From: Synechocystis sp. PCC 7509
GTDB taxonomy: Bacteria > Cyanobacteriota > Cyanobacteriia > Cyanobacteriales > Chroococcidiopsidaceae
Direction: 5' to 3'
Assembly: GCF_000332075.2 (NCBI RefSeq)
Contig: NZ_ALVU02000001.1
Location: 2,368,324 to 2,432,323 of the forward strand
Length of the DNA stretch: 64,000 nt
Shown in pieces: positions 1-64,000 of this stretch. Within the stretch, counting starts at the first letter, position 1. Every line of letters starts with the position of its first letter. The translations under genes and the position numbers were made by a program. The notes under the pieces are model-generated. The model saw only the letters and a list, made by a program, of their open reading frames with translations, searched no databases and was not told the origin of the DNA.

Positions 1-335
1 ACCAGCAATACCGCCATCAAGATAAACCTACCGATGTATTGGCTTTTGCCGCTTTAGAAGTGGATTTTCCCATGACTGAAGAAATGCGATCGCATCAGCC
101 GTTATATCTTGGTGATATTGTTATCTCAGTAGATACTGCTAGTCGCCAAGCTACTGAGCAAGGTCATTCATTGCAAACAGAATTGGCATGGCTGGCAACT
201 CACGGTCTACTTCATCTTTTAGGTTGGGATCATCCTGATGAAACTAGCCTATTACAGATGCTAGATCAGCAAGCTGTTTTATTGCAACTCATCGGGTTGA
301 CCATTAATGACCAATACAATTCCCCATCGGCATAA
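1..335 (+). CDS. ybeY: Endoribonuclease YbeY, 3' part of gene
   Basis: The gene is truncated by the window edge; the open frame starts at base 3 and ends with a TAA at 333-335. The visible C-terminal part carries [11 protein letters not shown] followed by the metal site [11 protein letters not shown] (H-x3-H-x5-H), the diagnostic zinc motif of YbeY/UPF0054. YbeY is a single-strand RNase needed for 16S rRNA 3' maturation and ribosome quality control in the cytoplasm. It is followed 94 bp downstream by dgkA, a neighbour order seen in many bacteria. The motif makes the family call firm; the N-terminus cannot be assessed. Confidence 0.93.
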
Positions 336-429
336 AAACCTTAATTTTCACCTGCTACAGGCGTAATTTGCTCGTGACTGCTATAGCAATTCAACTAACA
401 ACTACTTTTTCGGTTGTCGTCTCCTGTCT

Positions 430-882
430 ATGCCTCCAAACCCTCCGACATCAACGCCTAGCCGACCAGAGAAGGTTGCTCCAGTGCGCGAGTTATCCTG
501 GCTTGTCGCCGCAAATTTGTTTGTTAGCTTTAAATACGCTTGGTGCGGAATAACTTATGCTTTTCAAACTCAGCGTAATTTTCGCATTCATGTAGGGGTA
601 GGCGTTTTAGCAATGGGGTTAGCAATTTTTTTACGATTGCAACTTCTGGAAATGGCAGTAATTGGACTTACTAGCGGTTTAGTGCTAGTGATGGAGTTAC
701 TAAATACAGCTATAGAATCTGTGGTTGATTTGACCGTTAAGCAGTCTTACCACGACTTAGCAAAAATAGCTAAAGACTGTGCGGCGGCGGCGGTTTTAGT
801 TTCAGCACTGGTAGCTGTTTTAGTGGCAGGCGTTTTGATTATGCCTCCTTTAATTGTGCTAATGCGAAGTCACTGGGGATAA
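430..882 (+). CDS. dgkA: Diacylglycerol/undecaprenol kinase family membrane protein
   Basis: A 150-residue small integral-membrane lipid kinase of the DgkA type. The family signature ELLNTAIESVVDL (about residues 90-102) and AKIAKDCAAAAVLV are visible, with three hydrophobic segments around 50-70, 75-95 and 115-140. Gram-positive members phosphorylate undecaprenol for cell-wall lipid recycling, and proteobacterial ones use diacylglycerol; the substrate here is not decided. The first 35 residues are a proline-rich polar extension. No clear ribosome-binding site precedes ATG 430, so the true start could differ. It lies between ybeY and a glutamine amidotransferase gene on the same strand. Confidence 0.88.
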   Translation: MPPNPPTSTPSRPEKVAPVRELSWLVAANLFVSFKYAWCGITYAFQTQRNFRIHVGVGVLAMGLAIFLRLQLLEMAVIGLTSGLVLVMELLNTAIESVVDLTVKQSYHDLAKIAKDCAAAAVLVSALVAVLVAGVLIMPPLIVLMRSHWG

Positions 883-943
883 AAAAGCTGATTTTGCCCG
901 CTCTTGACTTAAACCCAACCTAAAATTAGGAGAAAATTGATTT

Positions 944-1546
944 TTGATTATAGTTATTGATAATTACGATAGCTTTACTTATAACTTGGTGCAGTATTTA
1001 GGAGAACTAGGAGCGAAGTTTCCTGTTGCTCGTGATATCCAAGTTTACCGTAACGACCAAATTTCTCTGGAGCAAATCCGCCAATTGCAGCCGGAAGGAA
1101 TAGTTATTTCTCCAGGACCCGGCCGCCCAGAAGATGCGGGAATTTCTCTAGAGATAATTCGTCAGCTTGGGCAAACTGTACCAATTTTGGGGGTGTGCTT
1201 GGGACATCAAAGCATCGGGCAAGTTTTTGGGGGTCAGATAGTCTTGGCTCCTGAATTAATGCACGGCAAAACCTCACAAATAACTCATACTGGTGTAGGA
1301 GTTTTTCGCGGTTTAGATAATCCCATGACCGCAACTCGGTATCATAGTTTAGTAATTGAGCCGCAAACTTGCCCGGAAGTGTTAGAAGTTACGGCTTGGG
1401 TTGAAGATGGCACAATTATGGGAGTTAGACATCGCAACTACCCTTATATTGAAGGCGTACAGTTTCACCCCGAAAGCGTACTGACTACTTTAGGTAAGCA
1501 ATTATTGCGAAATTTTTTGGCACAACTACCGTCGTCTATAGGGTGA
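944..1546 (+). CDS. Anthranilate/aminodeoxychorismate synthase glutamine amidotransferase subunit
   Basis: A class I glutamine amidotransferase of 200 residues that supplies ammonia to chorismate-using synthases (TrpG/PabA). The start MIIVIDNYDSFTYNL, the nucleophile motif GVCLGHQSIGQ with its cysteine, and the HPES histidine/glutamate near residues 177-180 complete the catalytic triad. The start is TTG at 944, with AGGAG at 928-932 upstream. Sequence alone does not separate TrpG from PabA, and one amidotransferase often serves both pathways. The next gene begins 10 bp after the stop and may be cotranscribed. Confidence 0.9.
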   Translation: MIIVIDNYDSFTYNLVQYLGELGAKFPVARDIQVYRNDQISLEQIRQLQPEGIVISPGPGRPEDAGISLEIIRQLGQTVPILGVCLGHQSIGQVFGGQIVLAPELMHGKTSQITHTGVGVFRGLDNPMTATRYHSLVIEPQTCPEVLEVTAWVEDGTIMGVRHRNYPYIEGVQFHPESVLTTLGKQLLRNFLAQLPSSIG

Positions 1547-1556
1547 GGAGAAATTG

Positions 1557-2324
1557 ATGAAAAGGCGACAGATACTAGGCTACGCGGGGGCGGGGTTAGC
1601 AATAACCCTATTGACAAGTTTACAGTCCCAGGGTGTGGCACAAACCGGGGAATCTTTATCGATTCAATGGCTAGGTCATACTTGTTTTTTGTTTAGTAGT
1701 GGCAAAACGCGAATTTTGGTTAATCCCTTTCGGACTCTTGGTTGCACGGCAAAATACCGCGCTCCTAAAGTGGAATCGGGTTTAGTGCTAATTAGCAGTC
1801 AGCTATTGGATGAGGGAGCGGTTGAAGGTTTGCCAGGTAAGCCGCAGCTAATTTACGAGCCTGGGGTTTATCGATATAATGACATTCAAGTTCAAGGAAT
1901 TAATACTATACACGATCGCGTTAATGGGAGAAGATTCGGCAACAATGTAGCTTGGCGCTGGAAACAAGCGGGAATAAATATCTTGCATCTAGGTGGCGCG
2001 GCGGCTCCGATTTCCATTGAGCAAAAAATTCTCATGGGTCGTCCTGATATACTGTTAGTCCCCGTTGGCGGTGGTGTAAAAGCCTACAACCCGACGGAAG
2101 CCCAAGCAGCAATTCAAGCCCTTAATCCCAAATTAGTGATTCCAACTCATTACAGCACCCAAGCGGCGGATAGCAGTAGTTGCGACCTGGTGGCGGTAGA
2201 ACAGTTTTTGGAATTAATGAATGGTACTCCTGTACGTCGCGCCAATAGCGATACTGTAGCAATTAATTCTGGCAGTTTGCCTGAAAATGACATGGCAATT
2301 CAATTACTAAGTTACAAATTCTGA
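1557..2324 (+). CDS. Tat-exported metallo-beta-lactamase-fold protein lacking the usual metal motif
   Basis: A 255-residue protein starting at ATG 1557 (a TTG lies one codon earlier), 6 bp after GAGGAG at 1545-1550. The N-terminus KRRQILGYAGAGLAITLL is a twin-arginine-type signal followed by a hydrophobic stretch. The body resembles the UlaG-like branch of the metallo-beta-lactamase fold: IQWLGHTCFLF at the start, and late PTHY and LVPVGGG strands. Where active members have HxHxDH this protein reads LISSQLLDEG, so the dinuclear metal site looks lost. It could be a binding or structural protein. It follows the amidotransferase gene closely, and a terminator hairpin lies at 2349-2382. Confidence 0.75.
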   Translation: MKRRQILGYAGAGLAITLLTSLQSQGVAQTGESLSIQWLGHTCFLFSSGKTRILVNPFRTLGCTAKYRAPKVESGLVLISSQLLDEGAVEGLPGKPQLIYEPGVYRYNDIQVQGINTIHDRVNGRRFGNNVAWRWKQAGINILHLGGAAAPISIEQKILMGRPDILLVPVGGGVKAYNPTEAQAAIQALNPKLVIPTHYSTQAADSSSCDLVAVEQFLELMNGTPVRRANSDTVAINSGSLPENDMAIQLLSYKF

Positions 2325-2348
2325 GGTATTGCGATCGCATTTTTATCT

Positions 2349-2382
2349 AGACGTTTTAGTAAAATGCTTAACTAAAACGTCT
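2349..2382 (+). terminator. Intrinsic terminator after the MBL-fold gene
   Basis: Perfect 12-bp arms AGACGTTTTAGT (2349-2360) and ACTAAAACGTCT (2371-2382) enclose a 10-nt loop. A T-rich tract follows at 2383-2392. It ends the pabA-like/MBL transcription unit. Confidence 0.75.
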
Positions 2383-2452
2383 CTTCTTTTTAATCATCGA
2401 TGGAGTTTCCATTTACTTCTAGAAATCACTCAAAATAAACATTTTTACTGGA

Positions 2453-2542
2453 TATAGCAATCTTAAATCAATTGTGAACTTTGTAGGGCAATACATTGCG
2501 CCCCTACGAGATAATGTTTATGAATCAAATAGGATTGCTATA
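2453..2542. repeat. MITE-like 90-bp repeat with terminal inverted repeats and a nested palindrome
   Basis: The terminal arms TATAGCAATC (2453-2462) and GATTGCTATA (2533-2542) are exact reverse complements. Nested inside is a nearly palindromic GTAGGG...CCCCTAC core at 2483-2507, related to the perfect palindrome at 41023-41050. The element fills most of the 303-bp spacer before the AT-rich pyruvyl transferase-like gene. No ORF lies within it. The rest of the spacer (2383-2452, 2543-2627) is AT-rich with nothing else recognisable. Confidence 0.6.
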
Positions 2543-2627
2543 GTTAGTTAAATAACTGTATAAATAAAAACTTTTGCTTTATAAAGCCAATGCTAAATTC
2601 TTATTTAACAATTAATGTACTAATGTA

Positions 2628-3743
2628 ATGAAAATTGGAATTTTAACTTATCACTGTACAACAAATTACGGCGCAACTTTACAAGCCTATGCGTTACTAA
2701 CAGCAATTAAACTTCAAGGATGGAAAGATGTAGAAATTATCAACTACCAACCCCTAGCAATGCTGAGAGTATTCTTTATTAGACCAGTTCAGCCAATTAA
2801 TAAAAAACTTCAAATAAATACTCAACTTTTTGTAAATTTAAGAAAATGCTTAAATATGAGAAGGTTTGTATTAGACAATTTACGATTGAGCCAAAAAAAG
2901 TATTACACAAAGGCCAGTTTAAAAAAACATTGTCAGCACTACGACGTAGTAATCTGCGGTAGCGATCAAATATGGCGAATTGATCCCATTGAAGGCTTTG
3001 GATCTGAGTTTTTTTTAGATTTTGTTTATAAAAAAACCGCTCGCCAAAAAATAAGTTATGCTGCCAGCTTTGGCGATACAGATACTTTAAAAAATCATCA
3101 AGAATCAATAATAAACCTACTCAAAAGCTTTGATACAATTTTGGTTCGAGATGCCAATAGTGTAAAGATAGTACAAAAAGAATGTAAGCTTCCAGCCGTA
3201 AAGGTTGTAGATCCTACATTTTTAATTAATTACGATGCGATCACTGTATTGCCAAAGCTCAAAGAAAAATATCTTTTACTTTACAACCAAAAATATTTTA
3301 CAAATTTAGAGGAAGATTTTATAAAATCGATAGCAAAAAATAAAAACTTAGTAATAGTTTCTGTTGGGCAAGTAAATAAAATAGCCAATGTAAACATTGT
3401 AGAAGCTGATCCTAAAAAATGGCTGGGTTATTTTAAATTTTCTACTTACATTGTTACAAATACCTACCATGGAACAATATTTTCAATTATTTTTAAAAAG
3501 CAATTTACTGTAGTTCTTAATGAGAATAAATCAAATAAGATCGGCGATTTATTAAAAGATTACAATTTAGAAGATCGAATTTGTGCAACGCAGCTAAAAA
3601 CCCCAAATTTCGAGCATATAGTGGATATTGATTACAATAAAGTTGAGGAAAAGTTACAGTTAGCAGTGGCTCATTCTAAAAATTATCTCTTTGCAGCGCT
3701 TAAAAATAGAGAGAATTTAGGAAATATATCTGAGGGTAGCTGA
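2628..3743 (+). CDS. Polysaccharide pyruvyl transferase family protein
   Basis: A 371-residue cytoplasmic protein resembling the polysaccharide pyruvyl transferase family (CsaB/WcaK-type), which adds ketal-pyruvate to exopolysaccharide or cell-wall sugars. The opening IGILTYHCTTNYGATLQAYAL, the central CGSDQIWR, the YAASFG segment and the late TNTYHGTIFSI motif are typical of this fold. Lysine- and asparagine-rich coding with many AAA/AAT codons sets it apart from its neighbours and suggests horizontal transfer. It stands alone between a MITE-like repeat and the protease gene. The acceptor sugar cannot be inferred. Confidence 0.75.
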   Translation: MKIGILTYHCTTNYGATLQAYALLTAIKLQGWKDVEIINYQPLAMLRVFFIRPVQPINKKLQINTQLFVNLRKCLNMRRFVLDNLRLSQKKYYTKASLKKHCQHYDVVICGSDQIWRIDPIEGFGSEFFLDFVYKKTARQKISYAASFGDTDTLKNHQESIINLLKSFDTILVRDANSVKIVQKECKLPAVKVVDPTFLINYDAITVLPKLKEKYLLLYNQKYFTNLEEDFIKSIAKNKNLVIVSVGQVNKIANVNIVEADPKKWLGYFKFSTYIVTNTYHGTIFSIIFKKQFTVVLNENKSNKIGDLLKDYNLEDRICATQLKTPNFEHIVDIDYNKVEEKLQLAVAHSKNYLFAALKNRENLGNISEGS

Positions 3744-3904
3744 TAGAGGGTTGTTATAGGTGACGCGATCGCTTTAGCTAAGATTTTGCTAGAGAAAGCA
3801 ATTAAAAAAATTCACTGGAGCGTAACAGCAGTGTCATAGCAACTTCACACAAGGGTTATAGATTGATAAGAGTAAGCAACTAAAGAGTTAGCTAAATTTT
3901 AAAA

Positions 3905-5155
3905 ATGCCCGTAAAAAGACCCGAATCTGGTCGTCAGCCTCAAAATATACTACTTAATACATCTCCCAAAATGAATAATCAAAAAACAGCTTCTTGGCGC
4001 AAAAGCGCTACTTATCTATCCCTGATCCTCCTAGGTGCGGGAGCAACATTTTCTGGTAATTATTTAGCTGATAAAACCCAAACCGCTCCAGCTATCGCTG
4101 CGCCAGCAATTAGTAATAATGCGATTGCTCAATTACCCAGTGCGACCAACACTAACTTTGTAACTTCAGTAGTAGAGCAAGTAGGCCCGGCGGTTGTTCG
4201 CATCAATTCTTCGCGCACAGTGACGCGCAACTTGCCAAACGACCCGCGTTTGCGCCGCTTTTTTGGCAATGACTTACCGCGATCGGGAAGTAGAGTTGAA
4301 AGAGGAACTGGATCGGGCTTTATTATTAGCAAAGATGGACAAATTTTGACTAACGCCCACGTAGTTGATGGCGCGACCAATGTAAACGTTATTTTAAAAG
4401 ATGGTCGGCGCTTTACGGGTAAGGTGTTAGGCACTGATCAAGTAACGGATGTAGCGGTAATCAAGATTCAAGCCGAGAATTTACCTACGGCTAAACTAGG
4501 CAATTCTGAAGGTTTAAAGCCTGGAGAATGGGCGATCGCTATTGGCAATCCTTTGGGACTTGATAACACCGTCACCACTGGAATTATTAGTGCTACAGGT
4601 CGTTCTAGCAGTGCTGTAGGAGTTCCTGATAAACGGGTGGCATTTATTCAAACTGATGCGGCGATTAATCCTGGTAACTCTGGAGGCCCGCTATTAAATC
4701 AGCGCGGTGAAGTTGTGGGAATGAATACAGCGATTATTCAAGGTACGCAAGGCTTGGGTTTTGCAATTCCCATCAATACAGCCGGAAGAATTGCCAATCA
4801 ATTAATTGCTCAGGGGAAGGTCGATCATCCTTACTTGGGAATTGAGATGGTAGCACTTACACCCGAAGTCAAACAAAATTTTAACAGCGATCCTAGTAGC
4901 GGTTTAAATATTACCGAAGATCGAGGGGTGTTAGTCGTGCGCGTTTTACCTAATTCACCCGCCGCTACTTCTGGATTAAAAGCTGGAGACGTAATTCAAC
5001 AGCTAAACGGTCAATCCGTAACTGATGCGGAGAGCATTCAAAAAGCCGTAGAAGAGGCTTCAGTAGGTGGTAGCTTGCGCTTAGACTTACGGCGCAACGG
5101 GCAAACGCTCGATCTAGCAGTACGCCCTGGTGCATTACCTGACAACGTTCAGTAG
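3905..5155 (+). CDS. HtrA/Deg-family serine protease with PDZ domain
   Basis: A 416-residue periplasmic or membrane-anchored serine protease of the cyanobacterial HhoA/HhoB/HtrA group, which degrades or refolds damaged proteins. The catalytic triad is visible as His152 (NAHVVDG), Asp182 (TDVAVIKI) and Ser259 (NPGNSGGPLL). A single PDZ domain follows at about 305-405. A hydrophobic segment at 36-50 acts as signal or anchor. Neither ATG 3905 nor the in-frame ATG 3971 (residue 23) has a clear ribosome-binding site; the second gives a more ordinary signal peptide. Which of the three cyanobacterial paralogs this is cannot be told. Confidence 0.93.
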   Translation: MPVKRPESGRQPQNILLNTSPKMNNQKTASWRKSATYLSLILLGAGATFSGNYLADKTQTAPAIAAPAISNNAIAQLPSATNTNFVTSVVEQVGPAVVRINSSRTVTRNLPNDPRLRRFFGNDLPRSGSRVERGTGSGFIISKDGQILTNAHVVDGATNVNVILKDGRRFTGKVLGTDQVTDVAVIKIQAENLPTAKLGNSEGLKPGEWAIAIGNPLGLDNTVTTGIISATGRSSSAVGVPDKRVAFIQTDAAINPGNSGGPLLNQRGEVVGMNTAIIQGTQGLGFAIPINTAGRIANQLIAQGKVDHPYLGIEMVALTPEVKQNFNSDPSSGLNITEDRGVLVVRVLPNSPAATSGLKAGDVIQQLNGQSVTDAESIQKAVEEASVGGSLRLDLRRNGQTLDLAVRPGALPDNVQ

Positions 5156-5188
5156 ACCTGTTAAACACACTAGGTATTGATTCTAAAT

Positions 5189-5213
5189 CCCTCTCTCAAA
5201 GCAAGAGAGAGGG
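5189..5213. terminator. Bidirectional hairpin between convergent genes
   Basis: Nine-bp arms CCCTCTCTC (5189-5197) and GAGAGAGGG (5205-5213) form a perfect stem with a 7-nt loop. It lies between the stops of the protease gene (plus) and the copper ATPase gene (minus). No long U-tract follows on either strand, so termination efficiency is uncertain. Confidence 0.5.
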
Positions 5214-5337
5214 ATATTTAGGGCGAAAGTTTATAAATTTCTCAAGCTTTTAACCTAAAAAGACACAAATAAATAGCAAAAGCGATCGCCTAATACCTAA
5301 TTATTCCTCAAAAACTGCTCTGAGTCGCAAAAATGCG

Positions 5338-7743
5338 CTATTTAAACCGACGCAACATTAAGGAATTTGTAACTACGCTAACAGAGCTAAAAGCCATCAA
5401 TGCCCCGGCGGCGGCAGGATTAAGCACAAAACCAAAGCTAGGTAATAATAACCCCGCCGCAACCGGAATACCTAAAGTATTGTAGGCAAAAGCCCAAAAT
5501 AGATTTTGGCGAATTTTCAAAAAAGTCGCCCGACTAAGGGTAATAGCAGCGACAACATCAGATAAAGAGTCTCGCATTAAAACAATTTGAGCGGCTTCCA
5601 TGGCTACTTCTGTACCTGCTTTAAGGGCAATACCAACATCTGCTTGAGATAAAGCTGGTGCATCATTAATGCCGTCTCCTACCATGGCTACATAATGATT
5701 TTGCGCTTGAAGTTGTTGGATTGCTTGGGCTTTTCCGGCGGGACGAACTAGCGCCATAATATCAGCTTTTTCTAGTTCTAATTGTGCGCCTACTATCTCG
5801 GCAGCTTCTAGGGTGTCTCCGCTCAACAGCATGACTTTCAAACCCATTGAGCGTAATTGTTTTATTGTGCTTTTCGCCTCTGCTCTTAGGGTATCGCTGA
5901 CAGCAATTAATCCTAATACCTGACTATTAGACGCTACAAATACGACAGTTTTGCCCTTAGCTGCTAAAGCTACACTTTGCGATCGCATTTGCTGGCTAAT
6001 ATTAACGTTATTTTGACTTAACCATTGATAATTACCTAGTAAAATCTGCTTGCCCTTAACTACTGCCGATACTCCTAAACCTGGCTCGGTGTAGTAATCT
6101 TTGGCGGCGCAAATAGATAAATTTTGCTCTTTGGCTGCTTGGACAATTGCGGTGGCTAACGGGTGACAAGTACCGCTTTCTACCACCGCCGCTAGTTTCA
6201 ATAGTTCGCCCTCCGACACTACTAAATTATTACCGTCCATCACTACAACATCGGTAACAATAGGATGACCGCTAGTTAGAGTACCAGTTTTATCAAAAAC
6301 CACTGTATCTAACTTGTGGACTTTTTCTAAAACATCTCCGCCTTTAATCAATAGTCCCTTTTGCGCTCCCACTCCCGTACCAACCAAAATCGCTGTCGGT
6401 GTTGCAAGTCCCATAGCACAAGGACAAGCTACTACCATCACCGCTATAGCTAGTTTTAAACTCAACAGCAGTGGTGAAGGCTGGAGCAATTGCGCCTTTG
6501 CGAGGTGTTGAGCGTGGAGTGTCATATCGTGACTGCTCATTTGCCCAGGTAGCAATACCTCTGTCCAAATATGCGTACCAACAAAGTACCAAAATAAAAA
6601 AGTTAATATGGATGCTGCTAATACGCCATAAGTAAAATACCCGGCTACAGTATCAGCTAATTTTTGCACTGGCGCTTTGCGAGTTTGGGCAGCTTCTACC
6701 AGTGCGACTATTTGCGCTAAGGTGGTGTCTGCTCCGGTACGAGTTGCTTGGAGGGCAAAAGAGCTTGACTTGTTCAATGTTCCGGCGGTGACGGTATCTC
6801 CTAACTGCTTAATTACTGGAAACGCCTCTCCCGTTAGCATTGATTCATCTATGGTTGTCTGCCCCGCTACTACGTTGCCATCTACAGGAATTTTTTCTCC
6901 TGGTAGGACTTGTATCCATTCTCCTACTCGCACTTGATCTGCAGGAATTTCGACACTAGAAGTAGATTGAAAATTATTTTCTATCCCTACTGCTTGCGGT
7001 GCAATTAATCGTGCTAATTGTGGTTGCAGTGCCAATAATTGCCTAAAAGCAACGGCGGCTTGACCTTTGGCTTGTTGTTCTAAAGTTCTACCTAGCAAAA
7101 TAAAGCCTAGTAGCATAACTGGCTCATCAAAAAAGCATTCCCAGCCCAAAGGCGGAAATAGTAAAGCTACTACACTGGTGATATATGCCGTTACAGTTCC
7201 CAATGCTACCAAAGTATTCATGTTTGGCGCATTTCGTCGCCAGCCACGCCAACCTTCGACAATAATCGGTCTTCCGGGGATAAGTAAAGTTATAGTTGCA
7301 AGTCCCCAATGCAACCAAATATTTTTTAATATCGGTAGCGTTAATATACTTTCGGGCAGATGTCCTAAGCTGGAAAAAATTAATAGCAGTAAGGCTAAAA
7401 GTAATTGCTTTAAAGCGGCGCGAGATTCCCGTTGCTGTCGTTCGCCAAAATCTTCTATTGTTGGTGTTTCTCCCGCAATTGCTTCGCGTGGCTTAGTGGG
7501 AAACCCCGCTTCTGTCAAACGTGCTGCTAATTCCTGCGGCTCGACCGAGGGTTGACACTCTACGACAGCAACCTCTGTAACTAGGTTTACACAAGTTGCG
7601 ATCGCACCGGGATGCTTTGCTAATTGTTTTTCTACAGTTTTGACACAACCGCCACACTTCATCCCTGTAATGTCTAGAATAATCGTCTTACTAGCTGATG
7701 GCTCTTGGGGCGTTAAGTTAGACGCAGGGGAAGCGAGTTGCAT
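5338..7743 (-). CDS. Copper-translocating P1B-type ATPase
   Basis: An 801-residue heavy-metal P-type ATPase. An N-terminal HMA domain holds the metal site GMKCGGC (Cys30, Cys33). The TGEA actuator motif, the transmembrane CPC (ACPCAMGLATP, near 440), the phosphorylation loop DKTGTLT (near 482), the HP motif in SGTCHPLA and GDGINDAPAL follow in order. CPC plus GMxCxxC indicates Cu(I). Cyanobacteria carry two such pumps, CtaA in the plasma membrane and PacS in thylakoids, which supply plastocyanin; this one is not assigned to either. No copper regulator or chaperone gene is adjacent. Confidence 0.92.
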   Translation of the reverse strand: MQLASPASNLTPQEPSASKTIILDITGMKCGGCVKTVEKQLAKHPGAIATCVNLVTEVAVVECQPSVEPQELAARLTEAGFPTKPREAIAGETPTIEDFGERQQRESRAALKQLLLALLLLIFSSLGHLPESILTLPILKNIWLHWGLATITLLIPGRPIIVEGWRGWRRNAPNMNTLVALGTVTAYITSVVALLFPPLGWECFFDEPVMLLGFILLGRTLEQQAKGQAAVAFRQLLALQPQLARLIAPQAVGIENNFQSTSSVEIPADQVRVGEWIQVLPGEKIPVDGNVVAGQTTIDESMLTGEAFPVIKQLGDTVTAGTLNKSSSFALQATRTGADTTLAQIVALVEAAQTRKAPVQKLADTVAGYFTYGVLAASILTFLFWYFVGTHIWTEVLLPGQMSSHDMTLHAQHLAKAQLLQPSPLLLSLKLAIAVMVVACPCAMGLATPTAILVGTGVGAQKGLLIKGGDVLEKVHKLDTVVFDKTGTLTSGHPIVTDVVVMDGNNLVVSEGELLKLAAVVESGTCHPLATAIVQAAKEQNLSICAAKDYYTEPGLGVSAVVKGKQILLGNYQWLSQNNVNISQQMRSQSVALAAKGKTVVFVASNSQVLGLIAVSDTLRAEAKSTIKQLRSMGLKVMLLSGDTLEAAEIVGAQLELEKADIMALVRPAGKAQAIQQLQAQNHYVAMVGDGINDAPALSQADVGIALKAGTEVAMEAAQIVLMRDSLSDVVAAITLSRATFLKIRQNLFWAFAYNTLGIPVAAGLLLPSFGFVLNPAAAGALMAFSSVSVVTNSLMLRRFK

Positions 7744-7830
7744 AAAATTTTGCAGATTGTTACGACACCTTAATACTTCTTAACTTTAGCGCTTCTAAGC
7801 TAGTGGTGAAGTAACTTAAGCTCAATCTCC

Positions 7831-8226
7831 TTAAGAAATTAGCCAAAATCCATTTTTTTGCCAGTATTGTTTTCTCAGCGTCATCTCTAATTGTTCTAAG
7901 GTTACTATTTTCTTCTCTAACAGTAATTCCCCTAGCTTTTTATTTTTTAGATATTGTTCTGCTAATACTTGATTTAGTTGTTCTTGGGTTATTAATTCTT
8001 CGGCAATTAGAATCTCTCCCAAGCGAACGTTTTGTTCTGTTAGGGCTTGGGTAACTTTATCTGGGGAAATTATTTTCTTTTCTACTAAAACTTCACCTAG
8101 TTTTTTACCACTCTTATTTTGATCTACTAAAGCTTCTTGCAATTCTGTTTTTGATATTAATCCCTTACGGAGTAGCATCCTACCTAGCATAGGTTTTGAG
8201 ATTTGTTTTAAAGTTTTTACGAACAT
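7831..8226 (-). CDS. Small protein made of four MshEN/GspE-N-like repeats
   Basis: A 131-residue soluble protein made almost entirely of four degenerate repeats of about 27-31 residues. Each follows the pattern LGE-hydrophobic-LxxKKIIxxxxLxxALxxQ, for example LGEVLVEKKIISPDKVTQAL and LGELLLEKKIVTLEQLEMTL. This pattern resembles the N-terminal domain of type II secretion/type IV pilus ATPases (GspE/PilB/MshE), where in MshE it binds c-di-GMP. No ATPase domain is attached and no pilus gene is adjacent. Function is unknown; a free-standing nucleotide-binding or partner-binding module is an inference only. Confidence 0.6.
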   Translation of the reverse strand: MFVKTLKQISKPMLGRMLLRKGLISKTELQEALVDQNKSGKKLGEVLVEKKIISPDKVTQALTEQNVRLGEILIAEELITQEQLNQVLAEQYLKNKKLGELLLEKKIVTLEQLEMTLRKQYWQKNGFWLIS

Positions 8227-8460
8227 TTTGTACCTTTGGTCACCTATTTGTATTAAAGGTTTCTATATCGTTAGGTTTTGCTTAAACTTCTTAGCAACGT
8301 CCATATATTTTGTCTTTATTTATACAATGATTTATTCAACTTAGAACAAATGTTATCTACTATTGGCTATTTATTGAAGCGCGACCATCTCGCTAAGGGA
8401 TCTATAGAAAGAAGTAAACCTGTCACTTTACTTTAATTTTATTGATTTTTGAACATATTA

Positions 8461-10026
8461 TCAAGTAGAGCTACTGCCCAGAATAAACAAACTGACTAAA
8501 GTGCCACTATTCCAAAGACTGTGAAGCAGCATTGGAGCGAGTAAATTGCGCGATCGCGTATACACAAAACCTAATACTACCCCTAGTACCATCAACGGCA
8601 GAACTTCTGACAAACTCAAGTGAGCGATCGCAAACAAAAAAGCACTAATTAAAATAGCTTGCCATACCGAGAAGTAACGAGTTAGAGAAGGTAATAAAAA
8701 ACCTCTAAACAAAAACTCCTCAAATAGCGGTGCAGCAACGGCGGCGGTAAAGAAGAATATCCCAAGAGCTATTTTATCTTGCCCTTCTAAAACTAAAGAT
8801 AACAAAGGATTGCTGCCGCCAAGTCCTTGCCATAGTTGTTGATTGAGTAGGGAAACAACTACAACTAAAGGAAGAGCCGCGCAATAGCCGCCTAGACCCC
8901 ACAAAAACCAATTTTCTCTCAGCTTGACACGAAACCAACTTGGCGGCAAAGGTAAAAATTTCTTGATGGACAAGTATAGTACAGTCACAGCACCGAAGGA
9001 CAAAAATAGATAAGTTGCCAAAGTATATAAAGCTTGGACTCTGACACTAGCAACTCCTGGCTTAATTTGCAGTACAGAAAATATTAGTGGGACAATTATC
9101 TGTCCCATCAAGAAAAAGCCGACAATAAATACTTGCCAGACTATTTCCCAGTCCCAAGGGGTTGTCCAAACTGTTTCTCCATTTTGAGAAAATACAGATT
9201 CTTTGCCCTTTGTCAAGCGATTTATTGTTAAATAAATTAGTAGTGATAAACCAATTAAACCTGTTACGGCGGGAATGCTGCTAATAATCGCTAATTTTAG
9301 CAATGCTTCCTCAGCAAGCTCTTGTTCTCTAGCTTGGAGTAGCAATTTCGCCTGTGGGCGCTGTTGTAGCTCGTAAAGTTGAGCTAGAGCGCGTCCTTGA
9401 AACCAACCTTCTAAGTTTGCTTCAATTAACGCTTCAGCATCGGGAAGTAATTGGGGTGGATTGTTCCATAATCCTGTTAAAACAGAACCTGTAGCAGCTA
9501 AAGAGTTATCTTGAGGCGAATTGATAACCTGAAGCCATGTTTGTAGTGCTGGCTCAATTTGTTTTTGCTGTACTTGGAGAATGCCTAAACGTAAATTTAG
9601 TTCAGCAATTAATTTTTTGATTTGAGTAACAGATTTAAGTAATTGTGCTTGCTGTGAGGAGCGGGAAGCATCGCTAATGGGGGCAAGTTGAGAATCGGGC
9701 TTAGGCAATGGAGCATTACTTTTGGCTGCTAGTTGCAGTTGATTTTGAGCCTTTGCTAAGTTTGTTTGCGCGGATTTTTGCGCGTCAAGATATTGCTTCG
9801 TTGCCGATTCTAGAGGATTTTCGCCTAGGAGAGTTTTACTAGCTTTGGCAAGATTGGGGTCAGCATTTGCGGGTGACAACTGTTGAGCGCGAAGTAATAG
9901 GTTAGTTTGGTACAATTCCAAGCGGCTTTGGATTTGCGGTTGCTGCCAACTTGCCCATAAGGCACTCCCAGCCAAGAAAATGATTGCTAAAGTGAGCAAA
10001 CTTAGAATTAACCGCTTAATTGTCAT
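8461..10026 (-). CDS. CPBP-family intramembrane glutamic endopeptidase with long N-terminal region
   Basis: A 521-residue membrane protein. The C-terminal half (about 290-515) is multi-spanning and contains the CPBP/Abi motifs EEFLFRG (glutamate pair plus arginine), FAIAH and the late LLHSLWN, as in type II CAAX prenyl proteases. The N-terminal 250 residues start with a membrane anchor and continue as a Q/A/L-rich, helical, periplasm-type segment. Fusions of this kind are common in cyanobacteria. The substrate is unknown. It is divergent from the phosphatase gene at 10242. Its start ATG 10026 is the only good candidate. Confidence 0.85.
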   Translation of the reverse strand: MTIKRLILSLLTLAIIFLAGSALWASWQQPQIQSRLELYQTNLLLRAQQLSPANADPNLAKASKTLLGENPLESATKQYLDAQKSAQTNLAKAQNQLQLAAKSNAPLPKPDSQLAPISDASRSSQQAQLLKSVTQIKKLIAELNLRLGILQVQQKQIEPALQTWLQVINSPQDNSLAATGSVLTGLWNNPPQLLPDAEALIEANLEGWFQGRALAQLYELQQRPQAKLLLQAREQELAEEALLKLAIISSIPAVTGLIGLSLLIYLTINRLTKGKESVFSQNGETVWTTPWDWEIVWQVFIVGFFLMGQIIVPLIFSVLQIKPGVASVRVQALYTLATYLFLSFGAVTVLYLSIKKFLPLPPSWFRVKLRENWFLWGLGGYCAALPLVVVVSLLNQQLWQGLGGSNPLLSLVLEGQDKIALGIFFFTAAVAAPLFEEFLFRGFLLPSLTRYFSVWQAILISAFLFAIAHLSLSEVLPLMVLGVVLGFVYTRSRNLLAPMLLHSLWNSGTLVSLFILGSSST

Positions 10027-10241
10027 GAATCTTGAATTACTCCTATTTAAACGCCCCTAAGCTTAGTCCAAAGATGCCTACAGTAAAGCGATCGCCTAGG
10101 GAAATCACCACAAACTGCATTATGACATTTTGCCCGTTACTTAGAAATTAATTGAGTAGCTGGCTAAGGGTCTGGTAAAATAACGCTGATTTGTTTTGCG
10201 TTCACCACAGCAGTTTATCAGGCTATAAGAGGAGAAAAAGA

Positions 10242-11588
10242 TTGACCACTCGCGCGATCGTTGTCCGTCATGGTCAAAGTAGTTATAACACCGAGCGGCG
10301 CATCCAGGGACGCAGCGATGTTTCTTCTTTGACTCAAAAAGGTCGTGACGATGCCTTAAAAACTGGTACTGCCCTCAGTCACCTCAATTTTGCCACTATA
10401 TACAGCAGTCCTTTACAACGAGCAAAAACAACGGCAGAAATTATTAAAGAGTGTTTAGCAACTCCTGCCCAAATTCAAAGCACTGATAATTTAAGAGAAA
10501 TTGACTTGTCTTTGTGGGAAGGTATGCTGTCTCAAGAAGTTAAAGACAATTTGCCTGAAGACTATCGTTTGTGGAAAGAGCATCCTGACGAATTTGTGAT
10601 GCTTTTACCTGAAAAGGACGGTGGAGAGAAAAAATATTTTCCGGTTGTATCACTTTACGAGCAAGCGCGGCAGTTTTGGCAAGAAATATTAGCCCGCCAT
10701 GATGGGGAAACCATTTTAATTGTGGGGCATAATGGCATTAATCGGGCGTTAATCAGCACAGCGCTAGGAATTGCACCTAATCGCTACCATTCTATTCAAC
10801 AATCTAACTGTGGCATCAGCGTTCTCAATTTTTCGGGACAGTTGGGGCAAAGCGTCCAATTAGAATCAATGAATCAAACCGGGCATGTGGGTGATTTTTT
10901 ACCCTCTTTGCGTCCAAATCATTGCGGAGTAAGATTGTTGCTGGTACGTCATGGGGAAACAGAATGGAATCGCCAAACCAAGTTTCAAGGACAAATTGAT
11001 GTGCCTTTAAACGATAATGGGCGATCGCAATCTCGTCTAGCCCAGAAGTTTCTCAAAGACATAGAGTTTGATTTTGCTTTTAGTAGTCCGATGCTACGTC
11101 CAAAAGAAACCGCCGAAATTATTTTACAGTCTCACCCCCAGATTGAATTGCAATTGCTTGATGGCTTAAGAGAAATTGGTCATGGTTTGTGGGAAGGAAA
11201 ATTAGAAACAGAAATTGAGCAAACTTATCCGGGAGAATTGGAGAAGTGGCGGACTGTACCGCAAGAGATCCAAATGCCTGAAGGAGAGAATTTAGAGCAA
11301 GTAAGAAAGCGTAGTATTGAGGCTTGGCAGCAAATTGTTAATTATGCACTCCTTCAGCAGTCGCAGACAGGTTTAGTAGTAGCTCACGATGCTACTAATA
11401 AAGTTTTGCTATGTCATGTTTTAGGTTTAGATAATCAATATTTTTGGAACTTCCGTCAAGGGAATGGAGCGGTAAGTGTGATTGATTATCCGCAAGGGTT
11501 AGATGGTTTACCCGTATTGCAAGCAATGAATATTACAACTCATTTAGGCGGTGGTGTATTAGATAAAACTGCGGCGGGCGCGTTGTGA
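10242..11588 (+). CDS. Two-domain histidine phosphatase (phosphoglycerate mutase-like)
   Basis: A 448-residue cytosolic protein with two complete histidine phosphatase domains in tandem. Domain 1 has VVRHGQSSYN and VGHNGINR; domain 2 (from about residue 225) has LVRHGETEWN and VAHDATNK. Each domain therefore has its own RHG nucleophile and second histidine. In cyanobacteria such proteins include metal-independent phosphoserine phosphatases, but the substrate here is not shown. The start is set at TTG 10242 because AGGAG lies at 10230-10234, seven bases upstream; an in-frame TTG at 10191 lacks a site. It is followed 18 bp later by the dihydroorotase-like gene. Confidence 0.88.
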   Translation: MTTRAIVVRHGQSSYNTERRIQGRSDVSSLTQKGRDDALKTGTALSHLNFATIYSSPLQRAKTTAEIIKECLATPAQIQSTDNLREIDLSLWEGMLSQEVKDNLPEDYRLWKEHPDEFVMLLPEKDGGEKKYFPVVSLYEQARQFWQEILARHDGETILIVGHNGINRALISTALGIAPNRYHSIQQSNCGISVLNFSGQLGQSVQLESMNQTGHVGDFLPSLRPNHCGVRLLLVRHGETEWNRQTKFQGQIDVPLNDNGRSQSRLAQKFLKDIEFDFAFSSPMLRPKETAEIILQSHPQIELQLLDGLREIGHGLWEGKLETEIEQTYPGELEKWRTVPQEIQMPEGENLEQVRKRSIEAWQQIVNYALLQQSQTGLVVAHDATNKVLLCHVLGLDNQYFWNFRQGNGAVSVIDYPQGLDGLPVLQAMNITTHLGGGVLDKTAAGAL

Positions 11589-11606
11589 AGTTGAACTACT
11601 AAAAAT

Positions 11607-12869
11607 ATGACCAGCGAATTGCTACAACAAGTGCGGGTAATAGATCCTGTTGCCAAAAGCGATCGCATTGCTGATGTGGAAATTTGCGATGGGGTAATTA
11701 AGGCGGTACAAGACAACATCTCCGAATGGTCTAACGATACTCAAGTGCGCGATTGTCGCGGGTTGGTATTGGGAGCGGGGTTAATAGATTTATACAGCCA
11801 TTCTGGAGAGCCAGGTTTTGAAACTAGAGAAACTTTGTCATCGTTGTTAGAAGCGGCGGCGGCGGGAGGTTTTACTAGGTTGTGTATTTTGCCTGATACG
11901 ATGCCAATCTTAGATAATCTTGCCGCGATCGCACTAATCCAACAAAAAAGGCGAGAATTAACAAATCCTTTACCCAAAATGTATGTTTGGGGGGCATTGA
12001 CTATCGGTGTCCAAGGGCAACAAATGACCGAACTTGCCGAACTTGCAAAAGGATCTGTTGGCTTTGCTGATGGTAAACCCGTGGCAAATTTGGCACTGCT
12101 AAGGCGATTATTGGAGTATTTGAAGCCTGTTGGTAAGCCCGTTGCCTTGTGGTGTTGCGATCGCCAATTGGTCGGTAATGGGGTGATGCGCGAGGGTACA
12201 GACTCAATTATTTTGGGTTTGCCTGGAAATCCCCACTTTTCCGAAACAACGGCAATCGCGGCAGTCATAGAATTAGTAGCAGCAATTGGTACACCCGTGC
12301 ATATTATGCGCGTTTCTACCGCTCGTAGCGTCCAGTTAATCGCCCAAGCCAAAGCCCAAGGATTGCCGATTACCGCTAGTAGTAGCTGGATGCACTTATT
12401 GCTCGATACTAAGTCCCATTACAACTACGATCCTAATTTGCGTTTAGAGCCACCTTTGGGCAACCCGCGCGATCGCCTAGCATTACTTGAAGGAGTAAGA
12501 TCGGGAGTTATTGATGCGATCGCCCTCGATTTAGCTCCCTATACCTACGAAGAAAAAACCGTTGCTTTTGCGGAAGCACCCCCAGGAGTGATAGGGTTTG
12601 AACTAGCTTTAGGCTTGCTGTGGCAGCAATTGGTAGCCAACGGTCAATGGTCGGCTTTGGAACTTTGGCGCTCTATTAGCCTGAATCCAGCCAATTGTTT
12701 GCAACAAACAATTAAAGAAATTTGTCCCGGTAATCCTGCCGAACTGACTTTGTTTGCGCCCCAGCTTTCTTGGCTTGTAGAGGCTAAAACCCTCAAGTCT
12801 CTTGCTACTAATACTCCTTGGCTAGGGCAAAAAATTACCGGGCGCGTGGTACAAACTTGGGTAACGTAA
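11607..12869 (+). CDS. Dihydroorotase-like protein without metal-binding residues (pseudo-dihydroorotase)
   Basis: A 420-residue amidohydrolase-fold protein aligned throughout with dihydroorotase, but every zinc ligand position I can identify is altered. The HxH motif reads DLYSHSGEPG (Tyr63, His65), the HAED site reads WCCDRQ, HMSTA reads RVSTA, and DHAPH reads DLAPY. It is unlikely to hydrolyse dihydroorotate. In several bacteria a non-catalytic PyrC-prime subunit supports the dodecameric aspartate transcarbamoylase; that role is a reasonable inference. No pyrB is in the window. A second dihydroorotase with most ligands intact lies 2.2 kb downstream. Confidence 0.85.
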   Translation: MTSELLQQVRVIDPVAKSDRIADVEICDGVIKAVQDNISEWSNDTQVRDCRGLVLGAGLIDLYSHSGEPGFETRETLSSLLEAAAAGGFTRLCILPDTMPILDNLAAIALIQQKRRELTNPLPKMYVWGALTIGVQGQQMTELAELAKGSVGFADGKPVANLALLRRLLEYLKPVGKPVALWCCDRQLVGNGVMREGTDSIILGLPGNPHFSETTAIAAVIELVAAIGTPVHIMRVSTARSVQLIAQAKAQGLPITASSSWMHLLLDTKSHYNYDPNLRLEPPLGNPRDRLALLEGVRSGVIDAIALDLAPYTYEEKTVAFAEAPPGVIGFELALGLLWQQLVANGQWSALELWRSISLNPANCLQQTIKEICPGNPAELTLFAPQLSWLVEAKTLKSLATNTPWLGQKITGRVVQTWVT

Positions 12870-12905
12870 TATTTTTTTAACAGTTTTTCGCGGAATTCCC
12901 CTCCC

Positions 12906-12945
12906 TCAGCGCCGCGCTATCCATCCCCTCCCTGCGAGGCGCTGA
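12906..12945 (+). repeat. Hairpin after the dihydroorotase-like gene
   Basis: Arms TCAGCGCC (12906-12913) and GGCGCTGA (12938-12945) pair perfectly across a 24-nt loop that contains CCCCTCC tracts. It may be a terminator for the upstream operon or belong to the left side of the adjacent tnpB element. The left boundary of that element could not be fixed. Confidence 0.4.
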
Positions 12946-12959
12946 TGATTCTATCTGTG

Positions 12960-14260
12960 ATGATGTTGTACCGCAGGTACTACGGGTAGAGGAGATAGAT
13001 GAAGAATTGCCAATCTATGTTATAATATTATCACCAATAGACAATATTGATAATGTATCGAGCTTACAAGTTTAGATTGTATCCAACTAACGAACAAAAA
13101 ACAGCCTTAGCGAAAAGCTTTGGCTGTTGTCGTTGGTATTACAATTACTCTCTAAATCTGTGTCAAGAGACTTACAAGTTGTCTGGTAAAAGTTTATCTA
13201 GAGGTGCTTTACAAGGTTTATTACCTAGCCTTAAAAAAGAATATGTTTGGTTAAGCGATGCTTATTCACAATGCTTGCAGTATGTGGCACTTAATCTGTC
13301 TACAGCCTACAAAAATTTCTTTGACAAAAAAGCAGGGTTTCCTAAGTTCAAGTCAAGGCATGGTAGGCAATCAATTAGTTATCCTTCTAACGTAAAGTTG
13401 GAGGATGATTATATATTGATGCCGGGTAAAGTTGGAAAGATTTACTGCCAGCAAGAGCGAAAGTTTGACGGAATAATCAAGACTGTTACAGTCTCTCTTA
13501 ATCCCGATGGTAAATACTTTGCAGCAATTTTAGTTGACGATGGAAAAGAAAACCCAACACTTTCTAGCGAGGGAAAAGCGGTAGGAATTGACTTAGGATT
13601 AACTCACTTTTGTATTACCAGCAATGGTAGTAAATTCGACAATCCTCGTCATCATAGAAAACACGCCCATAACCTCAAAAAGAAACAACAAAGTCTTGCA
13701 CGCAAACAAAAAGGTAGTAATACTAGGCTTAAAGCCAAAAAGCTAGTAGCCAAAATTCATTCAAAAATCAAAAGAGTTAGAGAAGATTTTTTACACAAGC
13801 TATCCCGCAAGATAGTAAACGAAAACCAAGTTGTTGCCGTAGAAAATCTCAATGTTAAAGGTATGGTACGAAACCATAATTTAGCTAAAGCTATTAGTGA
13901 CTGTGGATGGGGTCAATTTTGTACCATGCTCAAATACAAGTGCCAGTGGGACGGAAAAACCTATATTGAAGTAGACAGGTTTTTCGCTTCTTCTAAAACT
14001 TGTAATGTTTGCCTCAATAAAATAGGTAGTTTGGCGTTAGATGTGAGATCGTGGGATTGTGCTAAGTGCAAAACTCATCACGACAGAGACATAAATGCTG
14101 CTCTCAATATCAGAAATGAAGCCTTGCGGATATTGTCGTTAGGAACTAGCGACACAGCCAATGGAGGGAATGTAAGTCAACCTGGTAAAACTTCGGTTTT
14201 GTTAGATGCTGTTCCCCGTGAAGTTGGAAACCCCACCCCTCTTTAGGGTGGGGTAGTTCA
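12960..14260 (+). mobile_element. Solo tnpB element of the IS200/IS605 superfamily
   Basis: A transposon carrying tnpB but no tnpA, inserted between the dihydroorotase-like gene and lepB. Its right side ends with a strong hairpin, CCCCACCC (14231-14238) and GGGTGGGG (14246-14253), that overlaps the tnpB stop codon. GTAGTTCA follows and runs into the lepB stop. This subterminal hairpin is the usual right-end signature. The left end is imprecise; CTATCT (12951-12956 region) and AGATAG arms flank the upstream segment. The element must rely on TnpA supplied in trans or be immobile. Confidence 0.7.
13053..14246 (+). CDS. tnpB: TnpB RNA-guided nuclease (IS200/IS605-type)
   Basis: A 397-residue TnpB starting at ATG 13053, whose opening MYRAYKFRLYPT is typical. 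The RuvC-like catalytic acids are all present: Asp180 (IDLGLTHF), Glu264 (VAVENLNVKGM) and Asp346 (HHDRDINAALNI). The zinc ribbon CNVC...CAKC (317-339) is intact. TnpB proteins are omega-RNA-guided DNA nucleases that cut target sites next to a short motif and help retain the transposon. The omega-RNA is expected to derive from the 3' end of this gene and the hairpin after it. A TTG two codons upstream is a less likely start. Confidence 0.92.
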   Translation: MYRAYKFRLYPTNEQKTALAKSFGCCRWYYNYSLNLCQETYKLSGKSLSRGALQGLLPSLKKEYVWLSDAYSQCLQYVALNLSTAYKNFFDKKAGFPKFKSRHGRQSISYPSNVKLEDDYILMPGKVGKIYCQQERKFDGIIKTVTVSLNPDGKYFAAILVDDGKENPTLSSEGKAVGIDLGLTHFCITSNGSKFDNPRHHRKHAHNLKKKQQSLARKQKGSNTRLKAKKLVAKIHSKIKRVREDFLHKLSRKIVNENQVVAVENLNVKGMVRNHNLAKAISDCGWGQFCTMLKYKCQWDGKTYIEVDRFFASSKTCNVCLNKIGSLALDVRSWDCAKCKTHHDRDINAALNIRNEALRILSLGTSDTANGGNVSQPGKTSVLLDAVPREVGNPTPL

Positions 14261-14911
14261 TTCCAAGTCACCGAGGCGATTGGGGGGCCAAAAACGTACT
14301 ACAGCACGACCAATGATCTGATTTTTTGGCACAAAACCCCACATATGACTATCACAACTATTGTTGCGGTTATCACCCAGCATTAAGTAAGAGTTTTGCG
14401 GTACGGTAATCGGGCCTAATTCATAATTAGGGGCATCGGCGATGTATTCTTCGGATAGAGCGCGATCGTTGATGTAAACTCGCCCTTGGGTAACGTGAAT
14501 TTTGTCCCCTGGTACGCCAATTAATCGCTTAATATAAGCATCTTTAATTTCAGGGACTTCTGGCTTATTGGGATCTGGATGCCAAGGATCTAGGGTTTCG
14601 CTTTCGGGAGAAGCAGGAACAAGTTGCTGCGAACAAACTTTAGCGCTATTGGGAGGCATAAATACGACAATATCTCCCCGTTGCGGCGATTGAAGGCGAT
14701 AACTTACTTTATCGATAATCAATTTGTCATTGATTTGCAGAGTTGGTAGCATTGAGCCTGTAGGAATCCAACGCGCTTCAGCTACGAAGGTACGAATTCC
14801 CAAAGAAAGAATAATACTAAGAGCGATCGTTCTACCTAGTTCGCCTAGCCATGAACCTTCACGATCTTTTTGCGAATTGTTATCAGACACTTGCTTTGAC
14901 TCGCGGGACAT
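14258..14911 (-). CDS. lepB: Signal peptidase I
   Basis: A 217-residue type I signal peptidase that removes leader peptides from exported proteins at the membrane. One membrane anchor (about 24-42) is followed by the catalytic serine in PTGSMLPTLQ and the general-base lysine in YIKRLIGVPGD. Conserved boxes GDNRNNSCDSHMWGFVP and GRAVVRFWPP follow, the length being ordinary for cyanobacteria. The stop TGA (14258-14260 in the plus numbering) lies in GTAGTTCA at the right edge of the tnpB element, so the last residues or the stop may be transposon-supplied. Confidence 0.94.
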   Translation of the reverse strand: MSRESKQVSDNNSQKDREGSWLGELGRTIALSIILSLGIRTFVAEARWIPTGSMLPTLQINDKLIIDKVSYRLQSPQRGDIVVFMPPNSAKVCSQQLVPASPESETLDPWHPDPNKPEVPEIKDAYIKRLIGVPGDKIHVTQGRVYINDRALSEEYIADAPNYELGPITVPQNSYLMLGDNRNNSCDSHMWGFVPKNQIIGRAVVRFWPPNRLGDLE

Positions 14912-15061
14912 ATATATTTAATAGCCTAAATAAGAATTTTTAGTAATGTTGTTAGCTAGATTTTTAGAGACTTTACCTATCTAAGTTTAAAGTTTTCTAC
15001 ATAAAATATGTTAATTTTGGCACGATCACCACTAAAAAAATTTAGCTTGCCAATTATTGCC

Positions 15062-16384
15062 ATGGCCCTCAATTCCAGTTTACTTATCCGTCACGCCACA
15101 ATTATGCTCCCTGATGGGGAATTTTTAGTTGGAGATGTGCTAGTGCGCGATCGCCTCATTGTCCAAGTTGCTCCAGAAATTACGGCTTTGGGTACTAAAG
15201 AAATAGACGCAACGGGATTGACTTTGTTGCCGGGAGTTATTGACCCCCAGGTACACTTTCGCGAACCCGGTTTAGAACACAAAGAAGACTTGTTTACAGC
15301 TAGTTGTGCCTGTGCCAAGGGTGGAGTAACGTCTTTTCTAGAAATGCCCAACACGCGCCCGCTAACAATTACTCAGGAAGCTTTAGATGACAAGTTGCAA
15401 CGGGCAGCGCAAAAATGTGTAGTTAATTATGGTTTTTTTATTGGTGCTACTGCCGAAAATTTGCCAGATTTACTCACGGCTAATCCTACCCCCGGCATCA
15501 AAATCTTTATGGGTTCGATGCACGGGCCATTGTTGGTAGATAGCGAAGCGGCGTTAGAGGCAATTTTTGCACGCGGTAAGCGCTTAATTGCCGTCCACGC
15601 TGAAGATCGAGCCAGAATTGAGGCAAGGCGCTTAGAATTTGCCGGAATCCACGATCCAAAAATCCATTCGCAAATTCAAGACAATCAAACGGCGTTACTT
15701 GCTACCCAACTTGCTGTAAAACTAGCCAATAAGTATCAGCGCCGCCTGCATATTTTGCATATGTCAACAGCCGAAGAAGCGGATTTTTTGCGGCAAGATA
15801 AACCAAGCTGGATAACAGCCGAAGTCACCCCCCAACACTTGCTATTAAATACTAATGCTTACGATACTATCGGCACTTGGGCGCAGATGAATCCGCCCCT
15901 AAAATCGCCCCACGACAACGAAGTTCTCTGGCAAGCTTTATTAGATGGAGTCATAGACTTTATCGCTACCGATCACGCACCCCATACTTTAGCGGAAAAA
16001 GCCCAAGAATATCCTAATACACCGTCGGGAATGCCGGGGGTAGAAACATCGTTGCCATTGATGCTAACGGCGGCAATGCAGGGGCGTTGTACAGTGGCAC
16101 AGGTGGCTAATTGGATGTCTAGTGCCGTAGCTAAAGGATACGGAATTGCCAATAAAGGTGCGATCGCACCGGGTTATGATGCAGATTTAGTATTGGTTGA
16201 CTTGGAGACTTATCGCCCGGTTGTCCGCGAGGAATTATTAACTAAATGTGGCTGGAGTCCTTTTGAGGGTTGGAAACTGACGGGATGGCCAGTAATAACT
16301 ATTGTCGGCGGTCAAATTGTTTACGAAAACGGCAAAGTAAATACAGAAGTGCGCGGGGAAGCTTTGAAGTTTGCCGATAGTTAA
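15062..16384 (+). CDS. pyrC: Dihydroorotase
   Basis: A 440-residue cyclic amidohydrolase that closes carbamoyl-aspartate to dihydroorotate in pyrimidine synthesis. The motif DPQVHFREPG near residue 61 has Gln63 in place of the first HxH histidine. The lysine in IKIFMGS, histidine in VHAEDRARIE, HILHMSTAEE and catalytic ATDHAPHT are present. The start at ATG 15062 gives the usual N-terminus; an in-frame ATG at 15008 would add 18 residues without homology. Its stop overlaps that of the convergent LysE gene by 4 bp. This is the likely functional paralog of the degenerate protein at 11607-12869. Confidence 0.88.
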   Translation: MALNSSLLIRHATIMLPDGEFLVGDVLVRDRLIVQVAPEITALGTKEIDATGLTLLPGVIDPQVHFREPGLEHKEDLFTASCACAKGGVTSFLEMPNTRPLTITQEALDDKLQRAAQKCVVNYGFFIGATAENLPDLLTANPTPGIKIFMGSMHGPLLVDSEAALEAIFARGKRLIAVHAEDRARIEARRLEFAGIHDPKIHSQIQDNQTALLATQLAVKLANKYQRRLHILHMSTAEEADFLRQDKPSWITAEVTPQHLLLNTNAYDTIGTWAQMNPPLKSPHDNEVLWQALLDGVIDFIATDHAPHTLAEKAQEYPNTPSGMPGVETSLPLMLTAAMQGRCTVAQVANWMSSAVAKGYGIANKGAIAPGYDADLVLVDLETYRPVVREELLTKCGWSPFEGWKLTGWPVITIVGGQIVYENGKVNTEVRGEALKFADS

Positions 16385-17010
16385 TATCTTGCACTTTCTA
16401 AAGCAACTTTTATCCCTAAAGCAATCAAAATTACTCCCATAGTTTTTTCTATATAGTGCGACATCGATAAAAACCGTTTTTTAACTATGGGATGAGAAAT
16501 TGCTACTGCTAATAAAGTAAACCAGCCTAATGTAAATACAAACATCTGTAATCCATAAAGCGCTCTTATACTTACAGGTGTATTTGGACTAATAACTTGG
16601 GTAAATAAACTAAAGAAGAACAAAGTAACTTTAGGATTAAGTATATTAGTAATAAATCCGATTCTTATTGCTTGTTGTCTACTTAGGTCGTGCTTTGATT
16701 TTGTGGCATTTATTTTCCCACTTGGTTGAGCTTTTAAGGATTTATAACCGATATAAATTAAATAAGCTGCACCTAAAAGTTTGATAAAGGAAAACAAAAC
16801 AATTGATTTAGAAATAATTACCCCAATTCCAACTAGCGTATAAGTTACATGAACTAAAATCCCTAGCGATATACCCAAAGCTGAATAAATACCAGTGCGG
16901 CGAGAGTAGACTAAACTATTGCGACAGATAATAGCAAAATCTGGGCCAGGACTCATAATTGCTACTAACTGAATAATTGTAATACTTAGAATTTGGGCAT
17001 AAAAAGACAT
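16381..17010 (-). CDS. LysE/RhtB-family amino acid exporter
   Basis: A 209-residue inner-membrane transporter with about six hydrophobic segments. The family signature SPGPDFAIICRNSLVYSR sits at residues 20-37, and GFITNILNPKVTLFF is at about 125-140. LysE/RhtB proteins export amino acids or homoserine-type metabolites; the substrate is not predictable. It is the last gene of a minus-strand run yvcK-tsaE-lysE, with 15 bp to tsaE, and converges on pyrC with a 4-bp overlap. Coding is more AT-rich than in tsaE and yvcK. Confidence 0.88.
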   Translation of the reverse strand: MSFYAQILSITIIQLVAIMSPGPDFAIICRNSLVYSRRTGIYSALGISLGILVHVTYTLVGIGVIISKSIVLFSFIKLLGAAYLIYIGYKSLKAQPSGKINATKSKHDLSRQQAIRIGFITNILNPKVTLFFFSLFTQVISPNTPVSIRALYGLQMFVFTLGWFTLLAVAISHPIVKKRFLSMSHYIEKTMGVILIALGIKVALESARY

Positions 17011-17025
17011 TTTTAAAACCTTTGA

Positions 17026-17496
17026 CTACAAAAACTCTTTTAATTTGAGTGGCACACCAAAATTAAACATTTCTACTTGTCGCTGCTGGAGTTTATAAGT
17101 TAAAGATAATTTTAAATAAGTTGGTGGTTTATTAGCTAATCTTTCCGCCCATTCAATCGCCACAATGCCTAAAGGATATTCCAGTTTATTCCAGTAACTT
17201 TCTAAATTTAATTGCTGAACTTCGTGGCTTTCTAAACGATATAAATCTAGATGGTACAGAGGCAAACGCCCTTCGGTATACTCATTAATTAAAGTAAAAG
17301 TTGGGCTAACAATTGGTTCGGTAATTCCCAAGCCTTCGCCAATGCCTTGAACTAAAGTAGTTTTACCACTACCCAAATCTCCCTCTAATAAAAGTACACT
17401 ACCAGCAACTAAAGATTGTCCTAGCCTTATCCCCAATAGTCGCGTAGCTTCAGCATCGGCAAGTAATATGTTCACAGGAGTTTTACCTTCAACCAT
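17026..17496 (-). CDS. tsaE: tRNA threonylcarbamoyladenosine synthesis ATPase TsaE
   Basis: A 156-residue P-loop ATPase that works with TsaB and TsaD to install t6A37 in ANN-decoding tRNAs. The Walker A motif [15 protein letters not shown] begins near residue 39. [21 protein letters not shown] and IEWAERL are typical TsaE boxes. The start codon overlaps the 3' end of yvcK by 8 bp, so the two are probably translationally coupled. Length matches the family. Confidence 0.93.
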
Positions 17497-18877
17497 AAGC
17501 GCGACTGTACCAACGCAATAACACTCCTGCTAGGCGTTGGGGGTTGTGTCTAACTACACCTGTGGCTTCGTCTTCATCCATGACATTTGCTAGGATAACG
17601 CGTCGCCCTAACTTTGTAACCAATTCGCGGTCGAGAAATACCGGATGAGAGTTTTCTTGAGCATAACGTTTTAAACTACGAGGCGAGGGATATTGTTTGT
17701 GGACTAATACGGCATTAAATAACTTTTCGCCACAAGCATTATCGATCGCTCTAATATGATCGGAAACGGTATAACCGTGAGTCTCTCCTGCTTGGGTCAT
17801 GATATTACACACATAAATGCAAGGTACAGGGGGGACTCTACCGCCGCCTTTGCGCCGGGATGCGATCGCACTGGTTATTTCTGGTACTAATAAGTTAGGA
17901 ATAACGCTAGTGTAAAGGCTACCTGGCCCAATAATAATACAATCAGCTTCTTCAATGGCTTGGATTACTTTCGGTAAGGCGGGAGGACTTGCGGGGATAC
18001 TACCAATTTTGAGAATACTTCCGCCAGCTTCGGTAATATTTGATTCCCCTTCAATGCGTCGTCCGTCGGCTAATTGCGCCCACAACCGCATATCGCTAAG
18101 GGTTGCGGGTAATACTTTTCCTCTTACGGCTAAAACATCGGAACTTGCTGCGATCGCTCTTTCCAAGTCTCCGGTAATATCGCTCATTGCCGTCAAAAAT
18201 AGATTACCAAAACTATGACCCGTTAAACCATCCCCTGCTGTAAATCGATACTGGAATAGTTCTGTTAGTAGTGTTTCCTCCGATGCCAAGGCTGCCAAAC
18301 AGTTGCGAATGTCCCCTGGTGGTAAAACCCCATTTTCTCGTCGCAATCGCCCAGAGGAGCCGCCATCGTCCGCTACAGTGACAATAGCAGTAATGTTATT
18401 GCTGTAAGTTTTCAGTCCTCTAAGTAACGTTGATAGACCTGTCCCGCCACCGATAACAACAATTTTTGGGCCGCGATGTAAGCGACGATAGCTAAGTAAT
18501 ACATCGATTAATTCTTCATCACCTTCTGGTCTTAAAACTTCTGTAATTGAACTAACAGTACGAGTTTGTCCCCAGAAAATTAACAATAGCCCGAATAGCA
18601 GAATTAAGGGGCCGCTAATATAGTTTGGCAAAAAGTTGGCGATCGTGCTTACTAAGTCTTGTATCAGTTGAATTGCATAAAAAATGGGTGTCAGCTTCAC
18701 CCATATTGCTAAACCTAAAGCCGTGAGTACAACGCCACCAGCACTTATTAGCAACCAGCGTTTGACCGATAACCCTGGGGAAAGCCATTTAAACCATTGG
18801 CTAAGTCTATACTGAGTGCGATTGCGCGACTCTTGCCTAAATAGGTTGATGGCTTGTTTGAAATAACTGATTGACAT
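17489..18877 (-). CDS. YvcK/CofD-like gluconeogenesis factor
   Basis: A 462-residue protein of the YvcK (UPF0052, CofD-like) family. Two hydrophobic segments at about 38-58 and 88-105 precede the Rossmann-type domain beginning [19 protein letters not shown]. That domain then shows [16 protein letters not shown] and [13 protein letters not shown]. In other bacteria YvcK binds UDP-sugars and supports growth on gluconeogenic carbon sources and normal cell shape. The N-terminal membrane extension is common in cyanobacterial members. It overlaps tsaE by 8 bp. Confidence 0.88.
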
Positions 18878-19330
18878 AGGCTAATTTGACAGGGATTCAC
18901 AAAATGGCTAGGACGCGATTTTGAATTTAAGCGATGCTACTCTAGTTTTCAACCGTAGGAACTTAAATTCATTGTTCAAGGCTTACTTTAAGTTAGCTTC
19001 GTCCACTACCTTAATACTTTTGAGGACGTTGAGGCTGGTTTTTTAGTTGCCATCAAGGTTTATCGGTAACAATACATATTTTATACAATTAATGTCAGGC
19101 TTAATCCTACTATCTAAGTGCATAATTTTACTGGCGCTATCTTTATCTATCTAATAGTTAATAAGAGTTAATTGTCTATTCAAAAATTAATTATTAGTTA
19201 ATGATTATATTGCAATTAAAATTTTACTGTTATTAGCTGATATTTTCTTTGTCTAAATACCTGATAAATATTATTTAATTTCAACTAAACTGCTTATAAT
19301 TATATAAAACTTATATTTAGTGTTTTTGAG
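18878..19330. other. 453-bp AT-rich intergenic region
   Basis: This spacer lies between the divergent yvcK (minus) and ruvC (plus) genes and must hold both promoters. It becomes very AT-rich towards ruvC. I see no ORF with coding character, no tRNA and no strong hairpin in it. Confidence 0.5.
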
Positions 19331-19861
19331 ATGGAAAAGCGGATTTTAGGATTAGATCCAGGTTTAGCTATTTTAGGGTTTGGAACAATTTGCTATCAAG
19401 TAGAAAATTGTGCAGCTAATGATTCTACTTCTGCTTATACTCTTGCCGCTAAAGTAATGAATAAATCAGTAACTCTCCTAGATTTTGGAGTAATTAAAAC
19501 TGCTGCCAATGTAGAAATGGGTAAGCGTCTTTGCATTATTTACGAAGACTTAAATACACTTATGGAGGAATGGAAACCCGATCTTGTAGCTGTTGAAAAA
19601 TTGTTTTTTTACCGGATGGCAAATATTATTACTATAGCTCAAGCTAGGGGAGTAATGATGTTAGTATTAGCTCAACATCAAGTTCCTTTTGTTGAATTTA
19701 CACCAGCTCAAATTAAACAGGCGCTTACAGGCTGGGGTAATGCAGATAAGCAGGAAGTTCAAGAGGCGGTAGCACGAGAATTAGAGTTAGATTATATTCC
19801 GCATCCCGATGATGCTGCTGATGCTTTAGCAGTAGCGTTAACGGCATCTTTTCACTTATAA
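19331..19861 (+). CDS. ruvC: Holliday junction resolvase RuvC
   Basis: A 176-residue endonuclease that cuts four-way junctions made by RuvAB. The first acidic residue is in [15 protein letters not shown] (Asp9), the glutamate is in [15 protein letters not shown], and the last pair is in [13 protein letters not shown]. The motif [14 protein letters not shown] is typical of the family. An insertion of about 20 residues after GFGTICYQ ([13 protein letters not shown]...) lengthens the second strand loop relative to E. coli RuvC. It is a single gene with convergent PP2C downstream. Confidence 0.92.
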
Positions 19862-19896
19862 AAGTTTTTGATTATAGTTTTTTAGCTATTACAACC

Positions 19897-21732
19897 CTAA
19901 TATTGATTTGATAAATTACATTTCATTGCTACAATTGTTGCATTATCGCGAGCGCCGCGTGTCAACACTAAATCAATCGTGTTATTGACAGCTACTTTTA
20001 AGTTTTGATCTTCTATAAAAATTTTTGCTAGCTCGGTTTGTGGTACTAAATCCCAAACTCCATCGGAGCAAAGGATAATAATATCGTTTTGTTCTAAAAA
20101 TATTGATAATTCCAAGCCAAAATTTTCTAATGTCTGTACATAGTTAGAGCTTAAGTTTGATTTTGAGCCAATACATTTAGTTAAAATATTTCGTTGTTTG
20201 TGTTTGTAACTTTCTTCATAGGTAATGTCACCCTCAGCTAGGAGCATAGCTACTAATGAATGATCTTCGCTCAATTGACAGATCATATTGTTGCGAATTA
20301 AATAAATGCGACTATCTCCTACGTGAGCAATTCTTAAATGACGGCAATTAGCCCAAACTATACTTAAAGTAGTTCCGCCATTATTCACATTCTCATAAAC
20401 ACATTTATTTGCTTTTTCAACTACAGATACTAACCATTTATTACATCTTTCTGCACTCTCATTAATACAATCAATAGGTGCTTCAATTACTGTTTTTACA
20501 GCTAAATGACTAGCAATTTCACCTTGAGCCAAGCCTCCCATTCCATCAGCTAAAACTGCTAAAATTGTATCTTCATGGCTGCTAGAATACTGTTGCACTC
20601 CATAATTATCTTCATTATGCAGACGTTGCATAGATAGTCCGATTGTAGAGTAGCTTTCTACATCCCATTGCACTTTGCGGTTGCTAAATGTTTGGTGAGT
20701 TTCGCTTAATGTTTTGGTCAATTGATCTAGACCAATTCTGTCTTCTACAATAACAGAAAGACAAAGACTAATAATTTGGTAGATGCCTGGTATAGGTGGA
20801 ATATCTAAAGAACTAAAATTGAGCTTTGAGTTGGGCAATTGTTGGTAAATAGACTGATAAAGTAAAGTACCTATAATATAAGCGCTTGTTTTCTCACTAA
20901 TTGGACAATTAAAACCAACTTCTGGGGCGCAGTAATCAGTTTGTTTACCGAATGCAACCTGTTCGCCGAGCAGATGAACATTAGTTAAATCAAAAAACTT
21001 GATTGTCGAATCTACTTGAATAAATGGCGAAATTACCTGAAAACAACACCAGCCTTGCTGATAAATTTGCTGAAATAATTGGCAAATTTGATTAATAATT
21101 TTGATAGATACTTCGCAGCTATGTTTTTGCTGCAACCAAATATCTAAAGTTTGTCCTTCTAGGGGTAAATAACTTAGTAGAAGTAACTTTGATTTTGTTA
21201 AACTATGAGTATTTTCTACAACCTCGTCTTCTAAATAGTCATAATTTTCGGTAGATTCCCATTCTTCATCAAAGTAGCTATCAGGAGTTGATAGCTGGTT
21301 GTAGTTATTAAATAGTTGATTTTCTTCCACCACCATAGCAAAATTGCTTGGATTTGGAATGTCGTCAACTACAAAATTAGTTTGCTCAATTGATTTTATA
21401 TCAGGAGGGTTAAAGCTAGTTTTTAAATAATCCTCACTGGCAATATTTAAAAATAATTCTACTTCTTCTATACTAAAAGTTAGGAGTTTTGCTATTATTG
21501 AGTTTTCTTCAAGAATATGGCGCAACTGTAATTCTCGACTAAGCCCGCCATTTACATCGCCAATACGCAATAAACCAAAATTATCTACTTCTGGGTTAGT
21601 ATTAGCTCCTACTTTTTGAATAAAAACCTTGTAATAATCTACATCAGCAAACTTACCTAAATGCGTCTTGACAACTAAGTAAAAATTATTTAGTTGAAAA
21701 CAAGTATCTTCTTGAACAATTAGACAAGACAT
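19897..21732 (-). CDS. PP2C-type protein phosphatase with N-terminal pseudokinase-like region
   Basis: A 611-residue protein. The C-terminal 245 residues form a PP2C (PPM) phosphatase: LADGMGGLAQGE, AHVGDSRIYLI, SEDHSL and LCSDGVWDLV supply the metal-binding aspartates. Residues about 165-345 look like a degenerate kinase-type fold, with KFFDLTNVHLLG followed by YCAPEVGF, GTLLYQSIYQ and a C-lobe-like helix, but there is no VAIK lysine or HRD loop. The first 160 residues are unrecognised and asparagine-rich. Target proteins are unknown; it probably reverses Ser/Thr phosphorylation in the cytosol. Confidence 0.8.
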   Translation of the reverse strand: MSCLIVQEDTCFQLNNFYLVVKTHLGKFADVDYYKVFIQKVGANTNPEVDNFGLLRIGDVNGGLSRELQLRHILEENSIIAKLLTFSIEEVELFLNIASEDYLKTSFNPPDIKSIEQTNFVVDDIPNPSNFAMVVEENQLFNNYNQLSTPDSYFDEEWESTENYDYLEDEVVENTHSLTKSKLLLLSYLPLEGQTLDIWLQQKHSCEVSIKIINQICQLFQQIYQQGWCCFQVISPFIQVDSTIKFFDLTNVHLLGEQVAFGKQTDYCAPEVGFNCPISEKTSAYIIGTLLYQSIYQQLPNSKLNFSSLDIPPIPGIYQIISLCLSVIVEDRIGLDQLTKTLSETHQTFSNRKVQWDVESYSTIGLSMQRLHNEDNYGVQQYSSSHEDTILAVLADGMGGLAQGEIASHLAVKTVIEAPIDCINESAERCNKWLVSVVEKANKCVYENVNNGGTTLSIVWANCRHLRIAHVGDSRIYLIRNNMICQLSEDHSLVAMLLAEGDITYEESYKHKQRNILTKCIGSKSNLSSNYVQTLENFGLELSIFLEQNDIIILCSDGVWDLVPQTELAKIFIEDQNLKVAVNNTIDLVLTRGARDNATIVAMKCNLSNQY

Positions 21733-21912
21733 ATTAAAAAATATATTTATAACGAAACAATGTTTTAGAATAATTTGCTAAGTTATCTAAGTGTTGTTGT
21801 AAAAATTGTATTCGATTTTTTAATCCTTGTAAAAGATCAGGGCAATAAAGCTCAAGACTTGATCAATTATTTGCAGATAAAAGCTATTTATAAACTTTTA
21901 ACCACACAAAAA

Positions 21913-21947
21913 AATAATTAAGAGGGATTCAAGCCTTCTCAATTATT
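21913..21947 (-). terminator. Intrinsic terminator of argD
   Basis: On the minus strand AATAATTGAGAAGG pairs with CCCTCTTAATTATT, with a few mismatches, across a 7-nt loop. Several Ts follow. It lies about 60 bp after the argD stop codon. Confidence 0.7.
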
Positions 21948-22006
21948 TTCCTACCTATTTTGAAAAAATCCTGCTGACGGTAGTTAGAAATAGCCGCTCA
22001 TCAAAA

Positions 22007-23284
22007 TTAAACCACAGCTATTATCGCCCGTTCTAGAGCCTGTAAAGCCGTGTCTACCTCAAAAGCGGAAACAATGAGCGGTGGTACGAACCGGATAACT
22101 TTGGGGCCTGCGGGTACGAGTAACAAGCCTTCATTCATCGCCGCCTTAACCACATCGCTAGAAGTTAAGGGGATATCTTGAGCTAATTCCATACCATTAA
22201 TTAAACCCCAGCCGCGCACCTCCGCAACAATATTCGAGTATTTTGCCAAAATTGCTTTTAAGCCTGCTCTTAGTTGTTCACCACGCTCAACGACGTTTTG
22301 GAGTAATAAATCGCGTTCGATGGTTTCTAGGACGCATAGCGCCGCCGCACAAGCTAAAGGATTGCCGCCAAAGGTACTAGCATGATCCCCCGGATTGAAG
22401 ACATCGCAAAAAGACTTACACAGCATTGCACCAATGGGGATACCACCGCCCAAACCTTTAGCACTGGTGAAAACATCAGGCTCAATCCCTAAGTTTTCGT
22501 AACCCCATAGTTTTCCGGTTCTACCTACACCTACTTGGACTTCATCTAGCATTAATAAAATGCCCGTTTCATCGCAAATATCGCGGAGACGCTGGAAATA
22601 AGCGCGATCGCCCGGACGAACACCGCCCTCTCCCTGCAAGGGTTCTAGTAAAATTGCCGCCACACCGCGATCGCCGGAATCTAATTCAGTTATTGCCGTT
22701 TCTACAGCTTTGACATCGTTATAAGGCACGTAATGAAAACCGGGAACTAAGGGACTAAAATCTTTTTGGTACTTTGGCTGTCCGGTGGCGGTAATAGTTG
22801 CTAAAGTGCGTCCGTGAAAGCTGGCAGTAGCAGTTAAAATAATTGGCTCATCAATTTTTTTGACTGTATGGGCGTATTTACGAGCAAGTTTAATCGCTCC
22901 TTCGTTTGCTTCCGCGCCAGAATTACAGAAAAACACCCGATCCGCGCAAGAAGTATCGATCAGCTTTTTAGCTAACTGACCTTGAACGGGAATGTAGTAT
23001 AAATTGGAAACATGATGCAGGGTTTGAATTTGCCGGATTACGGTTTCCACTAAAGCGCTGTGAGCGTGTCCTAAAGTGCAAGTAGCAATTCCGGCAACAA
23101 AGTCTAGATATTCGCGCCCTTGAGTATCCCAAACCTTACAACCTTCGCCTTTTTCTAAAGCTAAAGGAAAGCGCCCGTAAGTCGTCATTACCGAGCGATC
23201 GAAACTACTTGGATCGTAGGGACTACCTAAAACTGGGGCAGATTCGGCGGGTATAGAGAGATTTTCAACTAAATCTATACTCAT
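22007..23284 (-). CDS. argD: Acetylornithine aminotransferase
   Basis: A 425-residue PLP-dependent class III aminotransferase of arginine synthesis that converts N-acetylglutamate semialdehyde to N-acetylornithine. FCNSGAEANEGAIKLARKY and ILLMLDEVQVGVGRTGKLWGYE are class-III motifs, and the PLP lysine lies in TSAKGLGGGIPIGAML. The start ATG 23284 has AAAGGAGT upstream at 23291-23298. A terminator follows at 21913-21947. Family and length fit ArgD; closely related ornithine or succinyl-ornithine enzymes cannot be fully excluded. Confidence 0.92.
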   Translation of the reverse strand: MSIDLVENLSIPAESAPVLGSPYDPSSFDRSVMTTYGRFPLALEKGEGCKVWDTQGREYLDFVAGIATCTLGHAHSALVETVIRQIQTLHHVSNLYYIPVQGQLAKKLIDTSCADRVFFCNSGAEANEGAIKLARKYAHTVKKIDEPIILTATASFHGRTLATITATGQPKYQKDFSPLVPGFHYVPYNDVKAVETAITELDSGDRGVAAILLEPLQGEGGVRPGDRAYFQRLRDICDETGILLMLDEVQVGVGRTGKLWGYENLGIEPDVFTSAKGLGGGIPIGAMLCKSFCDVFNPGDHASTFGGNPLACAAALCVLETIERDLLLQNVVERGEQLRAGLKAILAKYSNIVAEVRGWGLINGMELAQDIPLTSSDVVKAAMNEGLLLVPAGPKVIRFVPPLIVSAFEVDTALQALERAIIAVV

Positions 23285-23447
23285 TAATCACTCCTTTAAA
23301 AGTTATTTATTTTTATCAAGTTTAATAGCTGCCAGCCAAAAATTTTGTCCGATTTGATTCAACTAGCCATAATTGGCAGAAAAAACAGTTATAGATAGGG
23401 CATTGCCTATTCAAGGGATGAAAATCATCGACGGCAATCTTTGTGGA

Positions 23448-23474
23448 TAGAGACGTTGCAGTGCAACGTCTCTA
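23448..23474. repeat. Dispersed palindromic repeat, family A
   Basis: Thirteen-base arms TAGAGACGTTGCA (23448-23460) and TGCAACGTCTCTA (23462-23474) with a one-base centre form an almost perfect palindrome. Related copies are at 29786-29806, 38069-38088 and 39228-39256, all in spacers. This copy is in the divergent spacer between argD and the K+ channel gene. Confidence 0.75.
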
Positions 23475-23527
23475 CACAATTTTGCATTGCTTATATAATT
23501 CAAAGCTAACACTATCGGCAAACCCCT

Positions 23528-24601
23528 GTGTATTCAACCTTCGAGCAAAAATATCGCCGTATCCAAAAAGAGTTACTCGCAGGTGCGATCGCCCTTGGGG
23601 GTGTTTTTATCATTGGCACTTTATGGTATTGGCTGGTAGAAGGTTGGACTTGGGAAGATGCGGCTTATATGACCGTAATTACTCTTGCTACTGTTGGGTT
23701 TGGGGAAATTAACCCTTTGGGCAACCGGGGGCGTTTATTTACTATCTCCTTGATTTTAATGGGAGTAGTGACTATTGGTTATATCGTCAATCGTTTTACA
23801 GAAGCATTAATTCAAGGTTACTTTCAAGAAGGACTTCGAGTTAGGCAACAACGGCGGGCGATGGAATCACTAACAGGACATTATATTATTTGTGGTTGCG
23901 GGCGTACCGGGCAGCAAGTGGCTTTAGAATTTGCCGCCGAAGCGGTTTTATTTGTAGCTGTTGATTTAAGTCTTACTTCGATTCAAGCGGCGCAGCAATT
24001 AGGTCATATTGCCGTTCAAGGGGATGCTACTTTAGATGAAACTTTAATTAAAGTAGGGATTGAAAGGGCAGTGGGTTTAGTGGCGGCTTTGCCATCGGAT
24101 GCGGAAAATTTATATACTGTGCTGTCGGCAAAAACTTTAAATCCCAATATCCGCGCGATCGCGCGAGCAAGTAACCGAGAAGCGTTGCAGAAGCTGCAAC
24201 GGGCGGGAGCTGATGCCGTAGTCTCCCCCTATATCACGGGCGGCAAAAGGATGGCGGCGGCGGCGCTCAGACCCCAGGTAATGGATTTTGTAGATGGTAT
24301 CCTGACTGGGGGCGATCGGGAGTTGTATATGGAAGAATATCGTCTCGATCCGGCGGTTTGTCCTTGTATTGGTCAGTCGTTAAAGGAAGCCAGGTTACGC
24401 AGTCAATCGGGGGCTTTGGTGTTGGCGATTCGGCGCGTTGATGGTAGTCTAATCGGTGGCCCGACGGCGGAAACAATTTTGATGGCGGGAGACTTACTAA
24501 TTTGCATGGGTACGGGGGAACAGTTGCGGCAAATTAATCAAATCTTAGGCCCGATTCGCTATCGCGTTCCGCGTCCGCCTAAGCAGGGAACAAACAATTA
24601 G
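23528..24601 (+). CDS. Potassium channel protein with RCK/TrkA-N domain
   Basis: A 357-residue two-transmembrane channel subunit. Helices at about 15-35 and 65-87 flank the selectivity filter TLATVGFGEI, where TVGFG replaces the more common TVGYG. The cytosolic RCK domain starts YIICGCGRTGQQVALEFAAE, a Rossmann nucleotide-binding motif, followed by a TrkA-C-like module from about 265. Such channels gate K+ in response to a bound ligand. The start is GTG 23528 without a clear ribosome site. Its stop overlaps the convergent small gene at 24598 by 4 bp. Confidence 0.9.
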   Translation: MYSTFEQKYRRIQKELLAGAIALGGVFIIGTLWYWLVEGWTWEDAAYMTVITLATVGFGEINPLGNRGRLFTISLILMGVVTIGYIVNRFTEALIQGYFQEGLRVRQQRRAMESLTGHYIICGCGRTGQQVALEFAAEAVLFVAVDLSLTSIQAAQQLGHIAVQGDATLDETLIKVGIERAVGLVAALPSDAENLYTVLSAKTLNPNIRAIARASNREALQKLQRAGADAVVSPYITGGKRMAAAALRPQVMDFVDGILTGGDRELYMEEYRLDPAVCPCIGQSLKEARLRSQSGALVLAIRRVDGSLIGGPTAETILMAGDLLICMGTGEQLRQINQILGPIRYRVPRPPKQGTNN

Positions 24602-24804
24602 TCTAATTTCAAAGCATTAACTGGTACTTCGTCCCAAGTTGCTACTGTGCGCATATTCGCTACCCATCCGGCGGATTTTTGGCTGTCGGTTAAGTTATGA
24701 CCAAAAGATTCGTGACAATCAATAGCTTGGGCTTCGTCGCGGCAAGCAATGCAAGCATGAATCATCCCCGATGGATCGATTTGTTCGTTTACCCAAATAG
24801 TCAA
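24598..24804 (-). CDS. Conserved-looking 68-residue Cys/His-rich small protein
   Basis: I do not recognise this protein. It is 68 residues long and acidic, with a cluster HACIACRDEAQAIDCHESFGH (spaced Cys18, Cys21, Cys30, His31, His36) that could hold a metal ion. The start TTG 24804 is supported by AGGAGG at 24813-24818, eight bases upstream. That site overlaps the TAG stop of the GNAT gene, so the two genes are probably translationally coupled. It overlaps the K+ channel stop by 4 bp on the opposite strand. Confidence 0.65.
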   Translation of the reverse strand: MTIWVNEQIDPSGMIHACIACRDEAQAIDCHESFGHNLTDSQKSAGWVANMRTVATWDEVPVNALKLD

Positions 24805-24816
24805 GGCTATTACCTC

Positions 24817-25305
24817 CTATAAAAAAATTGATAATTTATTTAATGATTCGCCTGTAACTCGGCAAATTCTCCAGTCTGGTAGGACTTCTGCGCCCATACG
24901 CTCGTAAAAAGTAATCGCATCACTATTCCAATCTAAAACGCTCCACTCCAATCGTCCATAGCCGCGCTCTACAGTTAGTTTGGCTAAATAACCTAAAATC
25001 TCTTTCCCAATTCCCTGACGGCGGTATTTAGGTAAAACAAATAGGTCTTCTAAATATATTCCTGGTTGCGTGAGAAATGTTGAGTAATTAGGAAAAAACA
25101 AGGCAAATCCGGCAGTTTCGCCGTCATATTCCGCAATTATTGCCTCAACGTAAGGATGAGAACCAAATAAATGTTCCTGCAAAGCTTCTACACTGCCTGT
25201 AACGGCATGAGCTAACTTTTCGTACTCTGCTAGGGCTTGGATTAAACCAAACAGTTTCCCTACGTCATCCAGTGCGGCTGGACGTAATTTTAAGTTTATT
25301 TCCAT
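24817..25305 (-). CDS. GNAT-family N-acetyltransferase
   Basis: A 162-residue acetyltransferase of the GNAT superfamily. The acetyl-CoA pyrophosphate loop is YRRQGIGKEILGYLAK (about 94-109), preceded by IYLEDLFVLPK and followed by LEWSVLDWNSDAITFYERMGAE. This pattern resembles the diamine/polyamine (SAT-like) acetyltransferase group. The substrate is not determined. The stop codon is embedded in the ribosome-binding site of the following 68-residue gene. Confidence 0.9.
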   Translation of the reverse strand: MEINLKLRPAALDDVGKLFGLIQALAEYEKLAHAVTGSVEALQEHLFGSHPYVEAIIAEYDGETAGFALFFPNYSTFLTQPGIYLEDLFVLPKYRRQGIGKEILGYLAKLTVERGYGRLEWSVLDWNSDAITFYERMGAEVLPDWRICRVTGESLNKLSIFL

Positions 25306-25366
25306 ACATACATCTACGGCTGCTTTTAGATTTTAGCCATACTTTCGCCCTAGAATCAGAATTATT

Positions 25367-26518
25367 TTAAACTAGCCAACCTTTTAAGCGTTTGGCTATT
25401 TGGGGTCGTCGTAATTTTCGCATCGCTTTACTTTGAATTTGCCTGACTCGTTCGCGGGAAAGATTGAACAAACAGCCAACTTCTTCCAACGTACAAGGTT
25501 CGCTAGTCGTTAAACCATAACGTAAGGAAATCACGTCTTTTTCTCTGGGAGTTAACACGTCTGCTAATACATCCCAAATTTCTTGGCGCATCATGGTTTC
25601 ATTCATTTGCTGTTCGGGGGATTGTCCGTCTTCATCTTCCAGCAAATCTACGAGTTCAGTATCTTCTTCTTTGCCTACACGATGATTTAATGATAGAGAT
25701 TTACGCCTTAGTTGTTGCAATTGGCGCAGTTGTTCGGGAGTTGTATCTAAAGCTTGGGCTAATTCGTTTTCTGTGGCGTTGCGATGTAGTTTTTGCTTGA
25801 TTTCTCGCTGGGCTTTCTTGAGTTTATTTAGTTTTTCAACGATATGTATTGGTAATCTAATAGTTCTAGCATCATTGGCGATCGCTCTAGTTATTGCTTG
25901 TCTAATCCACCAATAGGCGTAAGTAGAAAATTTGTAACCTTTATCGGGATCGAACTTTTCTGTCGCTCGATTCAATCCCATTGCGCCTTCTTGAATTAAG
26001 TCTAAAAATTGTACGCCTCGATTCAAATATCTTTTCGCAATGGATACGACTAAACGTAAATTTGAGCGAATCATTTTCCGTTTGGCTACTCTACCTTGAT
26101 ATAGCTTTTGTTCTAGCTGGCGTTCGGTTAAACCAAAAGCGGCGGCGGTTTCTGCTTGGGTAGCACGGCGATTTAGTTTGCTACTCAAACTTTCTTGCAA
26201 GTTATCTACTTCAACTAAAAACTGTACTCGTTTTGCTAACTCTACTTCTTCGTCTGCTTTTAGCAATGGATAACGCGCCATTTCTTTGAAGAAGGCTCCC
26301 ACTGCGTCGTCTGAATCTGTCTTGCGATATCCTGATGGTCTAGCTGCGGCTAAACTATCTCCATCTCTATCTTCAGAACCTCCAATTTCTACGTCTTCTA
26401 TTTCTCCTACTGCTGCTATGTTTTCTAAAGACGGTTCTTCTAAATCGTCGGTATGAGAATTACTTGTTTCTTCTATTGGTAACAAAATATCAATTGATTC
26501 TAATTCAGTAATATTCAT
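25367..26518 (-). CDS. Group 2 RNA polymerase sigma factor (RpoD-like)
   Basis: A 383-residue sigma-70 protein starting at ATG 26518; the open frame extends to a TTG at 26566 with no homology. After an acidic N-terminal tail come region 1.2 (DDAVGAFFKEMARYPLL), region 2 (NLRLVVSIAKRYLNRG, LIQEGAMGLNRA, YAYWWIRQAITRAI), region 3 and region 4 (LTPREKDVISLRYGL, LFNLSRERVRQIQ). Cyanobacterial group 2 factors (SigB-SigE) direct transcription in response to light, carbon, nitrogen and stress. The pattern is closest to SigC-type in my reading, but that letter is uncertain. A long upstream spacer suggests complex control. Confidence 0.9.
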   Translation of the reverse strand: MNITELESIDILLPIEETSNSHTDDLEEPSLENIAAVGEIEDVEIGGSEDRDGDSLAAARPSGYRKTDSDDAVGAFFKEMARYPLLKADEEVELAKRVQFLVEVDNLQESLSSKLNRRATQAETAAAFGLTERQLEQKLYQGRVAKRKMIRSNLRLVVSIAKRYLNRGVQFLDLIQEGAMGLNRATEKFDPDKGYKFSTYAYWWIRQAITRAIANDARTIRLPIHIVEKLNKLKKAQREIKQKLHRNATENELAQALDTTPEQLRQLQQLRRKSLSLNHRVGKEEDTELVDLLEDEDGQSPEQQMNETMMRQEIWDVLADVLTPREKDVISLRYGLTTSEPCTLEEVGCLFNLSRERVRQIQSKAMRKLRRPQIAKRLKGWLV

Positions 26519-27301
26519 ATTTTTGTTTAGGTAAAATGTGACGTATTTACTTTGTAATTGAAGCAATGCTTTTACAGAATTACTTAAATTGAAGTACCTT
26601 AGCCTATTGGCTCTTGACTACATAGCAGTTTGAATAAGTAAAATTTAGTATATTTTTTAAATGTTAAGTTGTTACTTCTATTTTCTCCTTCTATTTTTAT
26701 CTTTGAAGATGATTCTGTTCTTATCCTAGCGCTAATTCAAAAATAAATGTTTGTGCTGTTGCTATGGATGCTTTTTATAGTTTTCCTAGACGGACTTATA
26801 TTGAGTTATTTTGAAGTTAGATAAAGCTACACTGCAAAAATAACTTAACTAATAAATTTATTTAGCTACCAAGAAATGCCTATAATCAATCCTAAGCACT
26901 CTCTAAGTAAATTTTAACTATATTCTCACCAAACTATCAAAACTTATTAACAACCTTTGCAATTAAGTAGCTAAAATGAATGATGGCAATATTTGATTGT
27001 TGTGCTAGGACAACTTTGTTTGATCGGTTTTTAAGTCGATGATGGAACATTTATGCCTAACTATTACTGATTTATCGCCCTCAAAAACAGAATCTCATAC
27101 ATCTCAAAGCTTTACTCTCTACCGATGGGGAGAAAATATGATTTTTTAAATAAGTACCTACGTAATATTAGTTACAACTTTAAGGGCGATCGCTCAAACT
27201 TATGTCAATAATGGGCTAATTATGGCGTTTATGTTGGGCATTATTGAGTATAAAAAAATCATACTTTAAACTAAAGCTTTAATTAAGGATACCTCTGATT
27301 T
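26519..27301. promoter_or_regulatory. Long divergent regulatory region between sigma factor and priA
   Basis: About 780 bp without a convincing gene separates the divergent sigma factor and priA starts. It contains one HIP1 core near 27187 and long AT-rich stretches. No tRNA or strong hairpin is evident. Its length suggests a long 5' leader for the sigma gene or an unannotated small RNA, but nothing in it can be assigned. Confidence 0.4.
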
Positions 27302-29785
27302 ATGTATATACCTAAATTAAACGAGTCAAGTTTTGTCGTAGCAGAGCCTATAAGCATTTATCAGCCGCAGTCAAACAATCCTAAATGGATTGAGGTATTG
27401 GTTGACTGTCCGGGAGCTACGGGTATATACACGTACAAGTTGCCAGAAAGTATGTTGTTTGTAAAACTAGGTAGTATTCTAAGTGTTCCTTTTGGTACGC
27501 AACAAGTAGGCGCGATCGCAATTCGGTTATTAGAGCAACCAAGCGCTGATGTACCTATCGATAAAATCCGCGAAGTGGAAGAAGTAGTAAGTGTGGGTTT
27601 TTTTGGTGCAACTTATTGGGAATTGTTGCAACAAGTAGCAGCGTATTACTATACATCTTTGATGGCAGTAATTAAAGTAGCATTACCACCAGGTTTACTA
27701 GGACGAAGTCAGCGCCGTATCCGTCTAAAGTCTGAAAATATACCTGTAGGTGGAGAAGCTTTTTTACCGCTCGCTGCTAAACAAGTATTGGAACTACTGA
27801 AAAGTCAAAGTCAGGGCGAGTATAGCGCTAAGTATCTCAAAAATCAGATTAAAGGATCTGCTTGGGGAATACAGCAACTCTTAAAACGTGGTTGGGTAGA
27901 AAGTTACTTAGAATTGCCAAGATATACCAAACCTCAAACAAAACCCGCAGTAACTCTAGTTGGAAGTATATTATCGGGAGAATTAAATAAGCGTCAACAA
28001 GAAATTTTACAAATACTACGCGATCGCGGTGGCGAATTATGGCTAAAAGAATTTCTCTTGCTATGCAAAACTACTCTACCGACTCTAAAAACCCTTGCCA
28101 GTAAAGGATACATTGTTATTGAACAGCGCGAAGTTTTACGCCAAGAAACATCGCCATTACAAGCACAAGATCGCCCAAAAACCTTAACCAATGCTCAATC
28201 TGAGGCTTTGGCAAAGATTAATAGTTTAGATAGTGTTGCAGAAGTATTGTTGCATGGAGTTACAGGATCGGGAAAAACTGAAGTCTATTTACAAGCGATC
28301 GCACCAATACTAGCAAAAGGCAAATCCGCCTTAGTATTAGTTCCCGAAATTGGCTTAACACCCCAATTAACCGACAGGTTTCGCGCCCGTTTTGGGGAAA
28401 AAGTTTGTGTTTATCACAGTGCTTTATCCGATGGCGAACGTTACGACACTTGGCGACAAATGCTAACGGGAGAACCCCAAGTAGTGATTGGTACGCGTTC
28501 GGCGGTATTTGCGCCTTTACCGAATCTGGGCTTAATAATTTTGGATGAGGAACACGATAATAGTTTTAAACAAGATAGTCCCGTTCCTACTTACCACGCT
28601 CGAAATGTTGCAAAGTGGAAAGCAAAGTTAGAAAATTGTCCGTTAATTTTGGGTTCGGCGACTCCATCATTAGAAAGTTGGGTAAATAGAACAAAAGATA
28701 ATAGTTATTACTTATCTTTACCAGAACGCATCCAATCGCGTCCTTTACCGCCGGTAGAAGTGGTAGATATGCGTAAAGAGTTGCAACTAGGCAATCGTTC
28801 CATATTTAGCCGTTCGCTGCAAGAAGCGCTAAAAGATATGAAGGCGCGAAGTCTTCAAGGAATATTATTTATTCATCGGCGCGGACATAGTACGTTTGTA
28901 TCTTGTCGCAGTTGTGGTTATGTAATTGAGTGTCCAAATTGCGATGTTTCTTTGGCTTATCACCAAACCGAAACTGAGGGAAGTAAACTATTGCAGTGTC
29001 ATTACTGTAATTATGTGAAACCGCATCCTCGCAATTGTCCCGAATGCAGTTCGCCGTACTTAAAGTTTTTTGGTAGCGGGACGCAGAGAGTAGCACAAGA
29101 ATTAATTCAACAGTTCCCCGAATTACGGTTTATTCGATTTGATAGCGATACAACGCGCACAAAAGGCGCTCACCGTAACTTATTAACGCAATTTGCTAAT
29201 AAAGAAGCTGATTTATTGGTAGGGACGCAAATGTTGACTAAGGGGTTAGATTTACCGCAAGTTACTTTAGTTGGCGTAATGGCGGCGGATGGATTGTTAC
29301 ATTTGGCAGATTATAGAGCTAGTGAAAGAGCCTTTCAAACCCTAACTCAAGTAGCTGGGAGAGCTGGGAGAGGGGATGATCCAGGACGGGTAATTGTCCA
29401 AACCTACACCCCCGATCATGCAGTAATTGAAGCTGTACAAAAACACGAGTTTGAGCCTTTTATCGCTACAGAGTTAGAACAAAGAGCGGCGCTAAATTAT
29501 CCACCTTATGGGAGACTAATTTTGTTGCGCTTAAGTAGCATAGAAGCCGAGATTGTCGAGCAAACAGCGCAGAAAATAGCCGAGGTTTTGGCAAGTACAG
29601 CTTACGACATATTAGGCCCAGCACCCGCCAACGTTTTGCGAGTTGCTAACCGTTATCGGTGGCAAATTATGCTGAAATTTGCTGAGGAATCTTTACCGCA
29701 ATTACCCAATTGGGAAGAAGTGCGATCGCATTGTCCGCCATCAGTTAGCCTCACCATTGACGTAGATCCGTTAAATATGATGTAG
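27302..29785 (+). CDS. priA: Primosomal replication restart helicase PriA
   Basis: An 827-residue superfamily 2 DNA helicase that reloads the replisome at stalled forks. Walker A is GVTGSGKTEVYLQAI, the DEAH-type box is LDEEHDNSFKQD, and GSATPSLES, GTQMLTKGLD and QVAGRAGRG are later helicase motifs. The zinc-binding cysteines are visible in CRSCGYVIECPNCDVSLAYH and LLQCHYCNY...CPECSS. The N-terminal DNA-binding part begins VLVDCPGATGIYTYKLP. It is a single gene, and a palindromic repeat just after its stop separates it from the convergent ABC gene. Confidence 0.95.
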   Translation: MYIPKLNESSFVVAEPISIYQPQSNNPKWIEVLVDCPGATGIYTYKLPESMLFVKLGSILSVPFGTQQVGAIAIRLLEQPSADVPIDKIREVEEVVSVGFFGATYWELLQQVAAYYYTSLMAVIKVALPPGLLGRSQRRIRLKSENIPVGGEAFLPLAAKQVLELLKSQSQGEYSAKYLKNQIKGSAWGIQQLLKRGWVESYLELPRYTKPQTKPAVTLVGSILSGELNKRQQEILQILRDRGGELWLKEFLLLCKTTLPTLKTLASKGYIVIEQREVLRQETSPLQAQDRPKTLTNAQSEALAKINSLDSVAEVLLHGVTGSGKTEVYLQAIAPILAKGKSALVLVPEIGLTPQLTDRFRARFGEKVCVYHSALSDGERYDTWRQMLTGEPQVVIGTRSAVFAPLPNLGLIILDEEHDNSFKQDSPVPTYHARNVAKWKAKLENCPLILGSATPSLESWVNRTKDNSYYLSLPERIQSRPLPPVEVVDMRKELQLGNRSIFSRSLQEALKDMKARSLQGILFIHRRGHSTFVSCRSCGYVIECPNCDVSLAYHQTETEGSKLLQCHYCNYVKPHPRNCPECSSPYLKFFGSGTQRVAQELIQQFPELRFIRFDSDTTRTKGAHRNLLTQFANKEADLLVGTQMLTKGLDLPQVTLVGVMAADGLLHLADYRASERAFQTLTQVAGRAGRGDDPGRVIVQTYTPDHAVIEAVQKHEFEPFIATELEQRAALNYPPYGRLILLRLSSIEAEIVEQTAQKIAEVLASTAYDILGPAPANVLRVANRYRWQIMLKFAEESLPQLPNWEEVRSHCPPSVSLTIDVDPLNMM

Positions 29786-29806
29786 AGACGTTCCGGTGGA
29801 ACGTCT
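29786..29806. repeat. Dispersed palindromic repeat, family A
   Basis: Arms AGACGTTCC (29786-29794) and GGAACGTCT (29798-29806) are exact reverse complements. The repeat begins one base after the priA stop codon and lies 11 bp before the stop of the convergent ABC transporter, so it can serve as a bidirectional hairpin end. Confidence 0.65.
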
Positions 29807-29817
29807 GTTTCAAAAAT

Positions 29818-31650
29818 CTAATTTTCAATTTTTAAGCCCGATTGGACGCGCCACAAACTAGCATAAATTCTTTGCTGTACTAATAACTGTTCGTGAGTCC
29901 CTTGTTCTACAAGTTTTCCCTGTTCCATTACATAAATGCAATCGGCATTACGTACCGTAGAAAGACGATGAGCGATCGCAATTGTGGTTCTATTGACGGT
30001 AATTTTGTCTAAAGACCTTTGAATCGCCGCTTCTGTCTCATTATCTACCGCAGAAGTTGCTTCATCTAATATTAGTATCGGGGGATTTTTTAAAACCGCA
30101 CGCGCGATCGCAATTCTTTGTCTTTGTCCCCCCGATAGCTTTTGTCCTCTTTCCCCCACAATAGTTTCATAACCTTGGGGAAGTTCTTTAACAAATTCGT
30201 GCGCTTCAGCAATTTTGGCGGCGGCGATTATCTCTTTTTCCGTAGGAGAGATCGTCCCGTAACTAATATTTTCGCCTACTGTACCGTGAAATAAAAATAC
30301 ATCTTGACTGACTAAACCAATATGCGATCGCAAGTTTTTAAAATCTAACTCCCGAATATCCACCCCATCCAAGCTAATAGTTCCCGATTGCACCTCATAA
30401 AGTCGCAGTAATAGCTTAACTAACGTGCTTTTACCCGAACCTGTAGAACCGACAATTGCAATAGTTTTTCCTGCCGGAATATGCAGTGATAAGTTCTCAA
30501 TTACTGGGTTGCGCCCATTGTAAGCAAAATTTACGTTTTCAAATTCCAACTCACCTTTTACCGAGGGTAAGGAAATATTACCTGTATGAATGGCAATCGG
30601 CGTATCGAGTAAATTCATTACTCTAGTTGTTGAAGCCATCGCTCTTTGATACTGATCGAAAGTCTCGCCTAATCTAGTTAAAGGCCACAACAAGCGCTGA
30701 ATTAAAAATACGAGCGTGCTATAAGTACCAACCGAAATATCGCCCCTTACCGCCGCTAAACCACCGTACAACAGCAACGCTGTAAAACCTGCCAAAATAA
30801 TCATGCGAATTAAGGGGACAAAAGCCGCCGAAAGTGCGATCGCATGACGGTTACTTTGACGGTAAGCTTCACTATCATTCCTTAATCTGGCAATTTCGTA
30901 GTCTTCGGTAGTAAAGCTTTTAATCGTGGTGATACCCGTAAGATTATTAGTTAATCGCCCGTTAAGCAAACCCACTGTTTCCCTGACAGCAGCGTAACGA
31001 GGGGCTAGACGACGCTGAAAGGCGATCGCTCCCCACAAAATAAATGGCATGGGTAGCATTGCCATCCAAGCCACTCCAGGAGCCAAAATAAAGAATGCCC
31101 CGCCAATAATTAATACGGTAGTAGTGACTTGAATTAAATCATTTGCGCCTACATCCAAAAACCGCTCTAGTTGGTTAATGTCATCGCTCAAAATGGACAT
31201 CAAACCGCCGGTACTGCGTTCTTCAAAATAGGCAAGTTCCAATTCTTGCAAATGCTTGTAGGCATCTAGCCGTAAGTCATGCTGAATATTTTGCGCCAAA
31301 TTGCGCCACAACCGAGCAAAAGCATACTCAAACACTGATTCTAGTACCCAAACAATTACCGTCAAGATCGAAAGCACAACAAATTGTCCGTAGACATCTC
31401 GCACACCATAACGAGCAATAATTGAATCTTGTTGCTTGACAACTACATCTACCGCAATACCGATTAAAGCTGGTGGCGCGAGATCGAATAGCTTATTTAA
31501 AATTGAGCAAGTGGTTGCCAGCCAAAGAAGCCGCCGATAATTGCTACTGTAGGATAATAAACGCTGAAGCGGTCGGTTGGTGGTTGATTTTTTTTTGGCG
31601 TTGAGACTGGTTATCTGCTTTTTGGGCGATCGCAATGACACTATAAACAA
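29818..31650 (-). CDS. ABC exporter, fused membrane and ATPase domains
   Basis: A 610-residue half-transporter. Six membrane segments (about 35-320) are followed by an ATPase domain with Walker [20 protein letters not shown]-loop LVSQDVFLF, signature KLSGGQRQR, Walker [13 protein letters not shown] and the switch histidine IAIAHRLS. It functions as a homodimer or with a partner to export lipids, peptides or drugs; the substrate is unknown. The first codons read TTG (31650) and GTG (31641), and neither has a clear ribosome site, so the start is uncertain. Another half-transporter at 59462 is similar in layout. Confidence 0.9.
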
Positions 31651-31971
31651 ACCTAAATACTAAATTTCACCTTAAAGGATTTTTAATTTTGGTTCAACAC
31701 GGGGCTAAGTGTTGTTTGCTTAGTATGAGCAGATAGAGAGTTTAAGCAAGGCGATCGCATTACTACCGATAACTAATCGGCTTTAGTTTCACACCTATGC
31801 AGAGCAGGTTTTTGCTGACAGCACCAAAACCCACTAGCGCAAAATGGATTGCTAAAGTTTGGTAGTTCAATCGTTAGGTAGTTGGTTACACTACAAAGCA
31901 AGTGATATAAATTTTGTAAAGGTATGTAGACCTAAATCTGAATCTTAATCAGCGCTACTGTAAGACTTTTA
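31651..31971. promoter_or_regulatory. Divergent spacer between ABC exporter and kinase genes
   Basis: This 321-bp spacer holds one HIP1 core near 31750 and must contain the two divergent promoters. I see no ORF or strong hairpin in it. Confidence 0.4.
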
Positions 31972-33684
31972 ATGATGACAACGCTAAACGGGCGGTATCA
32001 AGTTATTCAGGTTTTAGGACATGGCGGGTTTGGCGAAACCTTCCTAGCAGAAGATACTTATTTGCCTTCTCGCCGTCGCTGTGTAATCAAGCAGTTGAAG
32101 GTGATGAGCAACCCGCAAATCAACCCCGCAGGACAACAGAAGTTTCAGCAAGAGCGCTTTGGGCGGGAAGCTGCAACTTTAGAAAAGCTAGGGGAAGGTA
32201 GCGACCAAATTCCTAAGCTTTTTGCCTACTTTGCCGAAAACGATCAGTTTTACTTAATCCAAGAATGGATTCAAGGGCCTACCTTAACCGATGTTGTCAC
32301 CGCCCAAGAAACCATTAGCGAACCTGACGCTAAAAATATTTTGGTAAGTTTATTATCTGTCTTGGACTACGTTCATAGCGGCGGCATTATTCACCGCGAT
32401 ATCAAACCAGATAATATTATTTTACGCAACTTAAATAACCAGCCTGTTTTGATTGATTTTGGAGCAGTCAAAGAAACAGTTGCCACGGTAATTAATGCTC
32501 AAGGGAAAAGCGATCGCTCAATTGTCGTTGGTACACCGGGTTTTATGGCTCCAGAACAAGCCGCCGGAAGACCGATTTATGCCAGCGATCTTTACAGTTT
32601 GGGCTTGACAGCAATTTATATGCTTACAGGCAAGCATCCCCAACAGTTAGAATTAGACTCGGAAACTGGCGAGATTTTGTGGCACAAATACGGCCCAAAT
32701 GTGAGTCTAGAACTAACTAAGGTACTCGATCGCGCAATTAACTACCATCCGCGCGATCGCTACACTACCGCCCAAAAAATGCTAGAAGCAATTCAAGCAA
32801 TTAGCTTACCACCTAGACAATCAACCTTAGCAACTGTGGCTGTAGCTCCTGCTATGAGTCAGTTTCCTACGGTACTTTCCCCCGCTAAAAATGTGGTAGA
32901 AATTGCAACTCAAGGAGATGGAAAAAGAAATTTAATTATCGGTGGTTTATTAGCAACGGGGTTAGTTGGGATTGCCGCTATGTTTGGTTTTGGACAAAGT
33001 CAACTACCCAAGTCTTCTGATTCAACAACCCCAATAGCACCAGTACCTAATTCTAGTGTCGCCGAAAAGCGATCGCCTGCGGCTAGTTCCCAAAAAGTTT
33101 TACCTAGTTCTCCGCCATCTCCAACCCCGATTTTTTCTTCCTCACCAACCCCAGAAGTTTCAACTCCTCGTTCCTCCCCAACCCCGATTTTTTCTTCCTC
33201 ACCAACCCCAAAAGTCCCAACTCCTCTTTCCTCTCCAACTCCAACCCCAATTTCTTCTTCCTCACCAACCCCAGCTAATAACAAAGTAATTGGTTTCCCG
33301 CCAGGGACTTCGCAAAGCACAGTAAGGGCGGCTCTAGGAAATCCCAAAACTAATACAAGAGGAATTTGGGGTAATACTCGCGCCGTCATCTATGAGTTAG
33401 AGCCGGAGCGCATTACCTTGGGCTATTTGTATGATCGCAATTCTGGAAAAATTCGGCAAACAGAGGTAGCTTTTGCCCAATCAGTAGAATCTGACGTAAT
33501 GCAAGCAACCTTACAAGGAATGCTAGGAGATCGTTTTTCTGATGTTATTAATAGAGGTTTAGAGCAAGTACGCCAGCGCCAAACTAATCGCTATTCCTTT
33601 AATACAGGCAATTTAAAAGGCACAATCGAGAGAAACGAACGCGATCGTATTTATATTGGTGTTTGGGAAGCGGATTTACATTGA
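31972..33684 (+). CDS. Serine/threonine protein kinase with membrane segment and extracytoplasmic C-terminal domain
   Basis: A 570-residue Hanks-type kinase. The glycine loop GHGGFGETF (16-24), ATP lysine Lys40, catalytic HRDIKPDN (Asp143) and DFG (162-164) are intact, and GTPGFMAPEQ is the activation-loop end. A membrane helix (about 319-339) is followed by a Ser/Pro/Thr-rich linker made of near-identical repeats (about 384-436). A C-terminal domain of about 130 residues follows, beginning GFPPGTSQSTVRAALGNP, which I know only as a tail on cyanobacterial kinases. It probably senses an envelope signal and phosphorylates cytosolic proteins. Confidence 0.9.
   Translation: MMTTLNGRYQVIQVLGHGGFGETFLAEDTYLPSRRRCVIKQLKVMSNPQINPAGQQKFQQERFGREAATLEKLGEGSDQIPKLFAYFAENDQFYLIQEWIQGPTLTDVVTAQETISEPDAKNILVSLLSVLDYVHSGGIIHRDIKPDNIILRNLNNQPVLIDFGAVKETVATVINAQGKSDRSIVVGTPGFMAPEQAAGRPIYASDLYSLGLTAIYMLTGKHPQQLELDSETGEILWHKYGPNVSLELTKVLDRAINYHPRDRYTTAQKMLEAIQAISLPPRQSTLATVAVAPAMSQFPTVLSPAKNVVEIATQGDGKRNLIIGGLLATGLVGIAAMFGFGQSQLPKSSDSTTPIAPVPNSSVAEKRSPAASSQKVLPSSPPSPTPIFSSSPTPEVSTPRSSPTPIFSSSPTPKVPTPLSSPTPTPISSSSPTPANNKVIGFPPGTSQSTVRAALGNPKTNTRGIWGNTRAVIYELEPERITLGYLYDRNSGKIRQTEVAFAQSVESDVMQATLQGMLGDRFSDVINRGLEQVRQRQTNRYSFNTGNLKGTIERNERDRIYIGVWEADLH
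33119..33275 (+). repeat. In-frame tandem repeats of about 60 bp in the kinase linker
   Basis: Roughly two and a half copies of a unit that contains CAACCCCGATTTTTTCTTCC and CTCACCAACCCCA. They encode SPTP-I-FSSSPTP-type Ser/Pro/Thr repeats. High nucleotide identity, rather than only amino-acid similarity, points to recent duplication. Copy number could vary between strains. Confidence 0.7.
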
Positions 33685-33795
33685 AATAGCCAAAAATAAT
33701 CGCTTTCCCAATCTCATCGCTAACGATTAGGGATTTGAAGACAATCCTTAAAATAATAAATACTAAGACTATTTTTACAGGAAGGTAAAGTAATT

Positions 33796-34371
33796 ATGGC
33801 GATCGCCTTAGATAGAGCGGCATCTAAGACTATGACTCTTGAAGAGTTTTTTAGTTATGACGATGGTACGGATGCGATGTATGAGTTGGAAGATGGAAAT
33901 TTGATAATTATGACGGCGGAAAGTGAAATTAATCGACGAATTGCTATGTTTCTCCTTGTCTGCTTTGTGCAACAAGGTATTTCCGCTTATCGGCTATCGA
34001 TGAAAACAGAAATTGTGACGACAGGTTCGCGGGTGCGCGTTCCCGATTTAATAGTATTTTCCGAGGAGTTGGCAGCAGCGATGGTGGGAGCAAAAAGATC
34101 GACTGTAATGCCAGAAATGCCAGCGCCGCTATTAGTAGTTGAAGTGGTCAGCCCAAATCAAAGCAGTCGCGATTACCGCTACAAGCGCTCGGAGTATGGA
34201 GCGCGAGGAATTGCCGAGTATTGGATTGTCGATGCGATCGCGCAAAAGGTGACGGTGTTGGAATGGGTAGAAGGATTTTACGAAGAAAAGATATTTGTCC
34301 AAGAGAGCAAGATTGCTTCGGCTATATTTCCCAATTTAGAACTAACTGCAACTCAAATACTACAAGAATAA
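33796..34371 (+). CDS. Uma2 family (DUF820) putative endonuclease
   Basis: A 191-residue PD-(D/E)XK-fold protein of the Uma2/DUF820 family, which is greatly expanded in cyanobacteria. The N-terminal MTLEEFFSYDDGTDAMYELEDG is the family opening. The predicted nuclease core is seen in RVPDLIVF and LLVVEVVSP, followed by YRYKRSEYGARGIAEYWIVD. The biological target is not established. ATG 33796 follows an AGGAAGG-type ribosome site. It is intact, unlike the interrupted relative at 45560-46517. A hairpin terminator lies at its stop codon. Confidence 0.88.
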   Translation: MAIALDRAASKTMTLEEFFSYDDGTDAMYELEDGNLIIMTAESEINRRIAMFLLVCFVQQGISAYRLSMKTEIVTTGSRVRVPDLIVFSEELAAAMVGAKRSTVMPEMPAPLLVVEVVSPNQSSRDYRYKRSEYGARGIAEYWIVDAIAQKVTVLEWVEGFYEEKIFVQESKIASAIFPNLELTATQILQE

Positions 34372-34374
34372 AAA

Positions 34375-34403
34375 AAGCTTGCTATTAGACTAATAGCAAG
34401 CTT
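34375..34403. terminator. Bidirectional terminator between Uma2 gene and rplL
   Basis: Thirteen-base arms AAGCTTGCTATTA (34375-34387) and TAATAGCAAGCTT (34391-34403) form a perfect stem with a 3-nt loop. It stands 27 bp after the rplL stop on the minus strand and directly after the Uma2 stop on the plus strand. Confidence 0.8.
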
Positions 34404-34429
34404 CAAAGTTTAAGATCGGCGTTATAGAC

Positions 34430-34822
34430 CTACTTAATACTTACTTTCGCACCAGCTTCTTCAAGCTGCTTCTTGGCATCTTCAGCTACGTCTTTAGTTA
34501 CAGCTTCTTTAACTGGCTTTGGTGTGGATTCTACTAAATCTTTAGCTTCTTTCAAGCCCAAACCTGTCAAAGAGCGAACTACTTTTAGTACCGAAATCTT
34601 CTTATCAGCAGGTACTTCTTCCAAAATTGCATCAAACTCCGTTTGCTCCTCTACAGCTTCGGGAGCAGCCGCAGCGCCGGGGCCTGCCATCATCATCATA
34701 CCGCCCGCAGGAGCAGCAGCACTTACGCCAAAGGCTTCTTCAATTTGCTTAACTAGCTCAGAAGCTTCTAGCAAAGTAAGAGTTTTTAGTTGTTCGAGAA
34801 TTTGATCGGTGGTAGCAGACAT
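34430..34822 (-). CDS. rplL: Ribosomal protein bL12 (L7/L12)
   Basis: A 130-residue stalk protein that recruits translation GTPases. The N-terminal dimerisation helix ([20 protein letters not shown]), an alanine/glycine/methionine-rich hinge (about 36-58) and the C-terminal domain ([24 protein letters not shown]) are all present. It is the last gene of the secE-nusG-rplK-rplA-rplJ-rplL unit and lies 37 bp after rplJ. Confidence 0.97.
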
Positions 34823-34859
34823 TGATTAACTCCAATAAAATTGTAATTGTTTTAAACGA

Positions 34860-35411
34860 TTAAGCTGCAACGTCGGTTTCGGCGCTGCCATCTTCTTTAT
34901 CTGCCACAGCCTTGAGAGCGCGACCTAAAGAAGCTGGGACTTCATTAATGCTGACTGCCAACGCTGTAGCTACACCATTAATAGCACCAGCAATTTGAGC
35001 AATAAGCTGTTCTTTCGATGGCAAATCACCGAGGGCTTTTACGTCTGCTTCTTTCAGCAAACGCCCTTCCATGACACCGCCGCGCAGTTCGGTTTTTTTG
35101 CTGACTTTTTGAAATTCCTGGTAAGCTTTAATTGCTCCAGAAATATCTTCTTTTACTAGCAAAAAAGCTGATGGCCCTTTGAGCAATTCGTTCATTGGCT
35201 GCCAGTTAGCCTGACCGTCAATAGCAATGCCCATCAAGGTATTTTTAGATATCTTGCACACTGTCCCTGATGGACGCAAGCGCCGCCGCAAGTCCGTAAT
35301 TTCAGCTACGGTTAGCCCTTGATAGTCGATGGCAAGAATTAGTTGCGCTTGGCTCAAAGTTTCTTTGATTTCCGCAACCATTGCTTGTTTATCTTTTAGC
35401 GTTCTACCCAT
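34860..35411 (-). CDS. rplJ: Ribosomal protein uL10
   Basis: A 183-residue protein that anchors the L7/L12 stalk to 23S rRNA. MGRTLKDKQAMVAEIKETL, AIDYQGLTVAEITDLRRRLR and KNTLMGIAI are the family N-terminal boxes, and the C-terminal helical tail (ALAVSINEVPASLGRALKAV) binds L12. A strong AAGGAGGTGAG ribosome site precedes ATG 35411. The gene is preceded by an L10 leader RNA that probably controls rplJL by binding the L10-L12 complex. Confidence 0.97.
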   Translation of the reverse strand: MGRTLKDKQAMVAEIKETLSQAQLILAIDYQGLTVAEITDLRRRLRPSGTVCKISKNTLMGIAIDGQANWQPMNELLKGPSAFLLVKEDISGAIKAYQEFQKVSKKTELRGGVMEGRLLKEADVKALGDLPSKEQLIAQIAGAINGVATALAVSINEVPASLGRALKAVADKEDGSAETDVAA

Positions 35412-35460
35412 GTTTATCTCACCTCCTTAAATAAAACATTGCTGTCCCCATAGAAAATCA

Positions 35461-35590
35461 AAAACCCGACAGATTCTGCCGGGTAACGAAGTCATATTTT
35501 CGATGCCATACTCTTTTTATAGAGCGATCGCATTTCCAAATACAAACCTCGGCAGGATATTAAGCGTAATCGCTCCTGCGGTCTTCGGCT
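35461..35590 (-). promoter_or_regulatory. L10 leader RNA with intrinsic attenuator
   Basis: On the minus strand, between rplA and rplJ, CCGCAGGAGCG pairs with the CCTGC region, and the characteristic CTTAATATCCTGCCGAGG segment follows (35547-35588). This is the pattern of the bacterial L10 leader. Further downstream CCCGGCA and TGTCGGG (35465-35483) form a hairpin followed by TTTTTG, an intrinsic terminator ahead of rplJ. The L10(L12)4 complex is known to bind such leaders for feedback control. Confidence 0.8.
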
Positions 35591-35626
35591 TTTGCTATGA
35601 AGTTTTTGAGCTTTGTTTTCTTTGGT

Positions 35627-36340
35627 TTAAACTCCGTCGGTTTTCATGTCACGCAGGGCATTGATATCAACTTGAATTGATGGTCCCATTGTTGATGATA
35701 CATACATTGTCCGCCAGTAGCGCCCCTTGGCTCCCGATGGACGGTTGCGTTCGATGGTTTCTTGCAATGCTTTCAAGTTTACAAGCAAATCTTCTGGTGC
35801 AAAAGCTGCCTTGCCAAACATAACATGAACTATGCCTGTACGGTCGGCACGAAATTCTAGTTTCCCAGCTTTAAATTCAGAAATCGCCCCTGCGATGTCA
35901 TTTGTTACTGTACCACCTTTTGGCGAGGGCATCAAACCACGCGGGCCTAGCACCCGTCCTAGTTTGGCGACTTGAGGCATCACGTCAGGAGTAGCGATTA
36001 ATAGGTCAAAATCCATCATCCCTTTTTGGATTTCATCGATTAATTCCTCTGAACCTACTAAATCTGCTCCGGCGGCTTTTGCCTCGGCTACTTTTTCACC
36101 TCTAGTAATCACGGCTACTCTAATAGTTTGTCCCGTGCCTTTGGGCAATGCTACAGTAGTTCGCAGTTGTTGGTCGGTATACTTGGGGTCAATTCCTAGC
36201 CGGATATGAGCTTCAGCAGCTTCAGAAAACTTAGCTGTTGCTGTCTCTTTCAATAACTGTAAAGCTTCCATTGGCTCGTAAGCTTTTGGTTCTACTTTTT
36301 TGTTCAGTTCTACCAGTCGGCGGGACATTTTTTTGGTCAT
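35627..36340 (-). CDS. rplA: Ribosomal protein uL1
   Basis: A 237-residue protein of the L1 stalk that moves deacylated tRNA through the E site and can repress its own operon. [39 protein letters not shown] and [18 protein letters not shown] are diagnostic. It lies 69 bp after rplK and before the L10 leader. Full length compared with other bacterial L1. Confidence 0.97.
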
Positions 36341-36409
36341 TTTTCTCCTGGGGTTAATTGCGAAGCTGTGCCTCTCCCCCTAATAAAGTTATTTTTGGCT
36401 TAATCTATT

Positions 36410-36838
36410 CTAAGTTTCAGCGATCGCAACTCCCATGTTTTTCGCTGTTCCGGCGACAATTTTCATCGCCGCATCAATGTCATTGGCATTGAGGTCAGGT
36501 AATTTTGTTTGGGCAATTTCTTGTAATTGCGCCTTTGTAATCGAGCCAACGCGCTTTTTATTTGGTTCGTTTGAACCTTTTTCGATGCCTGCTGCTTTGC
36601 GAATCAACACTGAAGCTGGGGGAGTTTTGAGAATAAAGGTAAAACTCCGGTCTTCAAATACCGATATTTCTACAGGTATTACTGTCCCGGCTTGGTCGGC
36701 GGTTTTGGCATTATATTCTTTGCAGAACATCATGATATTTACGCCGTGTTGACCTAAAGCTGGCCCTACTGGTGGTGCGGGGTTGGCTTTCCCAGCGTTT
36801 AACGCCAGTTTGATTATTGCTACTATTTTTTTCGCCAT
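36410..36838 (-). CDS. rplK: Ribosomal protein uL11
   Basis: A 142-residue protein of the GTPase-associated centre. The proline-rich loop [21 protein letters not shown] and the C-terminal RNA-binding part ([19 protein letters not shown]) are complete. It starts 9 bp after the nusG stop, indicating cotranscription. Confidence 0.97.
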
Positions 36839-36847
36839 CGGTTTGTC

Positions 36848-37519
36848 TTAGCCTTGTTTTTCGACTTGATTAAATTCCAGTTCTACGGGCGTATCGCGTC
36901 CAAAGATCGATAATAGCGCCTTTAGCTTGCTTCGTTCGGGACTTACTTCTATTACTTCGCCTTCAAAGTCTTTAAAGGGCCCTGATAAAACAATAATTTT
37001 ATCTCCTTCACCAATGTTAATTTTAACTACTGGTTCTTGTTCGCTGGTTTGTTTGAAGATTCGTTCTACTTCGGCACTACTTAATGGTAAGGGTTTAACG
37101 TGACCGCGTCCCCTACCCGTACCCCGTCTTTGCTCTGCTCCCACAAAGTTTATAACATGGGATGTATTTTTTATTACCTGCCATGCTTGGTCGTAGATTT
37201 TCCATTCCCCGGTTTCCGAATCATGCCAGCGTTGCAACTTGATTAGCACGTAGCCAGGAAATACTTTTTCTTTGCTATCTAGCCTGCTGCCGTCTTTGCG
37301 GATTTTAATTGCTTGGGTTTGAGGAATTTCTATTTGAACGATTTTATCAGCGACATCTAACGTTTGGGCGCGTTGTTCTAAGTCGGCTTTTACCTTCTTT
37401 TCACAGCCAGAAGCAACTTGCACAGCATACCAACGCGCCGATGACGACGTTGAAATGGTGTTTTCGTCGTCTCTTTGTTCTTGGCGCTGATCATTAGATT
37501 CATCTGTTGCGTAGTTCAT
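36848..37519 (-). CDS. nusG: Transcription elongation/termination factor NusG
   Basis: A 223-residue protein that binds RNA polymerase and couples it to Rho or the ribosome. The NGN domain begins SARWYAVQVASGCEKKVKADL, and the KOW domain near the end reads EGDKIIVLSGPFKDFEGEVIEV. An acidic tail of about 28 residues precedes the NGN domain. Its ATG at 37519 directly follows the secE stop codon with no spacer, so translation is coupled. Confidence 0.96.
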   Translation of the reverse strand: MNYATDESNDQRQEQRDDENTISTSSSARWYAVQVASGCEKKVKADLEQRAQTLDVADKIVQIEIPQTQAIKIRKDGSRLDSKEKVFPGYVLIKLQRWHDSETGEWKIYDQAWQVIKNTSHVINFVGAEQRRGTGRGRGHVKPLPLSSAEVERIFKQTSEQEPVVKINIGEGDKIIVLSGPFKDFEGEVIEVSPERSKLKALLSIFGRDTPVELEFNQVEKQG

Positions 37520-37738
37520 TTAGAATACCTGTTTTGATGCCCAAGAAAATAACCCGTCTACAAGGTAAATTATCCCTGCTGATAAAATTACCATTAACAA
37601 AACGGCGATTGATTCGCTAACTAATTGTTGACGACTTGGCCACACTACTTTATCTAGTTCTTCTTTTGTGCCTTGAAAAAATTTTGTTGGGCTAAATCCA
37701 TTATTTGATTGAATCTCAGCTTCGTTCTTTTTATTCAC
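37520..37738 (-). CDS. secE: Preprotein translocase subunit SecE
   Basis: A 72-residue SecE of the short type. One membrane helix (about 42-64) is preceded by the conserved amphipathic segment FFQGTKEELDKVVWPSRQQL. It clamps SecY in the plasma and thylakoid translocon. The gene lies between tRNA-Trp and nusG, and its TAA abuts the nusG ATG. Confidence 0.95.
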   Translation of the reverse strand: MNKKNEAEIQSNNGFSPTKFFQGTKEELDKVVWPSRQQLVSESIAVLLMVILSAGIIYLVDGLFSWASKQVF

Positions 37739-37916
37739 GGGTAGCTTTTTGCTCCTGGAAACTTTACACCTATAACAGTTAATTATATGATTTACTGTCT
37801 CGTGGCGCTCCTAAGTTACCTTAACAGGACTTTCTTCCACACAATAATTCTGCCCGACTGCGATTGCTTACCGATCTCTCGGTTTTGACAATGCTTTCGG
37901 GCAGAACTTGTTTCAG

Positions 37917-37989
37917 CGCGCCCTGGAGGACTTGAACCCCCGACATCAGGTTTTGGAGACCTGCGTTCTACCAACTGAACTAAGAGCGC
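37917..37989 (-). tRNA. tRNA-Trp (CCA)
   Basis: A 73-nt cloverleaf read on the minus strand. The acceptor GCGCTCT pairs fully with AGGGCGC (one G-T), the D-arm is AGTTCAGTTGGTAGAAC, the anticodon loop CTCCAAA gives CCA, and the T-arm GGGGGTTCAAGTCCTCC is intact. The discriminator base is G and no CCA is encoded. Its place before secE-nusG matches the usual cyanobacterial order. Confidence 0.95.
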
Positions 37990-38068
37990 CCAATGTGTTA
38001 AACGGCTACAGTTTTTTAACTGCGATCGCCCAGATTTATCACTATATCACATTGTCGCTGCAAATAAT

Positions 38069-38088
38069 AGACGTTGATGTCAACGTCT
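38069..38088. repeat. Short dispersed palindrome, family A, after rplS
   Basis: Arms AGACGTTGA (38069-38077) and TCAACGTCT (38080-38088) pair exactly with a 2-nt centre. It lies 16 bp beyond the rplS stop on the minus strand and before tRNA-Trp. It resembles the other family A palindromes and could act as a transcript end or processing site. Confidence 0.5.
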
Positions 38089-38104
38089 TTAACTAATCGC
38101 ATCT

Positions 38105-38467
38105 TTACAAAGGTCGGTCAAACCTTTGTTTGATCCGGGTTGCCTTACCAACGCGATCGCGCAAGTAATAAAGTTTAGCACGGCGAACTTTACCCCGACG
38201 CAAAACTTTGATGCTTTCAATCCGGGGTGAATGAAGTAAAAATACTCTTTCTACACCTATACCTTGAAATATTTTCCTCACGGTAATGGTTTCATTAATG
38301 CCACCATTGCGCATGGCAATAACTACGCCTTCGTAAGGCTGAGTGCGTTCTTTGCCGCCTTCTTGGATTACTACACCTACCCGCACAGTATCGCCTACAT
38401 AGATATCGGGTAAGTTCGACTTTAACTGCTCCGCTTCAATGGAGCGGATGATCTCTTGAGCATTCAT
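38105..38467 (-). CDS. rplS: Ribosomal protein bL19
   Basis: A 120-residue large-subunit protein at the 30S-50S interface. [38 protein letters not shown] and [29 protein letters not shown] are the full family pattern. The start is placed at ATG 38467 ([15 protein letters not shown]); the open frame extends 30 codons further upstream with no L19 homology. It heads the rplS, tRNA-Trp, secE order on the minus strand. Confidence 0.95.
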
Positions 38468-38683
38468 GGTCAAATTAAAAAACTCACAAATATCAATTGT
38501 AAGTCTATAAATGCAGTTGAGTCTAGTAAATTGTCCAATTTGATGTTGCGATCGCACCAGCGTCTATCTCTAAAAGCTTATTTCGTTAACTAGATGACTT
38601 TAAGAAATTTATCTGTATATTAAGAATATTAACAAAGACTTGCGTGAAATCCCAGTCTTTAGATTATGGAAGGATCAATACTT

Positions 38684-39223
38684 GTGACAGCATTACCACT
38701 GGTTCAAAGCAAAGAAGCCTGTTTACTAATTGAGGAATTTTTCCAAGCCTCCGCAGGTAAATGGCGTTCAGAGCGGCGTTATTACACTTTGCCAGAGGGC
38801 GAAACTAAAGAGATGGTAAGCTTGATTGAGATTCAGTTTTTAGCTCAAGGATGCGACCAATTGCAAAAGTTGGCACAATTGCACCAATTGAGCGATTTAG
38901 AAAGTTTGACTTGTGGAGCTTACGTTAGCTGGGATAGTACCGATTCAGTATCGGGAAAAAAGCAAGCTAAAGGTTCGACAATATTTGGAGTCCGAGGAAA
39001 CACACTGTATCGCGATCGCGGTTTTGCTACGCCCAAGCCTGTAAAAGCGGACTATTATTTTATTAACGACAAAACTATGTGTTTGCGAACCGAGTATAAC
39101 GGCTCAGTATTTGAAGAAGAATTAAAGCTAGTTGGTAGTAATTATCGGACAAGACAAACAATTATTTCTCGTGCTGGCGAGCAACAAATGATTGGTCAGT
39201 ATTTAGAAACACGTCTTGCGTAA
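38684..39223 (+). CDS. CpcS/CpeS-family phycobiliprotein lyase
   Basis: A 179-residue lipocalin-like bilin lyase, which attaches phycocyanobilin or phycoerythrobilin to a cysteine of phycobiliproteins. LIEEFFQASAGKWRSERRYYTLP is the family N-terminal signature, and IFGVRGNTLYRDRGFATPKPV and CLRTEYNGSVFEEELKLVG follow. GTG 38684 is preferred because GGAAGGA sits at 38668-38674, about nine bases upstream; an in-frame ATG at 38666 would add six residues and swallow that site. CpcS, CpcU and CpeS subtypes are not separated here. A family A palindrome lies just after the stop. Confidence 0.85.
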   Translation: MTALPLVQSKEACLLIEEFFQASAGKWRSERRYYTLPEGETKEMVSLIEIQFLAQGCDQLQKLAQLHQLSDLESLTCGAYVSWDSTDSVSGKKQAKGSTIFGVRGNTLYRDRGFATPKPVKADYYFINDKTMCLRTEYNGSVFEEELKLVGSNYRTRQTIISRAGEQQMIGQYLETRLA

Positions 39224-39227
39224 AACT

Positions 39228-39256
39228 GTAGAGACGTTACATCGCAACGTCTCTAC
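39228..39256. repeat. Dispersed palindromic repeat, family A
   Basis: Arms GTAGAGACGTT (39228-39238) and AACGTCTCTAC (39246-39256) are exact reverse complements with a 7-base centre. It fills the spacer between the convergent lyase (plus) and flv1 (minus) genes, so it probably ends both transcripts. Confidence 0.75.
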
Positions 39257-39260
39257 TAAT

Positions 39261-40964
39261 CTAATAATGGCTGCCAGATTTGCGATGATGAACGGCAGTA
39301 AGACTATCTGAGTGTAATAATTTACCATTGGTTGCGATCGCATAAACTATCCAATGATCTCCAGCTTCCATGCGATTGCTAACAGAACATTCAACGTAAG
39401 CTAAAGCATCGCTAAGTACCGGAGAACCATTAGCCGCTTTTTCGGTGGCAATGCCTGTAAATCTATCCTCCCCCGGTGTAAAAGGTTTAAGAAAATGCTT
39501 CATCAAACCTAAATGTTTACCTTCAGCGAGGATATTGAGAACAAAACTTTTACCTGGATACATCAGCGATTCTACTGCTCGGTCTTTGGCTACAGCAATT
39601 GTCAAGCCGGGAGGATTAAACGTTGCTTGAGAAACCCAAGAAGCCAACATTCCACTAGCTACATCGTCTTGCTGGGAAGTGACGACACACAATGAACCTA
39701 CCAATTGACCCACAGCTTGTTCGACAGTAGTAGCTGGAACTCTTGGAGTGCGAACTTTTTTAGTTTTTTTCAAAGCTTGAGCAAAATCTGTACCCGCTTC
39801 TTCGCAGAGTTTGATAATGACATCATTGGGTTTAAATTTGACGCGTAGAGTTTCAAATCCAAAACGATAGCCAGCGTCGCGGAGTTTGCTTTCAAGTAAA
39901 TCAATTGCTTCACCACTCCAACCAAAAGAACCAAAGACCCCGGCAAGTTGACTGTTAGTAGCCGTAGAAAGGACAATGCCTAAAGCGGTTTGCACAGGTG
40001 TAGGCATATGACCGCCAAGAGTAGGCGAACCGATAATAAATCCGGCGGATTTTTCAATCGCTGCTTGAATTTCGGCAGGTTCTGCGACTTCGCAATTGAT
40101 TGATTCGACACCAACTCCAGCTTTAGTAATTCCCCGTGCGATCGCTTGTGCTAAAGTTGCCGTGTTGCCATAAGCCGAAGCGTATAGTAAAGCTACTTTG
40201 ATATCTTGAGTATTCTGTTGTTGACTCCAAGTCCGGTAAACTTGGGTTAGTTCTGGTAAAGCTTCCCGCACTAATGGCCCATGTCCTGTTGCGTAGAGTC
40301 TTACAGGAAAAGGTGCTAATTTATCTAAAGCTGTCTCTACTTGTCGGGCATTGGGAGCCATGAGACACTCGTAGTAATAACGCCTGTCTTCGTTAAATAT
40401 TTCCCACCCTTCATCAAAAACTTGATCGCCGCAGATATGAGCGCCAAATAACTTATCTGTGTAAAGTATCTCAGTTTGGCGATCGTAGGTACAAAGTTGG
40501 TCGGGAAAACGAGGGTTTGGGGTGGGAATAAATTGGAGATTATGACCTTTACCTAAATCTATTGTTTCTTCTCCTTTAATAACGAGAATTTTTAAATCAA
40601 TATCTGGTAGTGCAGTACGGAGGTTGATCGCACCTGGGTTTGAAGTTACAAAAGTTATTTGCGGTGCTACTTTGAGTAAGGCTTTGAGGGTGACAGCGCG
40701 GTTGGGGTTGACGTGACCTAAAATCACGTAATCTATTAGTTCTACGTCAAAACGCTGGTGTAAAGCTGCTAAATATATCTCTGTAAACGTTTCGCCGGGG
40801 GGATCGATTAGCGCTAGTTTGTCGCCGCGAATTAAGTAAGAATTGGCGGTTGTGCCTCTTGCTAAAGCATATTCAATTTCAAATCTTAACTGAGTCCAGC
40901 TACGCGATCGCAATACGCTGGTATCGGTAGCAATGGGAAGAACCTGTACGTCGCGTGGTTTCAT
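39261..40964 (-). CDS. flv1: Diflavin flavodiiron protein, Flv1-like
   Basis: A 567-residue cyanobacterial A-type diflavin protein with three modules: a metallo-beta-lactamase-like domain (1-250), a flavodoxin domain (VALLYASAYGNTATLAQAIARG, from about 258) and a C-terminal flavin reductase domain (from about 410). Flv1 and Flv3 form a heteromer that reduces O2 to water after photosystem I. The diiron motif here reads LGHVNPNRAVTLK, not HxExDH, as typical of Flv1/Flv2-type partners. The start is ATG 40964; the frame runs on into the palindrome at 41023. It is downstream of flv3 in the same direction. Confidence 0.88.
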   Translation of the reverse strand: MKPRDVQVLPIATDTSVLRSRSWTQLRFEIEYALARGTTANSYLIRGDKLALIDPPGETFTEIYLAALHQRFDVELIDYVILGHVNPNRAVTLKALLKVAPQITFVTSNPGAINLRTALPDIDLKILVIKGEETIDLGKGHNLQFIPTPNPRFPDQLCTYDRQTEILYTDKLFGAHICGDQVFDEGWEIFNEDRRYYYECLMAPNARQVETALDKLAPFPVRLYATGHGPLVREALPELTQVYRTWSQQQNTQDIKVALLYASAYGNTATLAQAIARGITKAGVGVESINCEVAEPAEIQAAIEKSAGFIIGSPTLGGHMPTPVQTALGIVLSTATNSQLAGVFGSFGWSGEAIDLLESKLRDAGYRFGFETLRVKFKPNDVIIKLCEEAGTDFAQALKKTKKVRTPRVPATTVEQAVGQLVGSLCVVTSQQDDVASGMLASWVSQATFNPPGLTIAVAKDRAVESLMYPGKSFVLNILAEGKHLGLMKHFLKPFTPGEDRFTGIATEKAANGSPVLSDALAYVECSVSNRMEAGDHWIVYAIATNGKLLHSDSLTAVHHRKSGSHY

Positions 40965-41022
40965 ATTCAGGTAAATAAGTTTTTGGTAAAAAGCAGAGGT
41001 TTTAAAAGTCTTTTTGTTAGTA

Positions 41023-41079
41023 GTAGGGGCGCAATGCATTGCGCCCCTACACCGCTTTTTGCCTCCCCTTAAAAAGGGG
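41023..41079. repeat. Perfect 28-bp palindrome (family B) plus a C4/G4 hairpin between flv3 and flv1
   Basis: GTAGGGGCGCAATG (41023-41036) is followed directly by its exact reverse complement (41037-41050). Fifteen bases later CCCCTT and AAGGGG (41065-41079) form a second hairpin. Both lie in the short spacer between flv3 and flv1. A degenerate copy of the first is inside the MITE-like repeat at 2483-2507. Confidence 0.75.
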
Positions 41080-41104
41080 GGAAAATATACATCAGGGGAT
41101 TTGG

Positions 41105-42826
41105 TTAGTAATAGTTTCCTACTTTACGATGGTGGACGGCGGTTAGAGCTTCGAGTTTTGAAACTCTCCCCGCGTCAACGGTACTGTAAACTATCCAATG
41201 ATCGCTAGTTTCCATACGGGTAGTAACGACGCATTCAAGGTAAGCCAGAGCATCGGTTAATATTGGCGAACCATTTTCCGCCCTTTGGGTTTTAATCCCT
41301 GCAAAACGATCCGCACCAGGAGAGAAGCGCTTTAGAAAGTGCTTCATTAAATGTAAATGGTTTCCTTCTTCTAGCACGTTGAGGACAAAGCGATCGCCCA
41401 CTTGCATTAATGACTCAATCGCTCGGTCTTTGGCAACAGCAATTGTTAACCCTAGGGGTATAAAACTTGCTTGAGACACCCATGATGCCAGCATGGCGCT
41501 AGTTAAATCGCCTTTTTGGGCTGTAATGATGTAAAGCCCGCTACTAATGCGCCCTAGAGCTTTTTCGAGGTTGCTATCGATGGCTTTAAGTTCCTTAATA
41601 CTGCGATCGCGCGTTAGCCATTGTCCTAAGTCTGTACCTGCTTCCTCACAAAGTTTGTAGGTGTTTTCGGTAGGTGAAGTTTTAATCCGAATGGCTGGAA
41701 ATGCTGCCGATAAACCTAAATCTCTAAACTTACTTAATAACGGATCGATAGGTTCGTCATCGCCGCCCCCAGACTCATATAAACCGATAGCTTGCTTACC
41801 TTTAGCTGCGGCTAAAACGGTACTTAGAGCGGTTTTAACGCTAGAATTTGCTGAGGTCGGGGGCATAGAAATTACTATTCCAGCGCTGCGACTGACAAGT
41901 TCTTGAATTTCCTGTAAATCGCTCGATCGCATATCGATCATTTCGACAGCGACTCCGGTTTTGGTAATCCCACTAGCTATTGATTGAGAAAGGCGATCGC
42001 TATATCCATAATCGGATACATAGAAAACCGCTACAGTAGTTTCAGCTTTAGCTTTAGTTTGACTCCAAGTCCGGTAACGTCCGGTTAATTCACAGACATT
42101 ATGCTGTAACAATGGCCCGTGTCCGGTGGCGATGGTTGAAATCGTCCCTAATTCGTCCATCCGCTTCATCGCTGATAGTACCGAACGAGCATTGGGAGCC
42201 ATTAAACAGTCATAATAAAAGCGAAAATCCGCTTCTATTGCCCCTAAGTCTTGATCAAAAGTATATTCATCGCAGTAGTGCAACCCAAAAGCGTCACAAG
42301 TGTAGAGAATCTGGGTTTGGCGATCGTAAGTGAACATTGTATCGGGCCAATGCAAGTTTGGCGCACTGACAAATTCTAATTCGTGTCCGTTACCCAAGTC
42401 TAAAACTTCGCCATTTTTGACAATTTGCTTTTTAAATGGCTGGTGTACCATATCTTCTAAAAACTGCAAAGCGACTTTTGACCCGACTACCGTTATTTCG
42501 GGGTTTAATTGCAGAATATCTTTAACTAATCCGCTATGATCTGGCTCGGTGTGACTGATAACTATGTAATCTATTTCTACAGGATTAATTAATTTCGTCA
42601 GCGTGTCTAAATACAACTTGCGGAATTTTTCGTGACTTGTATCTACTAAAGCTGTTTTTGCACCGCGAATTATAAATGAATTGTATGTAGTACCGTTTTG
42701 CAGTCCAAACTCGATGTCAAAGCGATCGCGCTCCCAATCTAAGGAGCGAATCGCTGTTGTGTTAGGCGCAATTTCGGCTATTTGTGTGGTTAACCGCTTT
42801 TGGTTAGTGTCAGTGAGCGCTACCAT
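41105..42826 (-). CDS. flv3: Diflavin flavodiiron protein, Flv3-like
   Basis: A 573-residue partner of the preceding protein with the same three modules. The diiron ligands are canonical here: ISHTEPDHSGLV supplies H-x-E-x-D-H. The flavodoxin part starts VAVFYVSDYGYSDRLSQSIASG and the reductase part follows SGLYIITAQKG. It reduces O2 at the acceptor side of photosystem I and protects cells under fluctuating light. ATG 42826 is chosen because AAGGAG lies about eight bases upstream. No Sll0218-like gene sits between the two, which argues for Flv1/Flv3 over Flv2/Flv4. Confidence 0.88.
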   Translation of the reverse strand: MVALTDTNQKRLTTQIAEIAPNTTAIRSLDWERDRFDIEFGLQNGTTYNSFIIRGAKTALVDTSHEKFRKLYLDTLTKLINPVEIDYIVISHTEPDHSGLVKDILQLNPEITVVGSKVALQFLEDMVHQPFKKQIVKNGEVLDLGNGHELEFVSAPNLHWPDTMFTYDRQTQILYTCDAFGLHYCDEYTFDQDLGAIEADFRFYYDCLMAPNARSVLSAMKRMDELGTISTIATGHGPLLQHNVCELTGRYRTWSQTKAKAETTVAVFYVSDYGYSDRLSQSIASGITKTGVAVEMIDMRSSDLQEIQELVSRSAGIVISMPPTSANSSVKTALSTVLAAAKGKQAIGLYESGGGDDEPIDPLLSKFRDLGLSAAFPAIRIKTSPTENTYKLCEEAGTDLGQWLTRDRSIKELKAIDSNLEKALGRISSGLYIITAQKGDLTSAMLASWVSQASFIPLGLTIAVAKDRAIESLMQVGDRFVLNVLEEGNHLHLMKHFLKRFSPGADRFAGIKTQRAENGSPILTDALAYLECVVTTRMETSDHWIVYSTVDAGRVSKLEALTAVHHRKVGNYY

Positions 42827-42941
42827 CGGTCGTCTCCTTAGCAACTACCCTTCATTCTCTCACGCGCGACAAGTAAAGTTTTATTAAAAATTTTATGGTT
42901 TGGTTAAAAAATCTTAATCATTTTAATTAGTCTGTAAATTT

Positions 42942-42961
42942 GCAAGATTTCTTGCTTTTTT
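42942..42961 (+). terminator. Orphan plus-strand terminator-like hairpin
   Basis: GCAAG and CTTGC (within 42942-42955) form a short stem with a four-base AU loop and a run of six Ts to 42961. No plus-strand gene lies just upstream, since flv3 runs the other way. It may end an unannotated short transcript. The rest of the 332-bp spacer (42827-43158) shows only promoter-like AT-rich sequence. Confidence 0.4.
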
Positions 42962-43158
42962 ACAGGCTTTTTTTTATTTGCTCATTAAATCTATTTATTA
43001 GCAACTACCAAAAGAGGGGCAAAGTATTCTTACTTAAGACAGACTTTGGCTAAACTACTCCTTATAATTCTGCCAATTGTAGGATGTAAAACCTGATTAA
43101 TCAAGGCATTCTATTAATAAGGTTAATAGAAACCTGCGCTAAAAATTGAGGCAAAAAG

Positions 43159-43590
43159 ATGAAACTGTTACTCACAGCTACTACTGCTACTGCAATTATC
43201 AGTACAATTTGTTTAGTAGCTCCAGTTAAAGCAGAAAATCCCGCCCACGTTCGACAGTTATTAGAAACTAATCAATGTCAAAAATGCGATTTAAAAGGAG
43301 CGGATTTAAGTAGCGCTCATTTAATTGGTGCAGATTTGAGAGATGCAAACTTACAGCAAGCTAATTTAGCAAATGCCAACTTAGAAGGAGCGGATTTGAC
43401 GGGTGCAAATCTTAAACAAGCAACCTTACTAAATGCCTTTGCTTCCGATGCTATTTTTAATGAAGCCAATCTTACAGGTGTTAATTTTAGTAGCGCCAAA
43501 CTCTACAATGCCGATATGGATGGCGCAATTGTAGCTGGGGCAAACTTCAACAATGCTAAACTGTACGGTGCAGACTTATCTAAGTTTTAG
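43159..43590 (+). CDS. Exported pentapeptide-repeat protein
   Basis: A 143-residue protein with a cleavable signal peptide (cut expected after VKA, about residue 25). A segment with two cysteines, NQCQKCDLKGADLS, follows, then about nine A(D/N)LxX pentapeptides (residues 48-142), which fold as a right-handed quadrilateral beta-helix. Exported pentapeptide proteins are common in cyanobacterial periplasm or thylakoid lumen, mostly of unknown role. The CxxC motif at the start of the repeats could form a disulfide. It converges on the TPR gene with 9 bp between stops. Confidence 0.85.
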   Translation: MKLLLTATTATAIISTICLVAPVKAENPAHVRQLLETNQCQKCDLKGADLSSAHLIGADLRDANLQQANLANANLEGADLTGANLKQATLLNAFASDAIFNEANLTGVNFSSAKLYNADMDGAIVAGANFNNAKLYGADLSKF

Positions 43591-43599
43591 AAAAATCAT

Positions 43600-44820
43600 C
43601 TACTTAGGAATTTGCTTATCTACTAAAGCAATTTGCTGAGTAAAGTAATCTTCTTGGTATTGCAACTGTTTGGCTAAATCTAAACCATTTTGAAACGCAA
43701 TTAAAGCTTCGGGATAATTACCTCTTTTGATATTAATCTGTCCAATTTGATCGTAAGTGTTCATCATTCCGTAAACATTTACAGCTTGCTCGTCAGCTTG
43801 CAAAAGAATTTGACTTGTTTGTAAAGCTTCATCAATTTGATTTTGAGAGCTATACAAAGTAACTAATTTTCGGAGTGCGTCGCCTGCTTGAAAAAACTGT
43901 TGTAATGCCCACGCAGAAGTATAAGCTTGTTGATAAGCAGCAAAAGCTTGTTCTAGCTGACCTAATACTTCGTAATCATTAGCGATCGCCAAGTGCAATG
44001 TCGGAATTTCTGTAAGTAGCTTTTCTTGCTGGTAAATTGCTAGTAATTGTTGCTTAGTATCTACTGCTTGCTGGCGTTGCTTGGAGCGATCGTAAAGATA
44101 AGCTAACTGCTGCAAATATGCTAATTCCCCAGGGCGATTACTTTTAGCTTTTGCTAGACTTAGCAACTGATTGTAACTAGCTACTGCTTGGGGATAGTCA
44201 AACCAACTCAAATGTAATTCAGCAATGGTTTGTAACGTTTCTTCGGCGGCGGTGCTACCTTGGGGCTGAAGGACTAAAATCTGGTTGTAAACTGCTAAAG
44301 ATGATTTTGGGACTCGTACCTGCTGGAAAGCCGTAGCTAAAGCTGTTAATAGCTGCAAATCGTTACTAGACTTTAGTTGCTGCGAAATTGTATCTAACCT
44401 TTGAGTAATTACCTGTACTTGATAGCGTTCGTTTTCCGTCCAGGCGATCGCACCGACGCGCCCCAAAGCCTGAATTTCAGCCAAAAACCCCAATACTCGC
44501 CGCAATCTCAATTCTCGATTCCAAGTCTCAAACGCGCCTAATTTATCTCCCCCACTTAACTTAGCTTGAGCTTGATTATTTAATTCATCTAACGCCACCG
44601 ATAAGTTTTTTTGCTCCTCTGGAGTAGGAGAGGAGGAAGGTAGAAGCGGATCGGGGGTTTTGATTTCTAAAGGATTAACGGGAAACTCTGCGGGGGGAGC
44701 TTTTGTGGTTTGGGCGATCGCATTTGTACTAACACATAGCCAGAAAGTAGCGCCAATCAATAGTTTTAGCACCAAGCTTTGAGGAGAATTTTGTTTGTAT
44801 AGCTGAGTGCTTGACTGCAT
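43600..44820 (-). CDS. Exported TPR-repeat protein
   Basis: A 406-residue protein with a signal peptide-like N-terminus (LLIGATFWLCVSTNAIAQ, cut after AQ near 37) and a proline-rich stretch. At least seven TPR-like helical pairs follow, such as LAVYNQILVLQPQGSTAAEE and EALIAFQNGLDLAKQLQYQED. TPR proteins scaffold protein complexes; no partner can be named. It is divergent from the CpcT-like gene at 44945. Confidence 0.8.
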   Translation of the reverse strand: MQSSTQLYKQNSPQSLVLKLLIGATFWLCVSTNAIAQTTKAPPAEFPVNPLEIKTPDPLLPSSSPTPEEQKNLSVALDELNNQAQAKLSGGDKLGAFETWNRELRLRRVLGFLAEIQALGRVGAIAWTENERYQVQVITQRLDTISQQLKSSNDLQLLTALATAFQQVRVPKSSLAVYNQILVLQPQGSTAAEETLQTIAELHLSWFDYPQAVASYNQLLSLAKAKSNRPGELAYLQQLAYLYDRSKQRQQAVDTKQQLLAIYQQEKLLTEIPTLHLAIANDYEVLGQLEQAFAAYQQAYTSAWALQQFFQAGDALRKLVTLYSSQNQIDEALQTSQILLQADEQAVNVYGMMNTYDQIGQINIKRGNYPEALIAFQNGLDLAKQLQYQEDYFTQQIALVDKQIPK

Positions 44821-44944
44821 AAGGTTAAAGGCGTGAATTATTCAAGTATATTGACGTACAAAAGCAAAAAATTATCCTGAAAAATGGCTAACCTCAAGCT
44901 TTAAAATACAGAAATTAGACATTTTTAAGTACATTGTCAATCAA

Positions 44945-45538
44945 ATGACTCATTCTACCGATATTACAACTTTAGCCCGATGGATGGCTGCCGATTTTAG
45001 CAACCAGGAACAAGCTTTTGAAAATCCGCCCTTTTTTGCTCATATTCGCGTTTGTATGCGTCCCTTGCCCCTAGAATTGCTGTCAGGAGTGAGTTTTTAT
45101 ATCGAGCAAGCCTATGATTATATGCTTAACACTCCCTATCGAGTCCGGGTGCTGAAATTGATGGTAACAGGCGATCGCATAGCAATTGAAAACTATACTG
45201 TCAAGGAAGAACAGCAATTTTATGGCGGATCGCGCTTTAAAGAACGTCTTAAAGCTTTAACCGCCGAGCATTTAGAAAAACTACCCGGCTGCGATATGCT
45301 CGTAGATTGGACAGGTAGCGCGTTTAAAGGTGTTGTCGAACCGGGAAAAGGTTGTATTGTTTTCCGCAAAGACACAAAAACTTATTTAGATAGCGAATTT
45401 GAAATTGACGGGGATAAATTTATCAGTTTAGATCGAGGGCGAGATATTGAAACCGACGAACATATCTGGGGTTCGGTAGCGGGAGCATTTCAATTTGTGC
45501 GTAAAGCTAGTTTTGCCGACGAAGTACAAGTTAGGTAA
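44945..45538 (+). CDS. CpcT/CpeT-family phycobiliprotein lyase
   Basis: A 197-residue lyase of the CpcT/CpeT family, which attaches a bilin to a beta-subunit cysteine of phycocyanin or phycoerythrin. TLARWMAADFSNQEQAFENPPFFAHI at the start, PYRVRVLKL, GCDMLVDWTGSAFKG and the end GSVAGAFQFVRK match the family closely. CpcT rather than CpeT is likely, since no phycoerythrin genes are in view, but this is only context. Together with the CpcS-like gene at 38684, the window holds two of the three lyase types. Confidence 0.85.
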   Translation: MTHSTDITTLARWMAADFSNQEQAFENPPFFAHIRVCMRPLPLELLSGVSFYIEQAYDYMLNTPYRVRVLKLMVTGDRIAIENYTVKEEQQFYGGSRFKERLKALTAEHLEKLPGCDMLVDWTGSAFKGVVEPGKGCIVFRKDTKTYLDSEFEIDGDKFISLDRGRDIETDEHIWGSVAGAFQFVRKASFADEVQVR

Positions 45539-45919
45539 ATAAAAGCTAACTCTATCTGTTTAATTTTCCGCAGAATCTAAATTATCTTCAGGAAAAACAA
45601 CATCTTCATACACCAAGGAAATTGGGCAATGAAAATCAACACTTTGTAGCTGAATTTCCATTTCTATGCCGTTTGTGCCTGTTTCTTCAGGTATATAAGG
45701 GCTTAATTCCCATATTCCTTGTTGATTTCGGCGGTAGCACTCCACAGCCATTCTATCTACGTCCACTAAGACGTATTCTTTTAAGCTGTCAATCCGACGA
45801 TAATTGCTAAATTTTCGTCCCCGATCGAAGGCTTCGGTACTGGGGGAGAGAACTTCCATAATTAAGATTGGGTGATAGATTATTTTACGGGCGGTGCGAT
45901 CGCTTTGGTCGCAAGTTAC

Positions 45920-46256
45920 CGGAAAAATGGGTCTAAAGCCCCGTTGCTTCAGCACGGCTTTATATTTTCTTTGATTTTTATATTCTCCAATGTGCTATAA
46001 TATACATACCGCCTAACCGACGGGCAACTTGACTCAACCGAACACGTCCTAGTAGCGTGGTGTCCGGGCAAACGTTGTATACGGTGTAGTACCGATGGGC
46101 AGTCGGGAATCGAAAGTGTCTGGGCAATCAGATCGCCGGGGATGTGTAGTTTTTGCATATCTAGGTAGTGGGTGAAACACCAGTAATGGAAATAACCAGA
46201 AAAATCTAAATCGTGAGGTTTGGAAGCTCCGCACCTTCAGGTCGGAGAGATGTCAC
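45920..46256 (+). mobile_element. 337-bp IS200/IS605-type non-autonomous element keeping a tnpB 3' end / omega-RNA-like region
   Basis: The left boundary directly follows TTAC (45916-45919), the known insertion tetranucleotide of IS608-type elements. The right boundary follows GTCAC (46252-46256), with a one-base ambiguity. A left hairpin uses AAAGCC (45935-45940) and GGCTTT (45956-45961). A right hairpin uses CTCCG..ACCT (46227-46236) and AGGT-CGGAG (46239-46247). Near the right end one plus-strand frame reads ETPVMEIT, then a stop, then GSSAPSGRRDVT, which resembles degenerate TnpB C-termini. No transposase or TnpB ORF remains. Confidence 0.82.
45971..46001 (+). promoter_or_regulatory. Extended -10 promoter inside the 337-bp element
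   Basis: TGCTATAAT at 45993-46001 is a consensus extended -10. TTGATT at 45971-45976 is a possible -35 with a long 19-bp spacing. It points right, so it would transcribe the omega-RNA-like part and the right hairpin into the Uma2 gene in antisense. Confidence 0.6.
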
Positions 46257-46626
46257 CATCACATCTGGATAATGAAAGGGTCCATTTTGAGAAATTCCTA
46301 CTTTAGCATCTGCCATAAAGACTTTACAGCCAGAACCCCGCAGGTGATTTTTTAGTGCAGAGGTGAGGTTTATAGCAATGGAGTTATGGGGTAAAATTCC
46401 CCCAGTCATAGCAAAGACTTCTCCATTTATATATTCATACTTAGGCGGCTGTAATTCTTCCCATGCCAAATACTCTGAAGGAGTCATCAATTGGGGATGT
46501 CTTTGAGCAATCATCAATAATTTATCCTTTTAAAAAAATTGACAAACTAATACCTTTAGTTTGTCATCAAAATAAAATTCAATTAAAGCGATCGCCTGCA
46601 ATTGACTTACTCTCCAATTAATATAT

Positions 46627-47268
46627 TTACTGTAAGTTAGCGGGTACAGTTTCCGGGACAGTCCAGTAATACACAGTATGCTGACGAGTTGGCCCTTGAA
46701 CTTGTACAACCCGATCTGGCTTCCATTCGCCCATATCAAAATCGTGGGAGACAATGCGTGTACCAGGTTTCAGTTGCCTAAATAACTGCGGGCGCAATTT
46801 AACATTAATATCTGGCAGCAAATAGAGTGTAACTACCGTAGCCTCACTCAAATCGGTCTTAAATAGGTCTTGTTGACGAAATTGAACGCGATCGGTTACT
46901 TTTGCCGCCTGAGCATTAGCGTTAGCTTCGCTAATCCGTTCAGGGTTGATATCTATACCTACTCCCCGCGTACCGTATTTTTGCGCCGCCGCAATCACAA
47001 TTCTTCCGTCACCACTACCAAGATCGTAGAGAACATCACCTTTTTTGACATTAGCTATTTGCAACATTTGAGTTACAACTTCGTCGGGTGTTGGTACGTA
47101 AGGAACATCTGGTTCGCGTTCGGGAGCTTCAACTTCAGTAGTAGCAGGAGTTTCAATTGTAGTCGGGCTTTGTTGGGCTTGAGCGTCAAAATCTCGTTGT
47201 TGGGTGCAGCCAGCAAACATTAAGCTACTAACACCGATTGCTACTACGAATAATTTTTTAAACTGCAT
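46627..47268 (-). CDS. Lipoprotein with class I SAM-dependent methyltransferase fold
   Basis: A 213-residue protein with a lipoprotein signal (FVVAIGVSSLMFAGC, lipid-modified Cys21). A methyltransferase domain follows: VLYDLGSGDGRIVIAAAQKYG is motif I, GVGIDINPERISEAN motif II, and TVVTLYLLPDINVKLRPQL a later strand. Finding an SAM-type domain outside the cytoplasm is odd; it may use another ligand. AGGAG precedes ATG 47268. A 22-bp gap to the permease gene upstream suggests a shared transcript. The product is not otherwise known to me. Confidence 0.8.
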   Translation of the reverse strand: MQFKKLFVVAIGVSSLMFAGCTQQRDFDAQAQQSPTTIETPATTEVEAPEREPDVPYVPTPDEVVTQMLQIANVKKGDVLYDLGSGDGRIVIAAAQKYGTRGVGIDINPERISEANANAQAAKVTDRVQFRQQDLFKTDLSEATVVTLYLLPDINVKLRPQLFRQLKPGTRIVSHDFDMGEWKPDRVVQVQGPTRQHTVYYWTVPETVPANLQ

Positions 47269-47290
47269 AATTTCTCCTGGTAAGAGTTGG

Positions 47291-48643
47291 TTAATTTTGA
47301 TAGGAAGAACGCCACAATAGCGGCAAACCAGCCACGACTACCGCCACGCCAAAAGCCGCCCCAATGCCTGTATAAACTAGGCTGGAATAGAGCAAGTAGC
47401 CGCAGACGAGGCAAAACAACATTGGCGTAATTGGATAAAAAGGAACGCGGAAAGGACGGGGAGTTTGAGGTTCTTTAGCTCGTAAAACAAATAGCGATAC
47501 TCCGCTCAAAAGAAAAAAGAACCAAAAAACCGGGGCGGTGTAATCTACCATTGTTGTAAAGCCTTTACGGGTAAAACTACCCAGCAATACCAAAGCTAAA
47601 GTAATCGCACCTTGGACGAGGAGGGCATTTTTGGGAGTGTTGGCGCGATTCCAGTGTCCCAAAAAAGAAAAGGTGCGAAAATCTTGCCCCAAAGCGTAGT
47701 TAGTCCGAGCGCCAGTAAAGATATTGGCGTTAGTTGCGCCCAAAGTTGCGATCGCAATTAGTAAGCTAATAAACAATGCTCCTGGTTGTCCAAAAGCACT
47801 ACGCATCAAATCGGCGGCGACAGCTTCTGATTGCGCCATTGCCGTTAATCCCAAGCCATGCAAGTAGGCAAAGTTGATTAACAAATAAATGGTAGTAATA
47901 ATGCCAATACTCCACATTAGCAACCGCACCATGTTCTTTTTGACGTTGTGCAACTCCGCAGATATGTAAGCTGCTTCATTCCAGCCGCCAAAGGAAAACA
48001 ATACAAAAACCATTGCCGAACCCCAGTTAGTTTGGGTGGTAGCGGGAGCAGTTACAGGTGGCACAGAGGGCGCAATAAAGGTAGCTCCGACGATAATTAC
48101 CAATAGCAAACCCAAGACTTTAGCGATACTCAGCCAGTTTTGCGCCCATTTTCCTTGCTCAACACCGACAATATTTAAACTTGTTAGCAAAATCACCGCC
48201 AGGGCTGCATAAATAGACGCTGAGTAGTCGCCAAGACGTAATAACTCGGAGGCATAATCGCCAAAAACAAAGGCAACTGTAGCAATAGAGCCAGTTTGAA
48301 TTACTGTCATCCGCGCCCAAGCAAATAGAAAAGCTACTTTAGAGCCAAAGGCACGCATAAAGTAATGATAATTGCCACCAGCATGAGGATAAGCTGTAGC
48401 TAATTCTCCGTAGCAAAGAGCGCCAATTAACGACATTACACCGCCCAAAAACCACGCTAGTAGCACCGCAGAATTACTACCTAAATTGCTGGCGACTATA
48501 GAGGGGGTTTGAAAAATCCCCACACCGATAACTAAACCAACAATTAGCGCTAACGCATCTCCCAGAGCGATCGCACTTTTGGGAGCGGCTACTTCACTTA
48601 AAACTACAGCCCCGTTTACACTATGCTCTGTGCGTTGTGCCAT
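47291..48643 (-). CDS. APC-family amino acid permease
   Basis: A 450-residue membrane transporter with about 12 hydrophobic helices of the amino acid-polyamine-organocation family. The first helix carries VIGVGIFQTPSIVA (the unwound GxG substrate region), and helix 6 has FVLFSFGGWNEAAYISAEL. The substrate could be an amino acid; the type resembles LAT/AGT-like members. ATG 48643 is chosen because GGGAGGTGG, read as codons in a longer frame from TTG 48655, is more likely its ribosome site. It is followed by the lipoprotein methyltransferase. Confidence 0.88.
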   Translation of the reverse strand: MAQRTEHSVNGAVVLSEVAAPKSAIALGDALALIVGLVIGVGIFQTPSIVASNLGSNSAVLLAWFLGGVMSLIGALCYGELATAYPHAGGNYHYFMRAFGSKVAFLFAWARMTVIQTGSIATVAFVFGDYASELLRLGDYSASIYAALAVILLTSLNIVGVEQGKWAQNWLSIAKVLGLLLVIIVGATFIAPSVPPVTAPATTQTNWGSAMVFVLFSFGGWNEAAYISAELHNVKKNMVRLLMWSIGIITTIYLLINFAYLHGLGLTAMAQSEAVAADLMRSAFGQPGALFISLLIAIATLGATNANIFTGARTNYALGQDFRTFSFLGHWNRANTPKNALLVQGAITLALVLLGSFTRKGFTTMVDYTAPVFWFFFLLSGVSLFVLRAKEPQTPRPFRVPFYPITPMLFCLVCGYLLYSSLVYTGIGAAFGVAVVVAGLPLLWRSSYQN

Positions 48644-48779
48644 TCCACCTCCCAATGTTTTTCTAAATGCTTGAAAATTTGCGATCGCACCAATGATTAT
48701 TTGCCCTCGTCAAAACTTTGACTTAAAATTAGTTTTGCAAATAAATGTGACCAGAAAGTGACAGCAGTTTTTACTCTAA

Positions 48780-49607
48780 TTACAGTCCTGAAAAGTTATA
48801 GCCAACGCCAAGTATTACCCCTACATCTGTTTCATCAACAAACCCGACATTCACTCCGGCTGTTGCTGTAAATTGGGAGTTTATAGGTACATCTATACCA
48901 CCTGTTAGTAGTACACCTACCTCAGTATCATCGCCTGTAGAAATTACTGCGCCACCGCCAATATAAGGAGCGACACTAAATCTAGTTATTTCCAAATTTT
49001 CGGCAGGAAAATCGACGGTTACAGGCAACAAAACCGATACATTATCACCAAATAAAACTGAAGGTCGTACTGACAAGTTTCGTGTTAAACCAACTTTGCT
49101 TAGGACACTAAAAGAACCTTCTCCTATACCTGTGTCACCGCCAATCCCAATGTTTCCACCAACCCCAATATAACTAGAACCAGAGCGAGTTGCTCTACCA
49201 GGATTAACACCGCCAAAAGGTGGATTACTACCATCAGAGGGCGGTGTTTGAGTTGACGGTGTTGTTGGCGTATAATCGCTCGGTGGTGTTTGAGTTGACG
49301 GTGCTGTCGGCGTACTATCGCTTGGTACAGTATTATCTAAGGGTGCTGTTTGTGTAGTATCGCTCGGTATAGTGTCATCTAAGGGTGCTGTTTGTGTAGT
49401 ATCGTTTTGGGGTGCAGAAAGTTGAGCCATAAAATTATAATCGGCATCTTTGCTCTCAAAACTTGGTTTAATTTCCTCTGTATTTTCGGCAATTATTAAT
49501 GTATTTCGTTCTGGTGATTCTGTAGTTTGAGCTTGGGCTGCAATCCCACTTAAAAATATAGAGGCGGTGGTCATACCAATTAACAAATAAACCTTTTTTA
49601 GACTCAT
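48780..49607 (-). CDS. Exported repeat-rich protein with C-terminal beta-barrel-like domain
   Basis: A 275-residue protein with a signal peptide (ending GIAAQAQ, about residue 27). A Thr/Pro/Asp-rich linker (about 68-130) follows, built of two classes of tandem repeats (TQTAPLDDTIPSD and STQTPPSDYTPTTP types). The C-terminal 135 residues are alternating hydrophobic strands with many glycines (SYIGVGGNIGIGGDTG ... GVILGVGYNF). This is the look of a small outer-membrane beta-barrel, though the last residue is not the classical Phe. Function is unknown. Confidence 0.65.
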   Translation of the reverse strand: MSLKKVYLLIGMTTASIFLSGIAAQAQTTESPERNTLIIAENTEEIKPSFESKDADYNFMAQLSAPQNDTTQTAPLDDTIPSDTTQTAPLDNTVPSDSTPTAPSTQTPPSDYTPTTPSTQTPPSDGSNPPFGGVNPGRATRSGSSYIGVGGNIGIGGDTGIGEGSFSVLSKVGLTRNLSVRPSVLFGDNVSVLLPVTVDFPAENLEITRFSVAPYIGGGAVISTGDDTEVGVLLTGGIDVPINSQFTATAGVNVGFVDETDVGVILGVGYNFSGL

Positions 49608-49838
49608 AGCGATCGCAACTCCTTACTGATAAACTAACAAAAGATTAAGGGCAATAATTTTTTTGGCTTCATTGCTTTCTGTTGCGATTTACTTCTAAAG
49701 ATAGAGGTAAAATTGCAATATAACAGTAGCGACAGCCGTTAAAAGATAGAGCCTTAAAAGTAATAGATTAAAAATAGTAATTATTTAATCTGTTACTTTT
49801 ATAGTGATCAACAAATGTGACCACAAAGTGACAAAAAC

Positions 49839-51098
49839 TTAAAATTTGGAACTAAGGGGCAATTTGATTTGAAAAGTAGAACCAAGCCCGACTTTACTAA
49901 CAACACTAATTTGCCCGTGATGAGCTTTAACAATTTGCTCGGCGATCGCAAGTCCCAAGCCAAAACCGCCACTAGCCTTGCTACGTTCCCCCTTCACGCG
50001 ATAAAATCGTTGAAAAATATGCGGCAAATGTTCCGAGGAAATGCCTACCCCACTATCGATAACTTGAATCAATCCTTGATGGGCTTGAATCGATAGTTTT
50101 AGCTGCACCGTACCGCCATCATCGGTATACTTGCAAGCATTATTAAGCAAATTCATGACTGCTTGACGAATCAAGTTTGCATCGGCTGTTATTTTTACTG
50201 GTTGCGGTGGGAAGTCGCTAATAAAATTTAGCTTTGGAGATGGAAATTTATCGGCAACTTCCGCTAATACAGCCCTTAAATCTACGTTGGACAAAGTTTC
50301 TGGGGGCAATTTTCCTTCATGACGCGCCAAAAATAACAATTGAGTGACAAGCATACTCATCAACTTAGCCGCCTCAACAATTTTTTCAAACCGTCTTTGC
50401 TGAGAATCATCTCCCGGAGGCGCAAGCAACCCCACTTGAGCATTACTAATGATTGCGGCTAAAGGATTACGCAACTCGTGAGAAGCATCCGCCGCAAAGC
50501 GCTGCAATTGGTCGTAAGATTGACGAATTGGTTGCATTGCAAGTCCCCCCAAAACCCAACCGACAAGGGCGATCGCCCCTAAAGTTCCCAGCACTACCAC
50601 TGTTAGAACTATTCGCAACTGATTTAAAGCTTCTCGAACCGATGTAAAGGCGATACCAACTTGAACGTAACCGATTAATAATTTATCTTGACGAACGGGT
50701 AGCGTTACCTCACGTACCCAATCATGACGATTTTTTGTTGGCTTAATTGTTTTAAATTCTAAGATTTTTTCTAACTTTTCTGGGGGAGCAGTACCGAAAA
50801 ACTGGACTATAAATCCTCTCTCGTTATACCACCGCGCATAAGTTATCGAACTATCCAAGGGTTCGGGATTATTACCCAACAACGGGACATTTTCTAAATT
50901 TACCTGTTTTTGATTTTTATAAAATTGCTGCTTGACACTAGCGGCCATGATTCTAGCTTTTTTGTAGAGTAAGCGATCGGTGGTTTCTAGTTGGTCTACA
51001 GCTTCAATGTAATAAATTAAGGAGGCAAAAATAATTACAATGCTGCCCATAGACAGAGTAAACCAACAAGCTAAGTTTTGACGGCTACGATTGAACAT
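49839..51098 (-). CDS. Sensor histidine kinase (RppB/NrsS-like)
   Basis: A 419-residue membrane kinase. Two membrane segments (about 11-34 and 168-190) flank a periplasmic domain of about 130 residues. The H-box is [20 protein letters not shown], the N-box [10 protein letters not shown], and the G-boxes VIDSGVGIS and [17 protein letters not shown] 51098 (MFNRSRQN) is preferred; it overlaps the response regulator stop by 14 bp, so the pair is translationally coupled. The layout resembles the cyanobacterial RppA/RppB (NrsR/NrsS) pair that responds to redox or nickel, but no nickel exporter is adjacent. Confidence 0.88.
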
Positions 51099-51768
51099 GA
51101 GGAGTTTGGAAGCGATAACCCATCCCGTAAATAGTCTCAATCCAATCGGTAGCATCTAACGATTGCAGACGTTGGCGCAACCTTTTAACTAAAGTAGTTA
51201 CTGCATTGCTTTCCGGCTCTGTACCCCATTCCCATAGAGCGTCTTCAATGCGATTGCGGCTTAAAACTTGTCCTGGATGACGAAAAAAATATTCTAGTAA
51301 CTGAAACTCCCGCGCTGTAAGTTGTACCTTATTTATGTCCCGCTCTACAGTAAGAGTATTCAAGTTTAGGCGCAATTTACCTACTGTAAGCATATCTGCT
51401 TGTAAAACAGGCGATCGCCTCCCTAACGCTCTTACCCGCGCTAAAAGTTCGATTAAATCGGTAGGTTTAACTAAATAATCATCCGCACCCGCATCTAAAC
51501 CAGTAACTTTATCTGTAGTAGTATCTTTAGCAGTGAGCATAAGTACGGGTGCAGTTTTCCCTAAACTTCGATACTGACGACACAAGCTCAAACCGCTAAT
51601 ATTAGGCAACATCCAGTCTAAAATCAGCAAATCGTATTCTTTTTGAGATAGCAGCCATTGCGCCGTTTCTCCATCTTCCAGCCCGTCTACAATATGTCCA
51701 GATTGCAATAAAACTGTCTGGATTGGTTCTAATTGGGCGGGGTCATCTTCTACGAGTAAGATTCTCAT
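51085..51768 (-). CDS. OmpR-family response regulator (RppA/NrsR-like)
   Basis: A 227-residue DNA-binding regulator. The receiver has the acidic pair in VEDDPAQ, phospho-acceptor Asp in [13 protein letters not shown], and lysine in [10 protein letters not shown]. The winged-helix domain follows with [30 protein letters not shown] and [15 protein letters not shown] 51768 starts at MRILLVEDD; an upstream in-frame GTG at 51783 adds five residues. It overlaps the histidine kinase gene by 14 bp. Confidence 0.92.
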
Positions 51769-52027
51769 GCTGACCGACTTCACTATTTTCTAATTTTTAT
51801 GCTAGAAAAGCTAAAGCCATTTGTACGTCTTCCAGTAGTAAGAATCCTCAAGAAATAATTGAGAATGCCGCGATCGCCAATGCAAATTGTTATTACTTTC
51901 GGGCGATGACTAAAAAATATGTTTTCTATGAGTGCAGCAATCGACCGGAAAAAGTGCAGATGAATTTTTTAAAGAAGTGGTAAAATAGGAAGTTCATCAA
52001 AATAATACCCCTAAAATCACCCCGAAC

Positions 52028-52291
52028 ATGGTCAAACTGCGATTAAAGCGCTTTGGAAAAAAACGCGAAGCAAGTTACCGGATAGTAGCAATCAATAGTC
52101 GCGATCGCCGCGATGGTCGTCCTCTAGAAGAACTAGGCTTTTATAATCCCCGCACCGATGAAGTAAAATTAGACGTTCCGGGAATTATTCGTAGACTCTC
52201 TCAAGGCGCTCAACCATCGGAAACCGTGCGTAGTATTTTACGCAAAGCTAATGTTTTTGAACAAATCAGTGCCTCAACTTCTCAACAATAA
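52028..52291 (+). CDS. rpsP: Ribosomal protein bS16
   Basis: An 87-residue small-subunit assembly protein. [41 protein letters not shown] and [17 protein letters not shown] are the full family pattern. It begins a plus-strand group rpsP-khpA-phoH, with khpA starting 10 bp after the stop. Confidence 0.97.
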
Positions 52292-52301
52292 CTCAACAAA
52301 A

Positions 52302-52682
52302 ATGCCCGATTATCCTGGCTTAGTGCGCTTTCTCATTGAGCCATTTTTAGAATCTACTGCCTCAATAAGTATCGATTGCGAAACTTCCGAAAATGCCGCC
52401 AGAGTTTGGATTCGCATCGCTTTTGAAGGAGAAGACAAAGGGCGAGTTTTTGGTCGTGGCGGGCGCAATATTCAAGCAATTAAGACATTAGTAGCGGCGG
52501 CGGCAGCCTGTGCTGGTCATTCAGCCTACTTAGATGTTTATGGTAGCTCTCCCTCTAACTCCTTCGAGGGAGAAATTGGAGAGCGAGAAAATTCCCCAAG
52601 AGCTAGAGAACCGCAGCGCGAAAGCGCCCCCAAGCCCGCAATTAAGCTTCGTCCTCGCTTAAATTTGGATGGTGACAGTTAA
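52302..52682 (+). CDS. KH-domain RNA-binding protein (KhpA-like)
   Basis: A 126-residue protein with a KH domain at about 35-75, whose GxxG loop is in GRVFGRGGRNIQAIKTLVAAA. It belongs to the YlqC/KhpA group that lies beside rpsP in many bacteria. KhpA proteins bind RNA and influence cell division and small RNAs. ATG 52302 (MPDYPGLVRFLIEPFL) is the family start. The C-terminal 45 residues (PSNSFEGEIGERENSP...) are low-complexity, and the DNA there contains palindromic arms, unlike the compact bacterial versions. Confidence 0.88.
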   Translation: MPDYPGLVRFLIEPFLESTASISIDCETSENAARVWIRIAFEGEDKGRVFGRGGRNIQAIKTLVAAAAACAGHSAYLDVYGSSPSNSFEGEIGERENSPRAREPQRESAPKPAIKLRPRLNLDGDS

Positions 52683-52775
52683 TTAACGGTTAGCTTGCAT
52701 TTTTAGGCGTTGCAAGCTAACTGCCAAAAACCTTTTGGCTTAGTAGCAATTACAATCTTTATCATAAAAATATTT

Positions 52776-53729
52776 ATGGCAGAAGCATCGACGATTCAAC
52801 TGCCGAGCGTTGAAAGTGCGATCGCCTTATCGGGAGAACGCGAAGAAAATCTCAAAGCGATCGCTAGGCAAACCGGAGCGTTGCTGGTACTGCACGGGCA
52901 AGAATTGTATATTTCGGGAACCCAGCCGCAAGTTGAACTAAGTTGTAAATTGGTGCGGAGTCTTGAATACTTATGGATTAAAGGCAAAAGTATTTCACAA
53001 GCAGATATTTTGACTGCTAGGCAAGCTTTGGATACCGAGCGCCAAGCGGAATTGCAAGATTTGCAGCGAGATGTTGTAGCTAAAACCCGTAAGGGTGAAG
53101 AAATCCGCGCTAAAACTTTTCGGCAAAGGCAATATATTCGCGCTCTTAATCACAACGATTTAATTTTTTGCTCCGGGCCTGCGGGTACGGGTAAAACCTT
53201 TCTCGCTGTAGTTGTTGCCATGCAAGCACTTTTAGCCAACAAGTACGATCGCATAATTTTAACTCGTCCGGCGGTAGAAGCAGGGGAAAAACTCGGCTTT
53301 TTGCCAGGAGACTTGCAGCAAAAAGTTAATCCTTATCTGCGTCCGCTTTACGATGCGATTAATGAATTTATCGATCCTGAGAAAGTCCCAAGTTTGATGG
53401 AGCGCGGCGTAATTGAAGTAGCTCCTTTAGCTTATATGCGCGGTCGCACTCTCAACAATGCTTTTATAATTGTAGACGAAGCCCAAAATACTACACCTTC
53501 TCAAATGAAAATGGTGCTGACTCGTTTGGGTTATCGTTCGCGGATGGTAGTAACGGGGGATATGACGCAGACGGATTTACCTTTAAATCAACAGTCAGGA
53601 TTAGCTGTATCTTTAAAAATTCTGCAAAATGTGGAAGGTATTGCTTTTTGCGAATTTTCTCAAAAAGATGTTGTCCGTCACCCTTTGGTACAAAGAATTG
53701 TTGCTGCTTACGAACACTACGAGAAATAA
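52776..53729 (+). CDS. PhoH-family ATPase
   Basis: A 317-residue protein of the PhoH/PhoL family. Walker A is FCSGPAGTGKTFLAVVVA, Walker B is AFIIVDEAQNTTPSQMKMVLTRLG, and ARVVTGD-like TGDMTQTDLP follows. A type of KH-like N-terminal region (residues 10-60) precedes it. PhoH ATPases are linked to phosphate-starvation response and RNA metabolism, and PhoH/PhoL sits with ybeY in many genomes. ATG 52776 (MAEASTIQLPS) is preferred over the frame start at 52710. Confidence 0.92.
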   Translation: MAEASTIQLPSVESAIALSGEREENLKAIARQTGALLVLHGQELYISGTQPQVELSCKLVRSLEYLWIKGKSISQADILTARQALDTERQAELQDLQRDVVAKTRKGEEIRAKTFRQRQYIRALNHNDLIFCSGPAGTGKTFLAVVVAMQALLANKYDRIILTRPAVEAGEKLGFLPGDLQQKVNPYLRPLYDAINEFIDPEKVPSLMERGVIEVAPLAYMRGRTLNNAFIIVDEAQNTTPSQMKMVLTRLGYRSRMVVTGDMTQTDLPLNQQSGLAVSLKILQNVEGIAFCEFSQKDVVRHPLVQRIVAAYEHYEK

Positions 53730-53766
53730 CGATTTTAATTATTTGCGTAATTGAAGGTGTAAAGGT

Positions 53767-56118
53767 TTACTCAAGAATTTTAATCTTTTCCTTTAGCACC
53801 TTTTCAACTTGTTTTGGGGCTTGCATATTTGTGAATAGTTGAATTGCCTGGTTGAAGTTTGTAATACTTTCATCTTGCTTATTCATTTTTTTATAAGTCA
53901 ATCCTAATTGAAAGTAAGCTTCTGCTAAGTCGCATTTTGCCCCAATACTTTCCAACAAAGTTATTGCTTCTAAATGTTGCTGAATGGCTATTACAAATAA
54001 TTTTTTTCGCCTGTTTATTTCTGCTAAAGCGTTAAGGGTTTTTGCTTGTACTTGTGTATAATGACTTTCTTGAGCAAAAAATAAGGCTCGATGATACATC
54101 TCATCTGCTTTTTCAAATTCTTTCAAATTAACGTAGGTTTGACCGATTAATTGAAGAAAATAAGCAAATCTGCCTGTATATTCTGGTACTTCTTTAGTTA
54201 AAATAGCTTGGTAAATAGGCTCTAATAAAAAACAAGATTTTTTGCTACAACCTAAATAAGAATTTATCAATGCCAAACAAACAGTTGCTTTTTCTGCCCA
54301 ACGATGATGAGGAGTATCTTTAGCAAGAGCGATCGCATTCTGAAATAAGTCTGCGGCGGCGGTTAATTCCCATAAATCTATTTTGTATAAACCAATGCTT
54401 AATAGAGAATCAATCTCAATCATTTTTAAGCAATAAATAGTATGTTGACTAGGAGGCAAAGCCAGAGATGTTAAATTTTGGGTTGCTAAAGTAATCGCTT
54501 TTTCTTGGCAATCGATAGCTTGATGAATGTTGCCGACAATCCAGTAAAGATCGCCCAAAATGTTGTACATTTCGCTGAGATGGCGATCGCCGGAAATTCT
54601 ATTAATTACTCCCGTAATGGCAGCTAACACGGGTTGCAGCAAACCCAAGCGATACAAAGTGCTACCCAAAGGTAAATACTGTCGCCATTGATTATTTCTA
54701 GTTTTTAAAATTACCTTAGCGGCTTTGTTAAAATCAGCAACAGCGATGTAGTGATAGTAAGCTTCCAATGCTTGCAAGCCATCTTTAATCGTCTCAATAG
54801 TCTCGATGCTATTTGTCCAAAATTCTGCGGCTTTGTGATTTACAGTTACCCACTCATCGCTAGTTCGCAATTGAGAAATCGCTTCAGCGCGAATTACTGG
54901 GTGCAAGTAATATTCATTGCGATCGCATTCCAACAAAGAGCGATTGCGTAAAGAGTTAATAATCTGTCTTTGCTCAAAAGTTGGTACATCCCAAAGCAAA
55001 GCTAAAACTCCTTGAATAGGGATTTTTGCCACATCTTGATAGCGATAGCACCCCAAACGGCAAAATAAGCGATAAGCTTGCGGATCGATGCTTTTTAGGC
55101 GGTTGACTTGACTTGAGACTAAATTTTTTAAATCTGTTGGAATTAATAAGTCTTCGTGGTTTTCTTGCCAATAGGCGATCGCATCCCCAGCAAAATCAGC
55201 TTGAATCGTACCGCACAGTATACCCATTGCTTTAGCATTGCCACCATAAGCAGCATGGATTTTTTGTAAAGTCGCAAGATCGATATTAGTTCCCTGAATA
55301 CTAAAAAACTGCTGCCAAGATTCTTGAGTTAAACTCGGCAAGCGATAGTGTTCAATATTAATGCTAGGTTCGCAGAGGCGATCACGGCTGGTAATTAGCA
55401 CCGTAGCTTGTACTCTAGAATCCGTCAAAACTCGCAATAGGTCTACATAGCTGCGGTGCGGGGAAATAAACTGTCCTTGGCGATCTAAAGCTGGTTCTAA
55501 GTTATCGATTAAGATGCCAATTTTCCGAGTTTGCAGTTGCTTTTTAAGTCGTGCTAAGTTAACGCCAAATTCAACGCCAGACTCCTGTTGTAAATCTTGC
55601 TTTAGCCATTCTTCTACTACTCGTTCCGCCGAAGTAATGTTTTGCGTCTCCTTTGCCATCAAAAGCTCTAAAACAACCTCAAAGCCTTGATGTAGATATT
55701 GTTGAGCTAAAGTTGTTTTGCCTAAACCGCCTTCACCTTGAATAACGATCGCTTTGTTGCCGCGATCGCTTAAATTATTGAGATGGGCGATCGCCTCAGC
55801 GCGTCCAATGAAATTATTACTTTTGGGCTGGATTTGATGGGTTACTGGGCGATCAAAGGAGTGCAAATATCTTTCTACGACACTGCGAAAGCTGATTTTG
55901 GTAATTTTTTCTCCCAATTCTCTTGAGAGCAATTTCCACAACTCGGAGCTAATATCTTTGATATGCCCTTCGGTGTAGCCGTAGTATTCGGCAATTTCTA
56001 AATATTTTCGTCCCTGCCAAACTTGCTGAAGAATAGTTCGTTGCAGTTGTGAAAGGCGTTCCCCAGTCTTCGTTAAAACTAAACTATCTACCCATATCAA
56101 TGCTGCTTCAGCGTCCAT
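53767..56118 (-). CDS. STAND-type NB-ARC ATPase with N-terminal HTH-like domain and TPRs
   Basis: A 783-residue signal-transduction ATPase. Residues 1-85 form a helical domain like the N-terminal HTH seen in cyanobacterial vWA-MoxR-associated proteins (QRTILQQVWQGRKYLEIAEYYGY). The NB-ARC domain follows with Walker A GEGGLGKTT (128-136), Walker B IGILIDNLEPAL and sensor VLITSRDRL. The last 300 residues are TPR-like repeats (QPVLAAIT ... EAYFQLGLTYKKMNKQDES). STAND proteins act as ligand-triggered switches in regulation or antiviral defence. No effector domain is visible, and no defence neighbours are present. Confidence 0.82.
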   Translation of the reverse strand: MDAEAALIWVDSLVLTKTGERLSQLQRTILQQVWQGRKYLEIAEYYGYTEGHIKDISSELWKLLSRELGEKITKISFRSVVERYLHSFDRPVTHQIQPKSNNFIGRAEAIAHLNNLSDRGNKAIVIQGEGGLGKTTLAQQYLHQGFEVVLELLMAKETQNITSAERVVEEWLKQDLQQESGVEFGVNLARLKKQLQTRKIGILIDNLEPALDRQGQFISPHRSYVDLLRVLTDSRVQATVLITSRDRLCEPSINIEHYRLPSLTQESWQQFFSIQGTNIDLATLQKIHAAYGGNAKAMGILCGTIQADFAGDAIAYWQENHEDLLIPTDLKNLVSSQVNRLKSIDPQAYRLFCRLGCYRYQDVAKIPIQGVLALLWDVPTFEQRQIINSLRNRSLLECDRNEYYLHPVIRAEAISQLRTSDEWVTVNHKAAEFWTNSIETIETIKDGLQALEAYYHYIAVADFNKAAKVILKTRNNQWRQYLPLGSTLYRLGLLQPVLAAITGVINRISGDRHLSEMYNILGDLYWIVGNIHQAIDCQEKAITLATQNLTSLALPPSQHTIYCLKMIEIDSLLSIGLYKIDLWELTAAADLFQNAIALAKDTPHHRWAEKATVCLALINSYLGCSKKSCFLLEPIYQAILTKEVPEYTGRFAYFLQLIGQTYVNLKEFEKADEMYHRALFFAQESHYTQVQAKTLNALAEINRRKKLFVIAIQQHLEAITLLESIGAKCDLAEAYFQLGLTYKKMNKQDESITNFNQAIQLFTNMQAPKQVEKVLKEKIKILE

Positions 56119-56309
56119 ACTTAGCTATGTATGAATTAAATTCAAGTATAACTTGTTACTCCTAAGAGGCAACTAATGTTGATTTTGCGATTAAACTTAT
56201 TTCCGACTTTTCCGACCTTTGAGCCGAAAAAACTCCCGACTTCTACCGACTGACAAATGCTTTTAGTTTCTCTTAGCTTTAAAGCATAGAGGCAAGCAAT
56301 TAAAAAAAT

Positions 56310-57263
56310 ATGATAGACACGCTGCAATTCCATCTATCTACAACAGATTTAGCAGGTCAAAATTATGGGCAAATTCAAGAGCGCGTTAAGTTTTTAGTTA
56401 AGCATTATCTAGCAAAAGAAGAACTAGGCGATCGCTTACAAGATTTACCCCTTCAATTTAATCATCCCCAACCGCGTCCTTGGCAAGGAATCGATTGGCA
56501 GTCTATCAACCTCGATCAAATTGTTGGCATTAACCCAGAGGTGTTTCTATCAATTATTTTAGGCTCAATAGACACAGAAGCACCAATTCGCGGCTATACG
56601 CAAACAAGCAGACAGTATTTAAACACTTTGCACCCCCAACTAGCACGTTTTGTCGGCGGAATTGTCGAAAATGGCTCTTTAGTAGAGATTGGGTTGTGGG
56701 AAAAAGAGGAACGCCAACATACTCCAGCTTTAATTAAAATCTACACCCAGCTAACAGGCAAAAAAGTAACTCCTAATGTCCGTGCTGTTAGACAATATCA
56801 ACCTTCGGGAGATTATTACACAGACCTTTATATTCATGGACTGCACCGCGTCGCCACTGAATACGGTGCAACCTGTCTTTATCTCTGGCTGGTGGCGCAT
56901 ACAACGGGGCAATTGCAAATGGTTCTAGAAGAATTAGTCAAAGACGAAATGAACCACATGACCAAGTTTTGGGGATTTGGAGTTTGGGCATTCCCTGACA
57001 ACTCACTGCTGAAAATTGGACGCACATTGATAAAACAGCGCCCTATTTATAGCAAAAGCCGTAGTAGTTTGCTTGGAACTCTAAGCCGCATGAGCGAGGT
57101 GTTGAACTGGCAACACTGGTCTTTGACCAATCGAGCAACTTTTACTTTCACCTGCATTTATATTCTTAACCATCTTTGGAGTTGGAGTAAAAGCCTAACT
57201 CCAGAATACTTGCAAGAACTATTTGGCGAACCCTTAACTACTCAAGAACCACAAATTTTATGA
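56310..57263 (+). CDS. Putative ferritin-like diiron protein overlapping uppS
   Basis: A 317-residue protein that I recognise only by its metal motif. Four helices supply the pattern E, ExxH, E, ExxH of ferritin-like diiron enzymes: Glu90 ([11 protein letters not shown]), Glu134/His137 (EKEERQH), Glu184 (VATEYGAT) and Glu213/His216 (KDEMNH). This resembles soluble acyl-ACP desaturases and related oxygenases. No membrane segment is obvious. Its stop overlaps the uppS start by 4 bp, so translation is coupled to the isoprenyl transferase. Substrate unknown; a lipid or isoprenoid oxidation is an inference. Confidence 0.65.
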
Positions 57264-58009
57264 TCGATCTTTCAAAATTACCAAGTGATTTAAACCCCCA
57301 ACTCTTACCTCCGCACGTAGCGATAATTATGGATGGTAACGGGCGATGGGCTACCAAAAAAGGATTACCGCGCGTTGCGGGACATCGCCAAGGTGCAAGA
57401 GCGCTCAAAGAACTGTTGCGTTGTTGTAAAGATTGGGGAATTAAGGCGCTGACTGTTTATGCTTTCTCAACAGAGAACTGGCGACGACCATTTGCAGAAG
57501 TAGATTTTTTGCTGATGCTATTTGAAAAATTGCTCAAGCGAGAATTAGCCCAAATGCACCAAGAAGGGGTCAGGGTATCGTTTATTGGGGATTTGTCAGC
57601 TTTACCTGAGTCTTTGCAAAACCAGATCGAGCGATCGCAAAAAGAAACCGCGCAAAATCAAGAAATCTACTTTAATGTTGCCGTTAATTATGGTAGCCGT
57701 AATGAAATAACTAGAGTTTGTCATCAAATAGCAACTAAAGTTCAACAAGGAAAGCTGAAGCTTGAGGAAATTAGCGAAAGTTTAATTTCTCAACACCTTT
57801 ACACGGCAAACACTCCCGATCCAGACTTGCTAATTCGTACTAGCGGCGAGATGCGACTAAGCAATTTTTTACTCTGGCAATTGGCTTATACAGAAATGTA
57901 TTTTACCAATATTCTTTTTCCCGATTTTGATCGCAATGCTTTTTATCAGGCGTTGTTAGACTACCAAAAGCGCGATCGCCGTTTTGGTAAAATAGCGGTT
58001 TCTGCTTAG
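57260..58009 (+). CDS. uppS: Isoprenyl transferase (undecaprenyl diphosphate synthase family)
   Basis: A 249-residue cis-prenyltransferase. [28 protein letters not shown] holds the catalytic aspartate and P-loop. [31 protein letters not shown] and TDILFPDF-like TNILFPDF complete the family set. It makes the C55 carrier lipid for peptidoglycan and polysaccharides, or another cis-isoprenoid. The 4-bp overlap with the diiron gene indicates one transcript. Length is normal. Confidence 0.95.
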
Positions 58010-58074
58010 TTAGCGGTTTCTCTACTGGCAATTCGGCTCTATTGATGCCACGAGCTATTGTAGTTTGTGACAGC

Positions 58075-58114
58075 GAAAAGTCTGTGGGGAAGGTTTCCTT
58101 CCGCAGAGCTTTTC
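58075..58114 (+). other. Long interrupted hairpin after uppS
   Basis: GAAAAG (58075-58080) pairs with CTTTTC (58109-58114), CTG with CAG, and GGAAGG (58088-58093) with CCTTCC (58097-58102) around a TTT loop. The stem is 40 nt overall with small internal loops. There is no U-tract, so it may be an RNA processing or leader structure rather than a terminator. It lies in the spacer between uppS and the ChuX/HutX-like gene. Confidence 0.5.
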
Positions 58115-58196
58115 AAGACATGGGAGTAGGATAGTAAAGTTAGCAATTTTCAGCAAAACGCGACTTCTCTTTATTAATTCTCTTTTCTAATTACTT

Positions 58197-58607
58197 ATGA
58201 CCTCCAACACTTTGAAAGAATTTCTAGAATCCTGTGAAACCCTCTCTACGCTGCGGCTAATTGTCACCAGCAGCGCGGCGGTGTTGGAAGCGCGAGGAAA
58301 GATTCAGAAGCTTTTTTATGCCGAATTGCCCAAGGGTAAGTATGCAAATATGCACACTGAAGGGTTTGAATTTCATTTGAATATGGATGAAATCGTCCAA
58401 GTGAAGTTTGAGACGGGAGAAGCAAAGCGAGGGAATTTTACTACCTACGCGATTCGGCTATTGGATAAGGAAGGAAAATCAGCGCTAAGTCTGTTTTTGC
58501 AATGGGGGAAGCCGGGGGAGTACGAAGATGGACAGGTTGAGGCTTGGCAGGCTCTTAAAGCGCAGTATGGCGAAGTTTGGACACCAGAACCTGTAGGCGA
58601 ACTATAA
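58197..58607 (+). CDS. ChuX/HutX-like heme-carrier family protein
   Basis: A 136-residue soluble protein that I place tentatively in the ChuX/HutX/HemS-like fold. The central strands TEGFEFHLNMDEIVQVKFETGEAKRG and the later SALSLFLQWG resemble the heme-binding half of those proteins. Family members move heme in the cytosol. No heme importer or heme oxygenase is nearby. The next gene begins 16 bp after the stop. Confidence 0.5.
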   Translation: MTSNTLKEFLESCETLSTLRLIVTSSAAVLEARGKIQKLFYAELPKGKYANMHTEGFEFHLNMDEIVQVKFETGEAKRGNFTTYAIRLLDKEGKSALSLFLQWGKPGEYEDGQVEAWQALKAQYGEVWTPEPVGEL

Positions 58608-58623
58608 CGAGGCGTAGAGGGAA

Positions 58624-59343
58624 TTGAAAGGCTTTTGGTGCTTGGTTTTAGTGGTGTTTTTTTTGGGTGGTGCGGCGCAAGCTGGACAATTAGAAAGTAG
58701 CCTTGCTGGTTTTCCGCGTTGGCAAAAGCTAACAGTACAAGCGGCTTCGGGGGATCTGATTTATCCCGATTGGATGGCGGGTACTTGGAATGTAACGAGT
58801 ACCTTAGTAGATGTAGCCGCGCCTTTAGCTCCCGATCTAGTTACGCCAGGTTTTGAAAGCAATCGCCGCAGTTTAAATGTACCTGTAAGCTTTACAGTGC
58901 GCTTTGTACGGGATGCAAAGCAAAATTTGGTTGCCGATCGCGCTTTTAATGGTTTGAACCTAGCAAAGGCTTATCTAGGTCGCTCTGTTATTGCTGTTAA
59001 AACCGATCCAACTTCTCCTAATAAACAAATTACTTTGTTAAAAAGCGATCGCACTCTCCTATCTTCCGTTACTGGACGCGCTACAGAATCGTTACAAAAT
59101 AACAAGTTTATTACGGCTGAGGTGTTTCAGCAATTGTTTAAAGGCGGTTCGCAACCTTATTTCAATGAGGTTGAAAGCACTACGGCTTATCAATATCTAG
59201 CTAATTCAACTATTGAAGCCGATCAAGTTACGGCGGTTTATCTTTCTCCTCAAGATCCTGATTATTTTAAAGCCAATTCTCAACCTGTGACTTTGTATCG
59301 CTACCGTCTGGAGTTTTTGCACCTTGATGTCTCTCCGCAGTGA
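58624..59343 (+). CDS. Exported DUF6816-like protein
   Basis: A 239-residue protein with a signal peptide (LVLVVFFLGGAAQAG, cut after AQA, about residue 20). Residues YPDWMAGTWNVTSTLVDVAAPL, VPVSFTVRFV and VESTTAYQYL resemble a conserved cyanobacterial/chloroplast-lumen family (DUF6816) of unknown function. The start is TTG 58624, preceded by AGAGGGA. It follows the ChuX/HutX-like gene by 16 bp, so both may share a transcript. Confidence 0.7.
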   Translation: MKGFWCLVLVVFFLGGAAQAGQLESSLAGFPRWQKLTVQAASGDLIYPDWMAGTWNVTSTLVDVAAPLAPDLVTPGFESNRRSLNVPVSFTVRFVRDAKQNLVADRAFNGLNLAKAYLGRSVIAVKTDPTSPNKQITLLKSDRTLLSSVTGRATESLQNNKFITAEVFQQLFKGGSQPYFNEVESTTAYQYLANSTIEADQVTAVYLSPQDPDYFKANSQPVTLYRYRLEFLHLDVSPQ

Positions 59344-59461
59344 GATGTTTATTTTGGCTGCTTTAGTTTAGGATTTTGCTTGCTGCTAAAGACTTCTTGT
59401 GTTACTTTTGTAGTATATAAATTACAAATGTAGCCGCGCTCAAAGTGTCGGCTTGAAAATC

Positions 59462-61279
59462 ATGGCGACATTTAAAGATATTGTTAATTACTACAAGCCT
59501 TATCATGCGATCGCCATCTTTAGTATTACGGCATCTAGTATCTTTGAAGTTGTCGATTTGGTTGTACCTTACGCTATCGGACAGATTTTAAATGTGTTAT
59601 CGCGTCAGTCATTAGATAAGCCTGTAGAAAATGCGATCGCATTTTTAGCACAAATCACTCAATTACCGCAAAATCAGCTACTAAGCGTAGGGTTTTTATT
59701 AGGCATAATTTTTATTGTGACAGTAATTAAAGCGCCGATTCAAGTTTGGACTACTTGGTGGTTTCATTGGGACATTGCTTTGCGAAGTCGTCAAAATCAA
59801 GCGCTGAAAACTGTAGAAAAGATCCTAACTTTACCATTAGAATTTTATGATGAAAATAACCCCGGACGGATTGCCGGACGCATTGCTAGAGGTTTAGAAA
59901 ATCATACTTGGACTTATCCAGAAATCGCTGGACAATTAATACCCAAGCTATTTCGAGTTTTGGGGATTTTTATCATGATTTTGTTTATCGAATGGCGAAT
60001 TGCTTTATTATTTCTGGTTTCATTTATCGTCATTCTCAGTATTAGTCTAAGAGACTTGAAGCAGTTAATGGAACAAGAACGGCACTTAGATAAGTATATG
60101 GAAAATACTCAAAGCCGGACTTCAGAAATTGTTACCAATATCAAAACAGTTAAGGCATTTGCAACGGAAGCATTAGAACTCAAACGCCAACGCCAGCGCC
60201 TAGATAGGGAATTTAAAATAGTTGATTACCGGATTCATTTCGGATACATCAAGCTATCTACTTGGCAAAAAACAATTATTCAGTTTTGCGTGTTTGTAGT
60301 GCTAGGTTTAACTTTGGTTGCTACTTTCCGGGGTCAAATTTCCCTTGGTCATTTTGTAACTACTTTCACTATTTCTAGCATGGCTTATGCAGAGATGGAG
60401 CCAATTAACAATTTGGCAGAAATTTTTGCGCGTCGTTATGCTTCAATGCTACGATTTCATGAATTTATGCAGCAACCAACAGGAGTTGATGCAGCGAGTT
60501 TAATTGTTCCATCTAAAGGCGATAAAGAATATCGATTTACTGGCAAATTAGAATTAGCTAATGTTAGTTTTGGCTACGATGCGGAAACACCGGTTTTACA
60601 AAACATTAATCTACTAATTGAACCCAATCAAACCGTAGCTTTAGTTGGTCGCTCCGGTTCGGGTAAATCTACTTTAGTAAAGCTACTATTTCGTTATTTT
60701 GAGCCAAATAGCGGTCAAATATTAATAGATGGTCAAAATATCCGTAACCTAGATGTTGCCAATTACCGCCGCAGATTAGCGATCGTGCATCAGGAAGTAG
60801 ATGTTTTTAACGGTACTTTGCTTGATAATCTTACCTATGGCGATCGCACTGCTAGTTTTGAGCAAGTCCAAGAAGCCTGTAGAATCGCTAGAGTTGACGA
60901 AGTTATTGAACAGTTACCCCAAGGATATTACACCGTTGTTGGCGAACGCGGCGTAAGGTTATCGGGAGGACAAAGGCAAAGATTAGGAATCGCGCGGAGT
61001 CTACTCGTTAATCCCGACATCTTAATTTTTGACGAGGCGACTTCTAGCTTAGATTACGAGTCTGAGCGCTCGATACAGTTGGCTATGCGCTCTATTTTGG
61101 GTACGCGCACTACAATTATCATTGCTCACCGTCTTAGTACCGTGCGAGAGGCAGATAAGATTGTTGTTTTAGATCGCGGTAAAATTGCTGAAGTTGGTAC
61201 TCATGCTCAGTTATTGCGTCATCAAGGTATTTATCACCGCTTACACGCTTTGCAAGAAACGGGAGAACTTTTGAGTTAA
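59462..61279 (+). CDS. ABC exporter, fused membrane and ATPase domains
   Basis: A 605-residue half-transporter with six membrane helices (about 10-310) and an ATPase domain: Walker [19 protein letters not shown], signature RLSGGQRQR, Walker B ILIFDEATSSLD, switch IIAHRLSTV. The transmembrane part differs from that of the minus-strand exporter at 29818, so they are separate systems. The substrate is unknown. ATG 59462 (MATFKDIVNYY) is preferred to a TTG three codons upstream. It ends just before the tRNA-Tyr/tRNA-Thr pair. Confidence 0.9.
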   Translation: MATFKDIVNYYKPYHAIAIFSITASSIFEVVDLVVPYAIGQILNVLSRQSLDKPVENAIAFLAQITQLPQNQLLSVGFLLGIIFIVTVIKAPIQVWTTWWFHWDIALRSRQNQALKTVEKILTLPLEFYDENNPGRIAGRIARGLENHTWTYPEIAGQLIPKLFRVLGIFIMILFIEWRIALLFLVSFIVILSISLRDLKQLMEQERHLDKYMENTQSRTSEIVTNIKTVKAFATEALELKRQRQRLDREFKIVDYRIHFGYIKLSTWQKTIIQFCVFVVLGLTLVATFRGQISLGHFVTTFTISSMAYAEMEPINNLAEIFARRYASMLRFHEFMQQPTGVDAASLIVPSKGDKEYRFTGKLELANVSFGYDAETPVLQNINLLIEPNQTVALVGRSGSGKSTLVKLLFRYFEPNSGQILIDGQNIRNLDVANYRRRLAIVHQEVDVFNGTLLDNLTYGDRTASFEQVQEACRIARVDEVIEQLPQGYYTVVGERGVRLSGGQRQRLGIARSLLVNPDILIFDEATSSLDYESERSIQLAMRSILGTRTTIIIAHRLSTVREADKIVVLDRGKIAEVGTHAQLLRHQGIYHRLHALQETGELLS

Positions 61280-61356
61280 TAGAGCGGCAAGATATTTTTA
61301 TAATTCTTGTACTATTTCAAAAATACCGTGCTATGATTATAAATCGTGGATCGCAT

Positions 61357-61437
61357 GGGTCGATGTCCGAGTGGTTAATGGAGACGGACTGTAAATCCGT
61401 TGCGAGAGCTACGCTGGTTCAAATCCAGCTCGGCCCA
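61357..61437 (+). tRNA. tRNA-Tyr (GTA)
   Basis: An 81-nt class II tRNA with a long variable arm. The acceptor GGGTCGA pairs with TCGGCCC, the anticodon loop in GGACTGTAAATCC gives GTA, and the T-arm CTGGTTCAAATCCAG is intact. The discriminator is A, and no CCA is encoded. Confidence 0.95.
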
Positions 61438-61479
61438 TTTTTAAAAGTATGGTTTGCATACGCAAATCATATTTTTTTT

Positions 61480-61551
61480 GCCCGTGTAGCTCAGTGGTAG
61501 AGCACTTCATTGGTAATGAAGAGGTCATGAGTTCAACTCTCATCACGGGCT
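61480..61551 (+). tRNA. tRNA-Thr (GGT)
   Basis: A 72-nt cloverleaf 42 bp after tRNA-Tyr. The acceptor GCCCGTG pairs with CACGGGC, the D-arm is AGCTCAGTGGTAGAGC, the anticodon arm CTTCATTGGTAATGAAG gives GGT, and the T-arm GAGTTCAACTCTC closes. The adjoining integrase gene makes its 3' end a plausible attachment site. Confidence 0.95.
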
Positions 61552-61643
61552 TATCTCAAAAATACTTGCTACAGAAGGCTTTGAGGCTTAAAGAAAAACC
61601 TTAAGCTCGTAGATAAGCGGCTTGGTATGACTGTTTTTGCTCT

Positions 61644-61719
61644 AATTGACTATGAATTGACTATGAATTGACTATGAATATCTTGTGCTAAGGTAGAACT
61701 GTTGAGTTTAATAGTCAAT
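61644..61719 (+). repeat. Three direct 11-bp repeats and one inverted copy before the integrase start
   Basis: AATTGACTATG is repeated head to tail three times (61644-61654, 61655-61665, 61666-61676). An inverted partial copy ATAGTCAAT lies at 61711-61719, directly before the ATG at 61720. This spacing looks like binding sites for the integrase or a regulator at its own promoter. Confidence 0.7.
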
Positions 61720-62865
61720 ATGGAAGCAATAAGAAGTTCTCACGGAAGTGTCGGTTTAGAGGTATTTCAAGGTCGGTTGCGCTTACGCTTACCTAGAAAG
61801 CTTTTTAATGGCAAGCAAACCTACTTGAGCTTAGGGGTTGATGATACTAAGCTTAATCGTAAGATTGCAGAGGCGAAAATACGCCAAATAGAGCTAGACA
61901 TTTTAAGCGAGAATTTTGATTCCACACTAACTAAATACAAAGCTCAAACTCATTTGGCGGTAGTGGAAAATCTCATTCCTAAGCAACAAATTGACTTGTC
62001 TAATTTATGGTTGAAACATCGTGATTTTAAACAACCAAATCGTAGCCAAAGTTGGCTAATGACTTGTAACCAACAAACAAAGTATTTAGCAAAATGCCCT
62101 TATAAGTCACTAGAGAAATCCAAGGAGATATTTAACTGGATTATTTCAAATATTCCTGCTCACAGCGCCAAGCGCTTAGTAGTTGAGCTATCAGCTTGCT
62201 GTGATTGGGGGGTAAAAAATAATTTCATTACCGATAATCCTTTTAAAGGTTTAGCTAGTAAAATTGACCTTAAAAAAGTTAACAGTGAAGATAACGACAT
62301 TAACCCATTTAGTAAAGAAGAAAGAGATGCAATCGTTGCAGCTTTTAAAGCTAATTCCTACTATAATCATTATGCTAATTACGTGTTATTTTTATTCCTC
62401 ACGGGGGCTAGACCATCAGAAGTTATAGCCTTGCAATGGAAGCATATTAGCAATAAATCTATCTGCTTTGAACAAGCTGTAGTTCGTAGCCCCAAAGGAT
62501 TGATGCTAAAACAAGGTTTAAAAACTCAAAGTAAGCGGGTTTTTCCTGTTAATGCCCAGTTGCTTGAATTGCTTAATAGCATGAGGCTAGGCTTAGATAT
62601 AAATCCTGATGACTTAGTGTTTCCTGCTCCTACTGGTAGCTGGATCGATATTCACAATTTCAGAAATAGAGCTTGGAAAACAATTATGTCCTCGCTTAAT
62701 ATCGAATATCGCAAGCCCTATCAGACGCGCCACACTTTCGTAACTATGGCACTAGAAACTGATGTCAGCATTCCCCAAATTGCTCGTTGGGTTGGTAATT
62801 CTCCTCAAGTAATTATGGAAAGCTATGCAGGCACGATTAGAAAAGTTGCAGTACCTGAGTTGTAA
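61720..62865 (+). CDS. Tyrosine recombinase/phage-type integrase
   Basis: A 381-residue site-specific recombinase with an N-terminal SAM-like DNA-binding part. The catalytic domain has the first arginine in LFLTGARPSEVIALQWKHI, the R-H pair in YQTRHTFVTMAL, and the nucleophile Tyr in VIMESYAGTI. It starts at ATG 61720, immediately after an inverted copy of the upstream repeats. Located 168 bp after tRNA-Thr and in the same direction, it is typical of an integrated element, whose far end is outside the window. Confidence 0.9.
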   Translation: MEAIRSSHGSVGLEVFQGRLRLRLPRKLFNGKQTYLSLGVDDTKLNRKIAEAKIRQIELDILSENFDSTLTKYKAQTHLAVVENLIPKQQIDLSNLWLKHRDFKQPNRSQSWLMTCNQQTKYLAKCPYKSLEKSKEIFNWIISNIPAHSAKRLVVELSACCDWGVKNNFITDNPFKGLASKIDLKKVNSEDNDINPFSKEERDAIVAAFKANSYYNHYANYVLFLFLTGARPSEVIALQWKHISNKSICFEQAVVRSPKGLMLKQGLKTQSKRVFPVNAQLLELLNSMRLGLDINPDDLVFPAPTGSWIDIHNFRNRAWKTIMSSLNIEYRKPYQTRHTFVTMALETDVSIPQIARWVGNSPQVIMESYAGTIRKVAVPEL

Positions 62866-62875
62866 TTAAATAAGT

Positions 62876-64000
62876 TTAGTTCCAATTGCCGACTAAAGTA
62901 TAAGCAGACCAAAAATAAGGATGGGTAAGATTAAGTTTAGTGCCGTTTAGGTTTGGTGGTAATACGACACTTTGACCATTAGATAATAAAATGCGATCGC
63001 CTTCTAGTTTAACTTTGCCTTGCAGCAAAGAAAGTTGGGCTTGTCTAAGGGCTTCGCTACGAGTAGGAGCAGTTTTTAGTTGAGAATAAAATTCGCTCAT
63101 CAAAGTCAATGATGCTGTATCGCTGACATACCAAAGACTGCCAATTACAGTTTTTACCCCGGCTTGAAATGCTAACCCCGCAAAACCTAGCTCGGCTTGT
63201 TCGTCGCCTAAAGCTGTTCTACAAGCACTTAGTACGAGCATTTCTATAGTAGGGCTTTTGTTCCAACCTGATTCGCTGGTGTACTGGCGCAGTTTGTCGA
63301 GAGATAGTTTTTCGCCCCAAAATTGAATAAATGATTTACTCTGCTCTCCTTTTTGAAATTCTGCATGAGTAGCTAAATGAATAATGCCGTAACGTTGCTC
63401 TTGAGTTAGAGATTTAAGCTTATCAAGGGTAAATTCTTCATCCAAAAATCCCATCCCCTGCGACCATAGTTTTTTAGCTACTTCTGATATTTCTACGGCT
63501 ACGGCGGGTAAGGGTACTTGCTCCTGGGTACTTTTAGAAATCCCCATTGCCAATAAAGTTGAGGAGCGTAAATCGCTGTAGCGCGTATCAGTCATACCAA
63601 AACTGGGAATGAGCGCAATACTATACTTTTCAATCAAAAACTGCTTGCCATCGTGGAGAGCGGCTAACGGAATTGAGCGCAAATGATTGTCGGCGGAGAT
63701 AATTAGAGTCTGGACTTTATTTGCTTGTAATTCAGCTTCCAATGGAGCAATTAACAATTCATGCAGTTTTTGGGCAGCAGGCAAATAGCTAGTAGTGCCA
63801 GTTTTGCGGGGATTTGTGACTTCTTGGCGAAATTCTAGGGCTAAAAGCTTAATATCTTCGGCATTGGCTCTTAAAGTAATGCGGCGCACAGGTAAAGGAT
63901 CGGAATTTTGGGTAGCATTTTTACTCGGTAGCACGAGAACTAAATCTAACCGATCTTTGAGAGTAACAAAATAGCTTAAAGCGGGTTTTTGTTTAGTTTT
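62876..64000 (-). CDS. CHAT-domain caspase-like protease, 3' part of gene
   Basis: The gene continues past the window end; the open frame runs to base 64000, so the GTG at 63934 is not a trustworthy start. The C-terminal CHAT domain has the catalytic His in IIHLATHAEF and Cys in MLVLSACRTALG. LIISADNHLRSIPLAALHDG and VIGSLWYVSDTASLTLM are typical of cyanobacterial CHAT-TPR proteins, so TPRs are expected upstream. It converges on the integrase with 10 bp between stops. CHAT proteases act in signalling or cell-death and defence systems; the role here is unknown. Confidence 0.88.
   Translation of the reverse strand, partial: KTKQKPALSYFVTLKDRLDLVLVLPSKNATQNSDPLPVRRITLRANAEDIKLLALEFRQEVTNPRKTGTTSYLPAAQKLHELLIAPLEAELQANKVQTLIISADNHLRSIPLAALHDGKQFLIEKYSIALIPSFGMTDTRYSDLRSSTLLAMGISKSTQEQVPLPAVAVEISEVAKKLWSQGMGFLDEEFTLDKLKSLTQEQRYGIIHLATHAEFQKGEQSKSFIQFWGEKLSLDKLRQYTSESGWNKSPTIEMLVLSACRTALGDEQAELGFAGLAFQAGVKTVIGSLWYVSDTASLTLMSEFYSQLKTAPTRSEALRQAQLSLLQGKVKLEGDRILLSNGQSVVLPPNLNGTKLNLTHPYFWSAYTLVGNWN

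Follow-up and report, generated by a model that had tools for sequence, protein, structure and literature searches.

A tnpB-less IS200/IS605-type element of Synechocystis sp. PCC 7509 that probably encodes a stand-alone guide RNA

The window, i.e. the whole stretch of 64,000 nucleotides of the Synechocystis sp. PCC 7509 genome analysed here (contig NZ_ALVU02000001.1), contains a gene of the Uma2 family on the minus strand (45560..46517) divided into two halves (46257-46517 and 45560-45919) by a 337-bp sequence located at 45920..46256 of the plus strand. In a Pfam search the frames flanking this sequence, which as used extend 36-51 bases into it, matched PF05685 at profile positions 2-80 and 78-155. 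When joined, the flanks (313 bp) could be aligned to uninterrupted genes from six relatives with 70-78% identity and no gap where they meet; the best of these homologues, aligned over the 313 bp, comes from a genome of the same genus. As Uma2 is a gene family, the uninterrupted homologues may be paralogues. The element thus has an exact empty site, shows no target duplication and is situated 3′ of a fixed short motif; its orientation is antisense to the interrupted gene. The gapless junction and the Uma2 matches on both sides bear out the initial annotation, which had set the boundaries by the interrupted gene and had proposed that excision rebuilds its frame.

There are three 337-bp copies in the genome, two of them identical and the third differing from these at element position 68 only, as well as a further, identical 78-bp right-end fragment (L004). 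The tetranucleotide TTAC, which had been pointed out as the left flank of the window copy, precedes all three copies, while the right flank is different in each. No tnpA or tnpB is present within the element; the earlier description of it as having no ORF therefore holds for transposon proteins but not in general, since a 69-aa ATG frame is present on the minus strand. Related full elements and TnpA do exist in the same genome. Three tnpB-bearing elements share both ends with the window element, as had been anticipated: the left ends are 83-89% identical over 70 bp, and the right 169-170 bp of the element resembles (71-76%) the 3′-end of tnpB together with the right end of these elements.

The TTAC motif (45916..45919, plus strand, as are all features that follow) corresponds to the left cleavage site of TnpA, CL, and presumably to the target-adjacent motif (TAM) of a TnpB complex; the latter role is taken from what passages of PMC8612924 state on ISDra2. 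The left guide tetranucleotide GL (AAAG, 45935..45938) is located at the foot of the left-end hairpin (45934..45962), an exact inverted repeat (45934-45940/45956-45962) in an end common to the tnpB elements. At the other end we found the right guide GR (GAAG, 46223..46226), paired with the cleavage site CR (TCAC, 46253..46256), and between them the right-end hairpin (46227..46247). Of the two terminal hairpins claimed initially, the left one is therefore an exact repeat, whereas the right one is helix 7 of a consensus structure described below (84% of cells paired); the search that detected the left hairpin listed no exact inverted repeat of 7 bases or longer at the right end.

Base 1 of GL is complementary to base 2 of CL, and base 4 to base 4, in 38 of 38 distinct left ends fitting the search pattern, several of which are copies of one element, so that the 38 ends are not independent. 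The observed CL/GL pairs were TTAT/AAAA (17), TTAC/AAAG (12), TCAT/GAAA (6), TGAC/CAAG (1), TCAC/GAAG (1) and TCCT/GAAA (1); CL had the form T-N-A-Y in 37 of the 38. The count derives from 52 pattern matches, 14 of them being second registers of the same ends; we retained the register in which the cleavage site immediately precedes the element, which biases the count towards the pairing rule, and the pattern fixed the third guide base as A. Among right ends of 13 other elements, chosen by hand, we saw GAAT/TCAA in 12 and GAAG/TCAC in one. Subterminal hairpins with guide tetranucleotides pairing to the cleavage sites, as in all 38 left ends, place the element in the IS200/IS605 family. Given this end anatomy, the covariation of guides with cleavage sites and the two Y1 TnpA genes found in the genome, transposition by TnpA acting in trans is a well-founded prediction.

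The right part of the element, 46089..46256, was compared with related sequences. An alignment of 19 scaffolds produced a consensus structure of 35 pairs with 95% of cells paired; 27 of the 35 pairs change on both sides over the 19 sequences, a number reached in none of 500 shuffles, and the covariation exceeds that of all six slid controls. As this consensus includes the window sequence, a separate covariance model was built from 17 related sequences, with the window element and its copies excluded. The model matched 46089-46256 over all 163 positions (147.2 bits, E=2.9e-36), with no second match in the 64 kb window at E up to 1; model position 163 falls on 46256, the last base of the element. 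All 35 consensus pairs can form in the window sequence. When it is compared with each of seven tnpB-linked relatives, 8-14 pairs differ on both sides and all stay paired, while identity to the tnpB-linked scaffolds of the same genome is 66-73%. Folded alone, the window sequence has an unremarkable energy compared with shuffles (z -1.26), and the value for L068, an element discussed below, is modest (z -2.22).

The covariance search that had been proposed has thus given a full-length match with a model excluding the element, and the suspected likeness of its 3′-end to an omega-RNA is far beyond chance. With this out-of-sample match and double changes at pairs that are all retained, the right part is, as judged from comparative sequence data, an omega-RNA (reRNA) scaffold whose last base is that of the transposon. 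The adjacent flank, CATCACATCTGGATAA (46257..46272), would supply a 16-nt guide, as indicated by its position and by the guide length of ISDra2; as the right flanks of the three copies differ, each copy would have a different guide. The right part had also been described as resembling a degenerate TnpB C-terminus. This resemblance is real (TDGQSGIESV..., closed after 25 codons), but the RNA is not simply a decayed tnpB end, since the scaffold groups with tnpB-less scaffolds and is preceded by an extra 5′ domain.

In a scan of the window with Rfam gathering scores, no family reached its threshold on the element. Permissive scans, with E up to 10 for the element and 1, 5 or 0.1 for selected relatives (a selection that leaves L172 and L173 aside), returned nothing near a gathering score on these RNAs. 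Two matches to sot0042, a sense-overlapping transcript RNA, both on the scaffold (window 46114-46248, E=7.5; L054 1732-1785, E=0.94), and one to Pseudomonadales-1 (L056 751-898, E=2.5) were taken as chance. A covariance model of HEARO, the IscB RNA, is present in Rfam; HEARO was absent among the matches listed at these same limits. Elsewhere in the window an ordinary Ribosomal protein L10 leader (35450-35606, minus strand) scored above its gathering threshold.

Scaffolds matching the covariance model were observed in at least 206 of 291 genomes of the order Cyanobacteriales; such genome counts are lower bounds, because filtering was stricter in the large scans and 9 or 15 candidates were scored for each genome. 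For a phylogeny we used 103 scaffolds: the matches listed at 115.9 bits or more, including only one of the three copies of the window element, and a further two elements from a BLAST search with the upstream domain A (see below). By tblastn of the upstream sequence, 57 of the 103 have a full tnpB, 14 a partial one and 30 none, with 2 at contig ends. Absence of tnpB means here a match shorter than 100 nt in the upstream sequence at hand, which was mostly 1.3-3 kb long and 550-900 nt in five of the 30 (L047, L048, L049, L061 and L176). The maximum-likelihood tree, rooted at midpoint and of limited resolution (128 columns for 103 rows), contained a group of 23 members with support 100/97 that includes the window element, its nearest neighbours being L054 and L155 (94/71). 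In this group 22 members have no detected tnpB and one, L159, is tnpB-bearing; the remaining eight tnpB-less rows are placed among tnpB-bearing ones. In L159 (G168:C326) the tnpB stop codon lies a short way into the omega-RNA, so that most of the scaffold does not overlap with coding sequence.

Of the 21 group members that could be anchored, 20 have a tnpB frame that closes by codon 26 (in the exception, L176, it runs to codon 68), while in 52 of 57 tnpB-bearing elements it is open to codon 37-50. Nonetheless, an alignment of 18 of the 22 tnpB-less members (left out were L153 and L167, whose scaffold rows in the tree are identical, L168 and L176) shows changes on both sides in 20 of its 29 predicted pairs, and all 18 aligned scaffolds have as their last bases TCAC, which is presumably the right cleavage site. 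Variability by codon position is nearly flat in both groups. As the frame is closed and the pairs still covary, coding in the tnpB frame cannot explain the conservation of the scaffold. The sequence comparison, the reading frames in particular, shows that the element belongs with tnpB-less elements in which the RNA evolves independently of the tnpB frame. It does not look like a mere remnant of a deletion; the age of the tnpB-less lineage is an inference.

Upstream of the scaffold the element carries an extended -10 promoter element, TGC-TATAAT (45993..46001), with an RNA start predicted near 46008. Of the promoter named in the initial annotation this part stands; however, it has no -35 element, and a -35/-10 scan of the element gave no plus-strand promoter. 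Of the 22 tnpB-less group members, 12 have an exact TATAAT in the 330 nt upstream of the scaffold, where base shuffles predict 3.45 such members, and the other 10 lack it. With an excess of TATAAT but no -35/-10 promoter, we regard transcription from the element as plausible. A second element of the same genome that has no tnpB match (L013 1462-1853, G000:C1:4041214-4041605) has the same 32-bp promoter region as the window element and a different interior; its flank is TGAC with guide CAAG, and its right end is GAAT/TCAA.

Between the promoter and the scaffold there is a conserved 5′ RNA module, which we call domain A (46004..46088). It has no counterpart in the tnpB elements of the same genome, whose BLAST matches cover the two ends only. 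Domain A is uncommon, with true BLAST matches in three of 386 genomes including its own: G437, with two elements of another family (90% identity over 82 bases), and G046 (92% over 37), the latter in an element that has also the domain M described below. A match in G032 came in addition to these three genomes. A pattern of the domain-A core matched records of Picosynechococcus sp. PCC 7117, Tolypothrix (two) and Kastovskya; the core is conserved in the Kastovskya and Picosynechococcus records and is almost invariant in a six-sequence alignment. Two loci, L065 and L066, match domain A over 22 bases in what we read as an apparently unrelated gene; these matches were discarded. In the Tolypothrix pair L064 and L068 (matched alike by records L070 and L071) domain A is joined to a scaffold of the tnpB side, and in the window element to a scaffold of the tnpB-less group. 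The presence of one domain on two different scaffold types suggests that modules have probably been recombined between omega-RNA scaffolds.

Other group members have different 5′ sequences, which we labelled B-E by eye. Many members contain a middle domain, M, in which 13 of the 15 pairs show double changes; in the window element domain M is absent, the only match in the window being elsewhere and at chance level (E=0.68). Domain M was detected in at least 134 of 281 genomes of the order, with up to at least 15 matches per genome. Of the best 30 M loci, 16 also have a match to the scaffold (E up to 0.01), and those inspected among them look, by eye, protein-free with hairpins at both ends. The same genome has its own domain-M match (L241, G000:C1:1199931-1199999); it has TGTGCTATAAT upstream, and its end hairpins differ from those of the window element. 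Further different upstream sequences (D and E, labelled by eye) were seen in L172, L173, L177 and L058, which have no tnpB match.

The genome of Synechocystis sp. PCC 7509 contains 16 TnpB-domain matches, 14 of them in frames of at least 395 aa. In one host TnpB (L010) we found three OrfB/TnpB Pfam domains; it matches the solved TnpB chains 8bf8 and 8h1j (E=2.4e-22), which we take to be ISDra2 TnpB. The TnpB family PF07282 was found in all 17 relatives examined: 15 with group members, the domain-A pair genome G437 and the domain-A/M genome G046. Still, a tnpB-linked scaffold within the score range examined was found in only 7 of 16 genomes with group members, and no close one within that range in the other nine; a different TnpB, or another effector, may therefore serve these genomes. 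The supply of TnpB is the weakest link of the explanation given below. Within the window itself a TnpB zinc-domain match at about 13908-14111 (G000:C1:2382231-2382434) has an open frame of 401 aa and is a possible trans source of the nuclease. Five TnpB loci of the genome (G000:C1 1550228, 2040225, 2558283, 2933137 and 3955057) have identical scaffold and domain scores, which suggests a recently amplified IS605 orfB element.

We consider it likely, given these comparisons, that we are dealing with a non-autonomous IS200/IS605 element that encodes a stand-alone guide RNA, with TnpA and probably TnpB acting in trans. The reading of the initial annotation, a MITE bearing a guide RNA, is thereby supported by the copies, the tnpB relatives with matching ends, the two TnpA genes and the covariance match; as the element groups with RNA-only elements, nuclease and transposase are probably borrowed from relatives. 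A Y1 TnpA made elsewhere would recognise the two end hairpins and cut after TTAC and after the terminal TCAC, and the element would move as single-stranded DNA. A transcript of ~265 nt, started at the internal -10 element, would include domain A, the omega-RNA scaffold and the right end and would continue into the flank; the first ~16 nt of the flank would become the guide.

Passages of PMC8612924 describe such an RNA for ISDra2, where TnpB binds a right-end RNA of ~150 nt with the last ~16 nt coming from the flank and cuts next to the left cleavage motif of TnpA; the authors suggest that this cutting restores the element after excision. By the same model, the TnpB of a tnpB-bearing relative would bind the RNA of the window element and cut TTAC followed by the guide sequence. 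The target TTAC-CATCACATCTGGATAA is the window copy's own empty site after excision, so repair from a sister copy would restore the element. It would thus exploit TnpA and the TnpB retention system, both in trans.

Other explanations should be weighed against this one. The element could be a passive palindrome-associated transposable element (PATE), an internal deletion derivative moved by TnpA in trans, with its omega-RNA segment an unused leftover; we find this quite unlikely. A leftover would not be expected to have its structure kept by compensatory changes with the tnpB frame closed, nor to have gained a 5′ domain conserved across families, and TnpA needs only the end hairpins. Recent deletions do seem to exist, as L047-L049 look like such products, L049 retaining by eye an apparent tnpB start, and their scaffolds are among the tnpB-bearing ones in the tree. 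PATEs formed by core deletion are known from passages of PMC3119063, and one PATE of Halanaerobium retains the 3′-end of tnpB and the right end according to passages of PMC7290912. Somewhat less improbable, yet still on the unlikely side, is that the RNA acts without cutting by TnpB, as a decoy of TnpB, as a regulator or as a partner of some other effector that reads domains A-E or M. The extra structured domains, with the double changes and the wide occurrence of M, would suit such a role, as would the nine of 16 genomes with no close tnpB-linked scaffold in the score range examined. At the same time, the uniform TCAC end of the 18 aligned scaffolds is what a guide RNA of TnpB requires: by ending at the presumed right cleavage site, each copy would obtain its own guide.

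That the element is an IStron-like self-splicing element removing itself from transcripts is very improbable. The joined flanks do restore the reading frame, and PMC4227781 describes IStrons as group I introns joined with insertion sequences. Yet no group I intron match was listed in the Rfam scans of the element and the scanned relatives, and a match to group II D1-D4 (E=8.4) is at chance level, so that neither intron type has a match above chance in these sequences. Also, the window copy is antisense to the interrupted gene; splicing of its own strand could not rescue the Uma2 gene.

Returning to a stand-alone guide RNA as the preferred reading, we would tentatively extend it, at slightly less than an even chance, to a large undescribed superfamily of protein-free IS200/IS605-type guide-RNA parasites in cyanobacteria, hijacking TnpB and TnpA for retention and spread. 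Their multi-domain RNAs would consist of variable 5′ domains A-E, a conserved domain M and the omega-RNA core, with modules exchanged as indicated by domain A joined to two different cores; the window element would be a compact member with domain A plus core. A guide-RNA lineage that moves without a nuclease gene would show that RNA-guided retention is open to parasitism, as the transposase is by MITEs. It raises the question of one TnpB serving many unlinked RNA genes, a possible step toward trans-encoded guides as in CRISPR-Cas12. In addition, compact RNA-guided tools may benefit from the new structured domains.

Usually, the guide RNA of a TnpB is described as originating from the transcript of the tnpB element itself. 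In literature searches, as far as titles and abstract openings tell, we found no tnpB-less omega-RNA elements of cyanobacteria, nor are there any in passages of PMC11448079, PMC10711439 and PMC12558985. Protein-free IS605 palindromic elements as such are already known (passages of PMC3119063 and PMC7290912).

Several known systems are close to the window element. The omega-RNAs of HEARO/IscB and the stand-alone omega-RNAs mentioned for OMEGA systems combine IS605-type ends with a guide-bearing non-coding RNA, sometimes without a protein gene. The guide of HEARO is at the 5′-end, whereas in the window element, which has no HEARO match in the Rfam scans, the guide would be at the 3′-end. The omega-RNA (reRNA) of IS200/IS605 TnpB, with ISDra2 as prototype, is another such system, and the window scaffold is homologous to scaffolds overlapping tnpB in the same genome; the differences are that the window element has no tnpB, has its own -10 promoter element and an extra 5′ domain, and has the tnpB frame closed. 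With IS608, as given in passages of PMC5934647, it shares identical GL AAAG and CL TTAC, and the IS608 pair GR GAAT/CR TCAA is found in related elements; unlike IS608, the right end is GAAG/TCAC and there is no tnpA inside. To IS605-type PATEs, which are too short for a transposase, have near-terminal palindromes and make no target duplication (passages of PMC3119063) and which are often moved by a transposase in trans (passages of PMC7290912), the element is similar in size, in its near-terminal palindromes and in the lack of target duplication. Where these passages on PATEs speak of no guide RNA, the interior of the window element is made of a structurally constrained scaffold and a new RNA domain.
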